A stretch of DNA of 64,000 nt from Paenibacillus sp. FSL R5-0912 (lineage in GTDB: Bacteria; Bacillota; Bacilli; Paenibacillales; Paenibacillaceae). Below the pieces are notes generated by a model that made no database searches, was not told the DNA's origin, and saw only the letters and a program-made list of their open reading frames with translations. This document shows, piece after piece, positions 1 through 64,000 of this stretch. Made by a program: the position numbers and the translations under genes. The stretch covers positions 1,178,001 to 1,242,000 of the forward strand of contig NZ_CP009282.1 of the NCBI RefSeq assembly GCF_000758605.1, written 5' to 3'. How positions within the stretch are numbered: the first letter of the stretch is position 1; each line of letters begins with the position of its first letter.

Positions 1-692
1 GCAATGGTCATGCCGTCTTCAGTCAGCAGCGAGATGGAGCCCTTGCTCCCGAGCTGGATATTCTCGATCTGCTGCTGATATTGGCTGTTGTTCATGGAGA
101 TCAGCAGCACGCCCTTGAGGTCCTCATACAAATCAAAGGGAACGCGTGAGATATAATAGGTTGAAGAGTCCAGCACCGCAAGTCCCGGCAGCGAGTGCTT
201 GTCCAGGAAAAGATTGGGCCGGCCCGATTCCAGATACGCTTCTATCAGCGGACGGTACCGGGACTCCCCGAGCTGGGCCGGGGCTTCCGTCGAAGAGAGC
301 ACCTCTCCGGTGATTGCGGAATAGACCTGCAGCCCCTCCACATTTCCGATAATGGCCGAGGCGTTGCTGAGCACGGAGATCAGATCCTTTTTGCGGACAA
401 CCTCCTCAAAATATTGAGCCGACGGGGAGACCAGCGCGCCCTGAATGGACGAGATACGGGAGTACTGCTCGCTTAATTCCCGCAGTCTAATCATGGTTAA
501 TTCAATCCGGTCTATGACCTGATTGACCAGCTGGGCGTTCAGGCGGTTCACCTGCTGCTCCACCGTTGTGCTGGAGACGCTTACAGAAATAAATGACAAT
601 ACAATCAGCGGAACCACAGAGATGGCGAACATAACCACAATCATCTTGATATAGAAGCTCCGCCGCAAAAAGCTGAAGAAGGGTGAATTCAT
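1..692 (-). CDS. Membrane sensor / regulator with extracellular sensing domain (3' part outside window)
   Basis: Open reading frame from an ATG at 692 that runs off the left edge, with about 230 codons visible. The N-terminus has a basic stretch and then one hydrophobic segment (about residues 13-36), followed by a long polar region rich in coiled-coil and sensor-like sequence, as in the extracellular double-Cache domains of Firmicute sugar sensors. It is divergent from the sugar ABC operon that starts at 917. In Paenibacillus this position is typically held by a YesM-type histidine kinase or by a membrane-bound AraC regulator. The part that would tell these apart (HAMP-kinase or HTH) lies outside the window, so I leave the class open. 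The ribosome site is weak. Confidence 0.75.
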   Translation of the reverse strand, partial: MNSPFFSFLRRSFYIKMIVVMFAISVVPLIVLSFISVSVSSTTVEQQVNRLNAQLVNQVIDRIELTMIRLRELSEQYSRISSIQGALVSPSAQYFEEVVRKKDLISVLSNASAIIGNVEGLQVYSAITGEVLSSTEAPAQLGESRYRPLIEAYLESGRPNLFLDKHSLPGLAVLDSSTYYISRVPFDLYEDLKGVLLISMNNSQYQQQIENIQLGSKGSISLLTEDGMTI

Positions 693-856
693 AGGGGCCA
701 CATCCGTTACTGGGTTTTGGACTCCGGATACCGGGCAGGCTATCCTATAAAGATTATAGTACATTGTAGAATGGGTAGAAACCTGGAACACAGCGAATCT
801 TAAAAATGGTGACACTTTGGCTCGAATCCGGCATGTTCACAAGCCGGGGCGTCTTC

Positions 857-894
857 TATAATCCAAAGTGTAAGGATAATGTAAACGCAATCAA
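857..894 (+). promoter_or_regulatory. Candidate promoter -10 and perfect cre (CcpA) site in operon leader
   Basis: A TATAAT lies at 857-862, with TGTTCA 17 bases upstream as a poor -35. At 879-894 the sequence ATGTAAACGCAATCAA fits the cre consensus WTGNNANCGNNNNCAW at every fixed position. Its place about 10 bases after the expected transcript start suggests road-block repression by CcpA when preferred sugars are present. The start codon of the lipoprotein gene follows at 917. Confidence 0.65.
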
Positions 895-916
895 TACAAG
901 CAAATGGGGGATGACA

Positions 917-2482
917 ATGAGTTTCAAAAGAAAGCTTGTACCGCTTGTGGCCTCAGCGGCGTTGATGGTAACCACCCTGGCGGCCTGCTCCGGTGATAAT
1001 AATCCAGCGGCAGGCAGCACGGCCGCACCGGAAGGCGGGACACAGGCGGGCACGGCCGCCAAGCCGGCCAGCATCAAGGCGATGACCATTCTCTTCGGCA
1101 ATCCGCCGGAGATGACCAACAACAAAGCGCTCGAGGATCTGGAGAAGCGCGGTAATGTAGATCTGAACGTAACCTTCGTGCCATCCGAAGCCTACACTGA
1201 CAAGCTCTCCGTGGCTGTATCCGCCGGAGATTCCTATGACCTGCTGCTGATGGATGGAGGGAAGGATGACAAATTCAACAACCTGGTGAAGATGGGCGCT
1301 TTTCATGACCTGACGCCTTATCTGGAGAAGACGGAGAACATCAGCAAGATTGATGAGGTTGTCTGGAACGGAGCTAAGATTGAAGGCAAAACATACGGAA
1401 TTCCCCGGCCGCGCGGCCTGTACGGCGGCGGTGAAGCCAACATCCTGATCCGCAAGGACTGGCTGGACAAGTATAATCTGGAGGTCCCGAAGACCATCGA
1501 TGAGCTGACAAATGCTCTTATGGTATTCAAGGAGAATGATCCGGCTGGCGGCGGCAAAACCATTCCGTTTACGATCTATGGTTCAGACGGCGTGAACAGC
1601 CCCGGACCTTTCTCGGGGGTACTCCCGATTCAATATGCTTTTGGTATCCCGAATGTATGGAAGCTGGAGGGGGAGAACGTCGTACGTGATTTCCAGACTC
1701 CCGAATACAAGGCATTCCTGGAGTGGCTCAGAGATTCCTGGAGCAAAGGCCTGATTGACAAGGATGCGCCGGTGCTCAAGAACCAGGGTCAGGCACGGAG
1801 TAAATTCCTCGCAGGTACTGCGGGTGCTTTTGTAGGGAATGTCAGTGACATCGTGGAGACCAACGTGGAGAAGCTGAAGCAGACGGACCCGAATGCTGAA
1901 ATAGCGATTGTCGATGTGCTGGAAGGCGCAGACGGACAGAAGGGTGCTTCGATCCTCTCCGGGTACTACGGATTATGGGCGATTCCAAGCTCTGTGCCGG
2001 AAGAGAAGGTACAGCAGATTGTCGATTTCCTTGATTTCACCGCCTCCGAGGAGAATGTAGCCTTCTCCAAAGCGGGAGTCACCGGCATACATTCCAGTGA
2101 TTTCAAGGATGGGGTGGCTGTACAGACCGAGGAGCAGAAGAAGCAGTATGAGCTGGATAAGCCGAACAATTTCATCCTGGAGAACCGGGCAGATCCATAT
2201 GTGTACGCCAACTCCAAGGAACCGGAGATTCTGACGCTGCAAAAGACCGTGCTGGATACGATCAGTACCATCGGGGTGGAGAATCCGTTCCTCAGCTACA
2301 ACTCCCAGTACGCCAGCAAGAATCCGGACAGCTATAAGAAAATGAGTGCTGTCATGACCAAATATGTGCTGGGTGAAGGCACCTGGGAGGATGTACAGAA
2401 GGAGATTGATACCTGGACTACGGGTGCAGGTGTACAGATTACCAAGGAGCTGCTGGATCAGTATCGTGCCGAGCATCAATAA
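917..2482 (+). CDS. Extracellular sugar-binding lipoprotein of ABC importer (LplA-like)
   Basis: Captures an oligosaccharide outside the membrane and delivers it to the two permeases encoded next. The 521-residue product starts with a lysine-rich signal peptide and a lipobox ending in L-A-A-C (near residue 24), so it should be anchored to the membrane by a lipidated cysteine. An acidic/alanine-rich linker and a family-1 type solute-binding fold of the large LplA/YtcQ group follow. I chose ATG 917 because GGGGG at 906-910 lies 6 bases upstream; an in-frame ATG at 911 and a long upstream extension to 806 lack a ribosome site and would bury the signal peptide. The lyase gene downstream suggests a uronic-acid-containing glycan as source of the substrate (inference). 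Confidence 0.88.
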   Translation: MSFKRKLVPLVASAALMVTTLAACSGDNNPAAGSTAAPEGGTQAGTAAKPASIKAMTILFGNPPEMTNNKALEDLEKRGNVDLNVTFVPSEAYTDKLSVAVSAGDSYDLLLMDGGKDDKFNNLVKMGAFHDLTPYLEKTENISKIDEVVWNGAKIEGKTYGIPRPRGLYGGGEANILIRKDWLDKYNLEVPKTIDELTNALMVFKENDPAGGGKTIPFTIYGSDGVNSPGPFSGVLPIQYAFGIPNVWKLEGENVVRDFQTPEYKAFLEWLRDSWSKGLIDKDAPVLKNQGQARSKFLAGTAGAFVGNVSDIVETNVEKLKQTDPNAEIAIVDVLEGADGQKGASILSGYYGLWAIPSSVPEEKVQQIVDFLDFTASEENVAFSKAGVTGIHSSDFKDGVAVQTEEQKKQYELDKPNNFILENRADPYVYANSKEPEILTLQKTVLDTISTIGVENPFLSYNSQYASKNPDSYKKMSAVMTKYVLGEGTWEDVQKEIDTWTTGAGVQITKELLDQYRAEHQ

Positions 2483-2504
2483 GGAACACCTAAATATAAA
2501 CAGA

Positions 2505-2537
2505 GGCAAAGGAGGGGGAGATCCCCTTTCTTTTGCC
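2505..2537 (+). terminator. Intra-operon stem-loop (attenuator / mRNA processing hairpin)
   Basis: GGCAAAGGAGGGG at 2505-2517 pairs with CCCCTTTCTTTTGCC at 2523-2537, with only small irregularities. No strong U-run follows and the permease start is just downstream. A hairpin at this point often leaves more mRNA for the binding protein than for the permeases. Function is inferred from position. Confidence 0.5.
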
Positions 2538-2559
2538 CATGGATAAGGAGGTTTAGCCT

Positions 2560-3468
2560 GTGCAGAGAGCTTTACGCCCTAGACGGTTTCATCAATTGTG
2601 GCCTTTTTATTTACTGGCGGCACCGGGTATTCTCTATTTTCTCATTTTTCATTACATTCCGATGACGGGACTCATTCTGGCCTTCAAGGAATACAGCCCG
2701 TTCAAGGGCATTATGAACAGCCCGTGGGTGGGGCTGGATAATTTCAGACAGTTTTTCGGAACCTCCGATTTCTATATGTTGCTGAAAAATACACTGCTGA
2801 TCAGTCTGCTGAACCTGATTATTTATTTTCCGTTTACGATCCTCCTGTCGTTACTCCTGAATGAAGTGCGGCTCAAAGTGTTCAAACGGGTATCGCAGAC
2901 GATCGTCTATCTGCCTCATTTCCTGTCCTGGGTCGTTATTTACGGGATTACGATTTCGTTCTTCGGGCCTTCAGGCGTTATTAATCATTATCTCAGCCAG
3001 TGGTTTGACGGCAATGCCAATTTCCTGGTGAGCAATGAATGGTTCCGGCCGCTGGTCATCTTCCAGTCCATCTGGAAGGATGCAGGCTGGGGGACAATTA
3101 TCTTCCTGGCGGCACTGGCGGGGATCAACCCCGAGCAGTATGAAGCGGCCAAGGTGGATGGAGCGAGCCGGCTGCAGAGCATCTGGCATATTACCCTCCC
3201 CGGCATCAAGAGCACGATTGTTATACTGCTGCTGCTCCGCCTGGGCTCCTCTATGGACTCCAACTTTATGCAGATCTTCCTGATGACCAACAGCCTCAAC
3301 CTGGATGTCTCCAATGTGTTCGATCTGTTCGTCTACCATATCGGTCTGGAGCAATTCAATTACAGCTTCGCGATTACCGTAGGCATGTTCAAATCCGTTG
3401 CCAGTCTGATCCTTGTAGTCGGGGCCAATTATGCGGCAAAGCTGCTTGGCGAAGAAGGCATATTCTAG
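2560..3468 (+). CDS. Sugar ABC transporter permease, LplB type
   Basis: One of two membrane subunits of the importer. The 302-residue product has about six hydrophobic segments, the first near residues 13-33, and the cytoplasmic EAA loop (EQYEAAKVDGA..., about 192-215) that contacts the ATPase. The start is a GTG at 2560, 8 bases after AAGGAGG (2545-2551). It lies between the lipoprotein and the second permease on one transcript. No ATPase gene is present in the operon; this family normally shares an MsmX-like ATPase encoded elsewhere (family knowledge). Confidence 0.92.
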   Translation: MQRALRPRRFHQLWPFYLLAAPGILYFLIFHYIPMTGLILAFKEYSPFKGIMNSPWVGLDNFRQFFGTSDFYMLLKNTLLISLLNLIIYFPFTILLSLLLNEVRLKVFKRVSQTIVYLPHFLSWVVIYGITISFFGPSGVINHYLSQWFDGNANFLVSNEWFRPLVIFQSIWKDAGWGTIIFLAALAGINPEQYEAAKVDGASRLQSIWHITLPGIKSTIVILLLLRLGSSMDSNFMQIFLMTNSLNLDVSNVFDLFVYHIGLEQFNYSFAITVGMFKSVASLILVVGANYAAKLLGEEGIF

Positions 3469-3492
3469 AACAAGAACAGGAGTGGAGACGCT

Positions 3493-4362
3493 ATGAAGCT
3501 CAAGGCAACAGGGTTTGACACCATTATTGTAGTTATTATCTGCTTAATCAGTCTGCTGGTTATTCTGCCTTTTCTATACATTATCGCGGTATCCTTCAGT
3601 CCGCCCGGAGATTCAATGGCCGGGAATTTCTTCATCTGGCCCAAGCACTGGACGCTGGATGCTTACAGCTATCTGCTGAATGCGAATACGTTCCTGACCT
3701 CGGTCAAGAACTCCGTTATTATCACGGTAATGGGTACGCTGCTTAGCCTGTTTGTATCGATTACCCTGGCCTATGCCTTATCCAAGAAGTTTCTGCCCGG
3801 CCGCCGCATCATGCTGCTGATTATTTTCTTCACCATGATCTTTCACGGCGGTATGATTCCCAGTTATCTGGTGGTCAAAAATCTGGGTCTGATCGATTCT
3901 TACTGGGCAGTGGTGCTTCCGGCGGCTTCCAGCGCTTTTAATATCATGGTCATCCGCTCGTTCTTCCAGAGCCTGCCGGAAAGTCTGGATGAAGCGGCAA
4001 GAATTGACGGGGCAGGAGAGTTCAGGATTCTGTATTCGGTCGTGCTCCCGCTGTCCAAACCGATCATCGCCACGTTTACGCTGTTCTTCATGGTGCAGTT
4101 CTGGAATGAGTTCTTCTCTGCGGTCATCTATCTGAATGATACATCGCGCTGGCCGATTCAGCCGCTCCTGCGGCAGATGGTGGCGATCAGTGCCTCCAAT
4201 ATTTCGGCAGAGGCTGCAGTTGACGCACAGCTTGCGGCCAACCTTGGACCGAATGTCCAGAATGCGGCGATATTGCTCGCCATGCTGCCAATTGTAATCG
4301 TGTATCCGTTCCTGCAGAAGTATTTCGCCAAAGGAGCCATGCTCGGTTCGATTAAGGAATAG
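3493..4362 (+). CDS. Sugar ABC transporter permease, LplC/YtcP type
   Basis: Second membrane subunit of the same importer, 289 residues. The N-terminal transmembrane segment is at about 11-33, further segments follow, and the EAA loop (PESLDEAARIDGAGEF) is at about 162-185. It has the typical C-terminal end of the family (...FLQKYFAKGAMLGSIKE), which also occurs in the second cluster at 63.4 kb. The stop is immediately followed by the lyase gene region, so it is probably translated from the same mRNA. Confidence 0.92.
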   Translation: MKLKATGFDTIIVVIICLISLLVILPFLYIIAVSFSPPGDSMAGNFFIWPKHWTLDAYSYLLNANTFLTSVKNSVIITVMGTLLSLFVSITLAYALSKKFLPGRRIMLLIIFFTMIFHGGMIPSYLVVKNLGLIDSYWAVVLPAASSAFNIMVIRSFFQSLPESLDEAARIDGAGEFRILYSVVLPLSKPIIATFTLFFMVQFWNEFFSAVIYLNDTSRWPIQPLLRQMVAISASNISAEAAVDAQLAANLGPNVQNAAILLAMLPIVIVYPFLQKYFAKGAMLGSIKE

Positions 4363-4404
4363 ATGCGGATCAGATCCGTTAAACCAATAAAGGTGAGGGT
4401 TCAA

Positions 4405-6615
4405 ATGACGATTGGGTATAAAGACTTGCGCCATAATCCTATATATACAAAGCCGCAGCTGTCGGATGAAGAATTCCTCGGCACCATGCTGGACTTGAGC
4501 AGACCTGAGCTTGCCGGTGTGGCCGTACAGCTGAAGACAGGTGATGTCCTGGCTGCACGGAATGCCTATCTGGAGGTCGTTGCAGCAGGTAACAACGGGA
4601 GATATTACTTTGAAGTGAAGGATGTTCCCAAGCTTCAGGCGTATGCCGCAAGCTACTACGGCCATGAGGAGGAAGCGTTGCAGACAATCGCTGAGGCAGA
4701 CCGGATCGTAGAAGGGGATATCCCGCTATTCAAAGGGAAAAGAGTGGTCTTTCCGCGCGGCACCTATGACTGGAACAGCTGGCTGTATGACAGCTCACAG
4801 TATCAGCTGCATCTGACCCGGTTCGTATATGTGAAGCATCTGTCCAGAGCTTATGCGCTGACCGGTGATGAGAAATACGCCAAATGCTTCAATGACATGA
4901 TCAGCGACTTCATCGATGATAATAGGGTGCCGGTGGATGATACGTTCCGTTCCGAGCATTCGACCTGGGACCCGCTGTCTGTCGGGGTGCGGCTGTTTAT
5001 GCTGCCGGAAGCCTTCATCATCTTCTTCAGCTCACCTGCGTTCGAGCCTGAGGTTAAGCTGAAGCTGATCAAGTCCTTCCAGGAGCACGGGCAGTATGTG
5101 CGCAAATACCATGCCGGCGGCGGCAATCATGTCTGCATGCAGCTGCGGGGGCTGATCCAGACGGCGCTGCTCCTGCCGGAGCTGAAGGATTCCGCAGAAT
5201 GGCTGGAGTACGGGCTGCGTGAGCTGCCGGGATATATCCGCCAGAACGTATATGCGGATGGGGTACAGTTCGAAGGCAGTCCTAATTATCATCTGATCGT
5301 GATGCGCGATCTGTATGAACTGGTGGCACTGTTCCATAAGCTTGGAATCGACGCCGGGGAGTATCGCGACACCTTGGAGAAGATGTTCACTGTGACGATG
5401 CATCTGCTGGCTCCCGACGGACAGCTGGTCAAATTCGGCGATACCGATGTGCAGGTGGTCAGCGAGCTGCGCAATGTCATGAGCCTAGGCGCTTATCTGT
5501 ATCAGCGCGGCGATTTCAAAGCGCTGGGGCATGAGCGGCTGCCGTTCTCCCTGCTCTGGAGAGTAGGGCCGGATGCGGTGCAGCAATATGAGCAGCTGAA
5601 GGCGAAGCAGCCTGCCGAAACGGCAGCCTGCTTCCCGATTGGAGGTTACATTACCTCCAGGCAGGGCTGGAGCCGGGAAGACATGTACATGGCGATGCGT
5701 GCAGGTGTTGGAGTGGGCGGACATGCCCATTCGGATGCGCTGAGCCTGGTACTCTACGCCGGAGGGCGCGAGCTGCTGGCGGATTCAGGCATGGGCTTGT
5801 TCGAGTGGAACAAGGAACGCAAGTACACCGTATCCACCCGCGCCCATAACACGGTAGTGGTGGATGGCGAGGACCAGCATGTCCGCAGCTTTCACTGGAA
5901 TACGCCGGCTACGGCAAGCTGCAGAATCTGGGATACCCAGTTTAATGAAGGGTATGACTACACCTTTGCGAGCCAATACGGATATACCCGTTACGATGAT
6001 CCGGTGATCCATTCCCGCAAGGTGCTATTCATCAAGAACAGCTACTGGCTGATCGTGGATCTGTTTGAAGCGAAGGAGCAGCACCATTATGAGCAGTATT
6101 TTCATCTGCCTACCGGAGGGGCGGGGTATGACTGCCACAGCGGGGAAGTATCCACACAGCTGGCGGAGGCCAATCTGCTGCTGAAGCATCTGCCGGCCGG
6201 CCACGCTGAGGACCAGCTGGTGCTTGAGCCGGGACTGATTTTCAAGCAGGGGGAGTATGCTGAGAGTCCGGTGGTGAAGCGTTCGCTAACTGTGACGGGG
6301 AGGACGGCAATCGTAACGCTTGCCATTCCGTTCGGAACGGAGAAACCTAAGGTGACCATTGAGCCCCTGCCTGCACGGATGAACGGGAACGAGCTATCTG
6401 CTGAAGAGGCAACGGCCCTGCGTATTGTAATGGGAGATAGAGTAGATGAAATCTGCTTATACCATGGCAGTGTAGAGGTGGAGGGCTACCTTGATCATAC
6501 CGGCAATATCATTGCTGAAGCACTGCTGCCGCGCAAGAAAGAGCCGGAAGGCTTGGAGTTTGCCGGGGGCAGCTATAGCCGGGATGTTATTGTACATACC
6601 GGTTCCAAATCATAA
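4405..6615 (+). CDS. Heparinase II/III-family polysaccharide lyase
   Basis: Predicted to cleave uronic-acid-containing oligosaccharides by beta-elimination. The protein (736 residues from ATG 4405) has an N-terminal helical toroid half, including NHVCMQLRGL near residue 240, and a C-terminal beta-sandwich half containing GVGVGGHAHSDALS (near residues 434-447), which fits the conserved histidine-bearing motif of the heparinase II/III domain. There is no signal peptide, so it should act in the cytoplasm on imported oligosaccharides. Start: AGGTGAG at 4391-4397 favours 4405; an ATG at 4363, touching the stop of the permease gene, is an alternative that adds 14 residues. Exact substrate unknown. 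Confidence 0.82.
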   Translation: MTIGYKDLRHNPIYTKPQLSDEEFLGTMLDLSRPELAGVAVQLKTGDVLAARNAYLEVVAAGNNGRYYFEVKDVPKLQAYAASYYGHEEEALQTIAEADRIVEGDIPLFKGKRVVFPRGTYDWNSWLYDSSQYQLHLTRFVYVKHLSRAYALTGDEKYAKCFNDMISDFIDDNRVPVDDTFRSEHSTWDPLSVGVRLFMLPEAFIIFFSSPAFEPEVKLKLIKSFQEHGQYVRKYHAGGGNHVCMQLRGLIQTALLLPELKDSAEWLEYGLRELPGYIRQNVYADGVQFEGSPNYHLIVMRDLYELVALFHKLGIDAGEYRDTLEKMFTVTMHLLAPDGQLVKFGDTDVQVVSELRNVMSLGAYLYQRGDFKALGHERLPFSLLWRVGPDAVQQYEQLKAKQPAETAACFPIGGYITSRQGWSREDMYMAMRAGVGVGGHAHSDALSLVLYAGGRELLADSGMGLFEWNKERKYTVSTRAHNTVVVDGEDQHVRSFHWNTPATASCRIWDTQFNEGYDYTFASQYGYTRYDDPVIHSRKVLFIKNSYWLIVDLFEAKEQHHYEQYFHLPTGGAGYDCHSGEVSTQLAEANLLLKHLPAGHAEDQLVLEPGLIFKQGEYAESPVVKRSLTVTGRTAIVTLAIPFGTEKPKVTIEPLPARMNGNELSAEEATALRIVMGDRVDEICLYHGSVEVEGYLDHTGNIIAEALLPRKKEPEGLEFAGGSYSRDVIVHTGSKS

Positions 6616-6626
6616 AGGCTGAAATG

Positions 6627-6665
6627 AACAACGTCCATCCTGAACCGGGGTGGGCGTTGTTTTAG
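6627..6665 (+). terminator. Rho-independent terminator of the lyase operon
   Basis: AACAACGTCCATCC pairs with GGGTGGGCGTTGTT around a short loop and runs into TTTT. It follows the lyase stop at 6615 by 11 bases. Confidence 0.8.
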
Positions 6666-7013
6666 TTGTTCGTTGCGATTGGAATGCTGGCAGGACCGGC
6701 TAAGTCCAGGGGGTTCTAACTCTGCCAGGTTGTTTGAGAACGGACCGGGTGCGACTAGGGCAACTCTTACTCCTGGCCAAAATCAACTTTGGCTGGATAA
6801 ACGGACTCCATGCTTACTTCCCTGCGACTATCTGTCCCCCAGCCGCCGCAGTAGCATTGCAAGAAAGCTTACCTTCTGGACGAGTCTGAAAAGTGGATAA
6901 AAATGAGACTGTTTTAAAGTGTGAAAAATAAGATTCCAATCTTCAATATAGTTGTTGCAACCGTTATCATGTTATAATTTTAGATATAATTTGAATGATT
7001 ATGGAGGGACTCT
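6666..7013. other. Intergenic region without a recognised gene
   Basis: No ORF with a ribosome site and recognisable product is present. Near the right end, TATAAT occurs at 6973-6978 and again at 6985-6990, either of which could be the -10 of the regulator gene starting at 7014. Neither has a convincing -35. The rest shows nothing I recognise. Confidence 0.5.
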
Positions 7014-8021
7014 ATGCGGAACTCTTTGGAACTGCTTGAGGATGTCGTGGATACACAGGCGCTGCAGATCATTCAGGACGATCTTGCTGCGGTGACGGAT
7101 ATGGCTGTGCTCACCGTCGATGCTGGCGGCAAGCCGGTGACTCGGCACAGCAAATGCACGGACTTTTGCAGAGCGATGAGATCGGCCACCCAGTCCTCCC
7201 GGTTATGTGAGAGCTGTGATTACCGCGGGGGATATGCCGCACAGAGTATGCAGCGCCCCTATGTCTATAAATGCCATATGGGGATTGTGGATATGGCGGT
7301 ACCGCTGGTAGTCGGCAGCAAGTACCTTGGCTCCATTATGCTGGGGCAGATCTCTATTCCCGCACAGGATACCGGTAAGAAGCTTGATATGCTGAGCGCA
7401 ACCAGCACTCCAGATCAGAGGGAGCATGACAGCATGCTGGAGGAATATTACCGGAGCCTTCCGGTGATGTCTTATGAACGGATCGAATCCGTAGCCCGTC
7501 TGGTCACCCACATGAGCCATTATATAACCGGCAGGGTAGGCGCCAGGAACCGGACTTATGTATTCGGCACTTCTGCAGCTGCTGCGGATGTGAAGCTTAC
7601 AGAAGAAGCAGCACTGGTACATGAGCTTCCCCGGCAACTGGTACAGGAAGAGGTGGACGGGCCGACTGACAGGAAGCAGGCTCCGGGCACAATAGGCGGG
7701 AGCCTCAGGCTGAAGCCAGCGCTGGAGCATATGCATGGGCATTTCCGGGAGCGGCTGAGACTGGCGGACATGGCCCAGTTATGCTGGATCAGCGCGGATT
7801 ATTTCAGCAGGCTGTTCCGGCAGGAGACGGGCAGCACCTTTTCTTCCTATATAAATAGCCTTAGGCTGGAGGAAGCGAAACGTAGTCTGGTGGAGGGGGA
7901 AGAATCTGTGGTGAGCATCGCATATTCGCTGGGTTTTGAGGATAGCGGGTATTTCATCCGGACCTTCAAAAAAGCTACAGGAGAAACACCGGCGGTCTAC
8001 CGCCTGAAGAGCCGTGCATAA
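7014..8021 (+). CDS. PocR-domain AraC-family transcriptional regulator
   Basis: A 335-residue one-component regulator. Residues about 5-165 form a PocR sensory domain with the cysteine set C..C..C..C in HSKCTDFCRAM, RLCESCDYRGG and YKCHMG, which in this family accompanies sensing of small polyols such as propanediol or glycerol. Residues about 236-335 are two AraC-type helix-turn-helix motifs (ADMAQLCWISADYFSRLFRQ and VVSIAYSLGFEDSGYFIRTFKK). GGAGG lies 8 bases before ATG 7014. It precedes gldA-dhaK-dhaL in the same direction with a 134-base gap, so it is the likely activator of that operon (inference from neighbours). Confidence 0.85.
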   Translation: MRNSLELLEDVVDTQALQIIQDDLAAVTDMAVLTVDAGGKPVTRHSKCTDFCRAMRSATQSSRLCESCDYRGGYAAQSMQRPYVYKCHMGIVDMAVPLVVGSKYLGSIMLGQISIPAQDTGKKLDMLSATSTPDQREHDSMLEEYYRSLPVMSYERIESVARLVTHMSHYITGRVGARNRTYVFGTSAAAADVKLTEEAALVHELPRQLVQEEVDGPTDRKQAPGTIGGSLRLKPALEHMHGHFRERLRLADMAQLCWISADYFSRLFRQETGSTFSSYINSLRLEEAKRSLVEGEESVVSIAYSLGFEDSGYFIRTFKKATGETPAVYRLKSRA

Positions 8022-8115
8022 TCCATGCTGCGCTGGGAGTTTATAGGATGAAATGACGGAATAGTTCTATACAAGATCGTGCAATGCCAAACAGCAGCAA
8101 AGCGTTTATACTGAG

Positions 8116-8131
8116 TAGGAAGCGTTTACAA
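8116..8131 (+). promoter_or_regulatory. cre-like CcpA site before gldA
   Basis: TAGGAAGCGTTTACAA differs from the cre consensus WTGNNANCGNNNNCAW at one position (A for T at position 2). It ends 24 bases before the gldA start. Glycerol genes are commonly under catabolite repression, which supports the call. Confidence 0.5.
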
Positions 8132-8155
8132 ATCCTGCCTAAGGAGTGCTGTGAA

Positions 8156-9256
8156 ATGAGAAAAATACTAACCTCTCCCTCTAAATATGTTCAGGGCAAA
8201 GATGAGCTGTACAACATCGGGGACTATGTAACGATCTATGGACGGAAAGCGCTGTTGGTGGCGCATAAGGATGATCAGGCCCGGGTTCAGGAGTACCTGG
8301 ACAAAGCGGTTGCCAAAGGCGGATTCGAATTCGTAACCGGCGGGTTCGGCGGGGAATGTACACTGAAGGAGATTGACCGGCTGGAACAGTTCGCAGCGGC
8401 AGAAGGCTGTGACGTCATTGTCGGCCTCGGCGGCGGCAAAGCGCTGGATACCGCCAAAGCCATCGCCAACCGGGCGAGAATTGCCATTATTGTCGTGCCG
8501 ACGATTGCGGCGACCGACGCACCGTGCAGCGGCTCTTCCGTAATTTATTCGGAGCATGGCGAGTTCGAATCCTATCTGTATGCGCGGCAGAATCCGAATG
8601 TGGTGCTGGTGGATACCGGAATCATTGCCAATGCACCGACTCGTTTTCTGGTGGCCGGGATGGGGGATGCGCTGTCGACCTTTTTTGAGGCGAGATCCTG
8701 TGTCAGAGGGTTCACCTATAACAATTCCGGGGCGGTAAGCACGAAGGCGGCGATGGAGCTGGCCCGTCTCTGTTACGAAACACTGCTGGAGGACGGACTG
8801 AAGGCCAAAGCGGCCAATGACAGCAAGGTGGTTACGCAGTCGCTGGAGAATATTATCGAGACGAATATCCTGCTCAGCGGGCTTGGATTCGAGAGCGGGG
8901 GACTTGCGGCAGCGCATGCCGTGCATAACGGGCTGACCCTTCTGGAGGAGACTCATCATTATTATCACGGGGAAAAGGTGGCTTTCGGCACGCTGGTGCA
9001 CATGGTGCTGGAGAATGCGCCGCAGGAAGAACTGGACACGGTGCTTGGCTTCTGCAAGTCGCTCGGATTACCTACCTGCCTGAAGGAATTGGGTGTTACC
9101 GATATCAGTGAAGCCCGGCTGATGCCGGTGGCCGAAAGAGCCTGTGCCGAAGGGGAGTCCATTCATAATATGCCGTTCCCGGTTACGAAGTATGATGTAT
9201 ATGCGGCCATTCTGGCTGCGGACCGGCTGGGCGGAAGCGGAGGCGAAGCCAGATGA
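8156..9256 (+). CDS. gldA: Glycerol dehydrogenase (iron/zinc-containing alcohol dehydrogenase family)
   Basis: Oxidises glycerol to dihydroxyacetone with NAD+ in the cytoplasm. The 366-residue length is normal for GldA. Visible motifs: the NAD-binding glycine stretch VGLGGGKALDTAKA, PTIAATDAPCSGSSVIY, and metal ligands of the type D/H/H, including AAAHAVHNGLT and HHYYHGEKVAFG. Start: ATG 8156 with AAGGAG upstream; an in-frame ATG at 8084 without a ribosome site is rejected. The stop overlaps the dhaK start by 4 bases, so product and consumer of dihydroxyacetone are translationally coupled. Confidence 0.93.
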   Translation: MRKILTSPSKYVQGKDELYNIGDYVTIYGRKALLVAHKDDQARVQEYLDKAVAKGGFEFVTGGFGGECTLKEIDRLEQFAAAEGCDVIVGLGGGKALDTAKAIANRARIAIIVVPTIAATDAPCSGSSVIYSEHGEFESYLYARQNPNVVLVDTGIIANAPTRFLVAGMGDALSTFFEARSCVRGFTYNNSGAVSTKAAMELARLCYETLLEDGLKAKAANDSKVVTQSLENIIETNILLSGLGFESGGLAAAHAVHNGLTLLEETHHYYHGEKVAFGTLVHMVLENAPQEELDTVLGFCKSLGLPTCLKELGVTDISEARLMPVAERACAEGESIHNMPFPVTKYDVYAAILAADRLGGSGGEAR

Positions 9257-10248
9257 AGAAGATCATCAACGCCCCTGAAGATGTAGTCGTGCAGATGATC
9301 GAAGGCATGGTGCTTGCCCATCCGGAGCTGCTGGAGTGGAACCGGAAATACAGGATCATTACGCGTAAAGAGCTGAACCCGGACAAAGTCACCCTGATCA
9401 GTGGCGGAGGCAGCGGACATGAGCCGGCCCATGGCGGATACGTAGGCAAGGGAATGCTTGATGCGGCGGTATGCGGTGATGTGTTTGCCTCTCCTTCGAC
9501 CATTCAGGTCTACAACGCGATTACGAAGACGGCATCCTCCCAAGGAACGCTGCTGATCATCAAAAACTATTCCGGCGACTGCATGAATTTCGATGCGGCG
9601 GCGGAGATGGCGTTCGAGGACGATGATATTTCTGTGGAGAAAGTGTATGTGAACGATGATGTGTCCGTGGCAGACGATGCCTCAACGGCAGGCAGAAGAG
9701 GCGTGGCCGGAACGGTGTTTGTGCATAAAATCGCCGGAGCGGCTGCAGAACGCGGAGATACACTTCCGGAGGTCAAGGCCATCGCGGAGAAAACAGTACG
9801 CAATGTCCGGTCGATCGGCTTCGCGCTGACTTCCTGTACCGTGCCGGCCAAAGGCTCGCCAACCTTCGCGCTTGGAGAGGATGAGATCGAATTCGGTGTA
9901 GGCATTCACGGCGAACCGGGTATTGCCCGGGAAAAGCTCGTTCCGGCCGATGAACTGGCCGTGAAGGCGGTGCGGGCGCTGCTTGCCGATATGCCGGTTA
10001 ACCCGGAGGAAGAGGTTGCGCTGATGATTAACGGCTTCGGGGCAACGCCGCTGCAGGAATTGTACATTCTGAACCGTTCCGTCAGCCTGCTGCTGGAGGA
10101 AGCCAAGATTAGGGTATACCGGACCTTTGTCGGCAATTATATGAGTGCGATTGATATGGCGGGAGCATCGGTCACCCTGCTGAAGCTGGATGATGAGCTG
10201 AAGCAGGCACTCGACTATAGCGCGGAGACGGCAGCTTATAGATGTTAG
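9253..10248 (+). CDS. dhaK: Dihydroxyacetone kinase, substrate-binding subunit DhaK
   Basis: Binds dihydroxyacetone covalently for phosphorylation. The 331-residue protein has the conserved start region LISGGGSGHEPAHGGYVGKGMLDAAVCGDVFASPS and, near residue 219, GIHGEPG, whose histidine forms the hemiaminal bond with the substrate in this family. The length matches DhaK. It starts inside the last codons of gldA (ATGA overlap) and is followed after 12 bases by dhaL. Together the three genes convert glycerol to dihydroxyacetone phosphate. Confidence 0.95.
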   Translation: MKKIINAPEDVVVQMIEGMVLAHPELLEWNRKYRIITRKELNPDKVTLISGGGSGHEPAHGGYVGKGMLDAAVCGDVFASPSTIQVYNAITKTASSQGTLLIIKNYSGDCMNFDAAAEMAFEDDDISVEKVYVNDDVSVADDASTAGRRGVAGTVFVHKIAGAAAERGDTLPEVKAIAEKTVRNVRSIGFALTSCTVPAKGSPTFALGEDEIEFGVGIHGEPGIAREKLVPADELAVKAVRALLADMPVNPEEEVALMINGFGATPLQELYILNRSVSLLLEEAKIRVYRTFVGNYMSAIDMAGASVTLLKLDDELKQALDYSAETAAYRC

Positions 10249-10260
10249 GAGGCGGAAGCA

Positions 10261-10896
10261 ATGGAGAAGCTGCTTACAGCTGATATAGTAGTGATGATCG
10301 ATGAGATGGCAAAGCTTATCATTGAGAAGGAAGTCGAATTCTGTGAACTGGATTCCTTTGCCGGAGACGGGGACTTCGGCATGTCGCTGGCCAAAGGCTT
10401 CCGGCAGCTGAAGCTGGAATGGGAGGAGCTGCCGCAGGAGGAAATCGGTGAATTCCTCAAAGCCTGCGGGATGGTGATCATTGAGCACTGCGGAGGCGCC
10501 TCGGGTCCAATCTGGGGCTCAGCCTTCCGCAGCGCGGCGAAATACGCCAAGGGCCGGACAGAGCTAAGCGGACTTGAACTTGCCGAGCTGTTGGAGCATG
10601 CGGCGGAAGGGATTCAGAAGCGGGGCGGAGCGAAGCTTGGCGATAAGACGCTGCTCGATGCACTGATTCCTGCTGCTGAAGCCCAGCGGAAGAGTGCGGA
10701 GAATGGCGACGCCCTGCTGATTAGCATGCGCAAGGGGGCAGAAGCGGCGGTGCAGGGAGCCGAGCACACCAAAGACATCATCGCTTCCAAAGGGAGGGCA
10801 AGCTATGTGGGCGAGCGGAGCCTCAGCCACCCGGATGCCGGAGCTACAGCGATAGGTATTCTGTTCACCGGGATTGTAGACCGGATGCAGCAGTAA
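10261..10896 (+). CDS. dhaL: Dihydroxyacetone kinase, nucleotide-binding subunit DhaL
   Basis: A 211-residue helical-barrel subunit that carries ADP/Mg and transfers phosphate to DhaK-bound dihydroxyacetone. The Mg-binding motif is seen as LDSFAGDGDFG (Asp at about 31, 36 and 38), and GGASGPIWG, KTLLDAL and HPDAGATAIG are family landmarks. GGAGG lies before ATG 10261. PTS-type enzymes need a third subunit, DhaM, to re-phosphorylate the ADP from the PTS; no dhaM is present in this window, so it is either elsewhere or the pair works differently. Confidence 0.94.
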   Translation: MEKLLTADIVVMIDEMAKLIIEKEVEFCELDSFAGDGDFGMSLAKGFRQLKLEWEELPQEEIGEFLKACGMVIIEHCGGASGPIWGSAFRSAAKYAKGRTELSGLELAELLEHAAEGIQKRGGAKLGDKTLLDALIPAAEAQRKSAENGDALLISMRKGAEAAVQGAEHTKDIIASKGRASYVGERSLSHPDAGATAIGILFTGIVDRMQQ

Positions 10897-10930
10897 GGCT
10901 TGAATGCCCAATTGACATACAGATGCAGTG

Positions 10931-10973
10931 AAAAGGGACGCCCGGTGGTATATCTCCGCCGGGCGTCCCTTTG
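10931..10973. terminator. Bidirectional terminator between dhaL and the HTH-PBP regulator
   Basis: AAAGGGACGCCCGG (from 10932) pairs perfectly with CCGGGCGTCCCTTT (10959-10972). A- and T-rich flanks allow it to serve both the rightward dha operon and the leftward gene ending at 10987. Confidence 0.85.
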
Positions 10974-10986
10974 CTGTTCCGCTAGT

Positions 10987-11997
10987 TCAAGTCTCGTAAA
11001 TGATAATTCCAGTCTCGGTCAGGTCATAGCTGTGAATGGACTTCAGCTCATTCTGGAAGGCGGATGAACGCAGAATATCAATAACCGTGCTGATCCATTG
11101 TTCATTCTCGGGTTTCTTGACCATGACCAGATCGTAGCGTTCCTTGATGAGCGGAATGAAGTCGATGCCGTCAATAATCTTGGCGGCCTTCTCGGTGCCG
11201 ATGCCCACATCGGCACTGCCCCGCGCCACCATTCCGGCTATAGCCAGATGGCTATTCTCTTCGGTTCCGTAGCCCTCCAGCGATGCGGATGGAATTCCGA
11301 GCAGGCGGAGCTGCTCATCCAGCAGCACCCGGGCCCCGGAGCCGCGTTCGCGGTTGATGAGGGTCAGCCCGCTCTGCCGGAGATCACTCCAGCTGCGGAT
11401 GCCTTTGGGGTTGCCCTTCCGCACATAGAACCCGGCACTGCGTGATAGCAGATGTACTACTTTATAAGAAAAGCCTACAAGCAGCTTGCGGATATAAGGC
11501 AGATTATATTCGCCGGTATCCCCATCCAGGAGATGGGTGCTGACAATATCCGATTCCCCGTGATACATGGCAATCAGGCTGTCCAGACTGCCGGCATACG
11601 AACGGAGCGGGCGGGTGGACGGCAGCGTACGCTCCAGATAGGTCGCCAGAATATCAAGCGACATATCCTGGCCGGTAATGACCACATTCATACTGGTGCT
11701 TTTGCCGGTGTGGGGCGGCGGCGGGGCGAAGGCCTGATACGGAGCCGCGAAGGAAGCGGGCGTCTGCAGCGGCTGTATTTCCTGTAATCCGCTTCCGCCG
11801 GGGAGTGGATGCCCATAGGCCCCGCTGCTGCGGGAGTTCTGCTTGTATGCCTCCAGATCAGAGAGGTCAACACGCATTTGTTTGCCGACACGGTAGGAGG
11901 GCAGCTCTCCTTTTTTGATCAGATCATAGACTTTAAGTTTGGATATTTTGAGTAACCGGGCGATTTCCTCGGTTGTATAGGAAGTATTCTCGGACAT
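10987..11997 (-). CDS. One-component regulator: excisionase-type HTH plus periplasmic-binding-protein-like domain
   Basis: The 336-residue product has an N-terminal MerR/excisionase-type helix-turn-helix (residues about 6-52, YTTEEIARLLKISKLKVYDLIKKGELPSYRVG), a low-complexity linker, and a C-terminal PBP-like domain (about 95-320) of the kind that binds oxyanions such as molybdate. No cytoplasmic ligand gene or modABC system adjoins it, so its target is unknown. It is transcribed convergently with dhaL. Start ATG 11997 has a GGGAGGG ribosome site (seen on the minus strand). The domain pairing is known in several bacteria; ligand and operator here are not inferable. Confidence 0.8.
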   Translation of the reverse strand: MSENTSYTTEEIARLLKISKLKVYDLIKKGELPSYRVGKQMRVDLSDLEAYKQNSRSSGAYGHPLPGGSGLQEIQPLQTPASFAAPYQAFAPPPPHTGKSTSMNVVITGQDMSLDILATYLERTLPSTRPLRSYAGSLDSLIAMYHGESDIVSTHLLDGDTGEYNLPYIRKLLVGFSYKVVHLLSRSAGFYVRKGNPKGIRSWSDLRQSGLTLINRERGSGARVLLDEQLRLLGIPSASLEGYGTEENSHLAIAGMVARGSADVGIGTEKAAKIIDGIDFIPLIKERYDLVMVKKPENEQWISTVIDILRSSAFQNELKSIHSYDLTETGIIIYET

Positions 11998-12142
11998 GAA
12001 TTAAACCCTCCCAGGGGATGCACTGCGGCAGTAGTCACAGGTAGCCATTATAATGCTTATAATGCTCAAGACTACCTTATTTTGTGGACCTGCGCAATCT
12101 AAGAAACCCCCGGACAGCAGGCGGAGAGCGGAAGACGGAGCT

Positions 12143-12928
12143 TCAATAAGTCCCGTGCCGCTCTGTCTTCACCTGCTGCGCATCGGATAACGTGATCAGC
12201 TCGGAGACGGTAACGAACCGGAACCCCTGCTTCTCAAGCTCGGGCAGGATGATCTTCAGCGCTTCCTTCGTTTGCGATTGTCCATGGACATGGTCGTGGA
12301 ACAGGACGATATCGCCACTCTTGGCATTGCGGATCACTCTATTGGAGATGCTCCAGACTCCGGGGCGGTTCCAGTCGCGGGTATCCTGATGCCAGGACCA
12401 GAGCACCGGCTTCAGGCCCATGCTGTTGGACACATCAATCATCGTGTCGTCGTACATTCCGCCCGGCGGTCTGAACAGGCTGCTGTGTTTGCCGGATACT
12501 TTGACAATCTCCTTCTCCGTCAGCTCCAGCTCCTCCTGAATCTGCTTCCCGGAGACCGGTTTTTTGAAATAAACGTGATTATAGGTATGGTTCGCAAGCT
12601 CGTGGCCTTCATTAATGACGCGTCTGGCGACCTCGGGATAAGCGGCGATCCGTTTGCCAATTGCAAAAAAAGTGCATTTCGCATTGTATTCATGCAGTAC
12701 CTCCAGAATACCATCCGTTTCGAAGGGGTCCGGGCCGTCGTCGAAGGTGAGTGCAATAACCTTTTGGCTGGTCTGCACCTCCCAGATCATGTCGCCCCGT
12801 TCCTCATAATAATAGCGGTTCTTGGCCCTGTTCGGGCTGCCGAGGGCAATGTCTGCAGAGCCGTTTATAAGCGCGAGCGCTGCAAGGGCCGCGGCAGTGA
12901 TTCGGATTCCTCTTTTCATGCGTCTCAA
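12143..12928 (-). CDS. Polysaccharide deacetylase (NodB/PdaA family), exported
   Basis: Removes acetyl groups from N-acetylated glycans, probably in the cell wall. The protein (261 residues) has an N-terminal signal or anchor segment (residues about 8-30) and a NodB domain with all main motifs: TFDDGPDP (catalytic and metal Asp at 63-64), HTYNH (metal His at 114 and 118), RPPGG, LWSWHQDTRDW, and IVLFHDHVH. A TTG start at 12928 is preferred since GGAGTG lies about 6 bases before it; an ATG at 12919 would be too far from that site. It stands alone between two unrelated genes. Confidence 0.88.
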   Translation of the reverse strand: MRRMKRGIRITAAALAALALINGSADIALGSPNRAKNRYYYEERGDMIWEVQTSQKVIALTFDDGPDPFETDGILEVLHEYNAKCTFFAIGKRIAAYPEVARRVINEGHELANHTYNHVYFKKPVSGKQIQEELELTEKEIVKVSGKHSSLFRPPGGMYDDTMIDVSNSMGLKPVLWSWHQDTRDWNRPGVWSISNRVIRNAKSGDIVLFHDHVHGQSQTKEALKIILPELEKQGFRFVTVSELITLSDAQQVKTERHGTY

Positions 12929-13166
12929 GTTTCACTCCACACCCTGTGTTTTTATAAGCCGTTCCTGCGCTGCTTGAGCCTTAGAATGCTCCATTTGCCC
13001 CGGGAAGTATGCATTTTATGTAGAGGGAACTGGAAGGTTAATGATAAAGGTGAAAGTAATCATCTGAACCAGAAACTGTTTCGGTCGCATTTTAGAGTGA
13101 AAGTTCTGCCGTAAATGACTTATAATGAGATACTAAATACAGATCAATGGAATAGGGGCAGCGGAG

Positions 13167-14576
13167 ATGACACTAATTGAGAAAAGAGAGCATAGGCAAT
13201 ATCCGGAAATTACCCGGCTGGAAACGTCCAGAGCCGCATATGAACGCGATTATTCGCGTCTGATCCATTCGCCGACCTTTCGACGGCTGCAAGGCAAATC
13301 ACAGGTATTCGGTGCAGGCACCGGAGATTATTACCGCACAAGGCTGACCCACTCGCTGGAGGTGGCGCAGATTGCCCGTGAAGCGGCCAAGAGTCTGCTG
13401 CGTTCTTACCCTGAGGTAGAGACGGGGGCCGCTGAGAACCCAGGTCTGGTTATTGATCCGGAGGTCGTGGAATGTGCGGCCATTGCGCATGATTTCGGCC
13501 ATCCGCCGTTCGGGCACAAGGGGGAAGAGGTGCTGGACAGTCTGCTCGAAGGGCTGATTGCCAAGAAGACGGCAGAGGCAGCCGCGAAATCCGGGGCCGG
13601 TCCGGTACAGAAGCAGACGATCCATGAGAGCATGAAGCGTAAATATGAACATTTTGAAGGCAATGCCCATAATTTCCGCCTGATCATGTTTCTGGAAAAA
13701 CGCGAGAATATCGATGGACTGAACCTCTCCGATGCAGTGCTGCTGGGCATTAACAAATATCCGTTTCCCGGTACTGTGCTGAAGAAGGGCATGTACCTGC
13801 ATGAATGGGAGTACATCAACGAGATCCGTACCCAATGGGGGGTTCCGGCAGGCAAAAAGACGCTGGAAGCACAGCTTATGGACTTATGCGATGACATAGC
13901 CTATTCAGCCCACGACCTCGAAGACGGCATTAAGGCCGGCAAGATAGAGGTACACGAGCATTTCATGCACGACGAATACAGCCAGCGGCTGATTGTAGAG
14001 AAGATCACCACGCTGGAGGATGCCTTCTGGTCAGGCTGGCAGGCGGAGGCGATCAGCGCCAAGGTGGAGGAAGTGCTTAGCTCATTCCTCCGGGTATGGA
14101 TGGAGAAAATGCCGACCTGTGAGAATGACTACTCCCGCACGCGCCGTGAAGTGAAAGCTTATTGGGTCAGTACTTTTGTCGCCAGCCTCGGCGTTATCGA
14201 GGACGGGGACTGGAAGAAGGTTACCTTCATCAAGGAAGGCCAGGAGGATGAGGATATGCTGCGGACGGTCAGTGTGCTCAAAAGCTTCGCCTGGGTAACG
14301 ATGATCCGCGATTTGCGTGTGCAGCGCCTGCAGAAACGCAGTGAATGGATTCTCCGGCGGCTGTGGGAGGCCTTCCTTGATCCCGAGACCTCGCGGAGTA
14401 TTATTCCGACCGACTGGCTGCAGCGGTATGAGAAGGATCAGAAGTCGGGCAGGCCCATCTGGACCTGGGAGCATATGGTGATTGATTATATCGCCGGAAT
14501 GACCGATGCGTTTGCCGAGAAAATCTACAATGAGCTGTACGGGCTGAAGGTAGGCTCGATTTACGATCTGGATTAG
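13167..14576 (+). CDS. dgt: Deoxyguanosinetriphosphate triphosphohydrolase-like HD protein
   Basis: Hydrolyses dGTP or other dNTPs to the nucleoside and triphosphate. The 469-residue protein carries the dGTPase N-terminal block SRAAYERDYSRLIHSPTFRRLQGKSQVF, RTRLTHSLEVAQIAR (His 62), and the HD pair AIAHDFGHPPFGHKGE (His 108, Asp 109). A second D in the LCDDIAYSAHDLEDGIK block completes the metal site. TATAAT at 13121-13126 is a possible -10. A terminator follows at 14596-14635, so the gene is monocistronic. Confidence 0.9.
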   Translation: MTLIEKREHRQYPEITRLETSRAAYERDYSRLIHSPTFRRLQGKSQVFGAGTGDYYRTRLTHSLEVAQIAREAAKSLLRSYPEVETGAAENPGLVIDPEVVECAAIAHDFGHPPFGHKGEEVLDSLLEGLIAKKTAEAAAKSGAGPVQKQTIHESMKRKYEHFEGNAHNFRLIMFLEKRENIDGLNLSDAVLLGINKYPFPGTVLKKGMYLHEWEYINEIRTQWGVPAGKKTLEAQLMDLCDDIAYSAHDLEDGIKAGKIEVHEHFMHDEYSQRLIVEKITTLEDAFWSGWQAEAISAKVEEVLSSFLRVWMEKMPTCENDYSRTRREVKAYWVSTFVASLGVIEDGDWKKVTFIKEGQEDEDMLRTVSVLKSFAWVTMIRDLRVQRLQKRSEWILRRLWEAFLDPETSRSIIPTDWLQRYEKDQKSGRPIWTWEHMVIDYIAGMTDAFAEKIYNELYGLKVGSIYDLD

Positions 14577-14595
14577 GGCATACTGCTGCGTCTAT

Positions 14596-14635
14596 AGTAC
14601 CTGTCAGCCGGTTTGGCTGGCGGGTACTGTTTTTT
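14596..14635 (+). terminator. Terminator after dgt
   Basis: AGTACC..CAGCC pairs with GGCTG..GGTACT and is followed by a run of T at 14630-14635. Confidence 0.85.
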
Positions 14636-14784
14636 ATATGATGTGGATATACATATAAAATTTTTTAGGTATTTTGCCGAAATAGTACTAGCAACCTATT
14701 TTTTTTGTTCTTTTATGAAAATGGAATGTAAGTGAATGGAATTCCAGTCATGTTTTCGGAAAAAGCTTGAGGAGGCACGCGTAT

Positions 14785-16569
14785 ATGGGCAAGGGTCAAC
14801 AATTGAAAAGTGCAGTTAAACAATGGGCGAGCCGAACAAGAAAGGTGCGCCAGACCGCTGTAGCTAAAGGCAGTAAAAGTATTGGATTCAAGATTGCCTC
14901 CGGTTATGCGGTTTTGGCAGTACTGGTTCTGGTTACCGGCGGGGTCTCGCTCTATCAAATGAACGGTATGCAGAAGAACACAGGCGATATTATTAATCAG
15001 AGCATTCCCGCACTGGATAAAATCCACAATGTAAATTACCTGACAGATCATGTTATGTCTATCAGCATGCAGCATATTCTGAGTACGGATAGCGCAGAGA
15101 AAAGCACACTGGCGGAAGAACGGGCCAAATTCATCCGCGAAGTGTCAGATACATTGAAGGAGTACAAGCTCACCTTGCGCGGAGAGCAGGAGCTGGGGCA
15201 ATTACAGTCGCTCGTCGGGAAGTGGGGAGAGTTCCTGACCGTCAACAATCAGGCAATCCTGCTGAGCAGCTCGAATGACGAGGAATTAGCACTGGAGGTA
15301 TCCCACAAGGGGGTTGAGGCGTTTAATTCGATGCAGATTGATCTGGGCGCGCTTGTTGCACACACTCAGGATGAAGCAGCGAGTGAGGGCAAGGTTTCCG
15401 AGAAGATTTTCCGCACCTCCCTTACGTTGAGTATTGCAACTGTGCTGATTGTCCTGGTAGTCATCGGAATGATTAACATGGTGATCCGTAAGACCATGAT
15501 CAATCCGCTCAAAAAGGTAACCGTACACCTGCAGCGGATCTCCGGCGGTGATCTGACTGCAGAGGATACCCTGATCGGCAATATGGATGAAATCGGCCAG
15601 CTTGCCAAGACCGTTAACGAAACTAACCGTACCTTGCTGGAAATGGTCAACCGGATCAGGAATGTCTCCGAGGTGATTTCGGAACAGGGCGATGAGCTGA
15701 TGCATACGATTTCCGATACCAAGGAGGGCAGCAGCCAGATTGCCTTGACCATGGAAGAGCTGGCCAAAGCCTCCGGAAGCCAGGCCGAAGCAGCGGTTGA
15801 TGCTTCTAAGGCGGTAGAGGAATTAAATGCTATAATTGAGAATTTTGCCGGCAGGGGAACTGACCTCTCGCTTCATTCGGAGCAGGTGCGGCAGAAGGGT
15901 GAAAAAGGCAAAGCGCTCATGGAGAGCTCAGTGGCACAAATGAACCAGATTGCGGACGCTGTGTCGCAGTCTATGGACACGGTGGAGGAGCTGAACCGGA
16001 AGAACGAGGGGATCTTCCGGCTTGTGGGCTCCATCCGCAGCATCTCCGAGCAGACGCATCTGCTGGCGATCAATGCGGCCATTGAGGCGGCGAGAGCCGG
16101 TGACAGCGGCCGGGGCTTCGCGGTAGTAGCACAGGAGGTGCGCAAGCTGTCGGAGGATGTGCAGCGGACCGTAGCGGAGATTACCGGAATTACACAGGGA
16201 ATCCAGCATGACTCCAGAGCGATGGTTGAACAATTGCGCGGCGGCGTGGCGAAGACAGAAGAGGGCAGCCGGCAGATTGTCGAGACAGGCGAAGCCTTGG
16301 CCGATATCAACGGCTCGGTGGGGGTAATGGCGCTCACGGTGGAAGGAATGGCCAAGGATCTGGAGCAGATGACCGGAGCCAGTGAAACCATGAACGAGTT
16401 CAGCCAGCATATCTCGGCACTCGCCCAGCAATCTGCGGCCGGTGTAGAAGAGACTTCAGCTTCGGCCCACGAGCAGCTTAGCGCGACTACGGAAGTGGCC
16501 AACGGTATCGAACATCTGAAGCTGCTGCTTACTGAGCTTAAGGAGTCTGTTACTCGGTTTCAAGTGTGA
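14785..16569 (+). CDS. Methyl-accepting chemotaxis protein
   Basis: Transmembrane chemoreceptor of 594 residues. It has a first membrane segment near residues 40-62, a four-helix-bundle type ligand domain, a second membrane segment at about 212-236, a HAMP domain ([19 protein letters not shown]...), and a long signalling coiled coil with the conserved hairpin tip [37 protein letters not shown]. There is no CheB/CheR pentapeptide at the end. GAGGAGG before ATG 14785 fixes the start; an upstream TTG in frame (14767) overlaps this ribosome site and is rejected. Ligand unknown. Confidence 0.93.
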
Positions 16570-16590
16570 GGGGGCTATATAGGCTGAATT

Positions 16591-16746
16591 AAAGATATTC
16601 ACTTAAAGCACGCGCGTCACTACGGTGAATATTTGGACTTCCGGCCGCTGTTAGGTTTGGATTTCCTGATTTAAACTGCTGTTCGCAGTAGAAATCCAAC
16701 CCTAAAGGCGGACGCTAGCGCTCCTACAGTTCCAAAATCCCCCTCC
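16591..16746 (-). repeat. Dispersed structured repeat element, copy A
   Basis: About 156 bp, read best on the minus strand. It holds a main stem of 15 bp (14 paired) with arms at 16651-16665 and 16691-16705 and an inner hairpin ACTGC/GCAGT. Flanking blocks GGAACTGTAGGAGCG and CAGCGGCCGGAAGTCCA are nearly identical in copy B at 29946-30100. The two copies differ in the stems by paired, structure-preserving changes. No ORF or transposase is inside. It may be a MITE/REP-like element or a structured RNA. Confidence 0.85.
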
Positions 16747-16802
16747 GATCCTTTGCTCTTTTTGTTGCACTCTTAATTCTTCTTATATAGTGAGATGGGA
16801 AT

Positions 16803-16844
16803 AAAAAAACAGCCTCTGCTTAGTTTTGCAGAGGCTGTTTTTTT
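16803..16844. terminator. Strong bidirectional terminator
   Basis: AAAAAAACAGCCTCTGC (16803-16819) pairs perfectly with GCAGAGGCTGTTTTTTT (16828-16844) around an 8-base loop. It could end transcription of the chemoreceptor gene past the repeat element, and block leftward reading from the dehydrogenase side. Confidence 0.9.
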
Positions 16845-17283
16845 GTCTTGGGGATAAAGCATTGGGAGCAAAGCTATATTGCTTTTCAGCTTGAATAGGT
16901 GATTTTTCGGATGGCCCCGGCTCCTAGCTCGAACCCATGGCTCGAACTCCTGGCTAATCGATGACGAGACCCGCGCCGCCAAAATGCTAACTAAATGTAT
17001 TGTGCAACTAAACTAATCCATTATTGCGCTGCCAGGACTTTAATTGCATCCTCTGCAGTTAAAATCTGCATATTCTAGAAAAAAACTGCAGGAAGTACAA
17101 TTAACGTAACTGCAATTCACTCCGCACAGCTAATTATTCTCCATAGACTTGTAAGTGCAGGAGCCTTGCTGGCGCAGGGCTCTACGGAATAGTTGATATT
17201 CAAGTTCAAATCATATCGTTGAAATCCTGATAGTTGAAATCCAGCAACCCCGCAGCCAGCTCGCCAGCTCAGGCGGCAGAGGT
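16845..17283. other. AT-richer intergenic stretch, no gene seen
   Basis: About 440 bases with no supported ORF. It is full of short related words (TGCAGTTAAAATCTGC, AAACTGCAGG, AACTGCAATT around 17050-17120), which looks like decayed repeat sequence of the sort frequent between Paenibacillus genes. An imperfect inverted repeat near 17155-17190 (GCAGGAGCCTTGC / GCGCAGGGCTC) precedes the dehydrogenase stop and might be a weak terminator for it. Confidence 0.4.
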
Positions 17284-18240
17284 TTAATATTGGCGGCTGT
17301 AGTCGACCAGATTGAGTGAAGGCGTTCCGGACTCCAGATAGGCCTTCATGTTCTCAACGAAAATATCCACTACCCGGTCCGCGTAACGGTCGGTTACTCC
17401 GGCACAGTGAGGGGTCATAATGACCTGCTCCATTCCCCACAGAGGGTGATCCTCCGGCAGCGGCTCTTTCTCGAAGACATCGAGTCCGGCACCGGCAAGC
17501 TGTCCGCTGTGCAGCGCAGAGATTAGATCGTCCGTATTGGTAGTCGCTCCGCGGCCAATATTAATGTAATAAGCCCCCTGCTTGGCAGCGGAGAAGATGT
17601 CTGCATCGAATAGTCCTTGCGTCTCGTCGGTGATCGGCAAAGTGTTGATAATAAAGTCGGCGTCACTCAGGGAAGCCTTCAGCTGTCCGGTCGTGAAGAC
17701 CTCATCGAAGCCGTCAACCGGCCGGCCGGAACGGCTCACACCGATCGTCTTCATACGGAAAGCCTTGGCAATTCTGGCGGTTTCACTGCCGATGGAGCCG
17801 GTTCCGGCAATCACTGCCGTCTTGCCGGTCAATTCACTCTCTTGTCCATCCGAATGCCAGCGGCGTTCCTGCTGGTTGCGGATAGCGGTATGCATGTTCC
17901 GGGTGAACATCAGCATGAAGCTGAAGATAACGGCAGTAATCGGTTCGGCATGAACACCGCTGGCATTCGTCAGCAGAATCCCGCGTTCATGCATGGCTTC
18001 GAGCGGAAGTTTCTCCACACCGGCAGACCAGGCCTGGACCCAGCGCAGCGGTGAACCCTGGCGCAGAAGGGTATCTCTGATGCCCTTTCCCCAGCCGATG
18101 ATAATTTCCGCACCGGAGAGCAGCTCAAGGTCCGGATTCCTGGAATCTCCGAGGGTAAGAGTATAATCTGGTGCAGCGGCGCGGATCAGCTCCTGCTGCC
18201 CGGCTGATAGATGCTGCATACAAACGATGGATTTTGTCAT
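17284..18240 (-). CDS. D-2-hydroxyacid dehydrogenase, NAD(P)-dependent
   Basis: A 318-residue cytoplasmic enzyme of the D-isomer-specific 2-hydroxyacid dehydrogenase family (reduces 2-keto acids). It shows the Rossmann motif GTGSIG (146-151), the catalytic Arg in NIGRGATTN (Arg 230), Glu in DVFEKEPL (about 259), and His in TPHCAG (278). The basic residues after the Rossmann strand (SRSGRP) would suit NADP(H), but this is only suggestive. AGGAGG precedes ATG 18240. It is divergent from thpR. Specific substrate unknown; glyoxylate/hydroxypyruvate reductase-like is possible. Confidence 0.88.
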   Translation of the reverse strand: MTKSIVCMQHLSAGQQELIRAAAPDYTLTLGDSRNPDLELLSGAEIIIGWGKGIRDTLLRQGSPLRWVQAWSAGVEKLPLEAMHERGILLTNASGVHAEPITAVIFSFMLMFTRNMHTAIRNQQERRWHSDGQESELTGKTAVIAGTGSIGSETARIAKAFRMKTIGVSRSGRPVDGFDEVFTTGQLKASLSDADFIINTLPITDETQGLFDADIFSAAKQGAYYINIGRGATTNTDDLISALHSGQLAGAGLDVFEKEPLPEDHPLWGMEQVIMTPHCAGVTDRYADRVVDIFVENMKAYLESGTPSLNLVDYSRQY

Positions 18241-18331
18241 GTTGGTTCCCTCCTATTCTACATTTCAGTAGAGAAATGGACGATAAGTATAGAATAAGCA
18301 TAACAAATCTGCCTGGAAAGGTGAAATTAGA

Positions 18332-18943
18332 ATGGAACATAAGGAGCCGGAGCAAGAATTTGAGCGTCTGTTTATCGCGATACCTTTGCCGGAAGCACTG
18401 CGCTATTATCTTAAAAATGAGTCTGCCCGCGTGTCTTCCGGACTTAAATTTGCCAGATGGACACATTTTGAAGATTTCCATATTACGCTGCAATTTCTTG
18501 GCGACACTCCGAAGGAGGATATCTCGGCCCTGTTCGAGGCGCTCCGGGAAGTTTCCTCGTCAAGCAAAGGCTTTCAGCTGAAGCTCGGAGAATGGGGGAC
18601 ATTCGGCCTCCCGGACTCGCCAAGAGTGCTCTGGACGGGGGTTTCCGGAGAGCTCGAGCCGCTCAGGGAGCTGCAGAAAAGGGTGGTTTCCGCGACACTT
18701 CCGCTAGGGTTCACAGCAGAAACGCGAACGTATAATCCCCATTTGACAGTGGCCCGCAAATACCGTGAGGAGCAGCCGTTTACGCTGGAACGGCTGGAAA
18801 ATTTACGGGCAAAGGGACGTCCCGCAGGCAATTTACTTCCAGACTTAGGCTGGACGGTGGATGCTTTTGTGGTGTATGCTACCAGGATGCATGCCATTCC
18901 TATGTATGAAATGACCGAAAAATTTACATTTTTCTCAACATAA
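18332..18943 (+). CDS. thpR: RNA 2',3'-cyclic phosphodiesterase (2H phosphoesterase)
   Basis: Opens 2',3'-cyclic phosphates on RNA ends. The 203-residue product has the two H-x-T/S motifs that define the 2H family: HITL (His 50) and HLTV (His 137), with RLFIAIPLPEALR at the start and LQFLGDTP after the first motif. AAAGGTG lies before ATG 18332. It is followed by the SleB-like gene after 76 bases. Activity on tRNA halves (old name LigT) is family knowledge; the role in this organism is unknown. Confidence 0.9.
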   Translation: MEHKEPEQEFERLFIAIPLPEALRYYLKNESARVSSGLKFARWTHFEDFHITLQFLGDTPKEDISALFEALREVSSSSKGFQLKLGEWGTFGLPDSPRVLWTGVSGELEPLRELQKRVVSATLPLGFTAETRTYNPHLTVARKYREEQPFTLERLENLRAKGRPAGNLLPDLGWTVDAFVVYATRMHAIPMYEMTEKFTFFST

Positions 18944-19019
18944 ATCGACAAGAAAGTTTTCAAAGCTTCCATTTTCGGTTACATACAATAGGAGTGTGCC
19001 GTAAAATAGGAGGTAAATA

Positions 19020-19928
19020 ATGTTAATATTTAAACAGAGCCGCTGTATTGCGCTGCTGGTTAGTGTAATTCTAGTGTCTTTCTCAGCGATAAGTTTGATG
19101 AACCCCGAAGGATCTGCTGCTACCGGGGAGAATGCAATAGAAATGGGTAAATTGAAGTCTGCCGGCCATGAGTCTCTGGAGCCCAGTGTTCCGAAAGCTG
19201 CATCCGTTGTATATAGGACAAGCCCTTCATCCAGCACAATGATTCCCATGCTTTACACCACAGCTGCCGAACCGGTCCACACCTGGGCCCGCATGGTAAG
19301 CGCCGGATGGTTAAGCCCCGAGAAGCTGCAGCGTCAAGAGGCTGCGAAGACGGGCGCCGTTCAGCCTAAGCCTAAAGCTAAGGTAACTGTGGTGAAAGCA
19401 ACGCCGTCAGCGGCGCAAGCGCTGAAGAAAGCGGCCAAGGGGACAACGAGCGTAAATAAAGTCAAAGCGGCAACTCAGCAACATCCCCCCGCAACATTGT
19501 TCTTCTCTCGGACTAAGCTACTAAGCCAGGAGCAGCAAGCTGAAGCCACCTGGAGCTACGCCGTATCCGAAGAAGACCTGCTACTGCTGCGAAAAATCGT
19601 TATGGCAGAAGCAGAAGGCGAACCGTACCAGGGCAAGGTGGCAGTTGCCAACGTTGTTCTGAACCGGCTGCGGTCAGCCAATTTTCCCGACACCATTCAT
19701 GATGTAATCTATCAGAAAAGCCAATTCAGTCCTGTCGCCAACGGCCGTCTAAAGCGTGTGAAACCTAACGCAGACAGTATCAAGGCTGTTAATGCTGCAC
19801 TTATGGGAGTTAAGGAAGTTACGGATGACACGTACTTCTTCTTATCGCTGACACTCGCGCAGGATCTTACTGTGCATCATTCACGTACACTCCTTAAGAC
19901 CATCGGCAATCATACCTTCTACAAATAA
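19020..19928 (+). CDS. SleB-like cell wall hydrolase, exported
   Basis: Predicted peptidoglycan lytic enzyme of the Hydrolase_2 (SleB/CwlJ) family. The 302-residue protein has an N-terminal signal/anchor (residues about 8-28), a long lysine/alanine-rich low-complexity linker (about 30-180), and the catalytic domain at about 185-302 with MAEAEGEPYQGKVAVANVVLNR, where Glu 197 is the likely catalytic acid, and SQFSPV. AGGAGG lies before ATG 19020. Members act either in spore germination or in vegetative wall turnover; the lack of an N-terminal peptidoglycan-binding domain makes a SleB germination role less certain. Confidence 0.85.
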   Translation: MLIFKQSRCIALLVSVILVSFSAISLMNPEGSAATGENAIEMGKLKSAGHESLEPSVPKAASVVYRTSPSSSTMIPMLYTTAAEPVHTWARMVSAGWLSPEKLQRQEAAKTGAVQPKPKAKVTVVKATPSAAQALKKAAKGTTSVNKVKAATQQHPPATLFFSRTKLLSQEQQAEATWSYAVSEEDLLLLRKIVMAEAEGEPYQGKVAVANVVLNRLRSANFPDTIHDVIYQKSQFSPVANGRLKRVKPNADSIKAVNAALMGVKEVTDDTYFFLSLTLAQDLTVHHSRTLLKTIGNHTFYK

Positions 19929-20011
19929 TCATTGTTACAGTCTTGCCATCCGAATTCACGCTGGCTGCGCGCGGAGAAGGTTTCCGCTGCATTCTCATCT
20001 TAATGTAATGC

Positions 20012-20057
20012 AAAAGAACCTCCAAATCCACGCTTACCAGTGGCTGGAGGTTCTTTA
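20012..20057. terminator. Bidirectional terminator
   Basis: AAAGAACCTCCA (20013-20024) pairs with TGGAGGTTCTTT (20045-20056). It separates the convergent SleB-like and glycosyltransferase genes. Confidence 0.85.
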
Positions 20058-20081
20058 TGTTGTTGTTCACCTGGGGGCCGT

Positions 20082-21278
20082 TTACGGGGTGACATAGACG
20101 GCCTCTTCATTGCGCACCTGTGAGGGGGAGCTCCACGACTCGGATTCGGCAACAGCCTGGCTGGCGGGCTTGCCCAGCAGCTGGAGCACAGTAGCTGCAC
20201 AATGCTGAGGCTGCTGGCGTTCCGGGGAAGTCCGGCGTTTCCGCTGTAATTCAGGTCCGGCATATTCATGCAGCAGCATGGAGAACCATTTGTTCACCAC
20301 TTCCGAATCCAGCACTTCGGCCAGCCCCAGCTCTACAAAATACTGGCTGTTCTTCTCTTCCTGCCCCGGGATGGCGCTGTAGAACAGCATCGGAATGCCT
20401 TTGGCCTGACCTTCAGTACAGGTCATTCCGCCCGGCTTCGTAATCAGCAGATCGGAAGCATCCATTAATTTGTTGATCTCGCTGCTGTAGCCGAGGATCT
20501 TTACATTGGGATGGTCCAGCAGCGGGTTGGCTTTCATTTTGGCTACCAGCTTGTCATTGCTGCCCATACAGAATATAAGCTGGATCTCATCCATCCGGGC
20601 CGTGAGCGAATTCATGATATCCTTCCCGAACATCAGGCCCCAGCCGCCGCCCATAATGAGCACGGTAGGAATGTCGGCGAGCCCCAGCTCCTTGCGGAGC
20701 TGAGTCTTGCTATGGCGCTCCCAGAACTTCGGATGCACCGGGATACCGGTAACCGTCACCAGCTCAGGAGATACGCCCCGTCCGGTAAGAATCGATTTGA
20801 CGCGTGAAGTAGAGACGAGATAACGGTTGGCTTCGGCGTTCACCCAGCTGCCGTGCGCATCATAATCTGTAATCAGCGTGTAGAGCGGGACATCCAGCCC
20901 CTGCTGCTTCAATCTGGAGATGACTGCGGCCGGAATCGGATGAGTGCAAATAATCAAATCGGGTTTAAGCTGCTCTATGACCTGTGAGGCATGTGTATAA
21001 AAAATCCGGTGAAGAGCCAGCTTAGTCAACCGGTTCAGTGATTTATGATATTGGGTCTTATACATCATGCCGACCAGCTTAGGCTGGCTGCTGACTGTTT
21101 TGCGGTAAGCGGAAAGAATCCATGGTGCGACCGTAGGATTGAGGAATTTTCCAAGCTCAATGACCCGGCACTGCACATCCGGACTCAGCAGTCTTATTCC
21201 TTCGGCCAGAGCATAGGCTGCCCCTGTATGGCCCGTGCCGAAGCCTTCCGAAAACAGCAGTACTCTTTTCTTTCGCAT
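20082..21278 (-). CDS. Processive diacylglycerol glycosyltransferase / MGDG synthase-family protein (UgtP-like)
   Basis: Expected to transfer glucose or galactose from a UDP-sugar to diacylglycerol at the cytoplasmic membrane face, providing glycolipids and the lipoteichoic acid anchor. The 398-residue GT-B protein has the N-terminal acceptor motif SEGFGTGHTGAA (10-21), CTHPIPAAVISRL, and C-terminal donor-binding blocks IMGGGWGLMFGKD and ITKPGGMTCTEGQAKGIPMLFYSAIPGQEEKNSQYF. AGGTGA precedes ATG 21278. Monocistronic. Which sugar and how many are added cannot be read from sequence. Confidence 0.85.
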   Translation of the reverse strand: MRKKRVLLFSEGFGTGHTGAAYALAEGIRLLSPDVQCRVIELGKFLNPTVAPWILSAYRKTVSSQPKLVGMMYKTQYHKSLNRLTKLALHRIFYTHASQVIEQLKPDLIICTHPIPAAVISRLKQQGLDVPLYTLITDYDAHGSWVNAEANRYLVSTSRVKSILTGRGVSPELVTVTGIPVHPKFWERHSKTQLRKELGLADIPTVLIMGGGWGLMFGKDIMNSLTARMDEIQLIFCMGSNDKLVAKMKANPLLDHPNVKILGYSSEINKLMDASDLLITKPGGMTCTEGQAKGIPMLFYSAIPGQEEKNSQYFVELGLAEVLDSEVVNKWFSMLLHEYAGPELQRKRRTSPERQQPQHCAATVLQLLGKPASQAVAESESWSSPSQVRNEEAVYVTP

Positions 21279-21494
21279 AAGTTCACCTGCTACTTTCCAT
21301 CATGGGTAGAATTACGAGTTCTCTTCATCGGTTCATTCGAGATCCCATGTACATGTTCTATTATATTATACTAGGGTTTTTGCTTCTTTTCTCACATTAT
21401 ACAAATAAGACGTAAATAGAAAGTTAAAACACTGCAATAAAATAAAAAAAGTTGGGCATAAGTATTGCATTGGCAGGAGCATCGTGATAAAGTT

Positions 21495-21530
21495 GGTCTT
21501 GACCGAGTGACCGGATTAGTAAATTGGTCA
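21495..21530. promoter_or_regulatory. Candidate TetR operator upstream of the regulator gene
   Basis: Several GACC/GGTC half sites: GGTCTTGACC (21495-21504) is a small inverted repeat, and TGACC (21508-21512) faces GGTCA (21526-21530). A related TTGAC...GGTCAA arrangement stands before the target gene at 22227-22255. This suggests autoregulation. Confidence 0.45.
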
Positions 21531-21574
21531 GAACGCGGACGCAATGATATTTCCTGACGAAAGGGAGTGCACGG

Positions 21575-22150
21575 GTGGCTGTGGTAGATCGAAGGCAGCA
21601 GGTGCTTCAAGCGGCGACGAAATCTTTTTCATTATTCGGCTATAAGGCAACTACAATGGATCAGGTCGCCAAGATTGCCAATGTCGGCAAAGGGACGATT
21701 TATACCTTTTTTACGAACAAGGAACAATTATTTGACGAGATTCTGCGAGATGTCATTATTGAGATGAAAAGAATCGCCGAGCGGGAGATTAAACGCGACA
21801 AGCCGTTTTTTGATAATCTGCACCGCGTGCTGGACGCCCTGCTGGAATTTCGGAGCGAACATGAGCTATTCATCAAGCTGTCCCAGGAAAGTCGTGATTT
21901 CGGAACGCCGCAGGCCGGTGATGGGCTCGACAAGATCGAGAGTGTCGTACTTGAATATTTGGAACGGGAGGTGGAACAGGCAATCCGTCAAGGGGAGATC
22001 AAACCCTGCGATCCCCAGATTGTCTCGGTAGTAATGTTCAGGCTTTATATCGTACTTACTGCTGAACTGAGCAAGGTGCATGTGCCTTTGACCAAAGAGC
22101 AGATTAAATGCTACTTTCATTTATTTTTGGCAGAAGGCCTGTCACAGTAG
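21575..22150 (+). CDS. TetR-family regulator (YhgD-like)
   Basis: A 191-residue repressor with an N-terminal helix-turn-helix at about 27-50 (TTMDQVAKIANVGKGTIYTFFTNKEQLFDEIL) and an all-helical ligand domain. GTG 21575 is the start, 8-9 bases after AAGGGAG. It stands directly upstream of a YhgE-type gene in the same direction, as yhgD does before yhgE in B. subtilis, so it probably controls that gene and itself. Ligand unknown. Confidence 0.88.
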   Translation: MAVVDRRQQVLQAATKSFSLFGYKATTMDQVAKIANVGKGTIYTFFTNKEQLFDEILRDVIIEMKRIAEREIKRDKPFFDNLHRVLDALLEFRSEHELFIKLSQESRDFGTPQAGDGLDKIESVVLEYLEREVEQAIRQGEIKPCDPQIVSVVMFRLYIVLTAELSKVHVPLTKEQIKCYFHLFLAEGLSQ

Positions 22151-22226
22151 AATTTAAGTCCGGTATAGGGACGGCGCCCTGCGAACCTGCGCTTTCCCTG
22201 ATGTGAACAGGCAATTTTTTTTGCTC

Positions 22227-22255
22227 TTGACTGACTGAGTGGGGAAAATGGTCAA
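22227..22255. promoter_or_regulatory. Candidate TetR operator before the yhgE-like gene
   Basis: TTGACTGACTGAGT ... GGTCAA forms an interrupted inverted repeat similar to the one upstream of the tetR gene. It lies about 90 bases before the membrane protein start at 22346. Confidence 0.4.
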
Positions 22256-22345
22256 TCGGTGTTACTGTAACATTCACGAAAATATCATTTCAGAGGAATT
22301 TATAGCATTTTAAAGAGAGCATATGATTAGAAGGAGAGAACCAGA

Positions 22346-24700
22346 ATGAAATTTTTATCCGTGTTTATCAAGGATCTTGGCGCGGTTTTTAAGAATCCCA
22401 AGATGCGTATTTCCATGTTTGCCATTCTGTTCATTCCTGTACTGTACAGCGGATTATTCCTGAAAGCATTCTGGGATCCTTACGGCAAAATGAACGAGCT
22501 TCCGGTGGCTGTCGTCAATGAAGATAAAGGCGCTGATTATGAGGGCTCCAAGCTGAGCGCCGGATCAGACCTGGTGGCGGAGCTGAAGAAGACGGACGGG
22601 TTCAAGTGGAATTTCGTCAGCCGTGAAGCAGCAGAAGCCGGACTTGCGGACAACACCTATTATATGGCGATTATTGTTCCGGAAGACTTCTCGGCCAAAG
22701 CTACTACCCTGCTGGATGCGGATCCGCAGCCGGCCAAAATCATCTACGAGCCTAATGAAGGCTACAACTTCCTGGCTGGCCAAATCGGCGGCACGGCAGT
22801 GAAGGATATCAAGAATAAAGTGTCCGCCAAGATTACAGAAGCGTATACCGAATCTGTATTTGATAAAATCACGGATATCGCCAGCGGCCTTGGTGAAGCC
22901 GGGGACGGCGCCACCAAGCTTGCTGACGGTGCCACCAAGCTGGATGACGGAGCGCTTAAGCTGAAGGACAATCTGCTTGTCCTGACTGAAGGCACCGGCA
23001 AGCTGCTGAGTGGCGTAGCGCCGCTTACCCAGGGTGTGACGGATCTGAATACCGGAGCAGCAGCTCTGGAAGCCGGCAGCAGCACGCTGGCCGGAGGGCT
23101 TCAGCAGTTGTCCGCAGCCCATAAGCAGCTGCAGGATGGTGTGACCCAGTCGGCAGCCGGCAGCAAGCAGCTTGACGCAGGGCTGCAGAAGACTGCAGCC
23201 GGAGCGGCTTCGCTTAAAGACGGCACACAGTCGGCTGTAGACGGAACTGCCAAGCTGCAGGCTGGCACGAAGTCGGTGGTGGAAGGCAGCGCGAAGCTGG
23301 AAGCGGGCCTGACCTCTTCCGCAGAAGGCAGCGCGAAGCTCGAAGCCGGTCTTACGGCTTCGAAGGAAGGCAGCGCGAAAGCGGCAGCCGGAGCCAAAGC
23401 GGTAGCAGACGGTCTGCAGGCACTGGCGAAGTCAAATCCGCAGCTTGCGGCAAGCCCGGATGTGCAGAAGCTGCTGGCGGCAAGTACAGCAGTGGCCACT
23501 GGCACTGCTCAGCTGGATCAGAGCCAGGAGCAGCTGCTGGCAGGAGCAACGGCACTGCACAGCGGCCAGGAGCAGCTGGTGCAGGGAGCGAATCAGCTGC
23601 ACAGCGGTTCCCAGCAGCTTGATGCAGGTGTAACGCAGCTGCATGCCGGAGCGCAGCAGCTGAACGCCGGCAGCGCACAGCTGCTGGAAGGACAGCAGCA
23701 GCTGTCGGCTGGCGCGGGCACACTTGCAGCAGGCGGCGCTAAGCTGTCGGCAGGCATGCAGCAGTTCGGCGCGAAGCTGGACGAAGCGGCCGCAGGCGGA
23801 GTGAAGCTGGCAGACGGCGGCAAAGCGCTTGAAGCCGGAACAGCGAAGCTGCTGAGCGGCGCAGGACAGCTTGGCAGCGGCCTCAGCTCTGTAGCTGACG
23901 GCTCGAAGCAGCTGAGTGACGGAGCAGGTCAGCTCAAGGACGGTCTGGATGAGCTGAAAGCAGGCTCCGGTGAGCTGGCCAGCAAGCTGGTCGATGCCGC
24001 AACGCAGACTAATGCTGTGAACAAGAGCGATGCGCTGGTATCCATGTTTGCCCAGCCGGTACAGATTGAAGAAGTGAAAGTCAGTAAGGTACCGAACTAT
24101 GGAACAGGGTTCGCCCCTTACTTCCTGTCGCTCGGTTTGTTCGTAGGCGCACTGATCTGTACGATTGTTATTCCGATGCGAGAATCTGAAGTAATCGGAG
24201 CCAGCCGGTTCAACCGGTTCATGAGCCGTACCCTTACGTTCTCCATGATGAGCTTGCTCCAGGCGCTGCTCGCCATCCTGATTGTTCTGTACGGCCTGGG
24301 CCTTGAAGTGCAGAGTGTAGGCTTGTTCTACGCCTTCTCCTTCATTACCAGCCTTGCCTTCATGTGGATGATCCAGGCGATCGTAACCTGGCTTGACCAG
24401 CCGGGCCGTTTCGTAGTCATCCTGATTCTGATCTTCCAATTGACTACGAGTGCGGGTACATTCCCGCTGGAGCTGATTCCGAACTGGATGAAGATATTCA
24501 ATCCGCTGCTGCCGATGACTTACAGTGTCAAAGGCTTCAAGGCAGTCATCTCTACTGGCGACTTCAGCTCGATGTGGAATGATGCCGGACTGCTGGCCGC
24601 TTACGGCATAGTATTCCTGGCCCTTACCTTCACCTACTTCATGACCCGTGACCGCGGTAATGAGGCTCTGCTGAAAAGTGAACAAGTTTTGACTGTATAA
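22346..24700 (+). CDS. yhgE: YhgE/Pip-family membrane protein with long glycine-heptad repeat region
   Basis: The 784-residue protein has one N-terminal membrane segment (about 18-38), an extracellular alpha/beta part, then about 350 residues (roughly 185-570) of repeated G-x-x-x-L / A-G-x-x-x-L units of near-heptad spacing predicted to form a long helical rod, and a C-terminal block of five to six membrane segments (about 590-775). This matches YhgE/phage infection protein Pip and resembles the EsaA family of type VII secretion membranes. No WXG100 gene is adjacent. It follows a TetR gene and ends at a perfect terminator. Function is unsettled (phage receptor, secretion or efflux component). 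Confidence 0.87.
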   Translation: MKFLSVFIKDLGAVFKNPKMRISMFAILFIPVLYSGLFLKAFWDPYGKMNELPVAVVNEDKGADYEGSKLSAGSDLVAELKKTDGFKWNFVSREAAEAGLADNTYYMAIIVPEDFSAKATTLLDADPQPAKIIYEPNEGYNFLAGQIGGTAVKDIKNKVSAKITEAYTESVFDKITDIASGLGEAGDGATKLADGATKLDDGALKLKDNLLVLTEGTGKLLSGVAPLTQGVTDLNTGAAALEAGSSTLAGGLQQLSAAHKQLQDGVTQSAAGSKQLDAGLQKTAAGAASLKDGTQSAVDGTAKLQAGTKSVVEGSAKLEAGLTSSAEGSAKLEAGLTASKEGSAKAAAGAKAVADGLQALAKSNPQLAASPDVQKLLAASTAVATGTAQLDQSQEQLLAGATALHSGQEQLVQGANQLHSGSQQLDAGVTQLHAGAQQLNAGSAQLLEGQQQLSAGAGTLAAGGAKLSAGMQQFGAKLDEAAAGGVKLADGGKALEAGTAKLLSGAGQLGSGLSSVADGSKQLSDGAGQLKDGLDELKAGSGELASKLVDAATQTNAVNKSDALVSMFAQPVQIEEVKVSKVPNYGTGFAPYFLSLGLFVGALICTIVIPMRESEVIGASRFNRFMSRTLTFSMMSLLQALLAILIVLYGLGLEVQSVGLFYAFSFITSLAFMWMIQAIVTWLDQPGRFVVILILIFQLTTSAGTFPLELIPNWMKIFNPLLPMTYSVKGFKAVISTGDFSSMWNDAGLLAAYGIVFLALTFTYFMTRDRGNEALLKSEQVLTV

Positions 24701-24732
24701 TGGAACACTTTTCCTTGTAAATATGAGGACAC

Positions 24733-24758
24733 AAAAACGCCCCCGAGGGGGCGTTTTT
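24733..24758. terminator. Perfect terminator after yhgE-like gene
   Basis: AAAAACGCCCCC pairs with GGGGGCGTTTTT around a two-base centre (GA). It is active in either direction by sequence. Confidence 0.92.
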
Positions 24759-24951
24759 GGCTTATACAGAAAACTAAATGGGTAAAAAAAGTACCATATC
24801 TATGGCAGGAAAATAAATGGAACGCTTTCAATGCATAAGAACTTATTCGTCTTTTATGCATAATTATGCACCGAGAAGATTTTTTACGCTTTTATCCGCT
24901 AAAGCTGCGCTGCAAAAGCATTTGTTAATCAAGCTCATAAAAAAGTTTAAA

Positions 24952-24980
24952 TTGCACTCATGTCAGGTCGATGATAAAAT
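24952..24980 (+). promoter_or_regulatory. Promoter of gltB
   Basis: TTGCAC (24952-24957), 17-base spacer, TAAAAT (24975-24980). It lies 91 bases before the gltB start, in an AT-rich stretch (24759-25071) that holds no gene. A second TATAAT close to the start (near 25052) has no good -35. Confidence 0.65.
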
Positions 24981-25071
24981 AATATAACCAATCTGGCTTG
25001 AATAATTATTAAGATTTTCCTCTGAAAAATTTTCCTGGAATTCCGTCTACTTTATAATAGAAAGGTTGCGT

Positions 25072-28000
25072 ATGATGAGACACACTGAACTGCCCGGCAA
25101 ACAGGGCCTTTATGATCCTCAGTTCGAAAAAGACGCTTGCGGCATGGGATTTGTTGCCCATATTAAAGGCAAACCGTCCCATGATATTGTTAGCAATGCT
25201 CTGACTATGCTCTTTAATATGGAGCATCGGGGAGGCCAGGGAAGCGAGCCGAACTCTGGTGACGGAGCCGGCATTATGCTGCAGATTCCGCACCGTTTCT
25301 TTGCCGGCGAAGCAGCGAAGCTTGGCTTTGAGCTGCCGGAACAGGGCCATTACGGCGTGGGCATGATCTTTCTGTCTCATAACGAGGAGATCCGGGCCCG
25401 CCATGAGGCGCTCCTGAGCGAGATTATCGCTGAAGAGGGCCAGCAGGTGCTCGGCTACCGCGATGTGCCTACCTTTGACGAAATGCTCGGCAAGACGGCC
25501 AAGGCTGCCAAGCCTTATGTGCGGCAGGTATTTATCGGCCGCTCTGAAGGAATTAAGGATGATCTTTCTTTTGAACGCAAGCTGTACGTGATCCGCAAAC
25601 GTGCGGAGCTGTCGATCCGCTACGGCGGAGCAGAAGAGGGTGAATCCTTCTACGTACCGAGTTTATCCTGCAAGAAGATCGTATACAAGGGCATGCTGAC
25701 TACTGTACAGGTAGGACAGTTCTACCTGGATCTGCAGGATGAGAAGCTGGAGTCGGCGATTGCGCTTGTCCACTCCCGGTTCAGTACCAATACCTTCCCA
25801 AGCTGGGAACGTGCCCACCCTTACCGCTTCATGATTCACAATGGCGAAATCAACACCCTTCGCGGCAATGTGAACTGGATGCATGCCCGCCAGTCACTGT
25901 TCAAGAGCGAAGTGTTCGGAGAGGATCTCGGCAAGATCAAGCCGGTAGTTAACCCGGACGGCTCCGATACTGCGATGTTCGATAATACGTTCGAGTTCCT
26001 GTACCTGAGCGGACGCTCCCTGCCGCATGTTGCGATGATGATGGTTCCTGAGCCTTGGAGCAATCATGACAGCATGGACGGGAAGAAGAAAGCCTTCTAT
26101 GAATTCCACAGCACCCTGATGGAGCCATGGGACGGGCCTGCCGCTATGGGCTTCACCGACGGCGTGCAAATCGGGGCGATCCTCGACCGTAACGGTCTTC
26201 GTCCTGCGCGTTATTATGTCACCAAAGATGATCTGATCATTCTGTCCTCCGAAGCGGGAGTCCTTGATATCCCGGCAGAGGATGTACTATACAAAGACCG
26301 CCTGAGACCGGGCCGTATGCTGCTCGTGGATACGAAGCAGGGACGGATTATCTCTGATGAAGAGGTCAAGGCTGAAATCGCTGCAGAGCAGCCTTATCAG
26401 GATTGGCTGGATGAGCACCTGATCAGCCTGGATGAGCTTCCGGAGGCACCGGAGCTGCCGAATCCGAAGCATGATAATGTGCAGCAGCTTCAGCAGTCGT
26501 TCGGTTATACCTTTGAAGATCTGCGCAAGGTGCTGGAGCCTATGGCTTCCACAGGTGCCGAGGCTGTCGGGTCCATGGGTTATGATTCACCACTGGCGGT
26601 ATTGTCTGACCGTCCGCAGCGGCTCTACAACTACTTCAAACAAATGTTTGCCCAGGTAACCAACCCGCCGATTGATGCGATCCGTGAAGAACTGGTAACG
26701 TCCACGGCAACAACGATCGGGCCTGAACGCAATCTGCTCAAAGCAGAACCGGAGAGCTGTCGTCAGATCTCGCTGGATTCTCCGATTCTCTCGAACGAGG
26801 ATTTCGCCAAGCTGCGTCATGTACGCCGTGCCGGCTTCAAATCGATGTCCATTCCGATTCTCTTCCCGGCAGAGCTGGGGGCGGAAGGGCTGCGTATCGC
26901 TCTGGAGCGTATGAATGAGGCGGCAGACCGCGTTATGGCCAAAGGACATAATATTCTTATTCTGTCCGACCGCGGGGTAGACCGCGACAATGCTGCAATC
27001 CCGGCGCTGCTGGCTGTCTCCAGCCTGCATCACCATCTGATCCGCTCGGGAACACGGACCAAGGTCAGTATCCTGCTGGAATCCGGTGAACCGCGTGAAG
27101 TTCATCATTATGCGCTTCTGCTTGGTTATGGTGTCAGTGCGGTCAACCCTTATCTGGCCTTCGAGAGTCTGGATGATATGATCGGCCAAGGCCTGCTCCG
27201 CGGAATCTCGCATGAGAAGGCTGTGAAGAACTATATCAAGGCAGCTACGAAGAGTGTTGTCAAAATTCTGTCCAAAATGGGTATCTCCACGATTCAATCC
27301 TACCGCGGCGCACAGATTTTTGAAGCTGTAGGCCTGAACTCGGAGTTCGTAGACCGCTACTTCACCTGGACACCATCCCGTATCGGGGGAATTGGCCTGG
27401 AGGAAGTGGCTCTAGAAGCACTTGCCAGCCATAACCGCGCCTTCACCGACAAAGACGGTAATGACAAGGTGCTGGATTCCGGCGGTGAATACCAGTGGCG
27501 GAGTGACGGGGAAGAGCATCTGTTCAACCCGCAGACGATTCATCTGCTGCAGCATTCCGTACGCAGCGGAGATTACGAGATGTACAAGAAATATGCGGCA
27601 CTTGTTCAGGGCGAAAGCGAGAAACACCAGACGCTACGCTCGATGCTGCAGTTCAAACCGGCTAATGGACCTGTGCCGCTGGACGAGGTAGAACCGGCGG
27701 AATCGATCATGAAACGCTTCAAGACCGGCGCCATGTCCTTCGGCTCGATCAGCAAGGAAGCCCATGAGACACTGGCCATTGCCATGAACCGTATCGGCGG
27801 CAAGAGCAATACCGGTGAAGGCGGGGAAGATCCGGCTCGCTTCATTCCGGACGCTAACGGCGATTCCCGCCGCAGTGCGATCAAGCAGGTGGCATCGGGA
27901 CGGTTCGGCGTAACCTCGAACTATCTGGTGAATGCCGACGAGATCCAGATCAAGATGGCACAAGGCGCCAAGCCGGGTGAAGGCGGACAGCTTCCAGGCC

Positions 28001-29670
28001 GCAAGGTATATCCTTGGGTTGCCGAAGTCCGCGGCTCTACAGCAGGTGTAGGTCTGATCTCACCGCCGCCACATCATGATATTTACTCGATTGAGGATTT
28101 GGCGGAGCTGATCTATGATCTGAAGAATGCCAATCCTCGTGCCAATATTAACGTTAAGCTTGTATCCGAAGTCGGCGTAGGTACCATTGCCGCCGGTGTG
28201 GCCAAAGGCCGTGCCGATATTATCCTGATCAGCGGTTATGACGGCGGCACCGGTGCTTCACCGATGAACTCCATCCGTCATGCCGGACTTCCTTGGGAGC
28301 TGGGTCTGGCTGAGACGCACCAGACACTGATGCTGAACAATCTGCGCGACCGTGTTGTGCTGGAAACAGACGGCAAGATGCTCAGCGGGCGTGATCTGGC
28401 AGTAGCTGTTCTGCTTGGCGCCGAAGAATACGGCTTCGCTACTGCACCGCTGGTAGCTGTAGGCTGTATCATGATGCGTGTGTGTCAGATGGATACCTGC
28501 CCGGTCGGCGTTGCTACGCAGAATCCGGAGCTGCGCAAGAACTTCATGGGAGATCCGCAGCATGTCGTTAACTTCATGACCTTTGTAGCACAGGATCTGC
28601 GTGAGATTATGGCAGAGCTTGGCTTCCGTACCATTGAGGAAATGGTCGGCCGCACGGATTGCCTGGATGCGGTTCAGGCTTCGACCCACTGGAAGAAGCA
28701 GGGCGTTGATCTGAGCAGCCTGCTGCACACACCGGCTATGCCGGAAGGAAGCACACGCTTCCGCAGCAAACACCAGAATCATGGCCTGGAAGAAACGCTG
28801 GATATGACTCACCTGCTCGATATTGCCGCTCCTGCACTGGAATCCGGCACAGCAGTTGAAGCATCTCTGCCGATCACGAACGTCAACCGTGCAGTGGGTA
28901 CGATTCTGGGCAGCGAGCTGACGCGCAAATATGGCGCAGCAGGTCTGCCGGATGACACCATCAAGCTGTATTTCACAGGCTCGGCCGGACAAAGTCTGGG
29001 CGCATTCGTACCGAAGGGCATCACGATTACGGTCGAAGGCGACTCCAATGACTATGTCGGCAAAGGGCTGTCCGGGGGCAAGCTGATTATCAGACCGTCC
29101 CGCAAGGCAACCTTTGCGGCAGAAGATAATATCATCATCGGAAATACGGCGCTGTATGGAGCAACTGGCGGCGAAGCTTATGTCAGCGGTATCGCCGGTG
29201 AACGCTTCGCAGTCCGCAACTCCGGGGCGAATGTAGTCGTTGAAGGCGTGGGTGACCACGGCTGCGAATACATGACTGGCGGCCGTGTAGTTGTTCTGGG
29301 TGAAACGGGCCGCAACTTTGCGGCAGGGATGTCAGGCGGTATCGCCTATGTATATGATCCAGACAGCACGTTCATCAAACGCTGTAACCTGGAAATGGTA
29401 TTGCTGGAGCGTGTGGAGGAGGCGGATGAAATCGCTGAGCTGCATGGCCTGATTACCCGTCATACCGAGCTTACAGACAGCAATGCGGGCAGAACGATTC
29501 TCGATTCATGGGATCAGGCCCTGCCGAAGTTTGCCCGTGTCATTCCGAAGGATTACAAACGGATGATGGAACAGATCCGCAAGGTGGAGCAGAATGGCCT
29601 GACCGGCGAAGCTGCCCTGATGGCTGCTTTTGAGGCGAATATGCGTGAGCTTGCCCGTGTCGGCGGCTAA
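25072..29670 (+). CDS. gltB: Glutamate synthase large subunit
   Basis: Transfers the amide of glutamine to 2-oxoglutarate. The 1532-residue length is normal for the large alpha subunit. Domains in order: N-terminal Ntn amidotransferase whose nucleophile is Cys 23 in KDACGMGF, so a 22-residue propeptide would be removed; central domain; FMN/2-oxoglutarate domain with [28 protein letters not shown] and [11 protein letters not shown]; the 3Fe-4S cysteines in [15 protein letters not shown]; and the C-terminal beta-helix of GxxGG repeats. Start ATG 25072 follows AAAGG; a TTG at 25066 is rejected. The small subunit gene gltD is not adjacent. Confidence 0.96.
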
Positions 29671-29795
29671 TTATAAGTGGCAGTAGTAATTAATAATGAA
29701 CAGCCAGTCCGTATAGATAGCCCAATTCACCGCTGTTAATCGCTAATGATTGAGCATCCGTACCCGACTAGTTCAACATACTATGTCTCACGACC

Positions 29796-29842
29796 AAAGG
29801 GACAGTATCCTCTTCGTATACCGAAGGGATACTGTCCCTTTT
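29796..29842. terminator. Terminator after gltB
   Basis: AAAGGGACAGTATCC pairs with GGATACTGTCCCTTTT. It lies 125 bases after the gltB stop and can act in both directions. Confidence 0.85.
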
Positions 29843-29945
29843 ACTATTACTGCATATTTTTCCGGTTTTCAGGAAAAAGGAAAGTTGTGGTAGAATATAA
29901 AAATGTATGAAATGGGTTTTTGTTTTACACTAAGGTGAAAGTAGC

Positions 29946-30100
29946 GGAGGGGAAGTTTGGAACTGTAGGAGCGGTTGCGTCCGCCTTTGTCTGCGGATTT
30001 CCACCGCAAAAGCGGTATGAATCAAGAAATCTGCAGACAACAGCGGCCGGAAGTCCAGACATTCCCCGCAGTTACGACGGACACTTTAAGTAAAAAGATA
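29946..30100 (+). repeat. Dispersed structured repeat element, copy B
   Basis: Second copy of the element seen inverted at 16591-16746. Main stem: TTGTCTGCGGATTTC (29987-30001) with GAAATCTGCAGACAA (30026-30040), all 15 positions paired with one G-U. Inner hairpin: ACCGC/GCGGT. It ends about 37 bases before the ABC ATPase start at 30138, so it could be part of that gene's leader. The rest of the 29671-30137 gap holds only the gltB terminator and AT-rich sequence. Confidence 0.85.
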
Positions 30101-30137
30101 GCCCGTTTCATCCAAACCGACGAAAGGAAGTGAAGTT

Positions 30138-31064
30138 ATGCCGAATACGGCAGAAGTTGTGAAACCTGTGGCCAGCCTGATGGGGGTTACCAAAAAGATC
30201 GGCTCCAAAACGCTGATCAACGACTTGACCCTCGATATTCCGCCCGGGCAAATCTTCGGATTCCTGGGCCCGAACGGTGCCGGTAAAACAACTACCATCC
30301 GCATGATGGTAGGTCTCATCTCCATTAGCCGCGGGGATATACTCATCTGCGGACGCAGTATTAAAGATCATTTTGAAGAGGCGATAGCGAATGTAGGGGC
30401 TATTGTGGAGAATCCGGAAATGTACAAGTTTCTTACCGGATACCAGAACCTGCGCCAGTATGCCCGCATGGTCCCCGGTGTGACTAAGGAGCGGATTAAT
30501 GAAGTAGTAGAACTGGTAGGTCTCGGCCAGAGAATCAACGACAAGGTTAAGACCTATTCTCTGGGGATGCGCCAGCGGCTGGGTGTGGCCCAGGCACTGC
30601 TGCACCGGCCGAAGCTGCTGATTCTCGATGAGCCGACTAACGGGCTGGACCCGCAGGGCATCCGCGAGCTGCGCGATTATCTGCGCCTGCTGTGCCAGAA
30701 GGAAGGTACTACTGTTTTTGTCTCCAGTCATTTGCTCGCTGAAATGGAACTCATGTGTGATAGTGTGGCGATAATCCAGAACGGCCGCCTGATCGAAGTG
30801 AAACAGCTTAAAGCTGTAGGCAATGTGATGGTGCCGGTGGGTGAGACCCTGTTCGAAGTGGATCAGCCTGAAGCTGCGCTGGAACTGATGGGCCGTGGCG
30901 TGGTGAAGGACGGGGGCATTGCTGTAGAGGCGGTGCGGGAGGAAATTGCCGAGCTCAACGCGAAGCTGGTGGCCGGCGGAATTAAGGTGTACAGCATCAA
31001 GCCGCTGTTCCGGTCATTGGAAGATCAATTCTTGGAGATTACAGGAGGTGAAGGCATTGGGTGA
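30138..31064 (+). CDS. ABC transporter ATP-binding protein (BcrA/YxlF type)
   Basis: ATPase subunit of an ABC-2 exporter, 308 residues. Motifs: Walker A GPNGAGKTT (44-52), signature SLGMRQR (141-147), Walker B LLILDEP (160-166) with TNGLDP after it, and switch His in VSSHLLAEM. The C-terminal extension beyond residue 230 is usual for this subfamily. AAAGGAAG precedes ATG 30138. It overlaps the permease gene by 8 bases. The exported substrate is unknown; related systems give bacitracin or lantibiotic resistance. Confidence 0.92.
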   Translation: MPNTAEVVKPVASLMGVTKKIGSKTLINDLTLDIPPGQIFGFLGPNGAGKTTTIRMMVGLISISRGDILICGRSIKDHFEEAIANVGAIVENPEMYKFLTGYQNLRQYARMVPGVTKERINEVVELVGLGQRINDKVKTYSLGMRQRLGVAQALLHRPKLLILDEPTNGLDPQGIRELRDYLRLLCQKEGTTVFVSSHLLAEMELMCDSVAIIQNGRLIEVKQLKAVGNVMVPVGETLFEVDQPEAALELMGRGVVKDGGIAVEAVREEIAELNAKLVAGGIKVYSIKPLFRSLEDQFLEITGGEGIG

Positions 31065-31848
31065 GTTCGCTGCTCTCATACATAATGAGAATATCAAAAT
31101 TTACAGACGTCTGCGGACATGGATTATGCTGTTCATTCTGGCGGTTATGAGTGCGCTGTTTCCGGCGCTAATCCATTTCACCAGTGGGGGCAATGAGGTA
31201 ACGATCGGGTTATGGGACAGCTTCCAGACTACCGTAGCAATTGCTTTTTTCCTGAATACCATCTTCACAGCCCTGGTGGCTGCTGACTCCGTTGCGGGCG
31301 AATTCACCTGGGGAACGATTAAGCTGCTGCTGATCCGCCCTTGGAGCCGCTCCAAAATCCTGCTCTCGAAATATATATCGATGGTGCTCTTCAGCTTGTT
31401 CAGCACTCTACTGCTGATCGTGTTTGGTTATGGCTCAGCCCTGATCTTCTCGTCCTCAGCCGTGGATTCGTTAGGGGGCCCGACGATGGACTGGAGCCAG
31501 GGAGAATACGTTTTTCTGACGATTATGTGCGCCTACATTGAGCTGTTTCTCACAGCAGCCATTGCCTTTATGATCTCCAGCGTATTCCGTTCCAGCGGCC
31601 TTGCAATTGTACTGTCGCTGTCCATCATGTTCACCAAAGATATCTTTATCGCCATCTTCAGCCCGGAACGGTATGAGTGGGCCAACTATCTGATTTTTGC
31701 CCATATGAATCTAAGCGGCTATCTGCTGTCGGACACCGGCCCCGGAGGCGCTACATTAGGGTTCGCGATTGCTGTCCTCGCGGTGTATTACGTTATTTTC
31801 ATGCTCGTCTCATGGATTGTATTCCGTAAAAGAGATGTAGCTGCTTAA
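31057..31848 (+). CDS. ABC-2 type transporter permease
   Basis: Membrane partner of the ATPase before it, 263 residues with about six hydrophobic segments. The frame is open far upstream, but AGGAGGTG at 31043-31050 points to a TTG start at 31057, inside the last codons of the ATPase gene, which gives MGEFAALIHNENIKIYRRLRTW, a typical N-terminus for this family (cytoplasmic helix before the first membrane segment at about residues 20-40). The 8-base overlap implies translational coupling. Confidence 0.85.
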   Translation: MGEFAALIHNENIKIYRRLRTWIMLFILAVMSALFPALIHFTSGGNEVTIGLWDSFQTTVAIAFFLNTIFTALVAADSVAGEFTWGTIKLLLIRPWSRSKILLSKYISMVLFSLFSTLLLIVFGYGSALIFSSSAVDSLGGPTMDWSQGEYVFLTIMCAYIELFLTAAIAFMISSVFRSSGLAIVLSLSIMFTKDIFIAIFSPERYEWANYLIFAHMNLSGYLLSDTGPGGATLGFAIAVLAVYYVIFMLVSWIVFRKRDVAA

Positions 31849-31903
31849 TGTGGTACAAGGCTGTACAAGGACTGGAAGCAAGCATATGCGGGGTTATGCC
31901 CGC

Positions 31904-32353
31904 TCAGCCTGCTTCCAATTTGTTCTGTTTATGGGAACCCCGCTCACCTGCCTTGTCCGCAGAATCACCTGCCTGAAGCCCGCCCGCTGTCTTTGTGGCG
32001 GGCTGTTCGGCCATGGCCACAGATCCGTTCAGCACGCTGCCTTCCATAATACTCAGCGCACCGGCCGCAATATTACCGTGCAGCTGTCCGGTTTCGGTCA
32101 TGATCAGCTTCTGATCAGCGGTCACGTTGCCGTAGACCTTGCCGGCGATAATAATCTCCTGTGCCTTAATGCTGGAGTGAACGGTTCCCTGTTCACCGAT
32201 CGTAACTGTCCCCTGACACAGGATTTCCCCGCTGAAATTCCCTTCAATCCGCAGATTGGTATCGCAATGGACTTTACCTTCAAGTGTGCCTCCATGTCCG
32301 ATAAGTGAATCGGTCGATTTATAGGGAGCACTTTGTCTACGTTTGTTCCACAT
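31904..32353 (-). CDS. Bactofilin (polymer-forming cytoskeletal protein)
   Basis: Small beta-helical protein that self-assembles into filaments at the membrane. The 149-residue product has a short basic start and a central bactofilin domain (about 18-110) of hydrophobic beta-helix repeats (GHGGTLEGKVHCDTNLRIEGNFSGEILCQGTVTIGEQGTVHSSIKA...). A proline-poor polar tail follows. AAGGAGG before an ATG at 32353 sets the start, which is 22 bases after the M23 peptidase stop. Pairing of a bactofilin with an M23 peptidase is a recurring arrangement, in which the filament positions the wall hydrolase. Confidence 0.88.
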   Translation of the reverse strand: MWNKRRQSAPYKSTDSLIGHGGTLEGKVHCDTNLRIEGNFSGEILCQGTVTIGEQGTVHSSIKAQEIIIAGKVYGNVTADQKLIMTETGQLHGNIAAGALSIMEGSVLNGSVAMAEQPATKTAGGLQAGDSADKAGERGSHKQNKLEAG

Positions 32354-32375
32354 GCCTGCATTCCTCCTTGTATTC

Positions 32376-33602
32376 TTAAGGTTTAACATAATTCAACGGA
32401 TTCACCGGCTTATTCTGCTTCACAACCTGGAAATGGAGATGGGGACCCGTGCTGCGTCCGGTGTTGCCGAGCATGCCAATTTGCTCCCCTTTGCTGACCT
32501 TGTCACCGGGCGAGACCACCATGCCGTTCAAATGCATATACCAGGTTTCCAGCCCGTTCGCATGTTTGATAATGATATATTTGCCTCTGGCGCCCAGCTG
32601 GTCGGCAGAGGTGACCACACCTTCCATCGCTGCGTATACAGGGTCACCGATGCGGCCGGCAATGTCGATTCCGGAGTGGTAGGCGGAGACACCCTTGAAG
32701 GGATCGGAACGATAACCGAAGCTGGAGGTGATCACCTTCGAGCCTGTGGGCCATAGAACAGCCGGGGCCAGTCTCGCTTTTTCTTCATGTGCCTTCTTGG
32801 CTTGCAGGTTAGCTTCCAGAGTATTGGCTTTTTCGGCCTCTGTAATCGTAGTGGAGATACGGCTGACCATTTCGTTCAGCATCGTTTTTATTTCTTCGTA
32901 GTCGTCTCTTGTTTCCTGAACCAGCTCCAGCGGGTCATTGGCATACACAGCGATGTACTCCCCGCCAACCTGGGAGGGGACTGTACTTCCTAATGCAGCG
33001 GTAACTACACCGAAACGGAAATCAACTGCAGACAGAGTACCGGCAGATGAGTCTGATGAAGGTTCTGCAAGGAACAAGGTCGTACTTGAACGGCCTAAGG
33101 TTCCCTTGACGTCTCCCGTAGTCCCGCTTGCAGCCACTTTGGCTGATGCAGCAATGAACGGCCGGCTGCTTGCAGCAGAAGCTGCAGAGGCTGTGGGTTC
33201 ATTGTCGTCTGTACCGGAAGAAGAGGTCGTCTCTTGCTCAATCAGCGACTGCAGCTGCTGCTCCAGTTCAGAGACACTCTTCAGCTTCTCTTTGATGGTC
33301 TGGGCTTCCTCCGAGAGCTCGGTCACCTGGCTGCGGAGCTGCAGCAGCGCCTGGTCCTTGTCGGCGACCTTAAGCTCCATCCGGATATTCGTCAACGATA
33401 GTGCTGCAGCTTCGGCCTCCAGCTCAGAAATGGACTGGGAGGCATGAATATGCATAGAGGTGACCAGACTGGAGAGGGAAAGGGCAGCCGCAGCAGGCAG
33501 GGCGAAGGCAAGCGGCTTGGACAGCTGCAGCTGTCTGACCGGCCGTCCGGCCTCACGGACGACGAGCAGCGTAATCTTTTTATGATCGGGCTGACTCTTC
33601 AT
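32376..33602 (-). CDS. M23-family peptidoglycan endopeptidase with coiled coil
   Basis: Membrane-anchored LytM-type endopeptidase, 408 residues. Single N-terminal membrane segment (about 28-48), coiled coil (about 55-125), serine/alanine-rich linker, second helical part, then the M23 domain at about 290-405. Zinc ligands are seen in YHSGIDIAG (H...D) and in GPHLHFQV (HxH); the catalytic-site His sits in YMHLNG, so the enzyme looks active. AGGAGA precedes ATG 33602. The bactofilin gene follows in the same operon. Confidence 0.92.
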   Translation of the reverse strand: MKSQPDHKKITLLVVREAGRPVRQLQLSKPLAFALPAAAALSLSSLVTSMHIHASQSISELEAEAAALSLTNIRMELKVADKDQALLQLRSQVTELSEEAQTIKEKLKSVSELEQQLQSLIEQETTSSSGTDDNEPTASAASAASSRPFIAASAKVAASGTTGDVKGTLGRSSTTLFLAEPSSDSSAGTLSAVDFRFGVVTAALGSTVPSQVGGEYIAVYANDPLELVQETRDDYEEIKTMLNEMVSRISTTITEAEKANTLEANLQAKKAHEEKARLAPAVLWPTGSKVITSSFGYRSDPFKGVSAYHSGIDIAGRIGDPVYAAMEGVVTSADQLGARGKYIIIKHANGLETWYMHLNGMVVSPGDKVSKGEQIGMLGNTGRSTGPHLHFQVVKQNKPVNPLNYVKP

Positions 33603-33815
33603 AACGTCTCCTTCCTGCGGCCTTTAGCAGCCGCGTGGTATGAACTGAGTGAATCCAGCATTGCTATATCGCGGGGCTCATCCGATTCGTCCTACTACTC
33701 TATGTATTCCATTCCTCTGGCGAACATGACAACGGTTTGTTTGAATAAAGAAGGTGAGTTACGGCAAGACCTGTAGTAGATCATCTTCAATAACATAACT
33801 TTTAGGAGGCCCGGA

Positions 33816-35246
33816 ATGAGGATATTCGCTGTTATCTTATGTCTTTTTATCATACAGATTGCCATTATCGTTATATCGGAGTTCCGCCGTCCGCAGAGGG
33901 CACTGGCCTGGATAATCATTACCTTCTGCTGTCCGCCGCTGGGGCTGCTGTTCTATTATTTCCTCGGGCGGGATTATTGGCAGAGCCGGAAGCTTGGTAA
34001 ACGGTGTGTGTCTCTGCTGAGGGAGATCCGCGCCCATGTTGCCGGCAAAATCCATATCGTCAAAAGCACGGCAGATACCGGGAATCCGGGTTTTGAGAAC
34101 CGTAAGGAGCTGCTGCATTTGCTATCAGGCCTGTCAGAAAGTCACATTACAAGCCATAATCAATGTCAGGTGCTCAATAATGCCGGAGATGCCTATAAGG
34201 CGATGCTGGATGTGATGGAGAATGCGCAAGAGCATATCCACATGGAATTTTATATTTTCCGGGATGATGATATTGGCAGGCAGTTTCAGGAGATTATGAT
34301 CCACAAGGCGCGTCAGGGGGTTAGGGTGCGTCTGCTTTGTGATGGGCTTGGGAGTCATCAGCTGAGCCGGAGATTCGTGAATACGCTCAAGAATGCAGGG
34401 GCGCAGGTTCACTTTTTTCTGCCTCCGCTTACTTCGCTGCTGGACCGCCGCTTCAATTACCGCAATCACCGCAAGATACTCGTGGTCGACGGGCTGACCG
34501 GCTTCACCGGGGGAATGAATGTAGGGGATGATTATCTGGGAAAAGACTCCAAGATGGGCTATTGGAGAGATACGCATCTTCGTCTTGAAGGGGATGCTGT
34601 ATATCATCTGCAATATGTGTTTCTCAAAGACTGGAGACTGGCAGCCGGTGACAGTATGAGCCATCCGCGTTTTTTTCCTGCTCATGCCTGCAGCGGACCG
34701 GATGCTGTACAGATTGTTGCTAGCGGGCCCGATGGGGCAATTGATGCCACACAGGAGATGTTTTTCGCTTCACTCTGTGCGGCGAAGGAGCGCATCTGGC
34801 TGACCTCCCCGTATTTCATTCCGGACCCTGCCATCTGCCGGGCGCTCAAGAATGCGGTGCTCAGCGGAGTGGATGTGAGGATCATTATCCCGGCGAAGCC
34901 GGACAACAAGCTGGTGTATAAGGCAACCCTGTCTTACCTGGAGAATCTGCAGGATGCCGGAGTGAAGTTCTACTGCTATACAAGAGGCTTCATGCACGCG
35001 AAAGTTATGATTATTGATGATGTACTGGCAACGGTAGGCAGTGCGAATCTGGACATGCGCAGCTTCTATTCCAACTTTGAACTGACGGCTGTTCTGCTCC
35101 GTCCGGCGATCATTGCGGAACTGGCAGAGGACTTCAGACAAGACCTGAAGCACAGCGAATTCATCGATCCCAAAAAGTTTATGAAGAGAGCGCATAATGT
35201 CAAATTGATTGAGGGGCTTTGTCAGCTCTTATCACCGCTTTTATGA
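33816..35246 (+). CDS. cls: Cardiolipin synthase
   Basis: Joins two phosphatidylglycerols to cardiolipin and glycerol at the membrane. The 476-residue length matches Firmicute Cls. It has two N-terminal membrane segments (about 3-20 and 30-50, with GLLFYYFLGRDYW) and two phospholipase D motifs: HRKILVVDGLTGFTGG (His 218, Lys 220, Asp 225) and HAKVMIIDDVLATVGSANLD (His 394, Lys 396, Asp 401). TAGGAGG precedes ATG 33816. It is divergent from the M23 gene with a 213-base spacer. Confidence 0.95.
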   Translation: MRIFAVILCLFIIQIAIIVISEFRRPQRALAWIIITFCCPPLGLLFYYFLGRDYWQSRKLGKRCVSLLREIRAHVAGKIHIVKSTADTGNPGFENRKELLHLLSGLSESHITSHNQCQVLNNAGDAYKAMLDVMENAQEHIHMEFYIFRDDDIGRQFQEIMIHKARQGVRVRLLCDGLGSHQLSRRFVNTLKNAGAQVHFFLPPLTSLLDRRFNYRNHRKILVVDGLTGFTGGMNVGDDYLGKDSKMGYWRDTHLRLEGDAVYHLQYVFLKDWRLAAGDSMSHPRFFPAHACSGPDAVQIVASGPDGAIDATQEMFFASLCAAKERIWLTSPYFIPDPAICRALKNAVLSGVDVRIIIPAKPDNKLVYKATLSYLENLQDAGVKFYCYTRGFMHAKVMIIDDVLATVGSANLDMRSFYSNFELTAVLLRPAIIAELAEDFRQDLKHSEFIDPKKFMKRAHNVKLIEGLCQLLSPLL

Positions 35247-35414
35247 CGTTAAATATGAAGTAAGCATCGTTTTTCGAAGGTTATATCATGTTCCATGCGT
35301 TATTTGAGCTTCCTTTATGATATAATAGGAATATAAGAAGCAAAGGGGAGAAAGCCTAGCTGTGAAGTCTGCTTTCGTATACTTCTTAGATATACTATTT
35401 ATAGGGGGAGTTCT

Positions 35415-36323
35415 ATGACTGTAAGCCAACAAATCTTTACGAGTGAGGAACAGAAGAAGCCTCAGAAATCAGGGGCTTTCAAGACAGCGAAGCTGGCCCA
35501 GCGGATTGTGATGATTATCATCGGAGCGGCCATGATGTCTGTTGCGCTTGAGATTTTTCTTGTTCCCAATGAGTTGATTGACGGCGGAATAACCGGTATT
35601 TCTATTATGTTGTCCCATATTTTCAATATACCTCTGGGTATTTTATTGACACTGCTTAACCTGCCGTTTCTGGTAATTGGTTATAAGCAGATTGGTAAGA
35701 CCTTTGCCTTATCTACTTTATTTGCGGTAGTTGTGATGTCCATCGGTACTCAATTGCTCCATCCTGTAAATCCGATTACGGTTGAACCGCTGCTTGCCGC
35801 AGTATTCGGAGGGGTAATTCTCGGAGTAGGGGTTGGACTCGTTGTACGTTATGGCGGATCGCTTGATGGTACAGAAATTGTGGCCATCCTTGTGTCCAAG
35901 AGGCTTCCGTTCTCTGTGGGAGAAGTTGTAATGTTCTTTAACCTGTTTATTCTTTCCAGCGCGGGCTTCGTTTTTGGCTGGAATAATGCCATGTTTTCAC
36001 TGATTGCCTATTATATTGCTTTTAAACTGATCGATATTACATTGGAAGGTCTGGATCAATCGAAATCGGTATGGATTATCAGTGATAAATTCCGTGATAT
36101 CGGTGAAGCATTGACGGAGCGTCTGGGACGTGGAGTAACGTATCTGGATGGTGAAGGCGGATTCTCCGGCGATAACAAGAAAGTTATCTTTGTAGTCATT
36201 ACCCGTTTGGAAGAAGCAAAGCTTAAGTCCATTGTAGAAGATTGGGATTCTGACGCATTCATCGCGATCGGCAATATCCATGATGTCAAAGGCGGCCGAT
36301 TTAAGAAAAAAGCAATCCATTAG
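35415..36323 (+). CDS. YitT-family membrane protein (DUF161/DUF2179)
   Basis: 302 residues with an N-terminal block of about five to six membrane helices (about 28-200) and a cytoplasmic C-terminal DUF2179-like domain (about 210-300). Motifs of the family: GGITGISIMLSH, GGSLDGTEIVAIL, VTYLDGEGGFSGDNKKVIFVVITRLEEAKLKSIVEDWDSDAFI. AGGGGGAG lies before ATG 35415. Function of YitT proteins is not established. A possible -10 TATAAT is at 35321-35326. Confidence 0.88.
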   Translation: MTVSQQIFTSEEQKKPQKSGAFKTAKLAQRIVMIIIGAAMMSVALEIFLVPNELIDGGITGISIMLSHIFNIPLGILLTLLNLPFLVIGYKQIGKTFALSTLFAVVVMSIGTQLLHPVNPITVEPLLAAVFGGVILGVGVGLVVRYGGSLDGTEIVAILVSKRLPFSVGEVVMFFNLFILSSAGFVFGWNNAMFSLIAYYIAFKLIDITLEGLDQSKSVWIISDKFRDIGEALTERLGRGVTYLDGEGGFSGDNKKVIFVVITRLEEAKLKSIVEDWDSDAFIAIGNIHDVKGGRFKKKAIH

Positions 36324-36454
36324 CGGGTACGGTATAACCGGAGCGCTTCCGAAGGAAGGTATATTTACGAACGTCAGAGTAATCAATGCGGCGGTCCTTG
36401 CTTGCTGCGCCGTATTCTCATATATAATACCTTCTGTCCATATGCTGGACGCCA

Positions 36455-36496
36455 AATAAGCCCGCAGCCTAGAGTATAGGTAACTGCGGGCTTATT
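36455..36496. terminator. Bidirectional terminator between yitT-like gene and LigD polymerase gene
   Basis: AATAAGCCCGCAG (36455-36467) pairs with CTGCGGGCTTATT (36484-36496). It separates the convergent genes. Confidence 0.8.
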
Positions 36497-36515
36497 GCTG
36501 TCTTCAGGGCCATTC

Positions 36516-37400
36516 TCAGGGCAGCTTGGCAATAATATCACCCACCCGCTGCGGAGGGACCTTGGCGATAAGATCGCCCATCCGGGCCAGACGCTCCTCA
36601 ATGTTCAGCAGATGGTAATCGGTAGGCTTGACGTTACGCTGCACTTCCTCCCACAGGAGGGGCGTTGAGACTGTTGCCAGCGGACGGGCCCGCGGGGTGT
36701 ATGGGGCAGCGAGAGTTTTGCCGCCGTAATGCTGGAGGTAATCGAAATAGATTTTGTCCCCGCGGTTTTTCTTCAGGCGCTCCAACGTGAACAGGTCGGG
36801 ACGCTTCTCCGTGACATAGCGGCCGACGAAATGACCTACCCGGCGCAGGCCGTCGAAGGTGACTCCCGGCTCCACCGGAACAATGATCTGCACTCCGGTG
36901 GCACCCGAGGTCTTGGGCACAGAGGCCAGCCCCAGTGACCTCAGTACTTCGCCTACCGTAGCGGCTGCCTCCATAATGCGCGGCTCGACCTCAAGCGAAG
37001 GGTCCAGATCAATCATCCATTCGCAGGGGAGCTCACTGCCCGCATAATGCAGCGAGGGATGGAATTCGAGCGCGGCCAGATTGCCGAGCCAGAGCAGCTC
37101 CGGGAGCCCCTGCAGCACAATATAGGTAATATTCTCATGAGTTGCTGTATGCACGAATTCCGGCAGCGGCTCGGGGGCATTCTTCTGGTAAAAGGACATC
37201 CCCGGAACACCATGAGGGTAGCGGATTACCGTGAGTAGCCGTCCCTGGCAGTAGCGCAGCAGATAAGGAGAGAGTGCGGCCAGCTTAAGCAAATATATCT
37301 GCTTGGTGATGCCGCGTTCGGGCCATAGCAGCTTATCCGGGTTCGTAATTCCGATCTCATGTCCGCCTGCGGTAATGGAGCCTCTGATCGTCTTCGGCAT
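36516..37400 (-). CDS. LigD-type DNA repair polymerase/primase domain protein (NHEJ)
   Basis: Fills gaps and adds ribonucleotides at broken ends in bacterial NHEJ. The 294-residue protein equals the stand-alone polymerase module of LigD: NPDKLLWPERGITKQIYLLKL, RYPHGVPGMSFYQKNAP, the catalytic Asp pair in CEWMIDLDPS, and SGATGVQIIVPVEP. It is the last gene of an operon ku - ligase - polymerase (transcribed leftward), with 84 bases between ligase stop and this start. In many bacteria these modules form one protein; here they are separate. Confidence 0.92.
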   Translation of the reverse strand: MPKTIRGSITAGGHEIGITNPDKLLWPERGITKQIYLLKLAALSPYLLRYCQGRLLTVIRYPHGVPGMSFYQKNAPEPLPEFVHTATHENITYIVLQGLPELLWLGNLAALEFHPSLHYAGSELPCEWMIDLDPSLEVEPRIMEAAATVGEVLRSLGLASVPKTSGATGVQIIVPVEPGVTFDGLRRVGHFVGRYVTEKRPDLFTLERLKKNRGDKIYFDYLQHYGGKTLAAPYTPRARPLATVSTPLLWEEVQRNVKPTDYHLLNIEERLARMGDLIAKVPPQRVGDIIAKLP

Positions 37401-37484
37401 GCGGTATCCTCCTTGTATAGAGTTATACGAGCTAAGATAAGGCGAGGCTTAGTCAGGGAAGGATCAGGCCCGGTGATCCCGTTA

Positions 37485-38483
37485 CTACGTCTGTGTTCTC
37501 TGGTCCATGCGGCAGGATAGCGGAGGGAGCTCTACCTGGGACTGTATAACCGGCTGGCGGAAGGTTCCGGAAGTATTCCATTCCAGATAGTGCAGCTTGA
37601 ACACCAGCTCAGGCTTAATCCAGACCGACCCTTTACTGCGCTGGGGCAGCTCTGCAAAAGGCATCTGCTCTGTGATCAGGCCGCTGATCTGTGCGGTCAA
37701 ATTCCGCCAGTCCTGTACGGTCATTTTGCCTGCTCCTGCATGGCCGATATAGTGCAGCTTGCCCGCATCATCATATAGTCCGAAGAGCAGGGCGTTAACC
37801 AGACCGTCACGGAAGGTGACGCCGCCGGCTACAGCAGTGACATCGGAGATAATTTTGCATTTCTGCCAGCGCTTGTCTTTGCCTCCCGGGGCATAGGTAC
37901 TGGTGAGCTCTTTGCATACAATCCCCTCCAGCCCGCCCTTCAGAGCGGCAGCGTACAGCTGTGCGGGCTGATGGTAGCTTGGCACATTCTGCACATGGGG
38001 ATGCGGCAGCAGCATTTCACTTAACATCTGCTGCCGCCGGGACAACGGCTGGTCCAGCAGCCAAATGCCATTGCAGTACAGGATATCGAAGACCATATAG
38101 AGCACCGGTACCTGCGGACTTACCGCCCGGATCGCTGCTTCATTCTTCAGGCTGTCCCGCCGCATCACCTCATGGAAGGAGGGCTTGCCGCCGCTGAGTG
38201 CAATAATCTCGCCATCGAGAATGACCGAACCGGCCCGGCAATACGCCTCCGGTCTGGCAAGCTCAGGATACTGCAGCGTGCGCCGGTTGCCCCGCCGGTT
38301 GATCAGCTCGGCATGGCTTCCATCGGAATAGGAGAGCATCCGCACGCCATCCCATTTGATCTGGGCGATCCACTCCTCGCCCTCCGGGAGCCTGGAGGCC
38401 AGCACGGGCTCGAATGGAATAATCGGCTGCAGCGTAAGCGGACCGCCTATAACTGGAGGCGCGGATGACCTGCTCCTAGGCAC
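37485..38483 (-). CDS. ATP-dependent DNA ligase, LigD ligase-domain type (NHEJ)
   Basis: Seals double-strand breaks using ATP. The 332-residue protein shows nucleotidyltransferase motif I as IKWDGVR (adenylated Lys 43), motif III-like LDGEIIAL, motif IV GLEGIVCK, and motif V WQKCK, followed by an OB-fold with WIKPELVFKLHYLEW. The start is a GTG at 38483, inside the end of ku (8-base overlap), with AAGGT as a modest ribosome site, so it is coupled to ku translation. No phosphoesterase module is fused to it. Confidence 0.9.
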   Translation of the reverse strand: MPRSRSSAPPVIGGPLTLQPIIPFEPVLASRLPEGEEWIAQIKWDGVRMLSYSDGSHAELINRRGNRRTLQYPELARPEAYCRAGSVILDGEIIALSGGKPSFHEVMRRDSLKNEAAIRAVSPQVPVLYMVFDILYCNGIWLLDQPLSRRQQMLSEMLLPHPHVQNVPSYHQPAQLYAAALKGGLEGIVCKELTSTYAPGGKDKRWQKCKIISDVTAVAGGVTFRDGLVNALLFGLYDDAGKLHYIGHAGAGKMTVQDWRNLTAQISGLITEQMPFAELPQRSKGSVWIKPELVFKLHYLEWNTSGTFRQPVIQSQVELPPLSCRMDQRTQT

Positions 38484-39456
38484 CGGTTACCTTGCTCTTG
38501 GCCGTCCGGCGTTTCGGCTTCGGAGCGATGACCGGAATCGGCCCTGTTGCCTCGTTACCTGCCGGCACTGCCGGTTCAGGGGCAGGGGTTCCGGAGGCTG
38601 TGGCCTGTGCCGGTTTTTTCTTGCCGCCCGCAGCCGTCCGCGGCTTCTTGCCTGTGCCGGACAGTGAAGGTCCGGGGTCGGACGGAATATGCTGTACTGC
38701 TTCGATACTGGCCTGCAGGGCAGCCATCAGATCGATCACATTGTTCTCCTGGCGCGCCGGAGCAATATGGAATTCCTCACCGGCGATCTTGTGCGTGATC
38801 AAGTCAAGCATCCGCTGGCGGTAATCGTCCGTGTATTTAGCGGGTTCAAACGGTGTGGACAGCTGAGAGATCAGCACCTTGGCCATATCCAGCTCTTTGT
38901 CGTTCACGGTCCCCGGCTCCGGCAGACCGGGTACCTGCGATACCGGACGGACTTCGTCCGGGTAATAAATGGTTTCAATCGCCAGGCAGTCGGCGAGGAC
39001 GCGGATCGCAGCCAGACTGCTTTTGGAGCGGATGGAGATTTTGGCGATCCCGATTTTGCCGGTCTGGCGCATCGCCTCCATGAGCAGACGGTAGGCGTTG
39101 GCGCCGGCCTGATCGGGAGACAGGTAGTATGTTTTCTGGAAATAAATCGGGTCGATCTCCGTCAAATCCACAAAATCCAGAATCGTAATGCTCTTGCTGC
39201 TCTCCTCGGTTAACTGATCCAGCTCTTCCTTATCGAACAAGACAAACTTGCCCTTCTCATATTCGTAACCCTTGCCGATCTCTTCCCAGGCCACTTCCTT
39301 CTCGCACACGGGGCATTTACGCACGTAGGATAGCGGACTTCCGCATTCTTTATGGATGTAACGCAGCGAGATGTCCTTGTCCTCCGTAGCGGAGAACATT
39401 TTGACCGGAACATGCACAAGCCCGAAACTGATGGCTCCTTTCCAAACGGTATGCAT
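38476..39456 (-). CDS. ku: Ku protein (NHEJ DNA end binding)
   Basis: Forms a ring homodimer on DNA ends and recruits the ligase and polymerase. The 326-residue product starts with the typical MHTVWKGAISFGLVHVPVKMFSATEDKDISLRYIHKECG and has CPVCEKEV (a CxxC pair), then a beta-barrel core. Residues after about 260 form a lysine/alanine/proline-rich tail that is longer than in B. subtilis YkoV; basic tails in other Ku proteins bind DNA. AGGAGG before ATG 39456 fixes the start. First gene of the NHEJ operon. Confidence 0.95.
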   Translation of the reverse strand: MHTVWKGAISFGLVHVPVKMFSATEDKDISLRYIHKECGSPLSYVRKCPVCEKEVAWEEIGKGYEYEKGKFVLFDKEELDQLTEESSKSITILDFVDLTEIDPIYFQKTYYLSPDQAGANAYRLLMEAMRQTGKIGIAKISIRSKSSLAAIRVLADCLAIETIYYPDEVRPVSQVPGLPEPGTVNDKELDMAKVLISQLSTPFEPAKYTDDYRQRMLDLITHKIAGEEFHIAPARQENNVIDLMAALQASIEAVQHIPSDPGPSLSGTGKKPRTAAGGKKKPAQATASGTPAPEPAVPAGNEATGPIPVIAPKPKRRTAKSKVTGA

Positions 39457-39672
39457 GAGAATCGCCTCCTGAGTATAAGTGCTGTTTATAATTGCTGTAT
39501 CAAGATGAGTTCACGATCAATATGGCTTAGTATGACGCGCTGGGGCTTTTTCTAGCCGGATGCATTATTTGCGATTCATGGGAAAAAATAAAGCCGTTCA
39601 GCATAAGCATTGCACAGTGAATGAGACATTCATTGCTGGTCATTGCTGGATATCATGCAAAGGGAGGCTGTT

Positions 39673-39852
39673 ATGGAAAAAGAGCGGAACAACTGGAGCG
39701 ACGCCCTGTCCGAGCAGGATATCCCGGCGGAGGCTGTCGATTGGGAGAGCATTATTGCCGAGCCCGGGGAAGAGGCGCTGTACGGCGAAGCCGGACTGCT
39801 GGATGCCGATGCAACCATCGGCGAACTTTCTGCAGAAGATGAGGATGAATAG
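39673..39852 (+). CDS. Small acidic hypothetical protein
   Basis: A 59-residue, strongly acidic protein (MEKERNNWSDALS...GELSAEDEDE) with no family I recognise. GGGAGG lies before ATG 39673, which I take as start over an ATG at 39643 without a site. It is followed after 12 bases by a spore-protein gene and is divergent from ku, so forespore expression is possible but not shown. Confidence 0.6.
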   Translation: MEKERNNWSDALSEQDIPAEAVDWESIIAEPGEEALYGEAGLLDADATIGELSAEDEDE

Positions 39853-39864
39853 GGAGGCGACAAA

Positions 39865-40050
39865 ATGGATGTGAAACGTGCGGGGGATATTTACGCCTCC
39901 AAGGATAGGATTGCTGTCCATCTCGATGGTGAACCGGTATGGATTGAGCATGTGGATGCCGATAACGGCATGGCCACTGTACAAGTAGGCTCCAGGCCGG
40001 ATAATACACGGACCGTTGGTGTAGACCGGCTGGAGGAGCAGGGAAGCTAG
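39865..40050 (+). CDS. sspH: H-type small acid-soluble spore protein
   Basis: A 61-residue protein with the SspH pattern MxVKRAxxIxxSxxxxxVxxxGxPVWIxHVDxxxGxAxVxxxxxPxxxxxVxVxxL. Such proteins are made in the forespore and bind or shield spore components. GGGAGG lies before ATG 39865. A terminator follows at 40148. Its place beside the NHEJ operon is notable since Ku/LigD repair matters mainly in germinating spores of Bacillus (known for B. subtilis). Confidence 0.85.
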   Translation: MDVKRAGDIYASKDRIAVHLDGEPVWIEHVDADNGMATVQVGSRPDNTRTVGVDRLEEQGS

Positions 40051-40147
40051 GGTAGGTTGATGCCTACCTAGGCAGAGGCCGGATGAGGTAGAGAAAAGGA
40101 CGGATAGGAACGAACAAGAACGGATAAGGCAGAAAAAAAGAGTATAT

Positions 40148-40187
40148 AAAACCGGTTGAGGAGGTATCCAATCAGCCGGTTTTTTTG
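40148..40187 (+). terminator. Terminator after sspH
   Basis: AAACCGGTTGA pairs with TCAGCCGGTTT around a loop and continues into seven T. Confidence 0.8.
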
Positions 40188-40431
40188 TAGTTTAGAAATT
40201 ATGTGATGAACGCAAGTTGCTACGGCGAACCGAGCCAAACGTATGCGAAAAACCGAGTACAATGCGCTGGAGGGGGCTGGTTGGTGAACATAAAGGGGGA
40301 TGTCTCTTTAAATCCGCCAGAAATTGGCCAGAGCGTCATTCCGGTAAAAAGATCATATTAGAGCTGACACAAAGGTTGACGGAATGCGCCATAACCCCCT
40401 ATATTTGGGGGAAGAATTTTGACGAAAAGAG
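40188..40431. other. Leader region with a dispersed motif and a GC hairpin
   Basis: Contains at 40292-40329 a motif (AAAGGG..TAAATCCGCCAGAAATTGGC) shared with 47660-47695, and CCCCC/GGGGG hairpin arms at 40395-40399 and 40407-40411, just before the exporter gene. No gene seen. Confidence 0.5.
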
Positions 40432-41451
40432 ATGATAGGCGTGCGTCCCATTTTGCTTGGCGTCTGTTCGGCGCTGTTTTTTGCGGTAACGTTTGTGCTT
40501 AACCGTAGGATGGAGCTTGCAGGAGGAAGCTGGGCCTGGAGCGCCTCGCTGCGTTATTTCTTTACCCTGCCGTTTCTGCTGGCCCTTGTGGCCGGAAGAG
40601 GGCGGCTGAGGCCACTGCTGTCTGCGATGAGAGAACGCCCGGGGGCCTGGCTGTTGTGGGGGACGGTCGGTTTCGGCCTGTTCTATGCGCCTATTTGCTT
40701 CGCGGCTGCGTATGCACCCGGCTGGCTGACAGCAGGGACCTGGCAGATCACGATTATCTCGGGATCGCTGCTCGCTCCATTCTTCGGACAATGGGTGAGC
40801 GGCTCATCCGGTTCTGTATACATAAGAGGTAAAATCCCGCTCCGCGGGCTGCTCCTGTCCCTGATCATTCTGGCCGGAGTAGCGCTGCTTCAAGTGGAAA
40901 ATGCGCGCCAGCTGACTCCAGCCCAGCTGCTGCTGGGGATTATTCCGGTACTTATTGCTTCATTCGCCTATCCGCTCGGCAACCGCAAGACGATGGAGCT
41001 CTGCGGAGACCGGCTGGATGTGTTCCAGCGGATTCTCGGCATGACGCTGGCCAGCCTCCCCTTCTGGCTGGCAGTCGCATTATATGGCCTGGCAGATGCG
41101 GGCCTGCCGTCGCCCTCGCAAGCGGGTCAGTCCGTGATCGTTGCCCTATCTTCGGGAATAGTGGCTACCGTACTCTTCTTCCGGGCTACGGATATGGTCT
41201 GGGGCAGCATGAGCGGTCTGGCGGCAGTTGAAGCGACCCAGTCCCTGGAGGTGCTGTTTGCCCTGCTGGGTGAGATGCTGATTCTGGCTTCCCCGCTGCC
41301 TTCCCTCCTATCATGGGTTGGGATTGCGGTAATTATTGCCGGCATGGCGCTGCACAGTCTGTTCTCCCGGCATCCGGGAGAAGCGCCTTCCGGGACAGTG
41401 AAGCGGCGCGGAGGAGCTGAAGTTCCTGCAGCCGGAGGGAAGGCTACATAA
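40432..41451 (+). CDS. EamA/DMT-type multidrug efflux family membrane protein
   Basis: 339 residues with about ten hydrophobic helices in two homologous halves, as in drug/metabolite transporters; the segments ALFFAVTFVLNRRMELAGGSWAWSASLRYFFTLPF and GLAAVEATQSLEVLFALLGE are typical of the 'multidrug resistance efflux transporter' subgroup. The C-terminal 25 residues are polar and basic. Start uncertain: ATG 40432 has only GAAAAGAG upstream; a GTG at 40441 is an alternative. Substrate unknown. Confidence 0.78.
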   Translation: MIGVRPILLGVCSALFFAVTFVLNRRMELAGGSWAWSASLRYFFTLPFLLALVAGRGRLRPLLSAMRERPGAWLLWGTVGFGLFYAPICFAAAYAPGWLTAGTWQITIISGSLLAPFFGQWVSGSSGSVYIRGKIPLRGLLLSLIILAGVALLQVENARQLTPAQLLLGIIPVLIASFAYPLGNRKTMELCGDRLDVFQRILGMTLASLPFWLAVALYGLADAGLPSPSQAGQSVIVALSSGIVATVLFFRATDMVWGSMSGLAAVEATQSLEVLFALLGEMLILASPLPSLLSWVGIAVIIAGMALHSLFSRHPGEAPSGTVKRRGGAEVPAAGGKAT

Positions 41452-41509
41452 TAACAATCCGTGCAGCTTGCTTTGTACACTGGCTCCTTATACAGATAAC
41501 AGCGGCCTG

Positions 41510-41538
41510 TTGCGGTGCAAGTATCATACCGATATAAT
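41510..41538 (+). promoter_or_regulatory. Promoter of the tsaE-tsaB-rimI-tsaD operon
   Basis: TTGCGG (41510-41515), 17-base spacer, TATAAT (41533-41538). It predicts a transcript start near 41545 and a leader of about 140 nt that includes the structured element at 41559-41655. Confidence 0.75.
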
Positions 41539-41558
41539 TAAAAGTATTGTTAACCGTT

Positions 41559-41655
41559 AAGGGATATCAAGTAAAACGGCTACGCCGTCCTTGAAGGACG
41601 GTACCCGTTTCAGCGAGAAATAGAAGGATAAAATATAGTGTAAAACATATCCCTT
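41559..41655 (+). promoter_or_regulatory. Nested inverted-repeat structure in tsaE leader
   Basis: An outer 9-bp stem AAGGGATAT (41559-41567) / ATATCCCTT (41647-41655) encloses AAACGG (41574-41579) / CCGTTT (41605-41610), which encloses CCGTCC (41585-41590) / GGACGG (41596-41601). The alternative hairpin ACGGC-TAC-GCCGT (41576-41588) competes with the inner pairing. No T-run follows. It could be a structured leader RNA or an inserted palindromic repeat. Confidence 0.7.
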
Positions 41656-41687
41656 CTTATATTTTCTAAAAGGTGGTAGTTGCAGTT

Positions 41688-42179
41688 TTGGACAATAATA
41701 TTGAAACGGTGTTTACTTACCGTTCCTCCAGCCTTCAGGACACTGAGGCGCTTGCAGCCGCCATCGCAGCCGTGTCGGAGCCGGGGATGGTGATCGGCCT
41801 GGACGGGGATCTGGGCGCGGGCAAAACCGCGTTCTCACAGTGCTACGCCCGCCACTTAGGTGTGGAGGGGATTGTGAACAGCCCTACTTTTACAATTATC
41901 AAAGAGTATGAGGGTCGTCTGCCGCTGTATCATATGGATGTATACCGGATTTCCCTCCAGGAAGCGGATGAGCTGGGGCTGGAAGAGTATTTCTACGGCC
42001 AGGGAGTAAGTCTGGTGGAGTGGAGCAGTATCATTACGGACCTGATGCCGCCGCGGCATTTGCATATAGAGCTGAAGTCAGCCGGCCCGGAGAAGCGGGA
42101 GATTACGGTAACCGGAATCGGGGAGCCTTATGGCGGAGTGTGCCGGGCACTGATCCAGAAGTGGGGTAAAGAAACATGA
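41688..42179 (+). CDS. tsaE: tRNA threonylcarbamoyladenosine biosynthesis ATPase TsaE
   Basis: ATPase that helps TsaB/TsaD make t6A37 of ANN-decoding tRNAs. The product (163 residues) has Walker A GDLGAGKT (about 40-47), SPTFTIIKEYEGRLPLYHMDVYRI and LVEWSSII. The start is likely the TTG at 41688, about 11 bases after AGGTGG (41671-41676); an in-frame GTG at 41673 is part of that ribosome site. The stop overlaps tsaB by 4 bases. First gene of a four-gene coupled operon. Confidence 0.92.
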   Translation: MDNNIETVFTYRSSSLQDTEALAAAIAAVSEPGMVIGLDGDLGAGKTAFSQCYARHLGVEGIVNSPTFTIIKEYEGRLPLYHMDVYRISLQEADELGLEEYFYGQGVSLVEWSSIITDLMPPRHLHIELKSAGPEKREITVTGIGEPYGGVCRALIQKWGKET

Positions 42180-43009
42180 CGAATCTGAATAATGAGCCGC
42201 GTAAGCGGTTTTTGGCGCTGGATACATCAACGGCTGTGCTGGGGGTGGCAGTGACCGGGAACGGGGAGCTGCTGCATGAGATGAATGCTTCCGGGGAACG
42301 GAATCACTCGGTACATCTGCTGCCGATCATTGAGCAGGTGCTGCAGGCCTCGGCTACGGCTGCAGACATGATCGGCGGTATTGCAGTCGGTGTCGGTCCG
42401 GGATCGTATACCGGGACAAGGATTGCTGTAACTGCAGCCAAAACGCTGGCCTGGGCCTGGAACGTGCCGGTCACCGGGGTATCCAGCCTGCATGCGCTGG
42501 CGTGGGGCGGTTATCATGCCGCGGCTCTTCAGCAGGAATCCGGACAGGCTGATGTGACGTCCGCGAACGGGACAACGGGTCCGGACTGGATCATCCCGCT
42601 GATCGACGCGCGCCGTGGACAAGCCTACACTGCGCTTTTTGCAGCGGACGGGGACAACCCTCCGCAGCGGCTGGCGCCGGATGCCATCCGTCTGATGAGA
42701 GACTGGGTACGGGAGCTAGGAGAACGGCTGAAGGATGCTGCAGCGGAAGGCATGCTGCCGGGCACACTATGGTTCACCGGGGACACCGCACTGCATGGAA
42801 GTGCAGAATCGCTGGCCCCGCTAGCCGGAGCAGGTATTGTTCAGGCAATGCCTTACGAGCTTGAAGGCCGCTGGACCGGATTCTTAGCCGAAGCGGGTAG
42901 CTATAAGGAATGCGCAGATATTCACGTATTGATTCCCAACTATACGCAGCTTACCGAAGCAGAGGCTAATCTCCGCCGGAACAGTGAAGGGAGCCTGAAC
43001 CAAGGATGA
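42176..43009 (+). CDS. tsaB: tRNA threonylcarbamoyladenosine biosynthesis protein TsaB
   Basis: Scaffold partner of TsaD. The 277-residue protein has the ASKHA start FLALDTSTAVLGVAV, GERNHSVHLLPII, and VGVGPGSYTGTRIAV. It is about 40-50 residues longer than the usual TsaB, mainly from an insert near residues 115-135 and in the C-terminal half. Overlaps of 4 bases at both ends (with tsaE and rimI) show tight coupling. Confidence 0.93.
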   Translation: MTNLNNEPRKRFLALDTSTAVLGVAVTGNGELLHEMNASGERNHSVHLLPIIEQVLQASATAADMIGGIAVGVGPGSYTGTRIAVTAAKTLAWAWNVPVTGVSSLHALAWGGYHAAALQQESGQADVTSANGTTGPDWIIPLIDARRGQAYTALFAADGDNPPQRLAPDAIRLMRDWVRELGERLKDAAAEGMLPGTLWFTGDTALHGSAESLAPLAGAGIVQAMPYELEGRWTGFLAEAGSYKECADIHVLIPNYTQLTEAEANLRRNSEGSLNQG

Positions 43010-43530
43010 CGGAACCGGTACCAGGAAGAGATCAGGGGACTGAGCTTGTTTTTCGCCTGATGCGGCTTGAGGATATCCCTGAGATTCTTGTGATTGAACG
43101 CGAAGCCTTCACGATGCCATGGACGGAGGAAGCGTTCCGCAACGAGCTGAGCCATAATCATTTTGCTAAGTATATGGTAATGGAGCTGGCCGGGCATATC
43201 ATCGGCTACGCCGGGATGTGGGCGATTGTCGATGAGGCGCATGTGACGAATATTGCGCTGCTGGAGGCCTACCGGGGACGTAAATGGGGAGACCGGCTGC
43301 TGGACGAGCTGATGAAGACGGCGGCGTATCTCGGGATGAAATCCATAACCCTTGAAGTGCGGGTCTCGAACGAGGTGGCCCAGAATTTATATCGCAAAAA
43401 AGGCTTCCGTCCTGCCGGCACCCGCAAGGGCTACTATTCGGACAACCGCGAGGATGCGCTCATCATGTGGGCGGATCTGCCGGAGTATGGGGAGCAAGGT
43501 TTGACGGAAGGAGGCGTGGACTTGAAATGA
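43006..43530 (+). CDS. rimI: Ribosomal protein S18 alanine N-acetyltransferase
   Basis: GNAT acetyltransferase of 174 residues. Recognised by LRLMRLEDI-type start, MPWTEEAFRNEL, the acetyl-CoA loop AYRGRKWGDRLLDEL, and LEVRVSNEVAQNLYRKKGF with GYYSDNREDALIMW at the end. It starts inside tsaB and ends inside tsaD (ATGA overlaps). RimI with TsaB/TsaD is the standard Firmicute arrangement. Confidence 0.93.
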   Translation: MTEPVPGRDQGTELVFRLMRLEDIPEILVIEREAFTMPWTEEAFRNELSHNHFAKYMVMELAGHIIGYAGMWAIVDEAHVTNIALLEAYRGRKWGDRLLDELMKTAAYLGMKSITLEVRVSNEVAQNLYRKKGFRPAGTRKGYYSDNREDALIMWADLPEYGEQGLTEGGVDLK

Positions 43531-44576
43531 AGACCGAAACGGGCGCACTTAAGCCTGTATATATACTCGCAATTGAAACCAGCTGTGACGAAACATCGGT
43601 AGCTGTGGTGAAGGATGGCTGTGAGGTGTTATCAAACATCATTTCCAGCCAGATTGAGACACACCGGGCATTCGGCGGCGTGGTGCCTGAAGTGGCCTCC
43701 CGCAAGCATGTAGAGGTGATCACGCTGGTTATTGAGGAAGCCATGAACGCGGCGGCAATCTCGCCGCAGGACCTGACGGCAGTCGCGGTCACCCAGGGCC
43801 CGGGGCTTGTCGGGGCGCTGCTGGTCGGTGTCGTGGCGGCCAAAAGCCTGGCGCTGGCCTGGGGCAAGCCGCTCATCGGCACCCACCATATTGCCGGCCA
43901 TATCTATGCCAACCGGCTGGTCAAGGAACTGCAGTATCCGAATATGACGCTGGTGGTATCCGGCGGTCATACGGAGCTGGTCCTGATGGAACGGGAAGGC
44001 GAGTTCAAGATCATCGGGCGCACCCGGGACGATGCTGTCGGCGAAGCTTACGACAAAGTGGCCCGGGCGCTGGGCTTTCCTTATCCGGGCGGTCCCCATG
44101 TGGACCGGCTGGCGCGGGAAGCAGAAGAAGCCTTCCCGCTGCCGCGTGTGTGGCTGGAGCCGGGTTCGTATGACTTCAGCTTAAGCGGCCTGAAGTCTGC
44201 GGTGCTCAACGCGGTGAATCAGAGTAAGATGAAGGGGCTGGAGCCGGATGTGGCCGGAATTGCCCGCGGCTTCCAGGAATCTGTCGTCGAGGTACTGGTC
44301 GAGAAGGCTGTGCGTGCCGTACGTGAGTTCAGCGCGGGGCAGCTTCTGCTCTGCGGAGGGGTGGCTGCGAACAAGGGCCTCCGTGAAGCTCTGACCTTGA
44401 GATGCGCCGCAGAAGGGATCGAGCTGATCATCCCGCCGCCGGTGTATTGCACGGATAATGCAGCGATGATTGGGGCTGCGGCCTATGTGAAATGGAAGCA
44501 TGAAGGCGGAATTCCGCTGGATATGGTCGCCGATCCCGGCTTCTCGCTGGAGAAATGGTCTGTATCTGCCTATTGA
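43527..44576 (+). CDS. tsaD: tRNA N6-adenosine threonylcarbamoyltransferase TsaD
   Basis: Catalytic metalloenzyme that moves the threonylcarbamoyl group onto A37 of tRNA. The 349 residues include ILAIETSCDETS, GVVPEVASRKHVE, the metal motif HHIAGH (His 121 and 125), SGGHTEL, and a C-terminal CGGVAANKGLR and CTDNAAMIGAAAY. ATG 43527 overlaps the rimI stop; the frame is open upstream to 43467 but that has no support. Its stop codon lies inside the -35 of the leuA promoter. Confidence 0.95.
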   Translation: MKTETGALKPVYILAIETSCDETSVAVVKDGCEVLSNIISSQIETHRAFGGVVPEVASRKHVEVITLVIEEAMNAAAISPQDLTAVAVTQGPGLVGALLVGVVAAKSLALAWGKPLIGTHHIAGHIYANRLVKELQYPNMTLVVSGGHTELVLMEREGEFKIIGRTRDDAVGEAYDKVARALGFPYPGGPHVDRLAREAEEAFPLPRVWLEPGSYDFSLSGLKSAVLNAVNQSKMKGLEPDVAGIARGFQESVVEVLVEKAVRAVREFSAGQLLLCGGVAANKGLREALTLRCAAEGIELIIPPPVYCTDNAAMIGAAAYVKWKHEGGIPLDMVADPGFSLEKWSVSAY

Positions 44577-44602
44577 CTTCTTTTGTCGAAGCCGGGTATA
44601 AT
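44573..44602 (+). promoter_or_regulatory. Promoter of the leuA leader
   Basis: TTGACT (44573-44578), 18-base spacer, TATAAT (44597-44602). The -35 overlaps the tsaD stop codon (44574-44576). It starts the transcript just before the first T-box. Confidence 0.8.
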
Positions 44603-44629
44603 CAGTTCAATTCATGAATCTTATATTTG

Positions 44630-44946
44630 AACAAACGCGATGATTGGAAGCAGTAAGGTAACTCCGGGATAAGAGAGCTGCGGGCGGGTGCGACGCAGTC
44701 GAAGGAGACCTGAACTCGTCCGGGAGCGGAGCGGTGGAAGCAGGGTACTTCTGGATAGGAGTGCTGACCGGTGAAGAATGTAGACCGGGCCCTTTCGTAC
44801 ACCGTTACGGTTGACCTCCGTAAGAGGGTTGTTGAGTGGATACCGCAGGCGCAGCAGAAGAGTTGCTGATCCGGGGATCAACAAGAGTGGTACCGCGAGG
44901 GTGAACAGCCTGTCGTCTCTTGAATGAGATGGCAGGTTTTTTTGTG
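44630..44946 (+). promoter_or_regulatory. T-box riboswitch 1 (leucine, CTC specifier)
   Basis: Senses uncharged tRNA and switches between terminator and antiterminator. Seen in order: AGTA motif near 44650, AG-bulge/distal-loop sequences AGAGAGCTGCGGGCGGGTGCGACGCAG, specifier GAA-CTC-G with CTC at 44715-44717 placed by the pairing of GGA with TCC below it and AGGT with ACCT above it, T-box core AAGAGTGGTACCGCG at 44883-44897, and a terminator hairpin CCTGTCGTCTC/GAGATGGCAGG with seven T ending at 44944. CTC codes for leucine, agreeing with leuA downstream. Confidence 0.92.
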
Positions 44947-44964
44947 CGCTGGTATAGGCATTCA

Positions 44965-45292
44965 TAGAAATACACGCAATGAACGGGAGCAGTAGACGGC
45001 CAAGGTGAACAGAGAGCTGCGGGTGGTGCGACGCAGTCACCGGAGGCCGGCGAATCTCGCCCGTGAGCGGAGCGGCGGAAAGAGCTTCAGGTACGCCGTT
45101 ACGGATGTCCCCGTTACCGGACTGTTCGTATCCCCCGAGCTTACCGTTACGGGAGCAGGGAGATATGAAGCGGAGCTGGACGCAGCTTGGGCATGCCTGG
45201 ACTGGATTGAGATCAGGAGCCTATGCGTCAAAAAGAGTGGTACCGCGGAGGGGTGACCCGCCGTCTCTTTAATTAGAGACGGCGGTTTTTTG
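44965..45292 (+). promoter_or_regulatory. T-box riboswitch 2 (probably leucine), in tandem
   Basis: A complete second T-box follows the first. It has AGCAGTAGA (44990s), AGAGAGCTGCGGGTGGTGCGACGCAG, specifier loop GAATCTCG with likely CTC at 45056-45058, T-box core AAGAGTGGTACCGCGG at 45233-45248, and a perfect terminator CCGCCGTCTCT (45258-45268) / AGAGACGGCGG (45275-45285) plus six T. The loop has one base more than T-box 1, so ATC (Ile) or TCT (Ser) are formal alternatives. leuA starts 60 bases after the terminator. Confidence 0.9.
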
Positions 45293-45352
45293 TGTTTGTT
45301 GAAGTTGATCTGGAAGGCTGGCTGGATGAACCCAATTTGAGGAGGATGAACA

Positions 45353-46921
45353 ATGATTATTCCGGTAAAGAAACGAATTCAGATTTTTGATACGACGCTG
45401 CGTGATGGAGAGCAGGCCCCGGGGGCTAGCCTTACCCCGGAGCAGAAGATCATTCTGGCCGGCAAGCTGGCCGAGCTGGGCGTGGATGTCATGGAGCCGG
45501 GCTTCCCCGTATCCAGTCCGGGTGACTTTGCAGCGGTAGAGACCATCTCCCGCAAGATTCAGGGCGTAGAGATCTGCGGCTTCGCCCGCGCGGTCAAAGG
45601 GGATATCGATGCTGCTGTGCGGGCAACCCGGGATGCGGAGCGGCGGAGGATTCATCTGTTCATCTCCTCCTCCGACATTCATCTGCGCCATCAGCTGCGC
45701 AAGAGCAGACCTGAGGTAGTTGCCGCCGCGCGCGAGATGACAGCCTATGCCCGCCAGTTCAGTGATGTAGTGGAATTCACCGCCATGGACGCTGCGCGGA
45801 CGGGAATCGATGATCTGATCGAGATGGTCGAGGCGGTGATTGAAGAAGGCGCAACCATTATTAATCTGCCCGACACAGTAGGCTATGCATTGCCGCAGGA
45901 ATACGGGGAAATGTTCCGGCGTGTGCGGCTCGGCGCGCGGGGCGGCGACAAGGTCATCTATAGCGCCCATTGTCATAACGATCTGGGGCTGGCCGTGGCG
46001 AATAGCCTGGCGGCTATTGCCGGCGGTGCCACACAAATTGAGGTCACCGTCAACGGAGTGGGCGAGCGGACCGGCAATTGTGCGCTGGAGGAACTGGTTA
46101 TGGCGCTGGAAACGCGGGGGGATGCCATCGGTGCAGAGACAGGCATCCGACTTGAGAAGCTGTACGATACCTCGCGTATGATCAGCGGGGCGATGCATTT
46201 CCCGATTGCCTTCAACAAGCCGGTGGTCGGCCGGAATGCCTTCCAGCATGAATCCGGCATCCACCAGGACGGCTTGCTCAAGGACCGCAGCACGTATGAG
46301 ATCATGGACCCGGAACGGCTGGGCATCCCGCGCAGCATGATCATCCTCGGCAAGCATTCCGGCAGGCATGCGCTGAAGGACCGCGCAGCGAAGTACGGGA
46401 TTGCCCTGGATTCAGCGGAGCTGGACGCGCTCTATGAATCCTTCAAGGAAACCGCTGACCGTCAGAAGGCCGTCAGCGATGATGAGCTGCTGCGGATGGT
46501 CAGCAGCACCACCGGGCAGCAGGCGCAGGTCTATGCGCTCGGCGAGGTGCAGGTACTGGCAGGCAGCGCGCCGCGCCGCGTAGCCGCCGTAACGGTGCGC
46601 CATCTGCAGAGCGGCGCAGACACCACGCACACCAGCACCGGAGACGGTCCGCTGGAAGCGATCATTGCCGCCATCGGGCAAGGGATCGCTGAGGATATCC
46701 GCTTCGACGGTCTGGAGCTGCACTCTCTGGGCAGCGGCGGGGATGCCCAGGCTGAGGCTGCTGTTATGGTGGAATGGAAGGACACCAAGTTCCGGGGGAC
46801 GGCCATCCATCATGATATTGTGATGGCAGCGGGAATTGCTTACATTGCTGCCTGCAATGCAGCGCTGCTCTCGGCATCGGCTGCGGATTCTCCGGAAACG
46901 GGAACTGCGGTGAACGGCTAA
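45353..46921 (+). CDS. leuA: 2-isopropylmalate synthase
   Basis: First committed step of leucine synthesis: condenses acetyl-CoA with 2-oxoisovalerate. The 522-residue length fits the LeuA type 1. The TIM-barrel start IQIFDTTLRDGEQAPGASL carries the catalytic Arg and metal Asp, the metal histidines are in YSAHCHNDLGLAVAN, NGVGERTGNCALEE is the signature, and residues after about 390 form the regulatory LeuA dimer domain that binds leucine. GAGGAGG precedes ATG 45353. It is alone behind two T-boxes, with its own terminator; leuBCD are not in the window. Confidence 0.95.
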   Translation: MIIPVKKRIQIFDTTLRDGEQAPGASLTPEQKIILAGKLAELGVDVMEPGFPVSSPGDFAAVETISRKIQGVEICGFARAVKGDIDAAVRATRDAERRRIHLFISSSDIHLRHQLRKSRPEVVAAAREMTAYARQFSDVVEFTAMDAARTGIDDLIEMVEAVIEEGATIINLPDTVGYALPQEYGEMFRRVRLGARGGDKVIYSAHCHNDLGLAVANSLAAIAGGATQIEVTVNGVGERTGNCALEELVMALETRGDAIGAETGIRLEKLYDTSRMISGAMHFPIAFNKPVVGRNAFQHESGIHQDGLLKDRSTYEIMDPERLGIPRSMIILGKHSGRHALKDRAAKYGIALDSAELDALYESFKETADRQKAVSDDELLRMVSSTTGQQAQVYALGEVQVLAGSAPRRVAAVTVRHLQSGADTTHTSTGDGPLEAIIAAIGQGIAEDIRFDGLELHSLGSGGDAQAEAAVMVEWKDTKFRGTAIHHDIVMAAGIAYIAACNAALLSASAADSPETGTAVNG

Positions 46922-46955
46922 GCATTACCTGGAATGCTGCTCCGCTAACATCCGC

Positions 46956-47002
46956 AAGCGCGTCTTGCCATGTTCATTCCGACATGGCGGGGCGCGTTTT
47001 TT
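46956..47002 (+). terminator. Terminator after leuA
   Basis: GCGCGTCTTGCCATGT (46958-46973) pairs with ACATGGCGGGGCGCG (46982-46996), including G-U pairs, followed by six T. Confidence 0.85.
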
Positions 47003-47659
47003 AGCGGATAATCCGGAGATGCAGCGGCGCAAGAAGCTGGCACGGGGGTTGCTGGTGCCGGCGGCCGGAAACAAGTGGATTTTCTCCACTTGTTTATGGA
47101 CTGAGGAGCTCTTGCCAGGAAACAGTTGGATAATCAGCACTTAATCGGCTGCGAATGTCCAGACTTGAAGGAATGCATGAATTTAAATGACATTTATCCA
47201 CTTAATGATCTCAAATGCTCCAAAACAGCCAAATTAAGATACGTTTATCCAACTAAATTATTATGCATCGTGGAGGCCCATCAAACTCATCACCGCCATT
47301 TCATACACCTGCTAATGCAAGTGGGAATTTAGCCGGGAGCGGCGGTTATGGTCTAATCCAATCTTAGTGTGTTGCTGATCCGTCTCCGGTGACGGCGTTC
47401 CGGGCTGACAGTACATACGTCCGGCAGCGGGAATGCAGGAATTCGGAGGCGGAGGCAGACTTCAGCAGAAGCATCACAATGCTGTATAATTTTACAGCAG
47501 AAATTGGGATAAAAACGAGTAATTCCGTTTAGTAGAATCCGCCCTGATCTGCCTTTCCGCTGCAAGCGCGGAGAGCAGGTCTTTTTTATTGTTTTGGAGA
47601 TTATGGTGTTCATCTGTAACGTTATTGAATCCCCAGAAAGCCGACAGCAGGGTCAAGTC
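47003..47659. other. Repeat-like intergenic stretch, no gene seen
   Basis: Holds a perfect 11-bp inverted repeat AAACAAGTGGA (47069-47079) / TCCACTTGTTT (47085-47095), then an AT-rich part (about 47110-47300) with repeated words such as TTATCCACTTAAT / TTATCCAACTAAAT. No ORF here has a ribosome site and recognisable product. Confidence 0.5.
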
Positions 47660-47695
47660 AAAGGGATAAATCCCTCTAAATCCGTCAGAAGTGGG
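47660..47695. repeat. Dispersed motif, second copy
   Basis: AAAGGGATAAATCCCTCTAA and the following CCGTCAGAAGTGGGC match about three quarters of 40292-40329 (AAAGGGGGATGTCTCTTTAA, CCGCCAGAAATTGGC). The motif here leads straight into the 51-bp tandem array. Confidence 0.6.
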
Positions 47696-47704
47696 CTTAA
47701 GAGC

Positions 47705-47996
47705 AAAGGAGGAAATGAGGAGCACTAGTGCCCTTGATTTCCCTAAATACGGGCCAAAGGAGGAAATGAGGAGCATTAGTGCCCTTGATTTCCCTAAATA
47801 CGGGCCAAAGGAGGAAATGAGGAGCATTAGTGCCCTTGATTTCCCTAAATACGGGCCAAAGGAGGAAATGAGGAGCACTAGTGCCCTTGATTTCCCTAAA
47901 TACGGGCCAAAGGAGGAAATGAGGAGCATTAGTGCCCTTGATTTCCCTAAATACGGGCCAAAGGAGGAAATGAGGAGCATTAGTGCCCTTGATTTC
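47705..47996. repeat. 51-bp tandem repeat array (minisatellite), about 5.7 units
   Basis: Units start at 47705, 47756, 47807, 47858, 47909 and 47960. Each is a near-palindrome centred on GCAC/TTAGTGC with arms GGAAAT...ATTTCC. The units are almost identical; one site reads C,T,T,C,T,T over the six units, giving a 153-bp higher-order period. Since 51 is a multiple of three, the array is open in several frames on both strands; I regard these frames as non-coding. Confidence 0.9.
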
Positions 47997-48394
47997 ACCC
48001 GTTGGCGGCCCCGGAAGTATTCTGAATTGGGTAATGATGTGAGTTGGCTTTAACAATCTGCATCAGCCGCACAGGCTGCATAAGCCGCATTTAAGCCGCA
48101 TAGCTACATACGCTCAGCTCGATTCATCTGTTAGGGTGACTGTTTTCGTTTTGAGATTTGTAATTGCTTTTCCCGCTTGAAACAGCGTAGAGGGTGGAAC
48201 GATTGTGTACAAGCGGCCGTGGTCGCGGCCGCTTAAAAGCTTTCCGCGCAGGAATTTGCACTTCGGAATCATCCGTAGTCTCTGGATTTTCACCGCTAAG
48301 GAAACTGATAAACTGGAGAGCACCGCGATGAGGAAAATGGTCAGCTTTAATCTTTTTATCAACAAATTTTGGTGCATTGCGGGTTTTGTCAAGC

Positions 48395-48653
48395 TGTGGA
48401 CAACGTTATCCACATATTCCGCACGAGTTGTGTAAAAACCGTGTGAAATCAGCAGCAACGCCCTTTTTTCGAAGGCCATAAACAGGAGGTTATGCATTGA
48501 AACGGTTTTGTGAAAACTGTGGATAATGTGGATAATTCGGTGGATAAAAAGTCCTTGACAAGGAGAATAGCGATTTTACGCATAAAAAAAGCCCCGGAGG
48601 GCTATTTTTCAACAAGAGTTATGCACGAAAACTGTGGATGGCGCTGTGGATAA
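48395..48653. promoter_or_regulatory. Cluster of DnaA boxes
   Basis: Perfect DnaA boxes (TTATCCACA or its complement) at 48406-48414, 48518-48526, 48527-48535 and 48645-48653, and one-mismatch boxes at 48395-48403, 48539-48547 and (TTATGCACG) 48619-48627, plus TGTGGATGG at 48633-48641. Eight boxes in 260 bases is far above chance. AT-rich DNA follows. No dnaA or dnaN is near, so this is not the replication origin but a likely DnaA-titration or regulatory site. Confidence 0.82.
48584..48609 (-). terminator. Terminator of the ABC-F gene
   Basis: On the minus strand AGCCC-TCCG-GGGCT is followed by seven T. It lies within the DnaA-box cluster, about 100 bases after the ABC-F stop. Confidence 0.8.
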
Positions 48654-48707
48654 CTATTTATGAACAAATCGGAAACAGTTGAATTTTATTTTTTTACTGC
48701 CTTTACA

Positions 48708-50663
48708 TTATTCGTCAGCCAGTTGCTCCCATTCGCTAAATAAATCTGCCAGCTGCTGTTTCTTGTCCTTCAGATCACTTTCATGCTCCTGAAGCGCCAG
48801 GTAATCCTGATATACCTCAGGTTTGGTCATTTCATGCTCAATCCCGGAGATGGCTTCCTCCAGCCTGGCGATATTCTCCTCAAGGTCAGAGATTCTCCGC
48901 TGGCGGTTGCGCTCCTCACGCTTGGCCTGTTTGTCTGCTTCATAAGAGAGGGAGGTCCCTTTCTCGGCAACAGCAGCCTCTCTGTCCGCATTCCGGGAGG
49001 ACTTGGCGGCGGCAAGCTCCGCTTCCTCCTCGGCAATGGCTTCTAGTTCACTTTTTTTCTCGACATAGTCGTCATAGTTACCGAGATACTGATCAATACC
49101 GTCAGGATGCAGCTCGAGTACCCGCTCAGCCATTTTGTTCAGGAAATAACGGTCATGGGAAATGAACAGCAATGTGCCTTCAAAATCAATCAGTGCCGCT
49201 TCCAGCACCTCACGGCTGACCAGATCCAGATGATTGGTAGGCTCATCGAGAATCAGCATGTTAGCTCCGCGCAGCATCAGCTTGGACAGCGCTACCCGTG
49301 CTTTCTCGCCGCCGCTGAGTGCGGCAACCCTCTTCAGGACATCCTCGCCGCTGAACAGGAAATTGCCGAGAATGGTACGGATCCGTGCTTCCTCCAGCAT
49401 CGGGTACTCACTCCATAGCTCCTCCAGAACGGTGTTGCGCGGATTCAGCCTCGTCTGCTCCTGATCGTAGTAAGCGATCTTCACCTTGGTTCCCCAGTTG
49501 ACCGTTCCGGCGGAGGGTTCACGGGTGCCGGTCATGCACTGCAGGAGCGTGGACTTGCCAATACCGTTCGGACCGATCAGCGCTGCTGTCTCGCCGCGTC
49601 TAAGCTCAAAGGAAGCATTGCGGAACAGTGGGGTAGCCCCTTCGTTAAAAGCCACTGCAACCTCGCGGACCTGCAGCACTTCCTTACCGGACATAAAGTC
49701 AGGCTCGAAGGAGAAGCTGGCCTTCTTCAGATCGCCCAGCGGCCGGTCGATACGCTCCATTTTGTCGAGGGCCTTGCGCCGGCTCTGTGCCCGTTTGGTG
49801 GTGGAAGCCCGCACAATATTGCGTTGTACGAAATCCTCCATCCGCGAAATCTCGTCCTGCTGCTTCTCATATTGCTTCATGCGGATCTCATATTCCGCAG
49901 CCTTCAGCTCCATATAGCGGCTGTAATTGCCTGTGTATCTGCGGGACTGATGCCGCTCAATTTCCACTATGGTCGTGACCAGACGGTCGAGGAAATACCG
50001 GTCATGGGAGACCACCAGGATACCGCCGGGATATCCGCGCAGATAATCCTCCAGCCAGGTGAGCGTCTCGATGTCCAGGTGGTTGGTCGGCTCATCAAGC
50101 ATTAGCAGATCAGGGGCCTGCAGCAGAATGCGCGCCAGTGCCAGGCGTGTCTTCTGACCGCCGCTGAGCGTAGCGATCGGCGTATCGGGTGCAAATTCCC
50201 CGAAGCCCATCCCATGCAGGACGCTGCGAATCCGCGTGTTCATCTCGTAGCCGCCATGATCCTTGAACCAGTCTGAACGTCTGGCGTAGCGCTCCAGCAG
50301 ATCCTCATAACGCTTCGGATCTTCCGCGAGCGCCGGATCAGCGATATCTGTTTCCAGCTGCCGCAGCTCCGCCTCCGCCTCAAGCAGCGGCGCAAAAACA
50401 GCGAGCATCTCTTCCTGAATGGTTTTATCGGATTGCAGGCCGCTGTTCTGGGCCAGATATCCTATAGTAGTTTCTTTGGATTTATGAATTTGCCCGCTGT
50501 CATACGACATCTCGCCTGCGAGAATCTGCAGGAAGGTGGACTTGCCGGCCCCGTTGACGCCTACCAGACCGACTCTTTCCTTCTCATTGACCATCAGGCT
50601 GATGCCGTCCAGCACGCTTTGTATTCCATATGATTTCGAAATTCCTGTCGCTTGAAGAAGCAT
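48708..50663 (-). CDS. ABC-F family ATPase (YdiF-like ribosome-associated protein)
   Basis: Soluble twin-ATPase of the ABC-F class, which works on ribosomes (translation factor or antibiotic protection), not in transport. The 651-residue product has two cassettes: GVNGAGKST ... LSGGQKTRLALARILLQAPDLLMLDEPTNHLD, an arm/linker with the PtIM-like charged segment, then GPNGIGKST ... LSGGEKARVALSKLMLRGANMLILDEPTNHLD, and a C-terminal coiled coil of about 90 residues. ATG 50663 has GGAGG upstream; the frame is open 74 codons further but that part is non-coding in character. Position next to tsaD/moaC resembles B. subtilis ydiF. Confidence 0.92.
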   Translation of the reverse strand: MLLQATGISKSYGIQSVLDGISLMVNEKERVGLVGVNGAGKSTFLQILAGEMSYDSGQIHKSKETTIGYLAQNSGLQSDKTIQEEMLAVFAPLLEAEAELRQLETDIADPALAEDPKRYEDLLERYARRSDWFKDHGGYEMNTRIRSVLHGMGFGEFAPDTPIATLSGGQKTRLALARILLQAPDLLMLDEPTNHLDIETLTWLEDYLRGYPGGILVVSHDRYFLDRLVTTIVEIERHQSRRYTGNYSRYMELKAAEYEIRMKQYEKQQDEISRMEDFVQRNIVRASTTKRAQSRRKALDKMERIDRPLGDLKKASFSFEPDFMSGKEVLQVREVAVAFNEGATPLFRNASFELRRGETAALIGPNGIGKSTLLQCMTGTREPSAGTVNWGTKVKIAYYDQEQTRLNPRNTVLEELWSEYPMLEEARIRTILGNFLFSGEDVLKRVAALSGGEKARVALSKLMLRGANMLILDEPTNHLDLVSREVLEAALIDFEGTLLFISHDRYFLNKMAERVLELHPDGIDQYLGNYDDYVEKKSELEAIAEEEAELAAAKSSRNADREAAVAEKGTSLSYEADKQAKREERNRQRRISDLEENIARLEEAISGIEHEMTKPEVYQDYLALQEHESDLKDKKQQLADLFSEWEQLADE

Positions 50664-50972
50664 TCTGATGAAACCTCCGCCCTTGCATATTCGCCTTGGC
50701 TCATTACGCCCGGCTTGTAATAATCTTATTCTATAGTTTACATGAAAAAGGTTTGCCGCGCGAGGGGGCAGCATCATTCCCGAGGGTCCTGACGGCAGCA
50801 GATCAGCTGTCCGGGCTCCCGGCATTTCACGGCGGAGCGGACAAAGACAGTGCGCAGAACATTCTTCTAACAATGTAAATACCATAGCCTTGGCGAACCG
50901 GGGAGAAGAGTGGTAAACTGAGCTTACAAACTATGATAAGCTAGGAATATGTTGAAGAGGAGGCGGCTGCCT
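50664..50972. other. Divergent intergenic region between ABC-F and folate genes
   Basis: No gene supported. TTGGCG and TAAACT (spacing 18) around 50890-50922 form a possible rightward promoter for the gene at 50973. Nothing else recognised. Confidence 0.4.
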
Positions 50973-51632
50973 ATGCAGGACAGCAGCATGCGGCTTGCTC
51001 TCCGGAAGCGTGAGCTGCGGGCCGGGAAGGCCGCTCTCCGGGACGGACTATCCGCGGAACAGAGAGGCCGGTTGTCTGCTCTGGTATGCAGTCATGCCTT
51101 GACCTGGTTCTCTCAGGAGCAAAGGGATTCACTACTGGCCTATGCCCCGTTCCGCTCCGAGCTGGATTGCCGTCCACTGCTGGCTGAGGCTTGGACCAGA
51201 GGACATGAAGTGCTGCTTCCGAGGGTCGTCCGGGAGAGCGGAGTCCTGAGCATTCATCAGGTCCGGTCCTGGGAAGAGCTTGCTCCGGGAGCTTACGGTA
51301 TACCGGAGCCCGTAACCGAAATAGCAGGACCAGGCTTATACGCCGGCAAGAGTGAGAGATCCGGCCTGCCGGATGCCGTATTCGTACCCGGCCTAGCCTT
51401 CGACTTGCGCGGTGGACGGCTCGGCTATGGGCAGGGCTACTATGACCGCCTGCGGGCAGCCTGGGAAGCAGAGCTTCCTGAATCTGCCACCAGGCCCCTG
51501 TGGGTGGGACTGGCCTTTAGCCTGCAGCTGGTGCCTGAAGTGCCGCTGGAAGAGCATGATGCCTTAATGGATGTGCTGATTACGGAGAACGGCATTTGGG
51601 ACTGCCGGAAGGAGAGGAAGACATGGAGTTAA
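50973..51632 (+). CDS. 5-formyltetrahydrofolate cyclo-ligase
   Basis: Converts 5-formyl-THF to 5,10-methenyl-THF with ATP. The 219-residue protein carries [16 protein letters not shown] at the N-terminus, a Y-A-P-F-RSELD block, and the family signature [18 protein letters not shown] near the C-terminus. GAGGAGG before ATG 50973 sets the start; an ATG at 50949 overlaps this site. The stop overlaps moaC by 10 bases. Confidence 0.9.
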
Positions 51633-52099
51633 CTCATTTCAATGAACAGGGCAGAGCCCGCATGGTGGATGTGAGCGAGAAGGAAGTCACCAGCCGGACA
51701 GCGGCGGCGCGAAGCCGGGTGCAGATGGACCCGGAGACGCTTACCGCCATTAAAGCGGGCAGAATCAGCAAGGGCGATGTGCTCGCCGTAGCCCAGGTTG
51801 CGGGAATTATGGCTGCCAAGCAGACCTCCGCCTGGATTCCGATGTGCCATCCGCTGCCGCTTACCGGGGTGGATATCAGCTTCTCGGATAACAGCAAAGA
51901 TGAACTATATATAGAAGCAACCGTCAAGACTACCGGCAAAACCGGAGTGGAGATGGAGGCGCTGACTGCAGTTTCAGCAGCGGCGTTGACCGTATACGAC
52001 ATGTGCAAGGCGCTGCAGAAGGATATGATTATCGGACCTACCCTGCTGGTGTCCAAGAGCGGCGGCAAGAATGGCGATTACGCGCTGGAGGAAGAATAG
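51623..52099 (+). CDS. moaC: Cyclic pyranopterin monophosphate synthase MoaC
   Basis: Second step of molybdenum cofactor synthesis. The 158-residue length is normal. Landmarks: [25 protein letters not shown], the pterin-binding [14 protein letters not shown] (Cys-His), and [28 protein letters not shown] with the catalytic Lys, then [15 protein letters not shown] 51623 follows GAGAGGA. It overlaps the folate gene before it and is followed by mogA. Confidence 0.94.
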
Positions 52100-52189
52100 C
52101 TAACAGCATGAGATTTACGCTGAAGGTGCGGGCAGCGGCTGTATCAAGCAGCCGGACTTACATAGTACATAGAGAGGGAGGGACAACCT

Positions 52190-52675
52190 ATGGCGTGGAA
52201 AACAGCAATCCTGACGGCCAGCGATAAAGGGGCCAGAGGCGAACGGGAAGACACGAGCGCCCAGGTTATTCGGGAACTGGTGGAAGAGGAGCTTGGAGGC
52301 GAGATTGTAGAATACCGGATCGTACCCGATGAGCAGGATGAGATTATTGCTGCATTGATTGAACTGACGGATTATTTCCAGGCGGATCTGGTGCTGACTA
52401 CCGGAGGAACCGATCTGGCGATCCGCGATGTTACACCGGAGGCTACACGGCGTGTCATTGAACGTGAAGTCCCTGGACTCTCCGAGGCGATGCGCAGCAC
52501 CGTGATGCAGAAGAACCGGGCGGTGATGTTGTTCCGGGGAATCTGCGGCATCCGCGGCCGGACATTAATTGTCAATCTGCCCGGCAATCCTAAGGGTGTG
52601 CATGAGAACCTGGCGGCTATTATGGATCAGCTGCCTGAAGCCTTGCTGATGGTTACCGGGCAATATCGCCAATAA
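52190..52675 (+). CDS. Molybdenum cofactor biosynthesis protein, MogA/MoaB family
   Basis: Adenylyltransferase-like protein that activates molybdopterin for metal insertion. It has 161 residues with LTASDKGARGEREDTSAQ, LVLTTGGTDLAIRDVTPEATR (GGTG-like binding loop plus D) and LPGNPKGVHENL. GGGAGGG before ATG 52190. In B. subtilis rex sits between moaC and tatA at this position; here this gene does. Confidence 0.88.
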   Translation: MAWKTAILTASDKGARGEREDTSAQVIRELVEEELGGEIVEYRIVPDEQDEIIAALIELTDYFQADLVLTTGGTDLAIRDVTPEATRRVIEREVPGLSEAMRSTVMQKNRAVMLFRGICGIRGRTLIVNLPGNPKGVHENLAAIMDQLPEALLMVTGQYRQ

Positions 52676-52755
52676 TAGCACATGCTCCGGTAACTTCAGC
52701 ATGATTCGTCACTCTAGACGATGGATGTGTGATATAAGTTATGGTATTATTAATT

Positions 52756-52769
52756 TATCGTTAACGATA
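52756..52769. promoter_or_regulatory. Perfect 14-bp palindrome before tatA
   Basis: TATCGTTAACGATA is fully self-complementary and stands 34 bases before the tatA start, a few bases after a possible -10 TATTAT (52745-52750). This place fits an operator; the protein that would bind it is unknown. Confidence 0.45.
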
Positions 52770-52803
52770 TCATGAACGGATAGAGTGATGGGAGGAAATG
52801 GTA

Positions 52804-53046
52804 ATGCTAAATGGTATTGGTGCACCCGGAATTATTCTGTTGGTTATCTTGGCGCTCCTGCTCTTTGGCCCGAATAAGCTTCCTGAGCTTGGGCGGGCAG
52901 TCGGACGTACCTTCCGTGAATTCAAGGACGGGGCGCGGGAGATCATTAATGAACCGGAATCGGCCCGGAAGAGTGAAGTGCCTGCTCCCCCGGCTCCGCA
53001 GACTGTAGCAGCAGAACTTCCGCAGGACCGCCGTCTGCCGGAATAA
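52804..53046 (+). CDS. tatA: Sec-independent protein translocase protein TatA
   Basis: Pore-forming subunit of the twin-arginine export system. The 80-residue protein has a single N-terminal membrane helix (about 5-20), the conserved FGP hinge, the amphipathic helix NKLPELGRAVGRTFREFKDGAREI, and a polar tail. GGAGG at 52791-52795 favours ATG 52804 over an ATG at 52798, only two bases behind it. tatC follows after a terminator-like hairpin. Confidence 0.92.
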   Translation: MLNGIGAPGIILLVILALLLFGPNKLPELGRAVGRTFREFKDGAREIINEPESARKSEVPAPPAPQTVAAELPQDRRLPE

Positions 53047-53063
53047 TTTCCATCCACTTACGC

Positions 53064-53113
53064 AGGGGCGTCTTTCCCAGGTCTGCTTCAGACTGGGGCG
53101 GCGCTCCTTTTTT
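53064..53113 (+). terminator. Hairpin with T-run between tatA and tatC
   Basis: AGGGGCG..CCCAG-GTCTG pairs with CAGAC-TGGG..GCGCTCCT and runs into six T. It could partially end transcription after tatA, giving the higher TatA level that Tat systems use. Confidence 0.6.
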
Positions 53114-53161
53114 CTCTAATCTATATAGCCATTTTATATGTCATTTCGGGTGGTGTCAGTC

Positions 53162-53926
53162 ATGTCTCTGGAAGCGGAAGAAATGTCTTTGGTCGATCAT
53201 CTGACTGAGCTGCGCAGACGGCTTATCTACGTGCTGATTGTATTTGCAGCCGGACTTGTACTCGGGTTGTTCGTTGCCAAACCGATCTATTTGTATCTTA
53301 TCAGTGCTGACCCTGCCCAGGGATTCGTGCTGCATGCCTTCTCTTTCTGGGACGGGATCGGCATGTACATGAAGATTGCCATGGCCGTGTCACTGGCGTT
53401 CTCCGTGCCGTTTATTGTCTTTCAGCTGTGGGCCTTTATCAGCCCGGGCCTCCGGCCTGTTGAACGCAGCGCAGCGCTGCGTTATGTGCCGTATGTGTTC
53501 GTTCTGTTTATTCTGGGCATAGCCTTTGCCTATTACATCGTATTTCCTATGGCCTTGTCCTTTACGATCTCGATTACACGCAGCATGGGACTTGAGGAGA
53601 CATACGGCATAGCCGAATATTTCAATTTCCTGTTCAGTCTGGTGATCCCGCTGGCCTTGCTCTTCGAGCTGCCGCTGATTGTCATGTTCCTGACCAAGCT
53701 GAGAGTGCTCAATCCGCTGCGCCTGCGCCGGATGCGGCGGTATGCATATTTTGCACTTGTATTTATTGCTGTGGTGATCACACCGCCCGATTTCATCTCG
53801 GATTTTCTGGTGACGATTCCGCTTCTGGTGCTGTATGAATTCAGTGTATTTCTGTCTGCGTTCGTTTACAGGAGGCAGTTGGCGGAGGATGCGCAGCGGG
53901 AAGCACGTTATATTAAGGCGGAGTAA
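53162..53926 (+). CDS. tatC: Sec-independent protein translocase protein TatC
   Basis: Receptor for twin-arginine signal peptides. The 254-residue protein has six membrane helices and the family motifs MSLVDHLTELRRRLIYVL at the start, FQLWAFISPGLRPVERSA after helix 2, and ITPPDFISDFLVTIPLLVLYE near the end. GGGTGG before ATG 53162 makes it the likely start; an ATG at 53138 without ribosome site would add eight residues. Confidence 0.94.
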   Translation: MSLEAEEMSLVDHLTELRRRLIYVLIVFAAGLVLGLFVAKPIYLYLISADPAQGFVLHAFSFWDGIGMYMKIAMAVSLAFSVPFIVFQLWAFISPGLRPVERSAALRYVPYVFVLFILGIAFAYYIVFPMALSFTISITRSMGLEETYGIAEYFNFLFSLVIPLALLFELPLIVMFLTKLRVLNPLRLRRMRRYAYFALVFIAVVITPPDFISDFLVTIPLLVLYEFSVFLSAFVYRRQLAEDAQREARYIKAE

Positions 53927-54037
53927 TGGAGGGGGCATATTTTGCCCCCTGGTGGATAGAATGTAAGAGAGTGTGTGCCGGACAACCCCCGAAACCATAA
54001 TTTTCCCCAAAACAAATACGATTTTACGTAAAAGGAC

Positions 54038-54066
54038 TTGAAATCCGTCTTCAAGTTGAGTATCAT
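54038..54066 (+). promoter_or_regulatory. SigA-type promoter of groES-groEL
   Basis: TTGAAA (54038-54043), 17-base spacer, TATCAT (54061-54066). The CIRCE repeat begins 12 bases after the -10, as usual for HrcA-controlled operons. Confidence 0.8.
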
Positions 54067-54077
54067 AAAAATTGTTG

Positions 54078-54104
54078 TTAGCACTGCAAGCAGTTGAGTG
54101 CTAA
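54078..54104. promoter_or_regulatory. CIRCE element (HrcA operator)
   Basis: TTAGCACTG - 9 bases - GAGTGCTAA matches the consensus TTAGCACTC-N9-GAGTGCTAA with one change (G for C at the inner end of the left arm). It predicts HrcA repression and heat induction of the chaperonin operon. Confidence 0.95.
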
Positions 54105-54249
54105 CGCTGTGGAAAATAGGGAATGGGCCGGCGAAACGGCATTTAATTATGCTGATTCTCAACATTGCCATAAGGACCGCTAAGATTCCCGGCAGTTCAA
54201 TCTATGTTTTCAAGGTAAACAACATAATTTCAAAGGAGGCTATTTTTTC

Positions 54250-54531
54250 ATGATTAAACCACTAGGTGAACGCGTATTGGTAGAACCAAGCGAGCAAGAG
54301 CAAACCACTTCTTTCGGGATTGTGCTTCCGGACTCTTCCAAGGAGAAACCCCAAGAAGGCACTATCATCGCTGTAGGCAGCGGAGCTTTGAAAGACGGAG
54401 TTCGTGTAGCGCTGGAAGTTAAAGAAGGCGACCGTGTGCTTTTCTCGAAATATGCCGGAACTGAAATCAAATACGAAGGCAAAGAATATCTGATTATGAA
54501 AGAAAGCGACATTCACGCGATTCTTGACTAG
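54250..54531 (+). CDS. groES: Co-chaperonin GroES
   Basis: A 93-residue lid protein of the chaperonin, normal length. Starts [37 protein letters not shown], with the mobile loop in this first third, and ends [16 protein letters not shown] lies before the ATG. The 204-base spacer to groEL is unusually long and contains repeats. Confidence 0.97.
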
Positions 54532-54575
54532 TCTGCTTAGAGCCTTTCATAAGTTAGACCCCGATTACTTATATA

Positions 54576-54720
54576 ACACAAAACTTAAGTTTATGCTTTC
54601 GAAGCGAGTTTTGTACGAAGTGAAATCAATGAAGCGAATGCTACACAAAACTTAGCGTATGCTTTCGAAGTCATTTTTGTACACAGCTGAATCACCGAAG
54701 TATTCCTGACAAAAATTTAG
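54576..54720 (+). repeat. 67-bp imperfect tandem repeat in groES-groEL spacer
   Basis: ACACAAAACTTA begins at 54576 and again at 54643, each followed by TATGCTTTCGAAG and a TTTTGTAC block; a third start (ACAAAAATTTA at 54709) ends in the groEL ribosome site GGAGG. The units are about 67 bp, clearly related but diverged. Confidence 0.8.
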
Positions 54721-56364
<1,644 letters not shown>

Positions 56365-56474
56365 TCAAATCATTATCGAAGTAATTCGATGATGAGCGAC
56401 CGCGTATAAGCGGTAGATTTCATCGCCGATGGAGCAGAATAACGCTCCCTGCGGTAATCAGGACCACATAGTGC

Positions 56475-56533
56475 AAAAAATGAGAGACCTTTCAGGAGTT
56501 CATTGAACTTCTGGGAGGTCTCTCATTATTTTT
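56475..56533. terminator. Bidirectional terminator between groEL and dus
   Basis: AAAAATGAGAGACCT pairs with AGGTCTCTCATTATTTTT, with an additional inner pairing GAGTTCA/TGAACTTC. It serves groEL rightward and the dus gene leftward. Confidence 0.85.
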
Positions 56534-56549
56534 GATAAGCATGTATGCT

Positions 56550-57527
56550 TCAAGCTAATTCCTGATCTAAAAGAGGTTTTACTAAACGACGTACTTCGTC
56601 TGTTGACGTGGTATCCATTAATTGGTCTCTTAGTTCGCCTGCGCCTCTAAATCCACGAGCATAGATTTTGAAATAGCGAAGAAGGGGTCTAAATGAACGT
56701 GGCAGGGTTTCTGTTGAATATTTATCGTGAAGATCCAACTGTAAAAGAAGTAAATTGAGAAAATCCTTCGCGCTATGTTCTTTAGATTCTTTCTCAAAAG
56801 CAAAGGGATTGGTGAAAATACCGCGGCCAATCATGACACCATCAACGCCGTATTGTTCTACTAATTGTAATCCTGTTGCGCGGTCCGGAATATCTCCATT
56901 AATGGTTAACAACGTATGTGGAGCAATCTCATCGCGCAATTGTTTTATTTCAGGAATTAGTTCCCAGTGTGCAGCTACTTTACTCATCTCTTTTTTGGTA
57001 CGAAGGTGAATGGAAAGATTCGCAATATCTTGTTTCAATATATGTCCTAACCAATCGCGCCACTCATCAATTTTAGAGTACCCCAATCTTGTTTTAACAC
57101 TAACCGGCAATCCACCTGCTTTTGCAGCTTGAATAATTTCTGCTGCAACTTCAGGATGCTTTATTAATCCAGCCCCTTTTCCACTGGTTGCGGCATTTTG
57201 TGCTGGGCATCCCATGTTTATATCGATACCACGAAAACCAAGTTTTTGCATATCAATACTCATCTGCTCAAAAAGTGCAGGTTTATTGCCCCAAATATGA
57301 GCGACAATCGGTTGCTCATCATCTGTGAACATTAATCGTCCCCCTACATTTTCTTTTCCAACAGGGTGACAATAATTTTCTGTACTTGTGAATTCCGTGA
57401 AAAATACGTCAGGTGTTGCAGCTTCACTAATGACGTGACGAAATACAATATCTGTGACGTCTTCCATGGGTGCTAATATAAAAAACGGTTTTGGTAAATC
57501 AAGCCAAAAATTTGGTTCGTTACTCAT
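56550..57527 (-). CDS. dus: tRNA-dihydrouridine synthase
   Basis: FMN enzyme that reduces uridine in the tRNA D-loop. The 325-residue protein has [35 protein letters not shown] with the catalytic Cys, [21 protein letters not shown] and [18 protein letters not shown] before ATG 57527. The base composition is clearly lower in G+C (about 40% by eye) than the neighbours, and TTA/AAA codons are common, suggesting acquisition by transfer. The Dus subtype cannot be fixed from motifs. Confidence 0.9.
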
Positions 57528-57626
57528 ATGATCTTCTCCTGTTGCAACATATAAATCGATAGAATCTATAGCAAAGTCTTTTACCCATCATAACATAGTA
57601 TCATTATTTTTCGTTTGATGCACAAA

Positions 57627-57676
57627 ACAAAACGTCCTTTCGCATTCCTGTTGGAAAGTGAAAGGGCGTTGTTTGT
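57627..57676 (-). terminator. Terminator of the ammonium transporter gene
   Basis: On the minus strand AACGCCCTTTC pairs with GAAAGGACGTT and is followed by TTGTTTTG. It lies about 45 bases after the amt stop. Confidence 0.65.
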
Positions 57677-57720
57677 GTCCACAATATTTGGGGTTTGGTG
57701 GTGCAGAGAGCGATGTACCC

Positions 57721-59022
57721 TTATCTTCTTGTATTATTGCGGGAATCCATGTCGTCATCCGCCAGATAATGATCTTCAAGTTCAATAAATTCGGCTGAAC
57801 GGTGCGCGGCGATCATGCCGTGATAACTGATATCTAGGCCAATGTCTTCCTCTTCCTCACTGGACCGTACCTGAACCAGCTTACCGATCAGCTTCAGCCC
57901 GCACCAGGTGGTTGCGAACCCCCAGACTGCCAATGTGACAAGACCAAGGAGCTGCACCCCGAGCTGGTGCCAGCCTCCGCCATAGAGCAGTCCGCCATCG
58001 GTAGCGAACAAACCTACAGCCACAGTTCCCCAAGCGCCGGATACGGCATGCACCGGAAAGGCGCCGACGGGATCATCGATACGGCGGGCTTCCAGCCAGT
58101 TGGCAGCCGCCATCATAAGCAGTCCGGAGACGGCGCCAATCAGGATGGCTGCACCGTCACTGACAAACGCACAGCCGGCGGTAATCCCGACCAGACCGGC
58201 GAGCGAACCGTTAATGACGGAAGGTGCATCTGAACGCTGGTAACGGAATAAGGTGTAGATCAGGGTGATCCCGCCGCCCGCCGCCGCCGACAGCATCGTG
58301 GTAATAGCGATATGCCCGATCCGGACATCGGTAGCACTTAAGGTGCTGCCTGCATTGAAGCCGAACCAGCCGAACCAGAGCAGGAAGGCACCCACTGAAG
58401 CGAGCGGCAGGTTGCTCGGAAGAGCAACGGTGCTATTCCCGGCCTCATTGAACTTGCCCTTTCTGGGGCCGATCACCATAGCCGCCGCCAGTGCCGAGAA
58501 TCCGCCCAGGGCATGAATAACAGCTGAACCAGCGAAGTCCTGCAGGCCTAACTGGCTAAGCCAGCCGCCGCCCCAGGCCCAGTGACCGCCTAGAGGATAG
58601 ATCAGGCCGGTCATTAATATGATGTACAGCAGATAAGCGCGGAAATTGATTCGTTCAGCAACCGCACCTGATACGATGGAGATAACGGCAATGGTAAAAG
58701 CCGCCTGGAAAAGCCAGAAGGTATCCATCGAGATGGTGAAATGAAGATGGGAGAGATCACCGCCAAGCATAAATCCGTTGGTGCCTACTAAACCGCCGGC
58801 ATCTTTGCCGTACATTAGCCCAAATCCAAAAATATAAAAAATCAGCGTTCCAATAGTAATATCTGCGAACACTTTCATAATAATGTTCACACTGTTTTTA
58901 TATCGTACAAAACCGGCCTCCAGCAGAGCGAAACCGCCCTCCATCAGCAAAATCATAGCGGCGCTCAATACGACCCAAATCGTATCTACACCTCCGCCAA
59001 GCGATTCCAGCGTCACATTCAT
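57721..59022 (-). CDS. amt: Ammonium transporter Amt
   Basis: Membrane channel for ammonium/ammonia, 433 residues with eleven helices. Motifs: MEGGFALLEAGFVRYKNSVNIIMK, GLIYPLGGHWAWGGGWL, DFAGSAVIHALGGFSALAAAMVIGPRKG and VHAVSGAWGTVAVGLFA. The C-terminal tail has DIGLDISYHG, which in Amt proteins docks the regulator GlnK, followed by an acidic extension. GGAGG precedes ATG 59022. It is the second gene after a coiled-coil protein; no glnK is adjacent. Confidence 0.95.
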   Translation of the reverse strand: MNVTLESLGGGVDTIWVVLSAAMILLMEGGFALLEAGFVRYKNSVNIIMKVFADITIGTLIFYIFGFGLMYGKDAGGLVGTNGFMLGGDLSHLHFTISMDTFWLFQAAFTIAVISIVSGAVAERINFRAYLLYIILMTGLIYPLGGHWAWGGGWLSQLGLQDFAGSAVIHALGGFSALAAAMVIGPRKGKFNEAGNSTVALPSNLPLASVGAFLLWFGWFGFNAGSTLSATDVRIGHIAITTMLSAAAGGGITLIYTLFRYQRSDAPSVINGSLAGLVGITAGCAFVSDGAAILIGAVSGLLMMAAANWLEARRIDDPVGAFPVHAVSGAWGTVAVGLFATDGGLLYGGGWHQLGVQLLGLVTLAVWGFATTWCGLKLIGKLVQVRSSEEEEDIGLDISYHGMIAAHRSAEFIELEDHYLADDDMDSRNNTRR

Positions 59023-59024
59023 TT

Positions 59025-59432
59025 CTATAATGCCTCCATGCCCCTAATGGATTTGATCTCTCTTATGATTTCAGGTGACAGCGGAATCTCTTCTGTAGCC
59101 GGGCGAGAAGCGAGCAGCAGCAAGACCTGATTCAATTCTTGGATGTCTCTTTTAATGCGGTCTATTTGTTTGAACCGCTCTTTGACATGAACAATATATT
59201 CTACGGCTGTGTGATGGCTCGCCGGATGCCCTGCAAACCATTTCCGGATGGGGGAGAGGGATTGGTACATTGCCTCTTCTGCCCGCCTTTTTTGTTCATA
59301 TTTATTGATTTTACTCTTAATTCCCTCGATTTCTTCTTCTTTCCTGACCTTGAGGCGTTCAATGAGGTCCTTTATTTCCTCGCTAGTCAGATGATATACA
59401 ACATTTTGGTATACTTCATCCACAATAATCAT
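59025..59432 (-). CDS. Hypothetical coiled-coil protein upstream of amt
   Basis: A 135-residue soluble protein, family not recognised. Residues about 1-20 are MIIVDEVYQNVVYHLTSEEIKD; residues about 22-52 are a charged helix likely to form a coiled coil (ERLKVRKEEEIEGIKSKINKYEQKRRAEE), and a second helical pair follows. The start at ATG 59432 is set by AAGGAG seven bases upstream and by a promoter at 59466-59494; a longer frame to 59564 would include that promoter. It ends 3 bases before amt, so co-expression with it and a role in ammonium uptake are likely (inference). Confidence 0.7.
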   Translation of the reverse strand: MIIVDEVYQNVVYHLTSEEIKDLIERLKVRKEEEIEGIKSKINKYEQKRRAEEAMYQSLSPIRKWFAGHPASHHTAVEYIVHVKERFKQIDRIKRDIQELNQVLLLLASRPATEEIPLSPEIIREIKSIRGMEAL

Positions 59433-59465
59433 GTCAGATCTCCTTACATGAAAAGTCATAGACTG

Positions 59466-59494
59466 ATTATAGGGACAATGCAAATACAAGTCAA
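59466..59494 (-). promoter_or_regulatory. Promoter of the coiled-coil/amt operon
   Basis: On the minus strand TTGACT (59494-59489), 17-base spacer, TATAAT (59471-59466). No clear TnrA site (TGTNAN7TNACA) was found around it. Confidence 0.8.
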
Positions 59495-59713
59495 CAGGTT
59501 TTTCAATGGTTGAAACAAGAATTTGGTCATTATTCGTCGATTCCCCGAACAGGATTAATTTCATGATGGACGGGCCCCCTTATGATGAACTGCCCTTCTT
59601 CCGGCTAGTTTACACTTCTGTGGCTTCTTATCCGGAAGCAAACAGATCCTCCTCATTGAGACAGGCCACAGCCAAAAGGGTCAAAATACGATGATTAAAA
59701 GGTAATATACGGT
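59495..59713. other. Intergenic region
   Basis: No supported gene between the amt operon promoter and the sugar cluster promoter region. No repeat or terminator recognised. Confidence 0.4.
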
Positions 59714-59760
59714 GAGACACAGTACAAGAAGAGCATCTATAATTATGATAACGCTTTAAT
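59714..59760 (+). promoter_or_regulatory. Candidate promoter with cre-like site of second sugar ABC cluster
   Basis: GAGACA (59714-59719), 18-base spacer, TATAAT (59738-59743), then ATGATAACGCTTTAAT at 59745-59760, which departs from the cre consensus at one fixed position. It lies about 110 bases before the GTG at 59867. Confidence 0.45.
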
Positions 59761-59866
59761 TAATAATTAATCTATTTAATGTATTAATTGTTGGAATTTT
59801 TTTGGCAGACAGGGCCTTGCCCTTAAGCATAGTAAGTTGATTAATTACAATTAGGGGGTATGTGTA

Positions 59867-61498
59867 GTGACAACGAAGAAACTCCTTGCCGTCTTAATGA
59901 CAGGTTGCTTGATTGGGGCGGTATTGGCGGGTTGCAGCAAGGAGAATAGTCCGGATTCAACGAATACCGGCACAAACTCACCCGCAGAAAAAACAAAGTT
60001 GAAGGCTATCATTGTAAAGCATTCCCTGACCAAGGACGTTACTCAAATGAAGTGGCTCATGGATTTGGAGGAGAAGGCAAATGTAGATATTGAGTGGCAG
60101 CAAATCTCTGCAGACTGGGATCAGAAGAAAAGTGCGCTTTTTGCAAGCGGGGAAATACCGGATTTGTTGTTTAATGCTACCCAAAATTCAGATTTTGTCC
60201 AGTTTAACGGATTATTTGAGGATATGGGGCCACTGATTGAAAAGGAAGCCCCCAATATACAAAAGATGTTCAGCGAACATCCTGAATTGAAAGCGCTTGC
60301 CACGCAGATGGACGGGAAAATCTATGGTACCCCAAGATATAAGGGGATCTGGCCCGGCTCCACAGCCACCATGTTTATCAACAAGACCTGGCTTGACAAT
60401 CTTGGCCTCAAGGTGCCAGCCACCTGGGATGAGCTTGAGCAGGTGCTGATTGCTTTCCGGGACGGGGACCCGAATCAGAATGGCGACAAGACGGATGAGG
60501 TACCGATGGACTTCAACCCGATCGGGTGGGATTTCACTCCGAAGCTGCTGCTGGGCAGCCTGGGTCTGCCTTTGTCCAACAGTGCCGGTGACGGGTATTT
60601 CACAGAAGACGCCCAAGTCAAGAATTTCTATGTGGATGAGCGCTTCAAGACCTTGATGCAATTCCTCCAGAAGCTGTACGGCCAGAACCTGATCAACAAG
60701 GAAGCCGTTACGCAGGACTACTCGAAATTCCAGTCACTGGCCCGGGGCAACGGGACTACAGCCAAAGTGGGCTTCACCTGGGGCTGGGAAACGGGTGACC
60801 GTTTCGGCAATGAACTGAAGGATCAGTACATTTCACTCTCGCAGCTCAAGGAGCATGCAGATTCCACCAATGAGCTGTACTGGAGCAATGACTACTACTT
60901 CCAGAACTATGGAGCCAATGCCGTTTCCATAAGCGCCAGCTCCAAAAAGAAGGATGCCGCCATGCGGTTCATCGACGCTTTCTATGATCCGACGGTCAGT
61001 ATGCAAGTGTTGTTTGGCGGAATGAACGATACGGACAAGGGAATTAAGGATAACGGGGACGGGACGTATCAGGTTCTGCCGCCTGCAGATTCTTCGCTTG
61101 ACCCGGGCTCTTGGAAATGGACGAACTCGTTCGCGGATAACGGCCCGATGTATATTGCCGATGAACTGAAGGACAATTTGAAGCTGGGCACGGATATGCA
61201 AAGTGTACTGAAAGAGAAAGACATTTATACGGAGCTGCTTAACAAGGCAGATCCGAAAACAAATATCTACCCGCAGACATTTATGAAATACAGTACGGAA
61301 GACACGAATACACTGGCCATGAATCAGGCGAACATCAATAATATCACCGATCAAAAATGGGCCAACTGGCTGACAACGAAGGCAAATATCGAGAGCGAGT
61401 GGGACGCCTACGTGGCAAGTGTCAACAGCTCCGGTCTTGAACAGAATCTGCAGATCCGTCAAAAAGCTTACGAGGAATACCTCTCGACCTTGAAATAG
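59867..61498 (+). CDS. Extracellular sugar-binding lipoprotein of second ABC importer
   Basis: A 543-residue solute-binding lipoprotein. The signal peptide ends in the lipobox L-A-G-C (near residue 23) and is followed by a threonine/asparagine/serine-rich linker. The large LplA/YtcQ-type binding domain has TPRYKGIWPGSTATMFINKTWLDNLGLKVPATWDELEQVLIAFRDGDPN, very similar in pattern to the protein at 917-2482. GGGGG lies before the GTG start. Two permease genes follow in one direction. Confidence 0.9.
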   Translation: MTTKKLLAVLMTGCLIGAVLAGCSKENSPDSTNTGTNSPAEKTKLKAIIVKHSLTKDVTQMKWLMDLEEKANVDIEWQQISADWDQKKSALFASGEIPDLLFNATQNSDFVQFNGLFEDMGPLIEKEAPNIQKMFSEHPELKALATQMDGKIYGTPRYKGIWPGSTATMFINKTWLDNLGLKVPATWDELEQVLIAFRDGDPNQNGDKTDEVPMDFNPIGWDFTPKLLLGSLGLPLSNSAGDGYFTEDAQVKNFYVDERFKTLMQFLQKLYGQNLINKEAVTQDYSKFQSLARGNGTTAKVGFTWGWETGDRFGNELKDQYISLSQLKEHADSTNELYWSNDYYFQNYGANAVSISASSKKKDAAMRFIDAFYDPTVSMQVLFGGMNDTDKGIKDNGDGTYQVLPPADSSLDPGSWKWTNSFADNGPMYIADELKDNLKLGTDMQSVLKEKDIYTELLNKADPKTNIYPQTFMKYSTEDTNTLAMNQANINNITDQKWANWLTTKANIESEWDAYVASVNSSGLEQNLQIRQKAYEEYLSTLK

Positions 61499-61523
61499 AA
61501 ACCTCATGGAAGGGGAGCTTGTT

Positions 61524-62477
61524 ATGAAGCAGGCACAACTAAACGGATCGCAGCACACCCTTCAAGGGAAGAGCTGGCTGCAGAAGCTGGGAGGACAGTA
61601 TCAGCTGTGGATTATGGTTCTTCCGGCTATTATTTACATTGCTATTTTCTGCTATGGTCCCATGTACGGAATTCAGCTTGCCTTTCGGGATTTTGATTTC
61701 AGCAAAGGGCTGACAGGTGGCGATTGGGTCGGATTTAAGTATTTTGAGCAGTATTTCAACAGTCCCATGTTCTGGCCTACGCTGAGGAATACTTTTGTCA
61801 TCGCGTTTGTCTCTATCTTGTTTGGCTTCCCTATGCCTATCCTGCTGGCGCTGGTTGTTAATTCAATCCGAAGCAATAAGCGTAAGCGTGTGCTGCAGAC
61901 TACCGTGTATATGCCCTACTTCATCTCCACCGTTGTCCTTGTAGCGTTGCTGCAGATCATGCTCTCCCCTACAACAGGGCTTATCGACGGTTTGCTCAAA
62001 ACACTGCATTTGCTCCCGGCGGATACTAATCTCATAGGCGATCCAGGGTCGTTCGTGCCCGTCTATGTCATCTCTGCCATCTGGCAGACCTGCGGCTGGA
62101 ACAGCATTATCTTCATTGCAGCACTGTCTTCGGTAGATTCACAGCTGTATGATGCCGCCCGGATTGATGGCGCGAACCGCTGGCAAACCGTCTGGCATGT
62201 GGAGATTCCGGCAATCCTGCCGACCATTATTATTTTGCTGATTATGAATATGGGGAACATTCTGAGCGTCGGCTTTGAGAAAACCTTTCTCATGCAGAAC
62301 AGTCTCAACAAATCGGTATCTGAGGTTATCTCTACTTATGTATTTAACGTAGGGGTGAAGTCCAATCAGTTCAGCTTCGGATCGGCTGTGGGATTGTTTA
62401 ATACAGTCATTAATTTCATGTTCTTAATATTGGCCAACTCGCTGGCCAAAAAATCTTCTAACATCAGTCTAATGTAA
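61524..62477 (+). CDS. Sugar ABC transporter permease, LplB type
   Basis: 317 residues, six membrane helices, with the EAA loop DSQLYDAARIDGANRWQTVWHVEIPA at about 213-238. ATG 61524 is preceded by AAGGGGAG; an ATG at 61506 has no site. Functions with the lipoprotein before and the permease after it; ATPase not in the window. Confidence 0.92.
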   Translation: MKQAQLNGSQHTLQGKSWLQKLGGQYQLWIMVLPAIIYIAIFCYGPMYGIQLAFRDFDFSKGLTGGDWVGFKYFEQYFNSPMFWPTLRNTFVIAFVSILFGFPMPILLALVVNSIRSNKRKRVLQTTVYMPYFISTVVLVALLQIMLSPTTGLIDGLLKTLHLLPADTNLIGDPGSFVPVYVISAIWQTCGWNSIIFIAALSSVDSQLYDAARIDGANRWQTVWHVEIPAILPTIIILLIMNMGNILSVGFEKTFLMQNSLNKSVSEVISTYVFNVGVKSNQFSFGSAVGLFNTVINFMFLILANSLAKKSSNISLM

Positions 62478-62489
62478 GGAGGGGATGGG

Positions 62490-63419
62490 ATGTCAAGCAG
62501 ACAAGCCTCTCATTCGCAACATACGGTCTATTCGGGCGGCATGGCAGACAGATTGTATACACTGATTGTTGTGCTTGTGAGTATTGCCGCATTTTTGATG
62601 GTAGCGTATCCGTTGTATTTTATCATCATCGCTTCAGTCAGCAATTCGACAATGGTCAGCCAGGGGAAGGTTATTCTCTGGCCGAAGGATATTAATTTTT
62701 ACGGCTATGAACAGATTTTTAAGGATACCCGCATATGGCAGGGGTATTTCAACACGATTGTCTACACGGTGCTTGGCACTATTCTGAATCTGCTGGTTAC
62801 GCTGCCGGCTGCTTACGCGCTGGCTCACCGGAAGTTCAAGGCCCGCCGGGTGATTATGCCGCTCTTTGTGTTTACCATGTATTTTGGCGGCGGGATGATT
62901 CCCACGTATCTGCTTATCCGTGACCTGCATCTGCTGAACACCCCTTGGGTAATGATCATTAACGGGGCAATAAGTGTTTTCAATCTCATTATTACAAGAA
63001 CTTTCTTTGAAAGCTCAATCCCGGAAGAGCTTTACGAGGCGGCTACACTGGACGGATGCTCACATTTTCGCTATTTTATCTCTGTTGTGATTCCACTGTC
63101 CAAAGCGGTGATTTCCGTGATCACACTCTATTATATGGTGGGACACTGGAATGACTTCTTTAACGCGCTGCTCTATATTAATACCGATAGTCTTCAGCCT
63201 CTGCAGATTATTTTGCGCAACATTCTGCTGTCTAATCAGGCCTTTGCAGGCGGAGCAGGGTCAGGCGCCGGGGCGGGAGCCGGCAGCTATGCCCAGCAGT
63301 TTGCGGATCAGATTAAATACGCTGTAATCATCGTTTCCACGGTTCCGGTGCTGATGATCTATCCGTTTATTCAAAAATATTTTGAAAAAGGTGTAATGAT
63401 CGGCGCCGTGAAGGGCTAA
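62490..63419 (+). CDS. Sugar ABC transporter permease, LplC/YtcP type
   Basis: 309 residues with six membrane helices and EAA loop PEELYEAATLDGCSHFRYF at about 178-196. An insert near residues 250-265 (AGGAGSGAGAGAGSYAQQF) is unusually glycine/alanine-rich. The C-terminal FIQKYFEKGVMIGAVKG is the family ending. AAGGAGGGG lies before ATG 62490, 12 bases after the previous stop. Confidence 0.92.
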   Translation: MSSRQASHSQHTVYSGGMADRLYTLIVVLVSIAAFLMVAYPLYFIIIASVSNSTMVSQGKVILWPKDINFYGYEQIFKDTRIWQGYFNTIVYTVLGTILNLLVTLPAAYALAHRKFKARRVIMPLFVFTMYFGGGMIPTYLLIRDLHLLNTPWVMIINGAISVFNLIITRTFFESSIPEELYEAATLDGCSHFRYFISVVIPLSKAVISVITLYYMVGHWNDFFNALLYINTDSLQPLQIILRNILLSNQAFAGGAGSGAGAGAGSYAQQFADQIKYAVIIVSTVPVLMIYPFIQKYFEKGVMIGAVKG

Positions 63420-63467
63420 GTCAGAAATGTGAAGGGCTGCTTTTTTCAATCCGGGAGGGAGGCTTAT

Positions 63468-64000
63468 ATGAAAAAAAGTCTTGAACTGCCGGCTTTCAAA
63501 GGTGTACCGGTATCACGGGATATGAAGGAAATACTGACGCATGGCAGCAGGGAGTTCCGCATGAGTGCGCATATGACAAAGGTGCATCCGATGAACAATC
63601 TTGTGCTGTATTCACATTGGCATGAGGAACTGGAACTGCTCGTTATGGTCAAAGGCTCTGCAAAGTTTCACGTCGGGCAGGAGAAGTTTGTTGTTCAGAG
63701 CGGGGAAATTGTCTTTATTCAGCCGAACCTGCTGCATTCCGCGATCCGGCTGCAGCAGGAGGAGATCGTTTTTTATGCGGTGCTGGTACACTTCAATTTT
63801 CTCTCCAGTCTGGAGAATGATCAGATTCAACAGCAATATATTCTTCCCTTGTTCCTGAACAACAGTCGCTATCCCGTCTTGATCATGCGCGAAATGGAGG
63901 CAGAACTTCGTCTTATTCCTCTATTGGAGGAAGTATGTGATATTTACCAGCAGGAGCCTCACGCCTTTGAGATGCTGGTTAAGGCCAAGCTGTTTGAGGT
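63468..64000 (+). CDS. AraC-family regulator, N-terminal cupin part (truncated by window edge)
   Basis: Open from ATG 63468 (GGGAGGGAGG upstream) to the right edge, about 177 codons. The visible part is a cupin-like sensor domain (about residues 38-100: LYSHWHEELELLVMVKGSAKFHVGQEKFVVQSGEIVFIQPNLLHSA), the usual N-terminal half of AraC sugar regulators. The HTH half would follow outside the window. It directly trails the sugar permeases and probably controls that cluster. Confidence 0.8.
   Translation, partial: MKKSLELPAFKGVPVSRDMKEILTHGSREFRMSAHMTKVHPMNNLVLYSHWHEELELLVMVKGSAKFHVGQEKFVVQSGEIVFIQPNLLHSAIRLQQEEIVFYAVLVHFNFLSSLENDQIQQQYILPLFLNNSRYPVLIMREMEAELRLIPLLEEVCDIYQQEPHAFEMLVKAKLFE

Follow-up and report, generated by a model that had tools for sequence, protein, structure and literature searches.

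A dispersed Paenibacillus repeat with IS630-type ends and a core that covaries as a structured RNA

Two copies of the repeat and their distribution

The stretch of DNA that we analyzed (the window) comprises 64,000 nucleotides of the Paenibacillus sp. FSL R5-0912 genome and carries two copies of a repeat, copy A on the minus strand and copy B on the plus strand. Copy B lies between gltB and an ABC transporter gene, where it is placed between a promoter-like box and a ribosome-binding site. The features are as follows.

16575..16790, minus: copy A, whole element including the outer C..G, with TATATA ends at 16576-16581 and 16784-16789
16723..16747, minus: copy A core, 5' arm of the outer helix with the GGAACTGTAGG block
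16710..16724, minus: copy A, small side hairpin GC[GNNA]GC
16691..16708, minus: copy A, 5' arm of the main stem (covariation)
16646..16665, minus: copy A, 3' arm of the main stem with AACAGCG (covariation)
16623..16644, minus: copy A core, 3' arm of the outer helix with the CCGGAAGTCCA block
29885..29896, plus: promoter-like -10 region TTGTGGTAGAAT upstream of copy B, recognized by eye; a putative promoter
29907..30111, plus: copy B, whole element, its extent estimated from degenerate inverted ends at 29907-29916 and 30102-30111, with no intact TATATA
29945..30068, plus: copy B core, with outer arms 29945-29969 and 30047-30068
29968..29982, plus: copy B, side hairpin
29984..30001 and 30026..30045, plus: copy B, arms of the main stem
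30122..30133, plus: shortly after copy B, the ribosome-binding site GAAAGGAAGTGA that serves the ABC transporter gene at 30138-31064

The original prediction described a 155-bp element in two copies, encoding no protein. The repeat is real, and both of its conserved flanking blocks are present in copies A and B, but neither the length nor the copy number held: sequence comparison showed that the full element runs on to inverted ends in further copies and is about 216 bp long, and it is a multi-copy element, present in many diverged copies, without a transposase gene. No stop-free frame longer than 60 codons was found inside copy A or copy B, in agreement with the prediction, and a coding element was rejected on this ground. 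At 29950-29966 and at the aligned positions of other copies, the conserved GGAGGGGAA..TTGGAACTGTAG resembles a ribosome-binding site followed by a three-codon frame (TTG GAA CTG TAG); this frame may be due to chance, because copies with CTGGAG lack that stop.

A BLAST search with copy B gave 46 matches in its own genome, a single contig of 7,718,525 bases; some of these matches are fragments of the same copy. A covariance model built from 31 copies, for which 150 of 2900 candidates were scored in a first look, gave 78 matches in the same genome at an E value of 0.001 or better. A covariance search of Paenibacillus genomes had been proposed with the original prediction. Model matches occurred in 28 of 40 genomes, namely the own genome, 24 of 24 other members of the genus, and 3 of 15 others of the same order. 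A pattern taken from one arm matched at least 120 stretches in named genomes; among the 80 matches listed, 79 were from Paenibacillus and one was titled Bacillus sp. FJAT-27264. Copy A had no blastn match among 50,697 phage records and 72,556 plasmid records, and a phage or plasmid source was rejected for this reason.

The copies fall into F1, its variant F1b, and a cousin family, F2. In F1b copies (L093-L098, L100, L102, L108 and L113 in the own genome) the side hairpin is separated from the main stem by an additional module, GAAAGCTTTCC..GGAAAGCT..CGGAAGCAT, roughly 40 nt long. F2 copies (nos. 54, 56, 58-60, 62, 64-66, 69, 70 and 77 in the own genome, for example L099, L101 and L103-L105) have the side hairpin and the main stem in common with F1 and a different outer sequence; 7 of 12 lie between convergent genes, and a similar terminator-like hairpin stands 3' of several. 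By eye, other small elements of the same genome (L120-L124, L132 and L136) have the same ends around different interiors; the shortest measures 33 bp and consists of two ends back to back, and the longest measures about 235 bp.

The only match at the gathering score in an Rfam scan of the window was a T-box leader (RF00230, 44970-45271, plus strand, 113.7 bits). Relaxed Rfam scans of copy A and one further copy gave only matches below the gathering score, and identity with a known Rfam RNA was rejected, the repeat having no match at that score. The literature on Paenibacillus repeats and IS630 MITEs, covered through titles and the beginnings of abstracts and, for subscription journals, in part, gave no description of the element. 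Neither source thus yielded a match to a described element.

Terminal repeats, IS630 genes and sites in related genomes

In intact copies both termini are inverted repeats, TATATA(R)RWTGAACT, mostly with a C outside. We scored the ends of 125 F1 and F1b copies against a 15-position motif, TATATA(R)(R)(W/G)TG(A/C)ACT, with a threshold of at least 12 of 15. Both ends passed in 55 copies and one end in 22, and 48 copies had no recognizable ends; shuffled arms reached 12 in 147 of 5000 cases. The base outside TATATA was C in 81 of 132 ends, and excising the element together with one TA leaves CTAG in 13 of the 22 copies with TATATA at both ends. From these sequences, the empty target was likely CTAG, with the TA duplicated on insertion. 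We rejected the outer C..G as part of the terminal repeat and read it as a target preference, because it is less conserved than the inner TATA and no consistent duplication is found outside it. A base-exact empty site was not found among the relatives' loci compared, whose flanks are too diverged, and BLAST searches for empty sites with element-containing queries returned mainly other copies.

An IS630-family transposase gene was found in the own genome; it spans two overlapping frames close to an A8 run, which may reflect either a programmed frameshift or damage. The C-terminal piece scores above the NF033545 cut-off and also matches DDE_3, and the N-terminal piece, at 98.5 of 100 bits, narrowly misses that cut-off. 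This gene is flanked by C|TATATAAAATGATCT and C|TATATAAATTGAATT, the same ends as those of the repeat. A homologue of the transposase is present in 32 of 61 genomes of the genus, the own genome included. Around the gene, paired ends 1.12-1.20 kb apart were found at 12 of 30 fetched loci and in 8 of 300 shuffled ones, and the other 18 loci gave no paired ends; with a stricter threshold the counts were 9 of 30 and 0 of 300. The ends at these loci include C|TATATAAGTTGAACTAAAG and C|TATATAGAACGCATTTAAG, which are close to the small-element variants C|TATATAAGTTGAACTAAAT and C|TATATAAGACGCACTAAA. The terminal inverted repeats are therefore common to the repeat and to IS630 elements of the same genome and genus.

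The presence of the element differs between relatives at the four sites examined. At the site of copy B it is found in genomes G015 and G011 and, by coordinates, in G009, and no element was found there in G007, G003, G001, G017 and G013, in which the two genes directly adjoin. At the site of copy A there is no element in G011, G009, G012 and G018, where the stop codons stand about 80 bases apart; G015, whose sequence is masked there, was left out of this comparison. At two other sites the profile detected an element in the own genome only, with none at that position in the other loci retrieved; by eye, the own copies there are flanked by a stop codon on one side and a terminator-like hairpin on the other.

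Pairing in the core and orientation of the copies

The main stem arms read TTAGGGTTGGATTTC/GAAATCCAAACCTAA in copy A (minus strand) and TTGTCTGCGGATTTC/GAAATCTGCAGACAA in copy B (plus strand). Reading the sequences confirmed that five pairs (3, 4, 5, 7 and 8) differ on both sides with pairing kept, and that the inner hairpin, ACTGC/GCAGT in one copy and ACCGC/GCGGT in the other, adds one compensatory pair, as originally predicted. Pair 6 is T-A in copy B and a G.A mismatch in copy A, and pair 9 is G-C in copy A and G.T in copy B.

An RNAalifold fold of 31 own-genome copies has 39 pairs, 15 of which have changed on both sides at least once without loss of pairing, against a mean of 5.0 in shuffled alignments. 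The observed covariation was reached in none of 500 shuffles by any of five measures, and sliding the partner columns by 1 to 3 gave at most 8 double-changed pairs. The excess of compensatory changes over shuffled controls supports the earlier proposal of selection on a folded molecule. In a set of 106 copies (46 own and 60 from other species), the top five column pairs by mutual information were all in the main stem. Within the helices, two non-Watson-Crick pairs, G.A 87/174 and A.G 89/172, were present in 106 of 106 copies, and three were nearly invariant: G.A 68/193 (101 of 106), A.G 70/191 (102 of 106) and G.A 81/180 (99 of 100).

When copy B's site was compared in three species, the core was 83-90% identical, the spacers had diverged, and the stems differed with pairing kept. 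On the core tree, copies from the same site in different species do not group together as clades, and part of the covariation may therefore be due to gene conversion or reinsertion; in-place compensation, gene conversion or reinsertion may each underlie the same-site stem differences, and compensatory double changes could also stem from template switching between the arms. At what seems to be one and the same site, L229 (G009) and L230 (G011) carry different stem types, GTCTGCAG and AGGTTTGG, which suggests replacement, conversion or repeated insertion.

We then asked whether the pairs decay to G.U or to A.C. Pairs were chosen in a strand-neutral way (at least 60% Watson-Crick), and the terminal repeats served as an internal control; conserved A.C-type mismatches in the helices (A.C 83/178 in 100 of 106 copies and C.A 107/165 in 105 of 106) lie outside the counted pairs. 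Counting origins on the tree of the 106-copy set, the core had 91 changes to G.U and 27 to A.C, and the terminal repeats had 79 and 69. The own copies alone gave 66 cells to 27 in the core and 62 to 55 in the terminal repeats. Ranking by the RNA model had biased the 60 foreign copies (78 cells to 1); therefore, the count was redone on 107 copies that were selected with a sequence pattern from one arm. In this set the core had 88 origins of G.U and 27 of A.C (p 1e-8), or 67 and 21 outside the pattern itself (p 9e-7), whereas the terminal repeats had 77 and 70 (p 0.62). Because the core decays to G.U rather than A.C and the ends show no such bias, the core is constrained as a plus-strand RNA and the ends are not. 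The test points to an RNA rather than a DNA hairpin. The plus strand was also predicted to be more stable than the minus strand in 98 of 106 copies, a count biased by the model-ranked foreign copies. The idea that the RNA constraint is relaxed in copies without ends (21:16 against 51:11) came from a set biased by the model ranking and was dropped; in the pattern-selected set, terminal-branch events in copies without ends kept the G.U bias (25:7 against 47:18).

All orientation counts rest on our own gene caller. The flanking genes of 77 copies in the own genome were both in the sense direction in 46 cases, both antisense in 9, convergent in 15, divergent in 3 and unknown in 4. Where both neighbors are co-directional, F1 and F1b together gave 44 sense and 7 antisense copies; F1b alone showed no clear bias (5:3) and F2 none (2:2). 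Among the 60 copies of other species, 31 were sense, 7 antisense, 7 divergent, 1 convergent and 14 unknown. The pattern-selected set had 60 sense and 4 antisense copies, together with 6 divergent, 8 convergent, 13 unknown and 16 that were too short. The ratios 31:7 and 60:4 were not summed, because the two sets have species, and maybe copies, in common. Since the IS630 target is palindromic, the sense bias most likely arose by selection after insertion. The core ends 50-70 bases before a start codon in 14 of the 44 sense copies, as it does in copy B, upstream of which the promoter-like -10 region is kept in relatives with and without the element.

Explanations of the repeat and comparison with known systems

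The original prediction left the choice between a structured RNA and a mobile palindrome, and each alternative turned out to be partly true: the G.U/A.C comparison points to RNA, and the repeat is, most likely, a mobile element as well. We most likely have to do with an IS630-type MITE that is also a structured RNA, its movement in trans being putative and its transcription predicted. Our preferred reading, to which we give a probability of about 0.68, is an IS630-type MITE, likely non-autonomous, whose core acts as RNA inside host transcripts. An IS630 transposase would cut at the TATATA ends and insert the element into a TA, with CTAG as the favored context, and the TA would be duplicated. 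The copies would be transcribed together with host genes, as parts of 5' leaders, 3' tails and operon gaps, and the core RNA would form a long hairpin that contains the invariant G.A/A.G pairs and is accompanied by a small side hairpin with a GNNA loop. A cell factor, either an RNase or an RNA-binding protein, would recognize this fold, and the mRNA would be processed or insulated; we propose these two steps because of the invariant pairs and the sense bias. Sense insertions would be tolerated or useful and antisense ones lost. As read from the sequences, the element is thus likely a mobile RNA cassette of UTRs and operon gaps that is recognized by a cell factor.

A bolder form of this reading, which we hold only tentatively, is that of a mobile riboregulator, a protein-recognized RNA domain seeded in the sense direction into dozens of transcripts per genome across Paenibacillus. 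This domain would consist of the GNNA side hairpin, the invariant G.A/A.G pairs and a freely rewritten stem; it would ride on IS630 ends in F1, carry the extra 40-nt module in F1b, and have another outer sequence in F2.

Could the repeat be a plain IS630-type MITE that folds as DNA, with no role as RNA? Its arms would then be kept complementary by template switching or gene conversion, together with transposase or host proteins that bind DNA. The mobile-element anatomy, the absence of clades among same-site copies and the joint change of whole blocks of the main stem all agree with such a palindrome, but on one strand the core pairs, unlike those of the terminal repeats, decay to G.U and not to A.C, the sense bias is strong, and G.A/A.G pairs stay invariant in a stem that is otherwise rewritten; we consider this explanation improbable. 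Somewhat less probable still is a host regulatory RNA, either a leader or a small RNA, spread mainly by duplication and host selection at each site, with mobile ends belonging to some copies only. The 48 of 125 copies without ends, which nonetheless have a G.U bias of 25:7 in the pattern-selected set, would fit such an RNA, as would the inner domain in common with the F2 relatives despite their other outer sequence. However, presence differs between close species at four sites, the neighboring genes look unrelated, and the ends are common to transposons. We regard as very unlikely a REP/BIME-like palindrome mobilized by a single-strand Y1 (TnpA_REP) transposase, a link raised with the original prediction that the ends and the transposase genes found between them do not support: such an enzyme could also cause strand-asymmetric constraint on a long intergenic hairpin, but the inverted terminal repeats and their TA/CTAG context match IS630 transposase loci, and the strand asymmetry is absent from the ends. 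The MITE with an RNA-acting core therefore remains our preferred reading.

We compared the repeat with known systems by description, as given in the portions of the cited papers available to us. RUP of Streptococcus pneumoniae, a 107-bp MITE of IS630-Spn1, is likewise a small intergenic repeat with IS630-like ends and TA insertion (PMC2229807, PMC3049150); the available part of a 2007 review gives it no signature of structure or function beyond its ends, whereas here the core covaries as a one-strand RNA with a sense bias. ERIC/IRU of enterobacteria is a co-transcribed MITE whose RNA alters mRNA stability in an orientation-dependent manner (PMC2229807), but it is 127 bp long and enterobacterial, and for the present element an effect on mRNA is only proposed. 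Correia/NEMIS repeats of Neisseria have terminal inverted repeats and a transcribed hairpin proposed as an RNase III substrate, and their size variants with an internal insert resemble F1 and F1b (PMC2229807); they differ in host and ends, and the role of an RNase is conjectural here. The bcr1-bcr18 repeats of the Bacillus cereus group are MITE-like repeats of a Firmicute, often in UTRs and operon gaps, and bcr10 and bcr18 have conserved secondary structure (PMC3446304); no mobilizing enzyme is named for them there. ISY100 of the IS630 (Tc1/mariner) group inserts at TA and duplicates it (PMC2170065), and a title cited in that paper names a preference for TA in CTAG; ISY100 is autonomous, whereas the present element has no gene. 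RUP is nearest in mobility, and ERIC and NEMIS are nearest in the possible action as RNA.

Are bacterial MITEs under selection as RNA, or are they DNA parasites that happen to fold? In our reading, the debate has drawn largely on single loci, such as those with ERIC. Here, one family gives a genus-wide and internally controlled signal, in that the core obeys the pairing rules of a one-strand RNA and the ends of the same copies do not. The comparison of G.U with A.C, with the terminal repeats as control, is applicable to other bacterial repeats. Since one genome offers dozens of natural sense insertions, an effect on mRNA can be tested directly. If the repeat were indeed a mobile riboregulator, unrelated genes of Paenibacillus would come under common control at the RNA level.
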